DNA from: a virus
Length of the DNA: 20,718 bases
IMG/VR virus record: IMGVR_UViG_3300008111_000443
Span: 1 to 20,718 of that record
Direction: 5' to 3' (one strand)
Shown: positions 1-20,718 of the stretch, piece after piece
Numbering within the stretch: the first letter of the stretch is position 1
How the letters are laid out: every line of letters starts with the position of its first letter
Translations under genes and position numbers: made by a program
The notes under the pieces: generated by a model
The model's database searches: none
What the model saw: only the letters and a program-made list of their open reading frames with translations
Told to the model about the DNA's origin: nothing

Positions 1-401
1 ATTGCAGTTTCGATAGCTTCGGCAATTTTGGCAGCTTTTTCAGCTCCGATTTGCTCGGTGAATACACCCATGTCGATAGCTTCACCTGCGGCAAGAGCTT
101 TCTGTGTGTATTTGGTTTCAAGGTCTTTGGGGCAAAGAGTTTCCTGAACCTTAACTTTTCCAACGGTCAGGGTGCGCTTGGACAGGGTAGTGTTACCGCT
201 TGTCTGATAAGAGCAGCTGTCAGATTGGAAGTAAACGTCTGAATACAGCAAAGGCAGTATTTCAGCTGATTTGATACCGGGGAGAACCTGTCCAGCACCC
301 TGCAACATACGTGCAGTTTTGGCGGTGAACATTGCTTTGGTCAGAAGGTTTAAGCTCTCTTCTTTGGTGTAATTGGTGAGACCTGTTACGTCAAATGCCA
401 T
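1..401 (-). CDS. Major capsid protein, N-terminal part (cut by window edge)
   Basis: The reading frame opens at the ATG at 401 and runs off the left edge, giving about 133 residues with no stop. It begins MAFDVTGLTNYT and contains GIKSAEILPLLYSDVYFQS, an SGNTTLSKRTLTVGKVKV stretch and ETLCPKDLE. This resembles the N-terminal region of major capsid proteins I recall from Bacteroidota siphophages (family memory, not a search). The context agrees, because it lies directly after a capsid protease and a scaffold-like gene, the usual protease-scaffold-capsid order. The leader is an A-rich tract (AAAATAAAATAAA) with no Shine-Dalgarno, as expected for highly expressed genes of this phylum. The C-terminal part, including most of any HK97 fold, is outside the window. 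Confidence 0.72.
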   Translation of the reverse strand, partial: MAFDVTGLTNYTKEESLNLLTKAMFTAKTARMLQGAGQVLPGIKSAEILPLLYSDVYFQSDSCSYQTSGNTTLSKRTLTVGKVKVQETLCPKDLETKYTQKALAAGEAIDMGVFTEQIGAEKAAKIAEAIETA

Positions 402-410
402 GATTTTATT

Positions 411-977
411 TTATTTTTTGATTGATTTGATTGCGGAAACAAAGCCAAAGAAATTTTCCTCTTTTTCTGGTTTAACTGAACCGAATGGCTTTTTGGTCGG
501 TTCAGGGGTGGTGGCTGCGAACTTTTCAAACACGCTGAAAGTTTCTTCAACTTTTCCAAGCACATTGACAAGTGCAGTTTCAAGGGTAGCGATTTTCGCT
601 GCCAGTTCTTCGTTAGCGGCACGGAGTGCATCGAACTGCTCAACGGATGCAAACTGATTTTCAACCTCAACTTCCTCAACGGTAGTTTCTTCTTTGGTTT
701 CAATCATTTCAACCACACCATCTTTGGTAGTTACCAAAAGACCAGTGGTAGTTTCATGCACTCCATCGGGAGCAGGAACAATACCCTCTTCGCCTTTAAC
801 ATTCAGGAGCATTCCGGCTGCAAGTTCCTCACCTTCAAAAACCACGATAGTTCCGTCAACCAAAGTCAACTCACCAAACGCAATCTCGGCAGGAGCTTCG
901 CTGAAACGCTGCTTTACCTCTGCCATGAATGCGGCAAGAGATAACTTCATTTCGGCTAATTCTGATTTAAATTCCAT
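411..977 (-). CDS. Putative scaffold or head decoration protein, 188 aa
   Basis: I chose the ATG at 977 (MEFKSELAEMK) over the upstream in-frame ATG at 1040. It sits two bases after a CTACCTTTTAAGAT motif shared with three other structural genes, and the upstream start would run back into the protease gene. Residues about 20-85 are rich in beta-forming residues (GELTLVDGTIVVFEGEEL and GLLVTTKDGVVEMIE). About 95-145 looks like an amphipathic coiled coil (FDALRAANEELAAKIATLE). The tail is basic (SAIKSIKK). The protein is acidic overall. The position between protease and capsid genes is that of a scaffold or a capsid-associated protein. There is no sequence motif that proves the role. A decoration protein is the main alternative. 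Confidence 0.6.
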   Translation of the reverse strand: MEFKSELAEMKLSLAAFMAEVKQRFSEAPAEIAFGELTLVDGTIVVFEGEELAAGMLLNVKGEEGIVPAPDGVHETTTGLLVTTKDGVVEMIETKEETTVEEVEVENQFASVEQFDALRAANEELAAKIATLETALVNVLGKVEETFSVFEKFAATTPEPTKKPFGSVKPEKEENFFGFVSAIKSIKK

Positions 978-979
978 AT

Positions 980-993
980 ATCTTAAAAGGTAG
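980..993 (-). promoter_or_regulatory. Shared start-site motif, copy A
   Basis: On the minus strand this reads CTACCTTTTAAGAT and stops two bases before the ATG at 977. Near-identical copies precede the starts at 2013, 7855 and 8467. It may be a promoter -10 type element or a translation signal; the sequence cannot decide. Confidence 0.45.
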
Positions 994-1005
994 ATTGATT
1001 TTAAC

Positions 1006-2013
1006 CTATGCAAAATTTTGTAGCATGGCGGTAATTTCACGCATCATTTCAAGGACTTCATCCTGTTCTTCCATGTCAAACAAGCCCTCAACTGAAAAAC
1101 CTTTCCATTCGCCATTTTTAACTTTTGCCCATATTTCCTCGTTGTCTATTAAATAGGTCAGGAACCACGAGCCATCCTTTGCATCTTCGTACCCGGTTGG
1201 TGGCATTACACCACGTTTGCGGTCAATGAAGTATGACTCAATCATGTGAACACCCTCTTTCACGGGGTTGGCATGGTCTGTATTTACTGCTTTATAGGCA
1301 TCATTACGCACAAATTTCTTTGCTATCTTCCAAATGGTGTCAGCATCAAATGTCACGTAGTATTCACCCCTGATATCATCGTAGCGGTAAATGGGTAAAT
1401 CGGCCAACATTGCCGGGCCTGTTACAATGCGTTTTTCTTCGGACTGAACAGAGTATGCCTGACGCATATCAATCTGCTGCAATTTGCGACTTGCCCACTC
1501 GATACCCTCGTCACCGCCCCAAGCTAACCACATCAGGCGTCCACATCCGTCACCAAGTTCTTTGTCGCTGTTTTGTCTGTGCCTTTCAAACCCTGCCATT
1601 CGTGCAATAGTGTCACGGGTAATGGCTTCACCGTTAGCTAATTGATTAGCCCTGATTTTACCAACCGCAGTTCCGCAGTCACCCCATCCGTTTTCCTCTG
1701 CCCAACGCAAAGCAACCTTTGCATTTTCTTTGGCGGCTTCTGGGTAGTCCGAGTAGCTTTCAAATTTCTGTCTGCTTTCCCATTTGCTGTAACACACAGC
1801 TGCCGCTTGGTCTTGCTCCATGCCTTCGCCAATCATTACCGGGATGCAACGGCTGATAAATTCATCTTCGGTTTCACTTGCACCGGGTTCAACAAACTGC
1901 TCATTGAAAAGCATGAAGTCTTTTTGTATGGCTGGGCGGTCAACGAGAGAAACAAAGTCCACCCCTGTTTCATCGTCATCATTGACCACAATTTTGTACA
2001 CTGGTAATTCCAT
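1006..2013 (-). CDS. Capsid maturation serine protease, XkdF-like (S78_2 type)
   Basis: This 335-residue protein would cleave scaffold or capsid N-termini during head maturation. It starts with the family's N-terminal signature (MELPVYKIVVNDDDETGVDFVSLVDRPAI region). It ends in the protease core, where the likely catalytic pair is His247 (in NTDHANPV) and Ser307 (in KGFSVEGLF). Between them lies an inserted module (about residues 45-165) with SRCIPVMIGEGMEQDQAAAVCYSKW, then YPEAAKENAK, RANQLANGE and LMWLAWGGDEGIEWASRKL. I recall that module from other phage protease and portal-associated proteins. The ATG at 2013 is preferred over 2040 because motif copy B abuts it; the 2040 start would add nine residues and overlap the tape measure gene. 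The gene sits directly downstream of the tape measure gene, which is unusual for a head protease. Confidence 0.85.
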   Translation of the reverse strand: MELPVYKIVVNDDDETGVDFVSLVDRPAIQKDFMLFNEQFVEPGASETEDEFISRCIPVMIGEGMEQDQAAAVCYSKWESRQKFESYSDYPEAAKENAKVALRWAEENGWGDCGTAVGKIRANQLANGEAITRDTIARMAGFERHRQNSDKELGDGCGRLMWLAWGGDEGIEWASRKLQQIDMRQAYSVQSEEKRIVTGPAMLADLPIYRYDDIRGEYYVTFDADTIWKIAKKFVRNDAYKAVNTDHANPVKEGVHMIESYFIDRKRGVMPPTGYEDAKDGSWFLTYLIDNEEIWAKVKNGEWKGFSVEGLFDMEEQDEVLEMMREITAMLQNFA

Positions 2014-2027
2014 ATCTTTAAAAGTAG
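2014..2027 (-). promoter_or_regulatory. Shared start-site motif, copy B
   Basis: On the minus strand this reads CTACTTTTAAAGAT and directly abuts the ATG at 2013. It matches the copies before 977, 7855 and 8467, and it supports the shorter protease start. Confidence 0.45.
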
Positions 2028-2029
2028 GT

Positions 2030-3931
2030 TTAAACGACACTTGTATTTCTTAACCTGCGAACACGGGTCTGCGTTTTGGTGATGTCACCTTCAAGAACGT
2101 ACACCCTGCCCATGCCACCGAACTGACCTTCTTCGGGTAAAGCACCGCCTGTAAGTGGAACGGCTGCTCCCGGACTTTGTGCGGGTGTACCAGTTGCACC
2201 GCCACCACTTACACTTTTTCCTTCAAATTGTGTTTGTTCAATTTTACGCACACGGGCGATACCCGATGCGATTGCAACAGCAGCGGCAATGGCTGCTCTT
2301 ATTGGTGCATCAGGTGTTTTGATTGCCATTTGTGAAGCATAAGCAGATTGTGCAGCACCAATAGTTTCAACAATAGCTTGTGCAATAGATGCTTGTTTAT
2401 TTATTTCAAATGCCTTCCTTTGTTGTTCTTCCGACTTTCCTGCAAAGGCATCAGCAAGTTGTCCAATTACTGCAAATCCGTTGGCTGCAATTTGCATCCT
2501 TTGTTCCGCAGCATTCTTTTGGTCTTCAATTTCTTTTAAGCGTATCTCTTCTTTTTTCTTTGCTGCTTCCTCTTCAAGTTTTATTTCCTCTTCGACTTTC
2601 TTTTTATAATCTTCAATATCTTGGAATGCACGTTCAATTCGTACTTCACGAGCATTTCTTTCAAAAGTTGCTTTTCTTTCTTCGCTTTCTTTTGTACTTT
2701 TTTCAGCAAGTTTAAAACTCTCGGATAAAATAGAATTTCTTAATTTAAGTTGTGCTTTCAGTTTTTCTGCTCTTGTTGGTTCTTGTGCTTTATTTAGTTC
2801 TTTCTGCGCTTTTGTTTGTTTTTCAAGAGTTGATTTTACTTCCTCGGCAGTTGCGATAGATTGGCCGTGAAGAACAAGTTGTTTATTTCTTTCGTTGTTG
2901 TAAACTTTTGTGGAGTCATTAACATCTTTTTGTGCTTCTTTTAGATTTGCAAAACCACGTTTTGCCAATTCTTGTGCGCCATTATTTATGCCTGTCAATG
3001 CACCAACAGCCCCAGCGTAAAACTTATCCCATGAAGAAGTTTGCTCATCAAGGTCACCCGTTTGTAATTCTAATAGACGTTTGGTTTTTTCCTGCAATAT
3101 TTGGGATGCTGCTTCTGTCCTTGCACGTTGAGCAATCAATAATATCTGTTTTTGTGTGCGGATGTTCAACTGCTCCAATGAATTTGCGTTGGCAATATTG
3201 ACATCATCGGTTGCAATACCTGCTTCTTTCAGTTTGTCAAGCGCACCTTTTCTTTCTGTTTCACTCTTTTTGGTGTCCTGTACAATTTTATTGTAATACT
3301 GCAAATCAGCTGCCTGTTGTCTTGTCAATCCCTCGGCAACTTTCATGGCAGCATTCATCTTTTCCATTTCGGATTTGGCAAAGCCAAGCGAAACGGCAAT
3401 GTCATCCCAATATTCTATGACCGTTCCAAGTGCAGTAATCAAAAGACCAACTCCGGTAAGCATAAACGTTTTGGATGCAGTGGTCATTTTTTGGAATGCT
3501 TCAATGCCACGTTCACCAAGTGTCTTTAATTGCTTACCTGCTTCACCCAGTCCTTCCAATCCCTGTGCGAGTGCCATTGCACCCTGAACTTTTAACAAGG
3601 CCTTTTGCACATCTTCGCTTTCAGCACCAAACAAGGCCATTGCACCCTGTGCCGCCTGAAAACCATTTGCCACTCCTTTGGCTATGGTGTTTATTCGGTT
3701 AAACTTGTCGGGGTTTAATGCCTGAACTTTCTGCTGAAAGTCCTCCATCTGGTCTTTTAGTTCAGCAACTCGCTGCGCTGCCTTTGTCGCTTCGGGTGAA
3801 AATTCACCAAACTTTTGTGCGAGTGCGATTGCTTCGTTGGTGGCTTCCCTGATTTGTGCTTTCAGCGACTTAACGCTATCCGTGCCAGTTGTTTTGGCTT
3901 CTAAATTTATTGCTACTGTGGTTGTTGCCAT
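2030..3931 (-). CDS. Tail tape measure protein, 633 aa
   Basis: The protein is long, mostly helical and rich in Ala, Lys and Glu, with heptad-like coiled-coil stretches at about residues 15-75 and 340-480 (runs such as KKVEEEIKLEEEAAKKKEE). There is a hydrophobic segment at about 155-176 (FMLTGVGLLITALGTVIEYW) and an Ala-rich stretch near 535-565. This is the composition of tape measure proteins, which set tail length and are threaded through the tail tube. The C-terminal part has a Gly/Pro-rich linker followed by VYVLEGDITKTQTRVRRL, an ending I recall from Bacteroidota phage tape measures. At 633 residues it is short for a siphophage tape measure, suggesting a short tail if the role is right. 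It lies after the large tail proteins and overlaps nothing upstream (one-base gap). Confidence 0.75.
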   Translation of the reverse strand: MATTTVAINLEAKTTGTDSVKSLKAQIREATNEAIALAQKFGEFSPEATKAAQRVAELKDQMEDFQQKVQALNPDKFNRINTIAKGVANGFQAAQGAMALFGAESEDVQKALLKVQGAMALAQGLEGLGEAGKQLKTLGERGIEAFQKMTTASKTFMLTGVGLLITALGTVIEYWDDIAVSLGFAKSEMEKMNAAMKVAEGLTRQQAADLQYYNKIVQDTKKSETERKGALDKLKEAGIATDDVNIANANSLEQLNIRTQKQILLIAQRARTEAASQILQEKTKRLLELQTGDLDEQTSSWDKFYAGAVGALTGINNGAQELAKRGFANLKEAQKDVNDSTKVYNNERNKQLVLHGQSIATAEEVKSTLEKQTKAQKELNKAQEPTRAEKLKAQLKLRNSILSESFKLAEKSTKESEERKATFERNAREVRIERAFQDIEDYKKKVEEEIKLEEEAAKKKEEIRLKEIEDQKNAAEQRMQIAANGFAVIGQLADAFAGKSEEQQRKAFEINKQASIAQAIVETIGAAQSAYASQMAIKTPDAPIRAAIAAAVAIASGIARVRKIEQTQFEGKSVSGGGATGTPAQSPGAAVPLTGGALPEEGQFGGMGRVYVLEGDITKTQTRVRRLRNTSVV

Positions 3932-3932
3932 T

Positions 3933-6662
3933 TTATTTGTTTGTTAATGCGTACCATTCTGTTCCATCACATACCAAACAAGCCGTTCCGTAATGTGTAT
4001 TGATTGTATAATTAGCTGCTCCGTCAATCAACTGGTCTTCGTATGCGTCAATGGTGAGTGTTCCCTGCGGGCCTTTTTTTACAACCCAAATTAATTTGTT
4101 GGATGCTGTTGATGCGTCAGGTAATGTCAATGTGTGGCTGCCTGTTCCAAGCGAAATAATTATATCATCATGTAAGGCAAAACGATTTGTGCCGAAATTA
4201 TTTGGTGTCATCAACTGTCCTTGCAGCCATACTTCGTCAGCCCCTACATTCTGCACACCTTCACCAATAACCACGCTGCGTTCACTATTTGGTAAAAAGG
4301 TCGTGCCACTTGTCGCAAAGGCAGCATTTGCCCTGCCGTAGTTTGTCACTGCATCTCCCGATACAATCGCATCACCCACCGCATTGAAGTCACCCAGCGA
4401 AAACCCTTTGTTTTGGATAACCTTGCCGGGTAGGTTGCCGCTACCTATTGGATCTCTTTCGGTTTCCTGTGCGTCACCACCGCCACCACTTGACTGCGTA
4501 CCACCACCGCCAACGCTTCCTGTTGTTGCTGTGAATGTAGGCCCGGTTTTAAGGAACAGGAACTCACAGATATTGACGCTTGGATTTATCGGGTCATAGT
4601 CCTCAATCTTATTCAGTCGGAAGTAATTGCCATCGAAAAAGTAAAGGTCACGGAATGACAGCTTTTCCATATCAGCCGGGGTAAGGTAGAAACTACCCTT
4701 TACCAACTTGCTGTCCTTGTCTGTGATTTCGTTGATGTACTTTGACCAATAAACATTGTACAGGTTTGCGTTAGTCACTGGTGTTCCGCCCGGCAATCCA
4801 ATCCACCTTGGCAGCCCAAAGTTCAAATCACTTGATGAAGCCAACGGGTCATTCAGGTGGCCCATGTATGGATAGATTGTTTTCAAGTTAGACGCAGGGG
4901 TTGTGGATGCTGTTTTCGTTCCGTTATAAACCCTATACGGCTGACAAGTTTTTGACTTGTATTGCAGCAGTCTTAACTTGCCGTTTTTATTATCTTGACT
5001 TTGGGTGTTGTTGTCAGGTAGATATTTGTCAGGTTCGTTCTGTGGCTTGATAATCATTGTCGGCTGAAAACCTATCTCGATTTTCTTTTCCTCTTTGACG
5101 AAGTCATTTAAGACAAGTATTTCCCTATCCCCATAAATTCTGCTAAAATCCTCTTTGTAGTATTTGTTGCCATCGTCATCACCTTCCGCATAGCTAAATT
5201 TATATTTACCTGCATCAAGTTCACCCATAGGGATGATTTCAAGTGGCTGTGATAAATCCCTTTTTTCTGTCCAATCCCTGACTTGATTTGTAAGAAATTC
5301 CTCACGTGGTAGGATGACAAGGTTCTTGTCTATTTCGGTCGGCTCAACGTAGAGATTGAACATGGTAAATATCCACTTCATGAACTCACGCTGTTTTACT
5401 TCCGTGTTGCCAAAGAACCCGGTCAAGTCTATTGTTTCACCATAGCCGAATTTGCCATCAACAATACCATTGTAAAATCTTGAACCTGCGTTCTGTGTGT
5501 AGGTTGGTGATATTATCTGTCCAGTGTCATTGTCAAGTATCTGCATCAGGTATATTTCGACCGTAGCATTCAATGGCAATTTTAATGACCTGAATATAAT
5601 ATCATTTATTGATACCGTTCCACTTACTGCATTTGCGGATGTGGACATTTGCACGGCCAAAGAGCCATTTACATAAATGCCGTATAGAACCTTTACAGAT
5701 GTAACACCGCCAAGTGATGTGATTGTGGCATTGGTGTCAAAAAAGAAATCATAATATTGCCCTGAATACCCGTTGGTGAATACAGATGTTGTTGGATTAT
5801 ATTGGTTTGATGGATCGCTTATTTCACTTGTAAAGGCAATTTTCTGTCCAGCCGAATATGTTGTGCCACTTGCTGTTGGTATTTCAGCTTCAAACAATCT
5901 TTGCTGCGCCTGTGCTTCACTCAACAAAGGAACACGAGATGGACATGGAACAACCAATCTTTTGAAAAGGGATGTGTTGAAGAATGAGCCACTGCTGTAC
6001 GAATAACCCGTGCCGCTGAAAATCTTATCCACCACGTTTTTGGCATACACATAAATGGTCAGGTCATCAGCATTGAAGTTTTGATAATCCGCATAAGTGC
6101 CATTGTCCATCCACCCGTAGACATAACCCTCACCAATGGGTGCGCCACCACTAAAATTTACATAACCACTGCTGTTTTTTATTATGGAAGTATCCCACGA
6201 ATTGAATATATTGGTAGCATTCAGCACGTGGTTGTATTCGGTGAAATCTAAGTCCTCTAATTTGGCATCTGAAATCTTGGCAAATAGGTCAGCCAATTCC
6301 CCGTGCATTGAACACTCATACTCTATTTGGTTCAGGTCGTTAATCTTAATCGACAACAAACGGATAAAGCCCTCTATCTGGGTGACTTCATCCACCGTTA
6401 GCAGCGCATCGGCTTTCAAGTTTGGATTGAAATCAGGGCTGAAATTGGTGGATGTCGTGTTGCGGATGCTCAAATTCAAATCAAACAAGTGCGTGAACAG
6501 CTTGTTGTTTGTCTTTGTACCGGGCAGCGTGAATGTCTTTGTCCAATCACTTGATCTGCTTTCCGGCTCACGGATGTCAGCAATGGATTTGTTTATCTGT
6601 ATTCCAAAATCGGTTGGCAGGTCAACGCTGTACCCACCGCAAACTAATCTTACGTTGTTCAT
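3933..6662 (-). CDS. Large tail/baseplate protein with fibre-like C-terminal domain, 909 aa
   Basis: The protein starts MNNVRLVCGGYSVDLPTDF and contains DWTKTFTLPGTKTNNKLF near residue 40, an N-terminal signature I associate with tail proteins of Bacteroidota phages. The first ~710 residues are beta-rich, with many aromatic residues. A double glycine linker (SVGGGGTQSSGGGG, about residues 713-730) then separates a C-terminal part of about 170 residues with beta-repeat character (SGTTFLPNSERSVVIGEG; FALHDDIIISLGTGSHTLTLP). It resembles trimeric fibre tips. The start overlaps the previous gene as ATGA (6662/6659), so translation is likely coupled. The probable role is host contact at the tail tip, with the linker marking an exchangeable receptor-binding module. 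No enzymatic motif was seen. Confidence 0.6.
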   Translation of the reverse strand: MNNVRLVCGGYSVDLPTDFGIQINKSIADIREPESRSSDWTKTFTLPGTKTNNKLFTHLFDLNLSIRNTTSTNFSPDFNPNLKADALLTVDEVTQIEGFIRLLSIKINDLNQIEYECSMHGELADLFAKISDAKLEDLDFTEYNHVLNATNIFNSWDTSIIKNSSGYVNFSGGAPIGEGYVYGWMDNGTYADYQNFNADDLTIYVYAKNVVDKIFSGTGYSYSSGSFFNTSLFKRLVVPCPSRVPLLSEAQAQQRLFEAEIPTASGTTYSAGQKIAFTSEISDPSNQYNPTTSVFTNGYSGQYYDFFFDTNATITSLGGVTSVKVLYGIYVNGSLAVQMSTSANAVSGTVSINDIIFRSLKLPLNATVEIYLMQILDNDTGQIISPTYTQNAGSRFYNGIVDGKFGYGETIDLTGFFGNTEVKQREFMKWIFTMFNLYVEPTEIDKNLVILPREEFLTNQVRDWTEKRDLSQPLEIIPMGELDAGKYKFSYAEGDDDGNKYYKEDFSRIYGDREILVLNDFVKEEKKIEIGFQPTMIIKPQNEPDKYLPDNNTQSQDNKNGKLRLLQYKSKTCQPYRVYNGTKTASTTPASNLKTIYPYMGHLNDPLASSSDLNFGLPRWIGLPGGTPVTNANLYNVYWSKYINEITDKDSKLVKGSFYLTPADMEKLSFRDLYFFDGNYFRLNKIEDYDPINPSVNICEFLFLKTGPTFTATTGSVGGGGTQSSGGGGDAQETERDPIGSGNLPGKVIQNKGFSLGDFNAVGDAIVSGDAVTNYGRANAAFATSGTTFLPNSERSVVIGEGVQNVGADEVWLQGQLMTPNNFGTNRFALHDDIIISLGTGSHTLTLPDASTASNKLIWVVKKGPQGTLTIDAYEDQLIDGAANYTINTHYGTACLVCDGTEWYALTNK

Positions 6663-7855
6663 GCGTTTTGTAACCTTTCAGGTTCTGTATATTCAACGGT
6701 TATTTGCAGATTGTTCGGGCCGTCAATGTAATCAAAGACCTCATAATTTGTGTCTGTGATATTGACCGGGATTTCACCCAAGAAAACCACCGGGGATGCA
6801 ATCAAATCTTGCAGCCACTCAAATTCTGTTTCAGTCAACCAATTTGTGTTAAGCACCACTTGCTTTGTCTTTTCGGTTGCATAGGAAGTCATACCATGCT
6901 TTGTTTTGTCATACGCAAATGTGTTGCCTGTCAGGGTGTAGTTATTGCGTTTAAACTGCTTTCTGCTCACGCTGTATTTGTCACGTGATGCCATGCTGCA
7001 ACGCACACTTTCAAAGCCACCCAACGGGTTCAGGAAGTAAAGATACTGCGGAACATATTTGCTGCATTCTTCTACCACATCAAAGCGGTACACTTCGCTG
7101 AAATTGCCACCAATCGTCTGGGTGAATTGAATGGTGTAATATGCCGTGCCAACAGGCACAACACTACCGGGTGTTCCTGATGTCAACTCCCCTGCTGTGA
7201 GTGCGTTTAATTGAACCACACCTGCACCAAATCTAACCATGAATTGCGATGTGTCGGATGTGCTTGGAGTCCAAGGCAGCTTCAAATAACTTGTGGCAAT
7301 CACTGAACCTGCGGCATTGTATGCCATCACCTTTGGTTCGATGTTAAAACCGAGCAGCAAAAAATATAGGTAGTCGTACTGCTCACGGGTCACAATTCTT
7401 GGCCGCACACGGGTGAGAAATTTGGCTGAATTGGGTGTGACATTTATCTTGTAAGTGTCGGGTGTTTCGCTTCCATACAAATTAAACAGCCCGTTCCACA
7501 CATATTTACCCGTGTCGGATGTCAGGTTCAGGTATTCTGTTCCGCCATACTCCTCGCCAAATTCAACGCTATATGCAAGGTAGCTGTTATTGCACTTGCT
7601 GATTGCAGTCAGTCCCTGTGTAAAATCGTAGGTAAGATAGTTTTGCAGGATCCTGCTGATATTGAAAACACCCTTATCGGTAGTGCCGTGAAATATCGGG
7701 GCTTTCAGTTTGGCAATCGTAGTGCCTGATGCGTTTTTGATTACCGCAATAAACTTGAAATTTGCCTGTGCGTAGTTGGTCGAAGTGACCACATAACTGA
7801 TATCCGAATAAACCGGGCTGACATCGTTCGGCTCGGTATTGATAGTGATTGCCAT
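6659..7855 (-). CDS. Conserved tail protein (probable distal tail/baseplate component), 398 aa
   Basis: The N-terminal half looks like one or two beta-sandwich domains (NDVSPVYSDISYVVTST, GVFNISRILQNYL). The C-terminal part carries YFLNPLGGFESVRCSM, a cysteine-containing stretch, and WLTETEFEWLQDLIASPVVFL. I recall the LNPLGGF pattern from tail proteins of Bacteroidota phages. No catalytic motif is visible, and a baseplate or tail-tip structural role is inferred from position between the gp10-like gene and the large fibre-like gene. The start at 7855 abuts motif copy C, and a small hairpin ending the previous gene lies just upstream. The stop overlaps the next start by four bases. Confidence 0.55.
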   Translation of the reverse strand: MAITINTEPNDVSPVYSDISYVVTSTNYAQANFKFIAVIKNASGTTIAKLKAPIFHGTTDKGVFNISRILQNYLTYDFTQGLTAISKCNNSYLAYSVEFGEEYGGTEYLNLTSDTGKYVWNGLFNLYGSETPDTYKINVTPNSAKFLTRVRPRIVTREQYDYLYFLLLGFNIEPKVMAYNAAGSVIATSYLKLPWTPSTSDTSQFMVRFGAGVVQLNALTAGELTSGTPGSVVPVGTAYYTIQFTQTIGGNFSEVYRFDVVEECSKYVPQYLYFLNPLGGFESVRCSMASRDKYSVSRKQFKRNNYTLTGNTFAYDKTKHGMTSYATEKTKQVVLNTNWLTETEFEWLQDLIASPVVFLGEIPVNITDTNYEVFDYIDGPNNLQITVEYTEPERLQNA

Positions 7856-7870
7856 TACTTAAAAAAGTAG
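7856..7870 (-). promoter_or_regulatory. Shared start-site motif, copy C
   Basis: On the minus strand this reads CTACTTTTTTAAGTA and abuts the ATG at 7855. Its CTAC half is also the 3' arm of a hairpin (see 7861-7882). Confidence 0.45.
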
Positions 7871-7882
7871 GTTTGTGCCTAC
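7861..7882 (-). terminator. Hairpin followed by T tract after the gp10-like gene
   Basis: On the minus strand GTAGG pairs with CCTAC around the loop CACAAA, extendable by two pairs on the outside, and is followed by six T. It begins directly after the stop of the gp10-like gene. It looks like a weak intrinsic terminator or attenuator and overlaps motif copy C, so it may have a regulatory role instead. Confidence 0.4.
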
Positions 7883-8467
7883 CTATGTAGTGAGAACCTC
7901 ACTGGTAACGTATGCGGTGATGGGTTTACCCAAGGCATCTCCCAAGTGCTGTGCGATTGCATCAATGTTGGCAGGGGTCAGTACATCCCCTATAAAGTTA
8001 CCGCCCTTGTATCCAAACCGCTTTATTGTTCCTTTGGATGCAATCTTTTTGGCGATTGCTAATGCCATAGATTTACGGGCTTCCAAAACTGATTGTGTGC
8101 TTTGCTCTTTTGATTTACGGACAGGAATACCCTTTGCGCTTATCCATTCCTCAATAGATGCAATCGGTGGCCGTTTGCCTTTTCTCCTGCCTTGGTCTGC
8201 CCAAAAATAGTAATTTGCCATTTCGATTGGCACGGTCACTCCGTTGGCATTTTCCTGAAAGTCACCGATGTTGACACTTGACCGCAGGTTTTTGGTAGCG
8301 ACCAATTTCTTTTCTGTAATGTCTTGCCGCAACGCATCCACCAATCTTTGAGCCACACCCAAAACAAGGTCAGCAAGTAATGAATTAGGCATGGGGCTGT
8401 CAGGTATGCCGAACTTATCCAGCAATCCTTTGTTGATTGCGTCCAGTTGCGCTTTGGTAATGTTCAC
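7883..8467 (-). CDS. HK97 gp10-like tail completion/head-tail joining protein, 194 aa
   Basis: The protein has the layout of gp10-like proteins: an N-terminal helix, then a beta segment VTVPIEMANYYFWADQGRRKGKRPP with the conserved tyrosines and basic patch, then helices (MALAIAKKIASKGTIKRFGYKGGNFIGDVL). This family closes the tail tube at the head-proximal end or helps attach tail to head. The start is GTG at 8467 (read as Met), placed directly after motif copy D. Length fits the family. The gene is flanked by a hairpin on each side, so it may be expressed as its own segment of the late operon. Confidence 0.68.
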   Translation of the reverse strand: MNITKAQLDAINKGLLDKFGIPDSPMPNSLLADLVLGVAQRLVDALRQDITEKKLVATKNLRSSVNIGDFQENANGVTVPIEMANYYFWADQGRRKGKRPPIASIEEWISAKGIPVRKSKEQSTQSVLEARKSMALAIAKKIASKGTIKRFGYKGGNFIGDVLTPANIDAIAQHLGDALGKPITAYVTSEVLTT

Positions 8468-8481
8468 ACTTATAAAAGTAG
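8468..8481 (-). promoter_or_regulatory. Shared start-site motif, copy D
   Basis: On the minus strand this reads CTACTTTTATAAGT and directly abuts the GTG start at 8467. It supports that non-ATG start. Confidence 0.45.
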
Positions 8482-8508
8482 AAACCCCGACACAATGGCC
8501 GGGGCTTC
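8481..8508 (-). terminator. GC-rich hairpin, likely terminator or processing site
   Basis: On the minus strand GAAGCCCCG pairs with CGGGGTTTC (nine pairs including one G-T) around a ten-base loop, followed by TACTTTTATAAG. It lies between the tRNA-like sequence and the gp10-like gene. The T tract is interrupted, so termination may be partial. Confidence 0.45.
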
Positions 8509-8594
8509 ATCCGTAGGGGATTTGAACTCCTATCCTCACCAATGGTGAGATGTTACCCTTTGCCGGTATTCATTCCCGGTTACACCAACGGTAT
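8507..8594 (-). tRNA. Possible degenerate tRNA; identity not assigned
   Basis: On the minus strand there is a T-arm-like element (AGGAG, loop TTCAAAT, CCCCT; one A-C mismatch). It is followed by a 3' acceptor-like ACGGATG that pairs at four positions with ATACCGT at 8594-8588. A D-arm-like GTGT...ATAC encloses a loop with AA and GGG at about the right positions, and a perfect six-pair arm CTCACC-ATT-GGTGAG could be a long variable arm. A canonical anticodon arm cannot be drawn: the best is a four-pair stem around GGCAAAG, lacking U33. It may be a decayed tRNA, an unusual one, or a tRNA mimic. It occupies most of the 134-base gap between two late genes. Confidence 0.3.
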
Positions 8595-8601
8595 TTCAAA
8601 C

Positions 8602-8919
8602 TTACAACATCTCTTGCAATAAAGCAATCTTGTAAACGGTACTATCTTTGGCCGACTTTGCCGATTGCGCTGCGGTGTTCAGCCGTTCTGTCCTTGCCCT
8701 GTCTTTTTCTGTTTGAAAACTGACTGCGTTTAAGAACTCAACCAGCGGCATATTCAAAAAGAAATCCCATTTGGTGCGGTCACCGCCTGCGATGTTGTCC
8801 ACCATTTTCAACCAACTGATGGCTGGTCTGTCTTTTCTTCTGCTATCTTCTTCAACTTCTCCACTTCCTGCTCTAAATATACTTGGGTAGCTTCGAGTAA
8901 TTCCGGCAAGCATAGAGAA
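8602..8919 (-). CDS. Tail assembly chaperone, C-terminal (T-like) part, reached by -1 frameshift
   Basis: This frame continues from the T9 run after a one-base backward slip: TTC at 8919, TCT, then ATG at 8913, 105 codons to the stop at 8602. It overlaps the end of the upstream chaperone ORF by about 110 bases. After the overlap it reads like a genuine protein (SWLKMVDNIAGGDRTKWDFF, then LVEFLNAVSFQTEKDR), a pattern similar to proteins that follow tail chaperones in related phages. Fused with the first 161 residues of the upstream ORF it would give about 266 residues. Independent starts at the ATG at 8913 or at an internal ATG (MVDN) are alternatives. Confidence 0.65.
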   Translation of the reverse strand, partial: FSMLAGITRSYPSIFRAGSGEVEEDSRRKDRPAISWLKMVDNIAGGDRTKWDFFLNMPLVEFLNAVSFQTEKDRARTERLNTAAQSAKSAKDSTVYKIALLQEML

Positions 8920-9401
8920 AAAAAAAGCGTGTAGGCATACGCAAACGAAATCGGCATCCGTTCCCTGAACTGCGCTGCAATCTTTTCAAAGTCATCTGTC
9001 TTTACTTCCTTGCGTTTGGGTGGGAATATCCGGTAAGGAACGCACAGGGCCGCCATGATCATGTGCAAGTTCTGCACCCATTTGTCCTTTTCAGCAAACA
9101 AGTCCTGCACCATAATAAATTGGTGGGCTTGTAAATGATGCTGATTGGCTGCGAATTTATAAAGCGTGTTGCCGATGCGGAAGCTGCCCACGTTTTTTGC
9201 AGTAGGTAACTCTGCCATGAATGCAAGTTTTGCCAATGCAGACGTGATGTCCACAATTCGCATCTCCTCAATTTCGTCCAGTTTTTTTCCTGATAAAATG
9301 GACAATGTTTTGAGCTGATTGTCAAAACTCGGCTCGGTCAATAGCTGCAATTCCTGAAACTGCGCTATGCTTATTTCATTCCAATTCTTTGGTAATTTCA
9401 T
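8808..9401 (-). CDS. Putative tail assembly chaperone (G-like), 197 aa
   Basis: The protein begins MKLPKNWNEISIAQFQELQ, an opening I recall from Bacteroidota phage chaperone-like proteins, and is largely helical (DITSALAKLAFMAEL; KWVQNLHMIMAALCVPYRI). Such proteins bind the tape measure protein during tail assembly and are not part of the virion. Near residue 160 the frame crosses CTT TTT TTT TCT, where a -1 shift leads into the downstream ORF. The unshifted product ends in a charged coiled tail (LEQEVEKLKKIAEEKTD). The start overlaps the preceding 26-residue ORF as ATGA, so it is probably coupled. It lies several genes from the tape measure, rather than directly before it as is usual. Confidence 0.6.
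   Translation of the reverse strand: MKLPKNWNEISIAQFQELQLLTEPSFDNQLKTLSILSGKKLDEIEEMRIVDITSALAKLAFMAELPTAKNVGSFRIGNTLYKFAANQHHLQAHQFIMVQDLFAEKDKWVQNLHMIMAALCVPYRIFPPKRKEVKTDDFEKIAAQFRERMPISFAYAYTLFFSLCLPELLEATQVYLEQEVEKLKKIAEEKTDQPSVG
8919..8925 (-). other. -1 programmed ribosomal frameshift site T TTT TTT
   Basis: The minus strand has nine T in a row (8926-8918) read as CTT TTT TTT TCT in the upstream frame. This contains the heptamer T TTT TTT in the correct phase for a -1 slip. The shift moves exactly into the frame of the overlapping downstream ORF, which is open from the run to 8602. The arrangement matches the G/GT frameshift of tail chaperone genes. Confidence 0.7.
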
Positions 9402-9478
9402 TTTACTATTTTATACCACAAATGTATGGCTGTTGTTTTGATTATTTCGTATATGGCTATGGTCAGGAGTAGTTTCAT
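9398..9478 (-). CDS. Coupled 26-residue hydrophobic peptide
   Basis: An 81-base ORF fills the gap between the large terminase and the tail chaperone. Its ATG overlaps the terminase stop as ATGA (9478-9475). Its own TGA overlaps the chaperone ATG as ATGA (9401-9398). The peptide starts MKLLLTIAIYEIIK and ends HLWYKIVK: mostly hydrophobic with basic ends, able to form one short membrane-associated helix. Double ATGA overlap is the normal junction style in this genome, which argues that it is translated. The function is unknown; it could serve only to pass ribosomes from terminase to chaperone. Confidence 0.55.
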   Translation of the reverse strand: MKLLLTIAIYEIIKTTAIHLWYKIVK

Positions 9479-10662
9479 ATTATAACAAACACCCCTTTCT
9501 TATTCTTTTGGCTGCAATACCGGGCAAGTGCCAACGCACATACAGCGTCATCGTGCAACCCTGCTGGTGCAGAATAACGCAACCCTGTTGCCGTGTGTTC
9601 AAATTCAAAGTTACGCATCTCGTCTGCGATTATGCCTTCGGGAAACTTAATCAACCCAGCGTGAACATCTGCGGTAAGTTGTTCCATCATCTGTTGCTTT
9701 GATACCGATGTGAACTTAACCCCAACAGAACGTGGGCAATGCCGTTGTATCTTCTCCACAATCGGGTCACCTACTCCAGTGCTATCTATGGCCGCAGGGG
9801 TGTTGCCTACTACCCGAATGATGTGCTGTTCTGTCTGCGCCCAGTCCTTTTGAAAGCGGTCAAAGTAGCACACCCGGTATTCGGAGTCAAGGCCAATGAT
9901 GACCGTGTAGTCACTATACTTTGCAAGGTCAATGCCGTACCACTCAACAGGTGCGGTAGAAATCGGTGCAATGCACTGCGAAATGTAGCTCAATCCAAAT
10001 GGGTTGCTGCCATCTTCGGTTGGCTCTGCAAGATACAGCTCACTGAATATGTGCTGTGGCAAGTCACGTTTTGCCTGTTCAACTTCTTCAAGTTTCAGGA
10101 CACCAGCATTGACTGCGTCATAAGCGGTTATTTTAAAAAACCCATAGTTCGGCTCACCCATCCTTGCCCGTTCTGATAGCTTATATCCCCAGTTCTTTTT
10201 ACCCTTTACGTTACCGATTAGCTTGCATTTGCCTTCGGTCTTGGTCAGGGTGGAACGCAGCGCAAACCATGCATCTTCCCTAGCCCGTGTGAACTCATCA
10301 AACACCGCTGCATATACATCGTCACCATAAAGGTTGTCGGGCTTGTCTGCCGATTTAAATTCAATGATGCCCCCGGTGGGTAGGGTTAAACGCAACTTGC
10401 TTTCATTGACCTTAAAAAAGTCACGCACGGTCACTTGGTTACGCATTCGCCTGAATGCAATTTCCGCCTGTTGATACACAGGTGCAACCCACCACACCGA
10501 TTGATTTTCTTTTAGCTTCAACGCCTGTTCAAATAGCCAAATGATATGACTTGCTGTCTTGCCAACTTTCGTTGCAGCAGCGGTCACGGTGTACCTATCA
10601 GGGCTATCTAAAATTGCCCGTTGGTAATCCGTTACGAATGGCCGGGTGTAGCTAATGTGCAT
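9475..10662 (-). CDS. terL: Terminase large subunit (packaging ATPase and nuclease), 395 aa
   Basis: This is the motor that pumps DNA into the prohead and cuts concatemers. The ATPase domain has a Walker A variant AATKVGKT at residues 29-36, a Walker B VFDEF with Asp122-Glu123, and a coupling motif LIGNVKG. The RNase H-like nuclease domain has the acidic residues Asp245 (GIDLAKYSDY), Asp293 (AIDSTG) and Asp371-Asp372 (GLHDDAV). The length is on the short side for the family, but both domains look complete. The start at 10662 lies inside the end of the glycosyltransferase gene (31-base overlap), and the stop is coupled to a 26-residue ORF. Confidence 0.93.
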   Translation of the reverse strand: MHISYTRPFVTDYQRAILDSPDRYTVTAAATKVGKTASHIIWLFEQALKLKENQSVWWVAPVYQQAEIAFRRMRNQVTVRDFFKVNESKLRLTLPTGGIIEFKSADKPDNLYGDDVYAAVFDEFTRAREDAWFALRSTLTKTEGKCKLIGNVKGKKNWGYKLSERARMGEPNYGFFKITAYDAVNAGVLKLEEVEQAKRDLPQHIFSELYLAEPTEDGSNPFGLSYISQCIAPISTAPVEWYGIDLAKYSDYTVIIGLDSEYRVCYFDRFQKDWAQTEQHIIRVVGNTPAAIDSTGVGDPIVEKIQRHCPRSVGVKFTSVSKQQMMEQLTADVHAGLIKFPEGIIADEMRNFEFEHTATGLRYSAPAGLHDDAVCALALARYCSQKNKKGVFVII

Positions 10663-11690
10663 TTATAGAATTCCAGTCTTTCTTTGTTTATGGCTTCAAG
10701 GTTGTGATGTTCGTTGCAGTAGGTTTTATTTGCTTCGCCTCGCGAATAGGTTGCAATCGGTTGGCTTTCTATTGCCTGTTTCATTGCATTGTACCATTCG
10801 TCTGGTGTGTTCAGGCAGAACTTCACCCCTGCATTGTTCAGGTGTTGCAGATATGGTTCAACTCCCGAAGCAATCACGGGCAATCCGTATGCAGCCGCTT
10901 CGATTATTTTCAGCTCGGATTTGCAGCTATTCCATTCGTTCTGCTCCAATGGTGCAAGTGCGCAATCAAACAGGCGGTAAAAATTGCCGTACTCGTTCGG
11001 CTGCTGTGCGTGAGATACCAACACCTGTGGCCGCAGCACCGGGTTGTTGCCGTTGAACTTATACAAGATGCTATCCCAAATGTAGTTATTCGCCATCCAC
11101 CCGCACAAAACGAAGCGTACATTGTCATGCTCATTGCAGATGCGTTCAATGGCTTCTGATAGTATCATGATGTCATTGCTGTGGGTAAGTCCACCCACCC
11201 ATCCAAAGGTGAAGTACTCCCGTTCCTGCGGTGTTGAAAGCCACTGGTCATCAGTCAGGTCAAGTGCATTCGGCAGCACCTGAACATTGCGGTTGTACTT
11301 CGCTATCTTTTGGGCAAGGTAGTCTGTGGTCGTGGTAACACCATCAGCATAACGGATGCCGTCAATGATCTGCTGTTTCAGTTTATGCTCCCGAAAGTAC
11401 TTATATGTCGGGTGGTGTTTTGGAAGTAGCCAGTAGTCATCAATGTCCACGATGTATTTGATGCCGTTCTTTGCCAAATAGTGGAGTATCTCGTAGTGGT
11501 TCTCTCCCAGCCATCTGTTGAAGATGACAAGGTCGTAGTTAGATAAATGCGGTATTCCATTGCGTTCAAAGTTTTGGCTTATGCTGACCGTGATGTCATC
11601 AGGGTAGTCAATTTGCAATCGTTTCAGGGGTGTGTACAGGCGGTGGTATTCAACTCCACCCATGCCTTCCCAAAGTGCTAATACTTTCAT
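10632..11690 (-). CDS. Glycosyltransferase, GT4-like GT-B fold, 352 aa
   Basis: The N-terminal domain starts MKVLALWEGMGGVEYHR and runs through YDLVIFNRW and IKYIVDIDDYW. The C-terminal domain has VLPNALDLTDD, FTFGWVGGLTHSNDI and the donor-binding signature SELKIIEAAAYGLPVIASG with the Glu-x7-Glu-like spacing of family 4. It would transfer a sugar from a nucleotide donor. The acceptor cannot be read from sequence: host surface, virion protein or modified DNA are all possible. It is placed between the small- and large-terminase genes, so it is expressed with late genes. A good Shine-Dalgarno-like AAAGGAG precedes the ATG at 11690, which is unusual here, and the start overlaps the upstream 45-residue ORF as ATGA. 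Confidence 0.85.
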   Translation of the reverse strand: MKVLALWEGMGGVEYHRLYTPLKRLQIDYPDDITVSISQNFERNGIPHLSNYDLVIFNRWLGENHYEILHYLAKNGIKYIVDIDDYWLLPKHHPTYKYFREHKLKQQIIDGIRYADGVTTTTDYLAQKIAKYNRNVQVLPNALDLTDDQWLSTPQEREYFTFGWVGGLTHSNDIMILSEAIERICNEHDNVRFVLCGWMANNYIWDSILYKFNGNNPVLRPQVLVSHAQQPNEYGNFYRLFDCALAPLEQNEWNSCKSELKIIEAAAYGLPVIASGVEPYLQHLNNAGVKFCLNTPDEWYNAMKQAIESQPIATYSRGEANKTYCNEHHNLEAINKERLEFYKCTLATPGHS

Positions 11691-11824
11691 TTCATCATCT
11701 CCTTTATTTCCTTAAACAATGCCCTGATTTCTGGTGACTTTATTTTCAAACAGGCCACCTGTAATTTTATTGTGCGCCTTTCTTTCGTGCGTTTCAGTCG
11801 TCTGCGCTGTGCTGTGTATTTCAT
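11687..11824 (-). CDS. Small basic protein, 45 aa
   Basis: The ORF starts at the ATG at 11824, which overlaps the previous stop as ATGA, and its TGA overlaps the glycosyltransferase ATG in the same way. The sequence is strongly basic at the N-terminus (MKYTAQRRRLKRTKERR) and ends in a Lys/Glu/Met-rich helix (LFKEIKEMMK). The basic head could bind nucleic acid. No family is recognised. The two coupled junctions make it a likely real gene. Confidence 0.55.
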   Translation of the reverse strand: MKYTAQRRRLKRTKERRTIKLQVACLKIKSPEIRALFKEIKEMMK

Positions 11825-12021
11825 TCGTATGTTTCTGTGAAGTATTCGTATGCGTTAAGGTCATCGTCAATCATGGTGGCGTTGACCGCATCCATAATCT
11901 GTTGCCGTTCCATTTCTTTGGCCTGAATAAACAAGCCAATAAATTGTGACTTCTGTTCTTTTGTCAAATGAATTGAAATGCATTGCTCCAACCACTCAAC
12001 TGCTGTCTGTTTATTGCCCAT
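11821..12021 (-). CDS. Conserved small phage protein, 66 aa
   Basis: The protein starts MGNKQTAVEWLEQCISIHL and continues QAKEMERQQIMDAVNATM, ending in an acidic stretch (DDDLNAYEYFTETYE). I recall similar short proteins with an AVEWLxxQ opening and a QAKEMExQQIxDA core next to terminase genes of Bacteroidota phages; their function is not known to me. It is probably all helical. The start overlaps the upstream gene's stop by 11 bases, and the stop is coupled to the 45-residue ORF. Confidence 0.65.
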   Translation of the reverse strand: MGNKQTAVEWLEQCISIHLTKEQKSQFIGLFIQAKEMERQQIMDAVNATMIDDDLNAYEYFTETYE

Positions 12022-12327
12022 CTAAATTAAGTGTTATTTTGATTTCTCCTGTGACCGTTTGATTTACGTCTGCCGTTTCCTTCGGTTTGCCGTACACCCT
12101 GCTCAACAAAGTTTCAATGGAGTAGAGACTGCCCTTTTCAAGTGACTTCCTCATGGCATTTGCAATGGTCTTTTCCAACACCGTTGCTTTCGGGTTCTGC
12201 CATACTTCTTTAAGTTCGTCCAAGTCCATTGACAGCATTTGAGTAGAGTGACGTACTTTTTTGGTCGCCCGTTGGGGTTGGCAACCTCGCCTTTTTTGAA
12301 TGGTGTTAAGTTTTGTTCGTTTGCCAT
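12011..12327 (-). pseudogene. Small-terminase-like protein split over two frames
   Basis: The ATG at 12327 opens MANEQNLTPFKKGEVANPNG then RPKKYVTLLK, an N-terminus typical of small DNA-packaging or DUF5681-like proteins, but that frame turns into unlikely sequence and stops near 12151. The other frame, open from 12238 (MLSMDLDELKEVWQNPK) to 12011, carries the rest of the protein (TVLEKTIANAMRKSLEKGSL, SIETLLSRVYGKPKE). Two readings fit. A deletion near a CAAA repeat could have broken the gene, since relatives I recall have a GYxxSEVND-like segment here that is missing. Alternatively a -1 slip at A AAA AAG (12262-12256) would give a 105-residue fusion. Reinitiation at the ATG at 12238 would give 75 residues. 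Confidence 0.6.
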
Positions 12328-12345
12328 ATCTTCACTATTTGTTCA

Positions 12346-12765
12346 CTATTTTCCGCAAGTTGGACACATTTCTTTTTCTTCGGGTTCTTCTTTGATTTCG
12401 GGTAGGTCAATCCCCCATGATATTAACTCCTCTGCATCCCACTCATTTGCCAATTCATCCCAGTTCCACTCACCAAAAGATACGTTGTCCTTTATCAAAA
12501 ATTCATCACGCTGTTTGGATGTCCACTCATCGGCCAATATAATGGGAACTTCTGCTGCCCCGATATCGCACAATGCCCTGTATCTTTGATTACCGCCCAA
12601 AATAGTATAACCCCCAAAATCGGAAGTAACGCAAACAAGTGGCCGAGCTATCAGCATTTCGGGAAACTCAATTAAAGAACGCTTCAATTTGGCGAACTTG
12701 TCGGCATTGATTGTCCGAGGGTTGTTCGGATTGGGGTGAATATCTATGAGCTTAACCCACAGCAT
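12346..12765 (-). CDS. ParB-like nuclease-domain protein with CPxCG tail, 139 aa
   Basis: The protein has the ParB/sulfiredoxin-type fold signatures: WVKLIDIHPNPNNPR near the start, the PLVCV segment, and GGNQRYRAL at residues 57-65. It then has ELANEWDAEELISWGIDLPE, an ending seen in ParB-domain proteins linked to phage DNA methylases. It closes with CPTCGK, half of a possible zinc site. Such single-domain proteins are common near terminase genes in phages; proposed roles are DNA binding, nicking or NTP hydrolysis, none provable here. There is no helix-turn-helix domain of chromosomal ParB, so partitioning is unlikely. The start overlaps the methyltransferase gene by 14 bases. Confidence 0.75.
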   Translation of the reverse strand: MLWVKLIDIHPNPNNPRTINADKFAKLKRSLIEFPEMLIARPLVCVTSDFGGYTILGGNQRYRALCDIGAAEVPIILADEWTSKQRDEFLIKDNVSFGEWNWDELANEWDAEELISWGIDLPEIKEEPEEKEMCPTCGK

Positions 12766-13369
12766 ATATGCGTACGTTTCTGTTTATGTGATTGTCAGGA
12801 ACAAAACCAAACTGCGCCATCAAATGGTCAAGCCCGGCATGGCTGAAAATTGTGCAATGCCCGATTTCAGGATTGATATAGATATCATCTTGTGTTATCC
12901 ATTCTGTGAATGAAGTTTCAATCATTACCTTGCTGCCGGGGTGGCAGAACTCTTTTATTTCGGCCAGCTCTGCAAATGGTGCGGTCAGGTGTTCGATTAC
13001 TTCGGTCAGGACAATCACATCATAGTCCTTTTTAAGGGATAAAACATCGGCATAATATCCGTTATAAGGGTCATAACCATCGCAGTCAATACCAGCATCC
13101 TGCATGAATGTAACCATCAAACCACTGCCGCAACCGTAATCCAAAATGGTGGGGTTATCCTTGCCTGATATTTTGCGGATGCGTTCTAACCGTGTTTTAT
13201 TCATATCATCCGTGTTGCGAGTATCTTCATTTCCACCGCCCACCATGCCTGATTGGTCTAATTTTTTGCAGAAGATGTTACCCAATTCGTCAGTGTAGTA
13301 TTGTACCCCGCCTTTGACGAATGCCTTTTTGGCTACCTTACCCGTAATTGGTGATTTAGTTTTGCTCAT
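12752..13369 (-). CDS. Class I SAM-dependent methyltransferase, 205 aa
   Basis: Motif I is ILDYGCGSG at residues 75-83, followed by an acidic residue after the next strand (DCDGYDPY) and a motif IV-like DVIVLTEVIEHL. This is the pattern of small-molecule or sugar methyltransferases (Methyltransf_23-like) rather than of DNA methylases, because no DPPY/NPPY or PCQ catalytic motif is present. The N-terminal 60 residues (SPITGKVAKKAF, YYTDELGNIFCKKL) look like a lead domain that has lost zinc-binding cysteines. It sits between two sugar-related genes, so methylation of a glycan is a reasonable guess. It overlaps both neighbours by 14 bases. Confidence 0.82.
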   Translation of the reverse strand: MSKTKSPITGKVAKKAFVKGGVQYYTDELGNIFCKKLDQSGMVGGGNEDTRNTDDMNKTRLERIRKISGKDNPTILDYGCGSGLMVTFMQDAGIDCDGYDPYNGYYADVLSLKKDYDVIVLTEVIEHLTAPFAELAEIKEFCHPGSKVMIETSFTEWITQDDIYINPEIGHCTIFSHAGLDHLMAQFGFVPDNHINRNVRIYAVG

Positions 13370-14117
13370 ATTTTGATTTTAAAATCTGTGTCAAATTGAT
13401 AATTGTCCATGCACCATAGCCATTGTCACCTGTTGGGATTACGTTGTGCGCAGTCGGGCAGATTTCAACAACACGGGGATGCTTCATTACCTCGGCTATT
13501 GCGTAGGCCATTGACTGATTGCCGACAAATAACTCACAGCCCTTTATTATGCCGCACAGCTCCGCAAAGTCTTTTACTTCGATGTGAGAAATGTCAGGCA
13601 GCTTGGCCGAAATTATGCGGTATTCATCAGGCAATCCTACAAATTTTATCTTATCCTGATACCTGCGAAGGATGCTATAATCAAAAGTCGGGTTATGGTA
13701 ACGGGCAGTGCGGTTCAAAATGATTTGATGGTTGCCTAATTGCCACACATCAAAGTGTATCGGCTCGGCAAGGTTGCAGGTCAGTTCGGAGTAGATATGA
13801 AAATACCACTGCGAAATGTGGCCCGTGTAATTGTGAAACTTGCGGAATAGGTTGAAATTGTAATCGGTTTTGACAGCTTCATCCGTGATTGTGCATTTGC
13901 CTATGAAGTCGGTAGACATCAAAAGCGGCACGAGCATCTGCGCCATCTTCAAATTCATTTGCACTTTACCCATAGGGTGATTGAAATTGTACTGCGCTGG
14001 TACATCCACCTGTAAATACAGATGCACTTTCTCATTACGCAAACGAGATGCTGCTCTCATTGCCGGGAGTGAGTAAATCAAATCCCCTGCGTTACCGCCA
14101 TGAATAATACTAACCAT
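13356..14117 (-). CDS. GT9-like glycosyltransferase-fold protein, 253 aa
   Basis: The N-terminus IIHGGNAGDLIYSLPAMRAA matches the start of heptosyltransferase-type GT9 proteins, and the C-terminal domain FAELCGIIKGCELFVGNQS then AIAEVMKHPRVVEICPTAHN matches their donor-binding region (usually GxxT/S, here GNQS). At 253 residues it is shorter than bacterial heptosyltransferases (about 320-350), as phage members often are. It may transfer a sugar or may act only in sugar binding. Together with the methyltransferase and the GT4 enzyme it forms a small glycan cassette inside the late operon. The start at 14117 overlaps the preceding gene by eight bases. Confidence 0.68.
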   Translation of the reverse strand: MVSIIHGGNAGDLIYSLPAMRAASRLRNEKVHLYLQVDVPAQYNFNHPMGKVQMNLKMAQMLVPLLMSTDFIGKCTITDEAVKTDYNFNLFRKFHNYTGHISQWYFHIYSELTCNLAEPIHFDVWQLGNHQIILNRTARYHNPTFDYSILRRYQDKIKFVGLPDEYRIISAKLPDISHIEVKDFAELCGIIKGCELFVGNQSMAYAIAEVMKHPRVVEICPTAHNVIPTGDNGYGAWTIINLTQILKSKYEQN

Positions 14118-14316
14118 TCAGGGCCTCCCGATATAATCTTTTCAAAGCGTCAAACATACAACTGCGACAAGCCGGGAATGGTTGACCGTACAACTGCCTG
14201 TGAACTTCGTTGAGTTTGGCATAATAACCAGCTTCAAGCGCATACGTTCCCGTTTTATTTATCCGGTCGATGTGCGGTTTCAAGTCAAGGCAAAGTGAAC
14301 GCTGTTCAGGTGTCAT
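14110..14316 (-). CDS. Small conserved phage protein with CxxC, 68 aa
   Basis: The ATG at 14316 (MTPEQRSLCLDLKPH) is chosen over one eight codons upstream because it overlaps the preceding 28-residue ORF as ATGA. The protein has TGTYALEAGYYAKLNEVHRQ and then CRSCMFDALKRLY, a CxxC-x-DAL ending I recall from short Bacteroidota phage proteins of unknown function. The two cysteines could bind metal with a partner. Predicted to be helical and soluble. Confidence 0.62.
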   Translation of the reverse strand: MTPEQRSLCLDLKPHIDRINKTGTYALEAGYYAKLNEVHRQLYGQPFPACRSCMFDALKRLYREALNG

Positions 14317-14399
14317 ATACGAGTCATGATGAAGTAACAAACAAATGGTAAAACAATCCCAAAGGCAATTCCGGTCAATGTGATTTCAATTAGTGTCAT
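14313..14399 (-). CDS. Coupled 28-residue single-pass membrane peptide
   Basis: An ORF of 28 codons starts MTLIEITLTGIAFGIVLPFV and ends YFIMTRI. It is a short N-terminus, one hydrophobic helix of about 20 residues and a basic end. Both junctions are ATGA overlaps, with the 84-residue membrane protein gene upstream and the CxxC gene downstream. It could be a holin-like or accessory membrane peptide; no lysis enzyme is visible in the window to support that. Confidence 0.55.
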   Translation of the reverse strand: MTLIEITLTGIAFGIVLPFVCYFIMTRI

Positions 14400-14650
14400 A
14401 GGTATCTGTCAATTAATGCTCCAAAGATAGCACATAATGCACCATAAATTATACCATACAATCCGAATTGAACGGTAAACCATACCAGCCCGGTCCACCA
14501 TGATAGGCAGAAACCGCATTCAAAAGGTTTGATTGTTTTGCGGTAGCGGCTGTCCAGCGCATACACGAATGAAATCATGGGGGGAAAGAAGTACCGGGAT
14601 AGCAGGACACAAAGTGCCGCCACTCCTAAAATGTCAGTCATCGTATTCAT
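14396..14650 (-). CDS. Membrane protein with CGFCLSWW motif, 84 aa
   Basis: The protein has hydrophobic segments at about residues 7-30 (ILGVAALCVLLSRYFFPPMI) and about 48-78 (SWWTGLVWFTVQFGLYGII, then GALCAIFGALI). Between them is a basic loop and the motif PFECGFCLSWWTGL. Similar short phage membrane proteins carrying a PFxCxFCLxFW pattern are known to me without an assigned role. The start could be 14650 (MNTMTD) or 14641 (MTDILG); both overlap the end of the sigma-like gene. A role in lysis or membrane remodelling is a guess. Confidence 0.6.
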   Translation of the reverse strand: MNTMTDILGVAALCVLLSRYFFPPMISFVYALDSRYRKTIKPFECGFCLSWWTGLVWFTVQFGLYGIIYGALCAIFGALIDRYL

Positions 14651-15167
14651 TGTATTTTTCTTTTATCTGGGTTTTGATTGCGTTTATAATTTGGCTTATC
14701 TCTCGGTAGTTTATTTTCGTGTCCCGGGCAATCATTGCCATGCTCTGTTTATCTTCCCACAGCTGCCAAAGTTTTACCACATACCACTCACTCCGGTTGA
14801 AATGGTTTGCCACCTCTTTGAAATTGACTGACTCCACCGCTTCCTGTTTGCGCCTGATGTGAGTTTCGTCATAGTCCTCTGCTTCCTCATCGTAATTTTC
14901 GGGTAGGGTTTCTGTGGTGCGTAGAAAGTCACGGTAAAACTTTGTATAACGGTTGCCGTTTACCGCATTGCATCCCACCCTTACTAAATAGTATACAAGT
15001 CCATTACTTTGGTGAAGTTGTATCAGGCGGTCAGCATCCATTTCACAGCAGATAAGAAGCAAGTGTTGTTGTAGGTCGGCAGCAACGTGAGACCCTATTT
15101 TGTTACAGAAGTCAGGAAGCCATTTGGAATTGGCTAACTCAATCAGTATCTCGGTGCGCTTGTTCAA
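14634..15167 (-). CDS. Sigma-70-like or HTH transcription regulator, 177 aa
   Basis: Residues about 25-85 (DLQQHLLLICCEMDADRLIQ, then LVYYLVRVGCNAV, KFYRDF) resemble the region 2 helices of small sigma factors. The acidic linker DEEAEDYDETHIRRKQEAVE is followed by a C-terminal part (EWYVVKLWQLWEDKQSMAMI then TKINYREISQIINAIKTQIK) with the spacing of a region 4 helix-turn-helix. Phages of this phylum often carry such weak sigma-like proteins. It is the second gene of the leftward block, so a late-gene activator is an attractive guess. Its target could be the motif shared before structural genes. A plain DNA-binding protein is the alternative. Confidence 0.5.
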   Translation of the reverse strand: MNKRTEILIELANSKWLPDFCNKIGSHVAADLQQHLLLICCEMDADRLIQLHQSNGLVYYLVRVGCNAVNGNRYTKFYRDFLRTTETLPENYDEEAEDYDETHIRRKQEAVESVNFKEVANHFNRSEWYVVKLWQLWEDKQSMAMIARDTKINYREISQIINAIKTQIKEKYNEYDD

Positions 15168-15408
15168 GTTTAAGTGCGTGAACTTTTTTCAGCCAATCTT
15201 TGAATGACTTGTTATCACCATACCGGGCATGATCTTTCCTGCATAACGCCATCAGGTTTTCAATTACATCAGCGTGTTTACTTCCACCCATCCCCCGTGC
15301 TTCTATGTGGTGAATGTCCACAGCTTGTGCGCCACACACCTCGCAAGGGATAAAATCACTTTTGTCATAGCCAAAATGGTCAAGGTATACCTTCGTATGC
15401 TTCTTCAC
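15139..15408 (-). CDS. HNH endonuclease, 89 aa
   Basis: The compact HNH fold is complete: zinc ligands Cys22 and Cys25 (CEVCG), the catalytic DIHHIEARGMGG with His33-His34, Asn51 (ENLMALC), Cys56 and His60 (RKDHARYGD). Small HNH proteins near terminase genes assist packaging or cut concatemers in many phages, although here terL is about 4.7 kb downstream. The start is GTG at 15408. It is the first gene of the leftward block, next to the divergent control region, and its end overlaps the sigma-like gene by 29 bases. Confidence 0.88.
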   Translation of the reverse strand: MKKHTKVYLDHFGYDKSDFIPCEVCGAQAVDIHHIEARGMGGSKHADVIENLMALCRKDHARYGDNKSFKDWLKKVHALKLEQAHRDTD

Positions 15409-15447
15409 GCCACAAAGTTTATTCGTAAATAGTCGATATTTTTATAT

Positions 15448-15456
15448 TGTGGATAA
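15448..15456 (-). promoter_or_regulatory. Perfect DnaA box in the divergent intergenic region
   Basis: The minus strand reads TTATCCACA, the bacterial DnaA box consensus, inside the 111-base AT-rich gap between the leftward and rightward blocks. This window also encodes a DnaA domain IV-like protein at 18619-19068 that could bind it. A second, imperfect copy (TTATCCACC) lies inside the tail gene near 6025 and is probably chance. I saw no convincing leftward promoter in this gap; an AAACTTTG before the HNH start is the nearest match. Confidence 0.5.
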
Positions 15457-15485
15457 CTTTGATACAAATAATTTAACAAAAACTA

Positions 15486-15515
15486 TTGCAAGTATAGAAA
15501 ATTATATTACATTTG
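15486..15515 (+). promoter_or_regulatory. Bacteroidota-type promoter for the rightward block
   Basis: TTG at 15486-15488 is followed after 19 bases by TACATTTG at 15508-15515, matching the TTG-N19-TAnnTTTG consensus. Transcription would start at or very near the ATG at 15520, giving an almost leaderless message. Confidence 0.7.
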
Positions 15516-15519
15516 CAGC

Positions 15520-15738
15520 ATGGAAAACACTAAAACACCTTTTGAAATGGGCTGGATAGCCAGTCAGCAGTTTAATTACTACGAAACCGAAGGCGAAAAT
15601 CCTTTTCAACTGAACTCCGATGAGTTCAAAGAATGGGAAAAGGGATGGGCTTGGTATATCACCCAGACGATCGAATGGGAACGTGACGAGCAGAGCGACA
15701 TTGATTATCACGAAAGACAGCAGTACTGCAACGAATAA
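15520..15738 (+). CDS. Small acidic phage protein, 72 aa
   Basis: The protein is acidic and aromatic-rich: MENTKTPFEMGWIASQQFNY, then ENPFQLNSDEFKEWEKGWAW and a Glu/Asp/Gln-rich end. The NPF...EWxxGW core is reminiscent of short phage proteins and of ribosome modulation factor-like proteins, but the resemblance is too weak to name it. As the first rightward gene, with its own strong promoter, it is likely made very early after infection. Small acidic early proteins often act on host factors. Confidence 0.7.
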   Translation: MENTKTPFEMGWIASQQFNYYETEGENPFQLNSDEFKEWEKGWAWYITQTIEWERDEQSDIDYHERQQYCNE

Positions 15739-15745
15739 AAATAAA

Positions 15746-15777
15746 TTTGGAAATCTAAAATCTTTGTTTTATAATTG
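15746..15777 (+). promoter_or_regulatory. Candidate promoter for the structured leader
   Basis: TTTG at 15746-15749 is followed after 20 bases by TATAATTG at 15770-15777, one mismatch from TAnnTTTG. It would start a transcript near 15784, at the head of the structured region. Confidence 0.5.
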
Positions 15778-15783
15778 CATATC

Positions 15784-15913
15784 GGAATAACAGGACTGAC
15801 TCCCCTGCCGAGAAACGGAACAAATGACAACGAAAATAATTAACACCCACGCAAGTAAAGAGACGGCATTGTTCCAGCCGGAGTCAACTCTTGAAAGTGT
15901 GGGTGTTTTTTTT
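15784..15913 (+). ncRNA. Structured RNA leader or small RNA ending in terminator-like hairpin
   Basis: Downstream of the candidate promoter several stems can be drawn: CAGG/CCTG, then CCG/CGG. After these comes a long hairpin with nine outer pairs (AACACCCAC at 15842-15850 with GTGGGTGTT at 15899-15907), an internal loop, AAGAG/CTCTT (15858-15862 with 15888-15892) and CGGC/GCCG (15864-15867 with 15877-15880). Eight T follow (15906-15913) and run straight into an ATG at 15914. This can be a small RNA, an attenuator or a leader that controls the downstream genes. I did not recognise a known riboswitch or ribozyme core. An ORF starting at 15824 also spans it (see next gene). Confidence 0.5.
15842..15913 (+). 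terminator. Long hairpin with T8 tract
   Basis: Nine perfect outer pairs followed by eight T match an intrinsic terminator, but the loop is unusually long (48 bases) and structured. If it terminates, the replication genes would depend on read-through from upstream. Confidence 0.5.
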
Positions 15914-16126
15914 ATGAATATTTACAAACCCACACCATTACCAGTCGCATATTGTGACGAACAAATCGCAGAACTTGAACTGCGCAAAGAGTATGAAAAT
16001 TACAGGAGAGAAAACAAGGTGCTTACGTTATTACAATGTGAGTACTTATGGATGAAACTTGACCTGCAAATTATCTATTACAACCAGTGTAAAAAATTAA
16101 CCCTTAAACAAAATGGCAAAGGATAA
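15914..16126 (+). CDS. Small protein ahead of the replication genes, 70 aa
   Basis: The ATG at 15914 (MNIYKPTPLPVAYCDEQIAE) directly follows the T8 tract. The body is helical and charged (ELELRKEYENYRRENKVL) with an aromatic C-terminal part (LWMKLDLQIIYYNQCKKL). An in-frame ATG at 15824 would add 30 residues, but those residues are encoded by the hairpin and look unlike protein. I therefore prefer 15914, with moderate certainty. No family is recognised. It overlaps the next gene by 14 bases. Confidence 0.5.
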   Translation: MNIYKPTPLPVAYCDEQIAELELRKEYENYRRENKVLTLLQCEYLWMKLDLQIIYYNQCKKLTLKQNGKG

Positions 16127-16721
16127 AAAGTCATTCGTAATGTACTGCGACCAGCAGTCAATTTTCAAAATGCTTCCTGATGAAATTGCAGGTAGATTGA
16201 TAAAACACATTCTCGCATACGTTAACGATGAAAATCCGGTAACTGATGACCTTGTATTGCAACTTGCATTTGAACCTATTAAGATGCAGTTAAAAAGGGA
16301 TTTACGTCATTGGGATGAAGTCAGGGGGAAACGTAGTGAAAGTGGAAAATTAGGCGGTAGACCTAAAAAGCAAACAGAAGCAAAAAAAGCAAATGGTTTT
16401 TTGGAAAAGCAAACGAAAGCAAAAAAAGCTGTTAATGTTAATGTTAATGTTACTGATAATGTAAATGTAAATGATAATGACAATAAAGATATATATCGTA
16501 AAATTTTGCATTTGGAAATCACAAGGGCAGAAGTTGACAAGCTAATTGCTGATGGCTATACCATTGACCAAATTGATGACATTCTGGACAGGGCAGAAAA
16601 CTGGAAAGGCATTGCAAACAAAAGGTCACTATACCTTACCGCAAAAAATTGGCTATCTGCTGACATAAAGAAAATCACAGCAGAAGTTTACCGTACACCC
16701 AAAGAAAACTTTTTAACATGA
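16113..16721 (+). CDS. Replication initiator/helicase-loader-like protein (DUF6291-like), 202 aa
   Basis: The N-terminal 75 residues (KSFVMYCDQQSIFKMLPDEI, then AGRLIKHILAYVNDENPVTDD, LAFEPIKMQLKRDL) match the domain of small phage proteins encoded just before DnaB. A Lys-rich, repeated linker follows (KQTEAKKA and KQTKAKKA), then a VN/DN low-complexity run at about residues 107-124. The C-terminal domain (TRAEVDKLIADGYTIDQIDD; LYLTAKNWLSADI) resembles the helicase-interaction or DNA-binding end of such proteins. It probably marks the origin and recruits DnaB; this is inferred from the family and neighbour. Its stop overlaps the dnaB start as ATGA. Confidence 0.7.
   Translation: MAKDKKSFVMYCDQQSIFKMLPDEIAGRLIKHILAYVNDENPVTDDLVLQLAFEPIKMQLKRDLRHWDEVRGKRSESGKLGGRPKKQTEAKKANGFLEKQTKAKKAVNVNVNVTDNVNVNDNDNKDIYRKILHLEITRAEVDKLIADGYTIDQIDDILDRAENWKGIANKRSLYLTAKNWLSADIKKITAEVYRTPKENFLT
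16366..16429 (+). repeat. Two 25-base direct repeats inside the initiator gene
   Basis: Copies at 16366-16390 and 16405-16429 differ at two positions and are spaced 39 bases apart. They encode the repeated KQT-AKKA linker and are A-rich with seven-A runs. Confidence 0.7.
16431..16484 (+). repeat. Nine tandem hexamers (GTTAAT type) inside the initiator gene
   Basis: The units are GTTAAT three times, GTTACT, GATAAT, GTAAAT twice, GATAAT and GACAAT, encoding alternating Val/Asp and Asn/Thr. They are very AT-rich and keep the frame if the unit number changes. They may be iterons or an easily melted region. Confidence 0.75.
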
Positions 16722-17953
16722 TTGAACAACAAATACTCGGAACGTGGCTGCAAGGTAAGCAGCTGGATTTAACCGCAACCGTACGCAGCGAATGGTTCAC
16801 CGTGCCAAAATACCGCACCCTATGTTTAACCATTCAGGCAATGTACCTCAACAACGAACATATTGACAACGTGGCGGTGGTAATGAAGCACCGTGACATG
16901 GCAATGGACATCGCAGGGTTAAACAACTACTACACAGGCGAAAGCATTACCCGATTGGTTGCAATGCTGCATCAGGAATTTATCCGTAAAACCCTGACTA
17001 TTGACTTGACAAAAATTGTCAATGACCTGACAAACGGAAGTGAAATAATGCAGTCCATGTCGGAAGTTCAAAAAACTATTGATGAAATACAACTGAACGA
17101 AAACGGACAAGCTGTTGACCTGATCACTCTACTTGGTGACCGCTTTGACAACTTGGAGAAACGAAGCAAGTCCGAAATCAAAACCATTGGACTACCAACC
17201 GGGTTCACCAGATTGGATAAGTACATTGGTGGTTTTGTTCCCGGTGAAAATGTGGTGGTTGCAGGTCGGCCGGGCATGGGTAAGACAGCATTCGCAGTTA
17301 GCATCGGGATTGCTCATGCAAAGCTGGGTGGCAGGGTGATAATGTTCAGCATGGAGATGAGTAAAGAACAACTCGCAGACCGCATACTTTCATCGCTGGG
17401 CCGGGTGGACAACCTGAAAGTTCGCAACGCTGATGTGAATGAATTTGAGTTGGAAAACATCGCCCGTGAATTACTGCTTATTGATTACAAATTTCAAATC
17501 GAAGATAGCACAATGCTGGACATAGCACAAATCAAAACCCGAATTAAAACCATGAAAGTAAAACCCACTTTGGTAATCATTGACTACATGCAGTTGGTTA
17601 AAAGTACAGGCGGTAAAAATCGGGAGCAGGAAATAGCAAACATCAGTAGGCAATGCAAACTGATTGCCAAAGAATGCGGATGCACCGTGATGCCATTGTC
17701 GCAACTCAACAGGGGAACAGAAGAAGGAAACAGCCGCCCAAAATTGGCAAACCTTCGGGAGTCTGGTGCAATAGAACAGGATGCAGACACGGTTTTATTC
17801 CCTTACCGCCCTGATTACTACGAAGCCCAAAAGAATGGCGGCAATCCACCCGAACTCGAAGATGCTGAATTGATTATCAGCAAGTGCCGTAACGGGATGA
17901 CAGGAACGCTGCAATGCAATTTTATGGGTAAAACAGTTGAATACATTTTTTAA
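16718..17953 (+). CDS. dnaB: Replicative DNA helicase, DnaB type, 411 aa
   Basis: This is the ring helicase that unwinds DNA at the phage fork. The N-terminal domain (EQQILGTWLQGKQLDLTATV) is recognisable though short. The RecA-like core has LPTGFTRLDKYIGGFVPGE, Walker A GRPGMGKT at residues 183-190, and MFSMEMSKEQLADRIL. The Walker B is LVIIDYMQL with Asp289, followed by LSQLNRGTE and LANLRESGAIEQDADTVLF, then KCRNGMTGT. All core motifs are intact. At 411 residues it is slightly shorter than bacterial DnaB (about 450-470). It is coupled to the initiator-like gene by an ATGA overlap. Confidence 0.95.
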   Translation: MIEQQILGTWLQGKQLDLTATVRSEWFTVPKYRTLCLTIQAMYLNNEHIDNVAVVMKHRDMAMDIAGLNNYYTGESITRLVAMLHQEFIRKTLTIDLTKIVNDLTNGSEIMQSMSEVQKTIDEIQLNENGQAVDLITLLGDRFDNLEKRSKSEIKTIGLPTGFTRLDKYIGGFVPGENVVVAGRPGMGKTAFAVSIGIAHAKLGGRVIMFSMEMSKEQLADRILSSLGRVDNLKVRNADVNEFELENIARELLLIDYKFQIEDSTMLDIAQIKTRIKTMKVKPTLVIIDYMQLVKSTGGKNREQEIANISRQCKLIAKECGCTVMPLSQLNRGTEEGNSRPKLANLRESGAIEQDADTVLFPYRPDYYEAQKNGGNPPELEDAELIISKCRNGMTGTLQCNFMGKTVEYIF

Positions 17954-17968
17954 TTAAATATAAATAAC

Positions 17969-17976
17969 TATATTTG
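17969..17976 (+). promoter_or_regulatory. Bacteroidota-type -7 element before the Mom-like gene
   Basis: TATATTTG matches TAnnTTTG exactly and lies five bases before the ATG at 17981. The -33 TTG is replaced by a T run near 17947, so this is a half-match. The transcript would be nearly leaderless. Confidence 0.55.
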
Positions 17977-17980
17977 CACT

Positions 17981-18622
17981 ATGAATTATCAAGTTAAACC
18001 AATAGATTATAACGACTGCAAAGAGTGGTTCTTAAAAAAGCATTATGCTAAACGAATTCCATCTGTTTCTTTTTGTTTTGGATTGTATTCCGATAAGTTA
18101 GAGGGTATTTGTTCATTTGGCTCTCCACCATCAAGGCCGTTGTGTATAGGTGTTTGTGGAGTTGAAAATGCACATAAAGTTTTTGAATTAAATCGTTTAG
18201 TAGTCAATGAAGGACTACCAAAAAACACTTTGAGTTATTTTGTAGGCAATTGCTTAAAATTATTGCCAAATGATTTGATAATAGTTTCATACGCAGATAC
18301 ATCTCAAAATCACCACGGATATATTTATCAAGCAACCAATTGGATTTATACTGGATTAAGTGCAAAAAGAACAGAAAGATTTGACATAGACAATCCAAAT
18401 AAACATTCTAAATCAGTAGTTGATAAAAAGGGTGTAGATTATCAAAGTTTAGCAGTTAGAGAAAGACCACAAAAGCACAGATACATTTATTTGATTGGCT
18501 CTAAAACACAAAAACAAAAGTTAAAAAAAGCATTAAAATACGAAATACAACCATATCCAAAAGGGGAAAATAAAAGATATGATGCATCTTACAAACCATT
18601 AACACAAATCAAATTATTATGA
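17981..18622 (+). CDS. Mom-like adenine modification protein, 213 aa
   Basis: The sequence follows the Mom family: KEWFLKKHYAKRIPSVSFCF, GICSFGSPPSRPL, then VFELNRLVVNEGLPKNTLSY, LKLLPNDLIIVSYADTSQNH and GYIYQATNWIYTGLSAKR. Mom of phage Mu is a GNAT-fold enzyme that converts adenine in DNA to N6-methylcarbamoyl-adenine and protects against restriction. The C-terminal part is strongly basic (KTQKQKLKKALKYE). The gene is visibly richer in A+T than dnaB before it and has its own -7 element, suggesting a separately acquired unit. The exact product of this homologue is not provable from sequence. It is coupled downstream by ATGA. Confidence 0.82.
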   Translation: MNYQVKPIDYNDCKEWFLKKHYAKRIPSVSFCFGLYSDKLEGICSFGSPPSRPLCIGVCGVENAHKVFELNRLVVNEGLPKNTLSYFVGNCLKLLPNDLIIVSYADTSQNHHGYIYQATNWIYTGLSAKRTERFDIDNPNKHSKSVVDKKGVDYQSLAVRERPQKHRYIYLIGSKTQKQKLKKALKYEIQPYPKGENKRYDASYKPLTQIKLL

Positions 18623-19068
18623 GAATAAAAATCAAAGCACCACAGCGCAACAGCAGGACAACATTTCGTCAAAGTGAAATTGACCGCATGAAAGAAGTAA
18701 TCAGGCACCAGCAAATCCGCATCAGGGAATTGGAAACCGTGCTGAAAGTACAGGACATTGACAAGGATGATGAGCATATCAAGGCCACACACCTTGCAAT
18801 CAGGTCGGTATTTCCGTACTATCAGCCCGAATTTATCAAGGTGAAAGCCCGTAAACGTGAGGTGTTGGAATTGCGGCAAATATTCATTTGGATTTTGCGG
18901 CATAAAACCTCGTTATCGTTGAAGAAAATCGGTCAATTATGCGGTGGCCGTGACCACTCCACAATGATACACAGCGTTGAAACGGTGGACAACCTGATGA
19001 CTTTTGACAAATCATTTGCCCGGAAGGTGGAAGCGGTTAAAAATGCTTATCAAAACTTTGTAGCATGA
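18619..19068 (+). CDS. DnaA domain IV-like DNA-binding protein, 149 aa
   Basis: The C-terminal half (ELRQIFIWILRHKTSLSLKK, then IGQLCGGRDHSTMIHSVETV) matches domain IV of DnaA, where the GGRDHSTVxH helix binds DnaA boxes. No AAA+ ATPase domain is present. The N-terminal half is basic with a helix (QSEIDRMKEVIRHQQIRIRE). A domain IV-only protein could occupy host or phage DnaA boxes, either to recruit or to block initiation. The perfect box at 15448 is a ready target. Start and stop are both ATGA overlaps. Confidence 0.8.
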   Translation: MRIKIKAPQRNSRTTFRQSEIDRMKEVIRHQQIRIRELETVLKVQDIDKDDEHIKATHLAIRSVFPYYQPEFIKVKARKREVLELRQIFIWILRHKTSLSLKKIGQLCGGRDHSTMIHSVETVDNLMTFDKSFARKVEAVKNAYQNFVA

Positions 19069-19808
19069 TAAATATCATAAACTTTTCAGGTGGTCGCACT
19101 TCTGCATACATGGCAAAGCGGTTGATTGATGAAGGTTTGCAGGATTACATCGTCACGTTTCAAAACACAGGAAAAGAAATGCCACAGACACTTGACTTCA
19201 TAAATGAATGTGATGTCCGATGGGGGTTAAATTTGGTATGGCTTGAATATCGTAAACCTGCAACATTTGTGGTTGTGGATTATGCAACTGCATCTCGCAA
19301 TGGACAGCCATTCCAAGAACTTTTAGAACAAAGACCAAGTGGCATTCCAAATATGCAGTTTAGGTTTTGCACAACTGAACTAAAAATAAACACACTCAAA
19401 CGCTATCTGCAAAGTATTGGCATAACTGATTACACATCATTTAACGGCATTCGATACGATGAGCCACGCAGATGGTCAAAGGTTCAAGACGATGTTGAAT
19501 TGCCGTTGGTTAAATGGAAAACTACAAAGCAAGATGTTTTGGATTGGTGGAAAAAACAAGATTTTGATTTGCAAGTCAATGAACCATACGGGAATTGTGA
19601 TTGCTGCTTTTTGAAAGGCAAAGGAAAACTCTCAATAATAGCCAAAGAAAAACCCGAATTATTTGATTGGTGGATTAGCAATGAAATGCAAAGCGGACAC
19701 CAATGGAAAAAAGAAATTAGCTATGAAGCATTGCGGTCACGTTCTCAAAATCAAATCGGCCTTTGGGATGGTGACAAAAGTTTTGAATGTTTTTGCAACA
19801 TTGATTGA
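19065..19808 (+). CDS. PAPS-reductase-like PP-loop protein, 247 aa
   Basis: The N-terminus INFSGGRTSAYMAKRLI carries the PP-loop SGGxxS that activates substrates with ATP. Further motifs are QNTGKEMPQTLDFINE, MQFRFCTTELKINTLKRYL, GIRYDEPRRW and NCDCCFLKGKGK, with cysteines placed as in iron-sulfur-binding members. Phage genomes often carry this family, usually annotated as phosphoadenosine phosphosulfate reductase, though the true reaction is mostly unknown. A role in sulfur or nucleotide modification is possible. DndC-type phosphorothioation is not supported because no other Dnd genes are here. The start is coupled to the DnaA-IV gene by ATGA. Confidence 0.8.
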   Translation: MINIINFSGGRTSAYMAKRLIDEGLQDYIVTFQNTGKEMPQTLDFINECDVRWGLNLVWLEYRKPATFVVVDYATASRNGQPFQELLEQRPSGIPNMQFRFCTTELKINTLKRYLQSIGITDYTSFNGIRYDEPRRWSKVQDDVELPLVKWKTTKQDVLDWWKKQDFDLQVNEPYGNCDCCFLKGKGKLSIIAKEKPELFDWWISNEMQSGHQWKKEISYEALRSRSQNQIGLWDGDKSFECFCNID

Positions 19809-19834
19809 AATTAAAGTTTAATTTACTATATTTG
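19805..19834 (+). promoter_or_regulatory. Bacteroidota-type promoter for the SSB-like gene
   Basis: TTG at 19805-19807, 19 bases, then TATATTTG at 19827-19834 is a full match to TTG-N19-TAnnTTTG. It lies five bases before the ATG at 19840; the -33 part overlaps the end of the previous gene. Confidence 0.75.
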
Positions 19835-19839
19835 CACCT

Positions 19840-20175
19840 ATGTTAATACTCGATATATGTTTAAGTGACCTGCCCAGTGAGGCAATCACTACCGCCAAGA
19901 ACGGAAAGAAGTACATCAAGCTCGTATGTGCTGAACGCAAAGCCGAAGGAAAATTCGGTGAGACTCACTACATTGCCCTGTCGCAAACCAAAGAAGAACG
20001 GGAAGCGAAGAAACCTGCAACCTATGTTGGGGGTGCGAAAAGTTACAATAATGTAACTAACAAAAATGTAAGCAAAGAAAATCTTTTCAAAGCTGACAAG
20101 GGGGGCATCATGGAAAACTTCAAAAATGACTATGCTGCCCAAATGGAAAATGAACAAAATGACCTACCATTTTGA
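19840..20175 (+). CDS. Putative single-stranded DNA-binding protein, 111 aa
   Basis: The N-terminal 60 residues (LDICLSDLPSEAITTAKNGK, KYIKLVCAERKAEGKF, THYIALSQTKEERE) look like one small beta-barrel of the OB type. A flexible Asn/Lys-rich linker follows, and the protein ends ENEQNDLPF. That acidic end with a final Pro-Phe is the interaction tip of bacterial SSB proteins (usually DDIPF). Such a protein would coat ssDNA at the fork and recruit partners. The barrel itself is too divergent to prove by eye. It has its own strong promoter, which suits a protein needed in quantity. Confidence 0.65.
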   Translation: MLILDICLSDLPSEAITTAKNGKKYIKLVCAERKAEGKFGETHYIALSQTKEEREAKKPATYVGGAKSYNNVTNKNVSKENLFKADKGGIMENFKNDYAAQMENEQNDLPF

Positions 20176-20459
20176 TGCAGAACAAAATCATTGAAACCTG
20201 CGACCAAATCTGCTCAATGCTGCTTGAAAAAAATGCCAAGTATGGAAACTCCGCACTGGATCCGGTGCGAGTTTTCAGCAAGGCATCCACCACAGAGCAG
20301 TTACTTGTCCGCATTGATGACAAGTTGAGCCGCATCAAAACAACCGGGATGGAAGCACCTGATGAAGACACTTTGAATGACCTTATCGGCTACCTTATCC
20401 TGCTGAAAATCGCAAATAAAAAAGAAACGACCAACCCTGAATATAAACACAAGATATGA
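20175..20459 (+). CDS. DUF1599/Nmad1-like small protein, 94 aa
   Basis: The start is the ATG at 20175, overlapping the SSB-like stop by one base (TGATG). The protein has CDQICSMLLEKNAKYGNSAL, DPVRVFSK, then EQLLVRIDDKLSRIKTTGME and DEDTLNDLIGYLILLKIA. This layout resembles DUF1599, named nucleotide modification associated domain 1, and more distantly the all-alpha NTP pyrophosphohydrolases. The metal-binding acidic pattern is only partly recognisable (DEDTLNDL). A link with the Mom-like gene is tempting, but the family call is from memory. Confidence 0.5.
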   Translation: MQNKIIETCDQICSMLLEKNAKYGNSALDPVRVFSKASTTEQLLVRIDDKLSRIKTTGMEAPDEDTLNDLIGYLILLKIANKKETTNPEYKHKI

Positions 20460-20641
20460 CACACGAAGATAAACGCAAACACTTTATTGCACACGCCCGT
20501 AAAGGCATGAAGATGCAGGTTGTTGATGCCTGTAAAGGTCTGGCAAGTTATGCCACCGTGATAAAGGCCCTGAACAATCCAAGCAAGTATAAAAGCAAAA
20601 AGGAACAGCAAGTAATTGACACGGCTTTTGCGTTGCTATGA
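20456..20641 (+). CDS. Small basic early protein, 61 aa
   Basis: The start overlaps the previous stop as ATGA. The protein is basic and helical (MTHEDKRKHFIAHARKGMKM; VDACKGLASYATVIKALNNP; KEQQVIDTAFALL). The GLASYATVIKALNNPSKYKS stretch has the look of the middle of a small helix-turn-helix, so a DNA-binding role is possible. It is not assigned to a family. Confidence 0.6.
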   Translation: MTHEDKRKHFIAHARKGMKMQVVDACKGLASYATVIKALNNPSKYKSKKEQQVIDTAFALL

Positions 20642-20718
20642 CAACGGAAGACCGGGGATATAAAACGGTTGTGTATTGGAAAGACCAGATGATGTCCTTT
20701 GAGCCGGTGCCTGATGAC
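20638..20718 (+). CDS. Partial ORF at the right edge
   Basis: The ATG at 20638 overlaps the previous stop as ATGA, and 27 codons remain open to the window end (MTTEDRGYKTVVYWKDQMMS, then FEPVPDD). The coupling style makes it a likely gene; nothing can be said about function. Confidence 0.5.
   Translation, partial: MTTEDRGYKTVVYWKDQMMSFEPVPDD

Follow-up and report, generated by a model that had tools for sequence, protein, structure and literature searches.

T2 is a large, well-preserved family of tRNA-shaped RNAs in phages from environmental samples; most members cannot read codons, and the phages seem to put the tRNA shape to some other use. Its hallmark is a 4-bp hairpin within the D loop that presents the loop NAAURAAUA. 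A copy of T2 is found in the window, i.e., the whole stretch of DNA analysed here (20,718 nt; IMG/VR virus record IMGVR_UViG_3300008111_000443, positions 1 to 20,718), as an 87-nt tRNA-shaped element at 8508-8594 on the minus strand, without an anticodon loop. The original prediction of a mimic tRNA at this place was right in that the element is tRNA-shaped, and covariation in distant relatives extends to its acceptor, to its D and T stems, and to the hairpin in the D loop.

The T2 Copy in the Window

The gene for the terminase large subunit (TerL, 9475-10662) lies upstream of the element, which is followed by tape-measure and head-protease-like genes. Its parts and surroundings are as follows.

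8508..8594, minus strand, 5′ end at 8594: T2 tRNA-like RNA element (weak full-length match to RF00005, score with model R1, covariation in relatives)
8588..8594, minus strand: acceptor stem, 5′ side, opposite 8508-8514 (the window copy forms 4 of the 7 pairs)
8508..8514, minus strand: 3′ side of the acceptor stem, pairs with 8588-8594 (alignment of 74 sequences)
8582..8585, minus strand: 5′ strand of the D stem, GUGU, pairs with 8550-8553 (alignment of 74 sequences)
8550..8553, minus strand: 3′ strand of the D stem, ACAU (alignment of 74 sequences)
8563..8579, minus strand: hairpin inserted in the D loop, CCGG / loop GAAUGAAUA (8567-8575) / CCGG (covariation; loop-free scan)
8535..8549, minus strand: arm at the anticodon position, 6-bp stem 8544-8549/8535-8540 with a 3-nt loop and no anticodon (sequence)
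8515..8531, minus strand: T arm, stem 8527-8531/8515-8519, loop UUCAAAU (covariation)
8481..8508, minus strand: GC-rich terminator-like 11-bp hairpin directly behind the element, then a T-rich tract
8597..8604, minus strand: TAAGTTTG, which fits TAnnTTTG, 10 nt before the element (sequence match)
8625..8627, minus strand: TTG, a possible −33 element 20 nt before TAAGTTTG (read from the sequence)
8602..8913, minus strand: 103-aa ORF upstream of the element, which served to locate the syntenic gap in relatives
7883..8467, minus strand: 194-aa ORF downstream of the element (ORF list)

All parts named in the original prediction can be read from the minus strand. Of the seven acceptor positions, the inner four are paired (CCGU/ACGG), and the T stem contains one A-C mismatch. 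The GC-rich hairpin follows at once, as had been described; the relatives L013, L014, and L025 harbor other hairpin sequences at this place. The lack of a normal anticodon arm is borne out by the 3-nt loop, and the absence of an anticodon loop is a trait of the T2 family. Two assignments have shifted. The CCGG/CCGG stem regarded as D-arm-like is present but is inserted within the loop of a second stem, 8582-8585/8550-8553, which is the true D stem. The “perfect possible variable arm” exists as a six-pair stem, but it occupies the position of the anticodon arm.

ARAGORN detects no tRNA in the window, and no Rfam family, tmRNA included, matches the window at gathering scores. A search in relaxed mode, which had been proposed as a check, yields a match to RF00005 (tRNA) that covers 8508-8594 at full length with 14.3 bits, below the gathering score of 29. 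Its E-value is 2.3 for 4227 families over 221 bp, or, divided, approximately 5e-4 for that one family. Further low-scoring Rfam hits within the window (ycf2, CRISPR-DR31, BSnc120, and others) were taken as chance. Single-sequence folding with the hairpin is modestly better than that of shuffled sequences (z −2.06, 7/200) and would prove nothing alone; conservation in relatives decides. Model R1 scores the window copy at 80.5 bits (E 8.3e-15), the window sequence being among the 48 from which R1 was built.

Conservation and Covariation of T2

Two patterns served to gather T2 loci from IMG/VR contigs of up to 318 kb, one describing the D-loop hairpin (114 stretches) and the other a looser version of it (at least 120 stretches). 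All loci together contained 290 pattern places, 61 of which were dropped because the T loop was missing or the hit was cut by the locus end. Among the matches listed, there are at least 115 distinct copies with different acceptors; all 115 form at least 4 of the 7 acceptor pairs and 97 form all 7, the acceptor being outside the selection. The collecting patterns fix GTAA, and two of the three scans also fix the loop, such that the invariance of GTAA (and that of the loop outside the loop-free scan) is by construction. In searches with R1, T2 members score 57-93 bits, while other matches, largely ordinary tRNAs and T1 elements (see below), reach at most 48.7 bits (E-values are rough).

Covariation was assessed on a MAFFT alignment of 74 non-redundant sequences. 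Conservation of the stems in relatives had been named in advance as a check of the element, and the stems are kept: 98.3% of the cells are paired as opposed to 71.5% in shuffled controls. Changes on both sides of a pair occur in 427 cells, compared with a shuffled mean of 114.7, and none of 500 shuffles reaches 427. When the partner is slid by one column, pairing falls to approximately 40%. Both-side changes are seen somewhere in 16 of the 20 pairs, although this count is a poor discriminator since 27 of 500 shuffles also reach 16.

All seven acceptor pairs vary on both sides (98.1% of cells paired), as do all four pairs of the D-loop hairpin (99.7%) and four of the five pairs of the T arm (99.5%). 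The second pair of the D stem switches between U-A and C-G (36 vs 36), and the first is unpaired in 10 of 74 sequences. An earlier alignment of 48 sequences (A1) gives the same picture with the exception of the arm at the anticodon position, which is 57.8% paired. The poor pairing of this arm in A1 is due to its sliding in the alignment, and it was therefore scored per sequence.

The D-Loop Hairpin and Its Loop

For a scan independent of the loop, the 20 bases after TTGGYGTAA were left free, returning 110 stretches with 78 distinct hits. An independent tRNA-like test, which asked for six or more of the seven acceptor pairs plus four or more of the five T-stem pairs, was passed by 52 of the 78 and failed by 26. 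The loop NAAURAAUA is present in 50 of the 52 tRNA-like hits and in none of the 26 others, and the hairpin is paired at 4/4 positions in 49 of the 52. The loop variants among the 50 are GAATGAATA (29), GAATAAATA (15), AAATGAATA (4), TAATAAATA (1), and CAATGAATA (1); two of the 52 hits (L594 and L599) look accidental. The conservation of the loop is thus not an artefact of selection. A more distant member with another loop was found by R1 in L197.

The Anticodon Position and Decoding Capacity

T2 shares the body of a tRNA, with a 7-bp acceptor (of which the window copy forms 4 pairs), a T arm, and a D arm with GG in the D loop. The window copy also has the features that define the family, i.e., the 4-bp D-loop hairpin, the loop NAAURAAUA, and the tRNA fold. 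A stem of at least 5 bp can form at the anticodon position in 68 of the 74 sequences (mean of 200 shuffles 7.4, maximum 14). The loops it closes are mostly 2-6 nt long, some with an inserted hairpin. An arm of 5 bp with a 7-nt loop can form in 17 of the 74, and the arm of a decoding tRNA, in which this loop also has U33, in only 4, the window copy with its 3-nt loop not being one of them. In an earlier set of 63 elements, 19 could form the 5-bp/7-nt arm, about five of them with U33 as judged by eye.

The discriminator is A in 33, T in 15, G in 13, and C in 13 of the 74 sequences, and CCA is encoded in 2. A free discriminator together with a freely varying acceptor argues against charging by one synthetase or one aminoacyl identity. 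Of 41 T2 copies, 15 receive an ARAGORN tRNA call at their start, under 10 different isotype/anticodon labels (Leu, Glu, Phe, Pyl, Gln, Val, or undetermined).

Copy Number, Genomic Context, and Hosts

Twenty records chosen as T2 carriers, all of them fragments (19 virus records of 17.6-318 kb and one MAG), were searched whole with R1. Each contains exactly one hit of at least 57 bits, and the next hit anywhere reaches 48.3 bits; G003, G007, and G009 among them carry the same T2 copy. T2 is thus apparently single-copy.

The neighbors of T2 are diverse. Ten scanned flanking ORFs comprise a methylase, a helicase, two PDDEXK proteins, an ABC transporter, a cellulase, an exonuclease, a DUF6943 protein, and two without a family. 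Because the flanking genes differ, T2 probably acts in trans. Of 57 testable copies, 23 lie tightly between two same-strand ORFs, at most 60 nt from both an ORF end and an ORF start, compared with 9.7% of 1140 places drawn at random from these loci. Other copies reside within tRNA arrays.

TAnnTTTG is the −7 consensus of Bacteroidota. Of 67 distinct regions upstream of T2, 12 have it at −10, every one of them from the lineage of the window, where it reads TAAGTTTG or TAACTTTG, and 7 others have it elsewhere within 60 nt. On the basis of sequence matches, the window copy appears to have promoter-like and terminator-like elements of its own. Behind T2 in the gap of L004, L006, L019, L024, and L088, there is a possible small RNA gene with a promoter-like TATATTTG, ends GCGATG...CATCGC, a variable middle, and a strong terminator-like hairpin.

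A pattern scan of genome contigs gave 14 places, 3 of which are real T2 copies, located near chromosomal-type genes on Bacteroidota MAG contigs titled Lishizhenia, Chitinophaga, and Flavobacteriales (L416:2002-2093, L419:2129-2220, and L424:4475-4566). In all three, T2 lies 8 nt from a convergent 139-aa ORF (DUF6943 in L416, where tested) and has a 249-aa ORF upstream, for which no family was found in L416. Among 395 drawn Bacteroidota genomes, stricter filters retrieved T2 in one, the seed MAG itself. The host assignment of T2 rests on those MAGs and on the promoter type.

Searches against named phages with few queries suggest, provisionally, that T2 is absent from them. A BLAST search with the window stretch found 14 records, in each of which the match covers 8-9% of the query, almost always at the terminator-like hairpin. 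With one T2 element as the query, there were 276 matching records, but no match extended over 80% of that query, and in the 40 of the 276 matches listed, the 3′ (T-arm) half alone was matched. A 37-nt T2 core gave one partial match, and a search of plasmids gave one partial match inside a protein gene. Absence elsewhere is weak evidence because the contigs are fragmentary.

A search for a partner gene found TROVE/Ro60 in 2 of 18 T2 records and RtcB in none, naming no general partner. The TROVE (Ro60-like) genes lie approximately 4.6 kb (L314, G004) and 2.7 kb (L193, G005) from T2. The L193 record also contains a tmRNA match. A YrlA match in L193 was rejected as an artefact that spans two neighboring tRNA-like stretches.

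T3, a Second tRNA-Shaped RNA in the Same Gap

Relatives of the window were fetched from IMG/VR by TerL (the best 80 of at least 599) and by the 194-aa protein (33), giving 42 distinct gaps between the flanking ORFs. T2 occupies 17 of these, T3 occupies 13, both occur together in none, and neither is present in 12. The T3 copies in this gap are those of L031-L033, L035-L042, L044, L057, L058, L060, and L067.

T3 is another tRNA-like RNA, harboring a hexamer that varies yet is palindromic in 25 of 25 loci (L235-L259), which were collected with a pattern that left these six bases free. The hexamers are TCCGGA (9), GCGCGC (6), AGGCCT (4), GTCGAC (4), AGCGCT (1), and GTGCAC (1). Since the loci share descent, the 25 do not count as independent events, and a fairer count is that of the six different palindromes. 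A relaxed T3 pattern gave 44 further unrelated loci, which serve as a control; the hexamer is palindromic in one of them. Among 13 distinct T3 sequences, the hexamer is self-complementary in all 13, and each of its three positions shows both-side changes; outside the hexamer, pairing reaches 97% (89.3% when shuffled), and 8 of 26 pairs change on both sides. A search of 189 sources with model R2 recovered T3 in the seed lineage alone; beside two seed control loci, the maximum score was 41.2 bits.

Neighboring bases cannot pair in one chain, which suggests pairing between two copies. The palindrome thus points to a candidate homodimer (kissing) contact; alternatively, it could be a twofold DNA site.

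A further recurring RNA-like unit is seen in the gap of L035, L038, L041, L061, L062, and L066. It consists of a promoter-like box, TATATTTG, followed by CAGTAAGGC or a similar sequence and then a stretch around GCGGTGATGCGCGAG...CCTAAATAGTC, with a terminator-like hairpin in some. The unit has no Rfam match at gathering scores.

T1, a Scaffold with Hypervariable Inserts

T1 was collected with a pattern for its 3′ half (at least 120 stretches, L115-L234; also L068). Among the matches listed, 135 elements have a recognisable 5′ half, 129 of them distinct; elements lacking such a half were dropped. Some pattern hits are normal tRNAs. The T1 scaffold is found in 11 of the 42 distinct gaps, in 6 with T2 and in 1 with T3; the loci with T1 in the gap are L001, L017, L019, L023, L024, L026, L047-L049, L052, and L060. 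Up to five pattern matches occur in one locus (L125), and the T1 copies of L017 and L026 exceed the Rfam gathering score for tRNA with 37.7 and 36.1 bits.

The T1 scaffold is near-constant, the acceptor AGTCAGG/CCTGACT being fixed by the pattern, and hypervariable inserts replace the anticodon arm. Among the 129 distinct elements listed, the inserts measure 2-140 nt with a median of 50 (boundaries are approximate). H-type pseudoknots with two 5-bp stems are possible in 29 of the 129 (mean of 100 base shuffles 14.6, maximum 22), and 6-nt palindromes are depleted in the listed inserts (63 vs 106). TAnnTTTG occurs within 60 nt in 26 of 134 distinct T1 upstream regions among the matches listed, mostly at −11 to −19, compared with 104 of 2680 random windows.

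One insert type shared between phages is found in L117, in L152, and in the element after T2 in L265. It contains ATCACCTCC or CACCTCC, which we take to resemble the anti-Shine-Dalgarno end of 16S rRNA. In the gap of L024, translation of the T1 insert by eye is protein-like with one stop (KISAVLYNELKTYSKRNGERDL*NEALNNF), which may reflect capture of a coding sequence.

Proposed Function of T2 and Alternatives

It seems reasonably likely, and is our preferred reading, that the element encodes a small tRNA-shaped RNA that does not decode, is processed by the host, and presents its D-loop hairpin to a partner in trans, as a decoy or an adaptor. T2 would be transcribed with its operon or, in the lineage of the window, probably from its own promoter, and the adjacent hairpin would end the transcript. 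The RNA would fold into a normal tRNA elbow (acceptor, T arm, and GG-containing D loop) and be trimmed by the RNase P and RNase Z of the host. The conserved D-loop hairpin (NAAURAAUA) would then stick out from the elbow and contact its partner, either a protein or an RNA. As T2 cannot decode, this hairpin most likely does the job.

The competing proposal that T2 is mRNA punctuation, i.e., that RNase P and RNase Z excise it to separate the flanking mRNAs and leave an inert RNA, is somewhat unlikely but predicts that many copies lie between ORFs, as they do. It accounts for the tight intergenic placement of 23 of the 57 copies and for that of the window copy between TerL-side genes and the next late ORFs. 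However, it leaves unexplained the conserved D-loop hairpin and its loop, the single strong hit per searched record, the copies in tRNA arrays, and the terminator-like hairpin directly behind the window copy. A processing signal and an RNA that recruits host tRNA enzymes, both offered in the original prediction, are possible, with the intergenic placement on one side and, on the other, the copies in tRNA arrays and the promoter-like and terminator-like elements of the window copy. A decoy or adaptor explains the loop, the copy number, and the varied context, although TAnnTTTG at −10 is known in the lineage of the window only, the acceptor of the window copy has just 4 of 7 pairs, and 4 of the 74 sequences are readable with an anticodon arm. 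These four, together with the ARAGORN calls, could also suggest an unusual tRNA active in translation (rare decoding or frameshifting), which is improbable given that the other 70 have no such loop and that discriminator and acceptor are unconstrained. The scarcity of encoded CCA says little in this respect, as phage tRNAs are often without CCA according to PMC10879173.

The remaining two explanations have less still to recommend them. The original prediction had also offered a decayed tRNA, which would make the element a functionless relic. The four-pair acceptor of the window copy and its weak RF00005 score fit such decay, but the strong compensatory change across distant relatives rules it out, T2 is present in 17 of the 42 distinct syntenic gaps, and the loss of the anticodon loop is a family trait; a relic is therefore very improbable. 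The least probable is a tmRNA-like tag read from the AUG of the D-loop hairpin, where the window reads AUG AAU ACC GGC AAA GGG UAA. The loop NAAUAAAUA, which has no AUG, occurs in 16 of the 52 tRNA-like hits of the loop-free scan; the AUG is thus not kept, and the tag ORF is excluded. In addition, the distance to the stop varies, and the window contains no tmRNA match.

Relation to Known RNAs

T2 shares with phage tRNAs (RF00005) the acceptor, the D stem with GG in the D loop, the T arm with its loop, and a frequent location in tRNA arrays. It differs in that it mostly has no anticodon loop, carries an extra covarying hairpin in the D loop, has a free discriminator, and gives one strong hit per searched record. 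The tRNA-like half of tmRNA (RF00023) also has no anticodon arm; however, T2 has no kept tag ORF and no long insert between its arms, measures approximately 87 nt, and has no gathering match. The bacterial Y RNA YrlA (RF02553) is a tRNA mimic with D and T arms as well, in which, according to its model line, the T arm precedes the D arm, whereas T2 has the normal order, D then T. YrlA is not among the listed Rfam matches of the window at gathering or relaxed thresholds. The Ro60-type (TROVE) gene is present in 2 of 18 T2 records, and the host could supply one.

In PMC12286853, GOLLD and ROOL are described as phage RNAs near tRNA islands, and palindrome switching in the loops of OLE and GOLLD supports symmetric kissing contacts. 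The palindrome argument is alike but applies here to T3 and not to T2, and the ornate RNAs, as presented there, are much longer than T2 and T3 and not tRNA-shaped. Theta ribozymes, self-cleaving RNAs found beside phage tRNAs, are proposed in PMC10879173 to process the 3′ trailers of these tRNAs, and approximately 90% have predicted Bacteroidota hosts. They are likewise RNA elements tied to phage tRNAs, while T2 is itself tRNA-shaped. Searches of an open-access library listed no phage tRNA-like RNA of the T2 kind. The novelty of T2 is thus provisional, resting on these searches and on a comparison of the window and a selection of loci with Rfam 15.

Implications

A broader reading, which is offered tentatively and which we hold to be possible rather than probable, is that phages, at least some of those of Bacteroidota, may build various non-coding effectors on the tRNA body, which would be a general chassis for them. 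T2, T3, and T1 would replace one another at a single site next to the terminase genes and work in trans, e.g., as decoys for host factors by which tRNA is handled or attacked. The designs would be a D-loop hairpin in T2, an anticodon-loop insert with a switching palindrome (kissing homodimer) in T3, and hypervariable structured inserts in T1.

The T3 palindrome would provide a simple handle on an RNA homodimer. T2 would add a non-decoding class to the tRNA-shaped RNAs of phages, one that a tRNA finder misses or mislabels; given the ARAGORN labels, some annotated phage tRNAs may be T2 RNAs. It also makes testable what a phage gains from a tRNA that does not decode.
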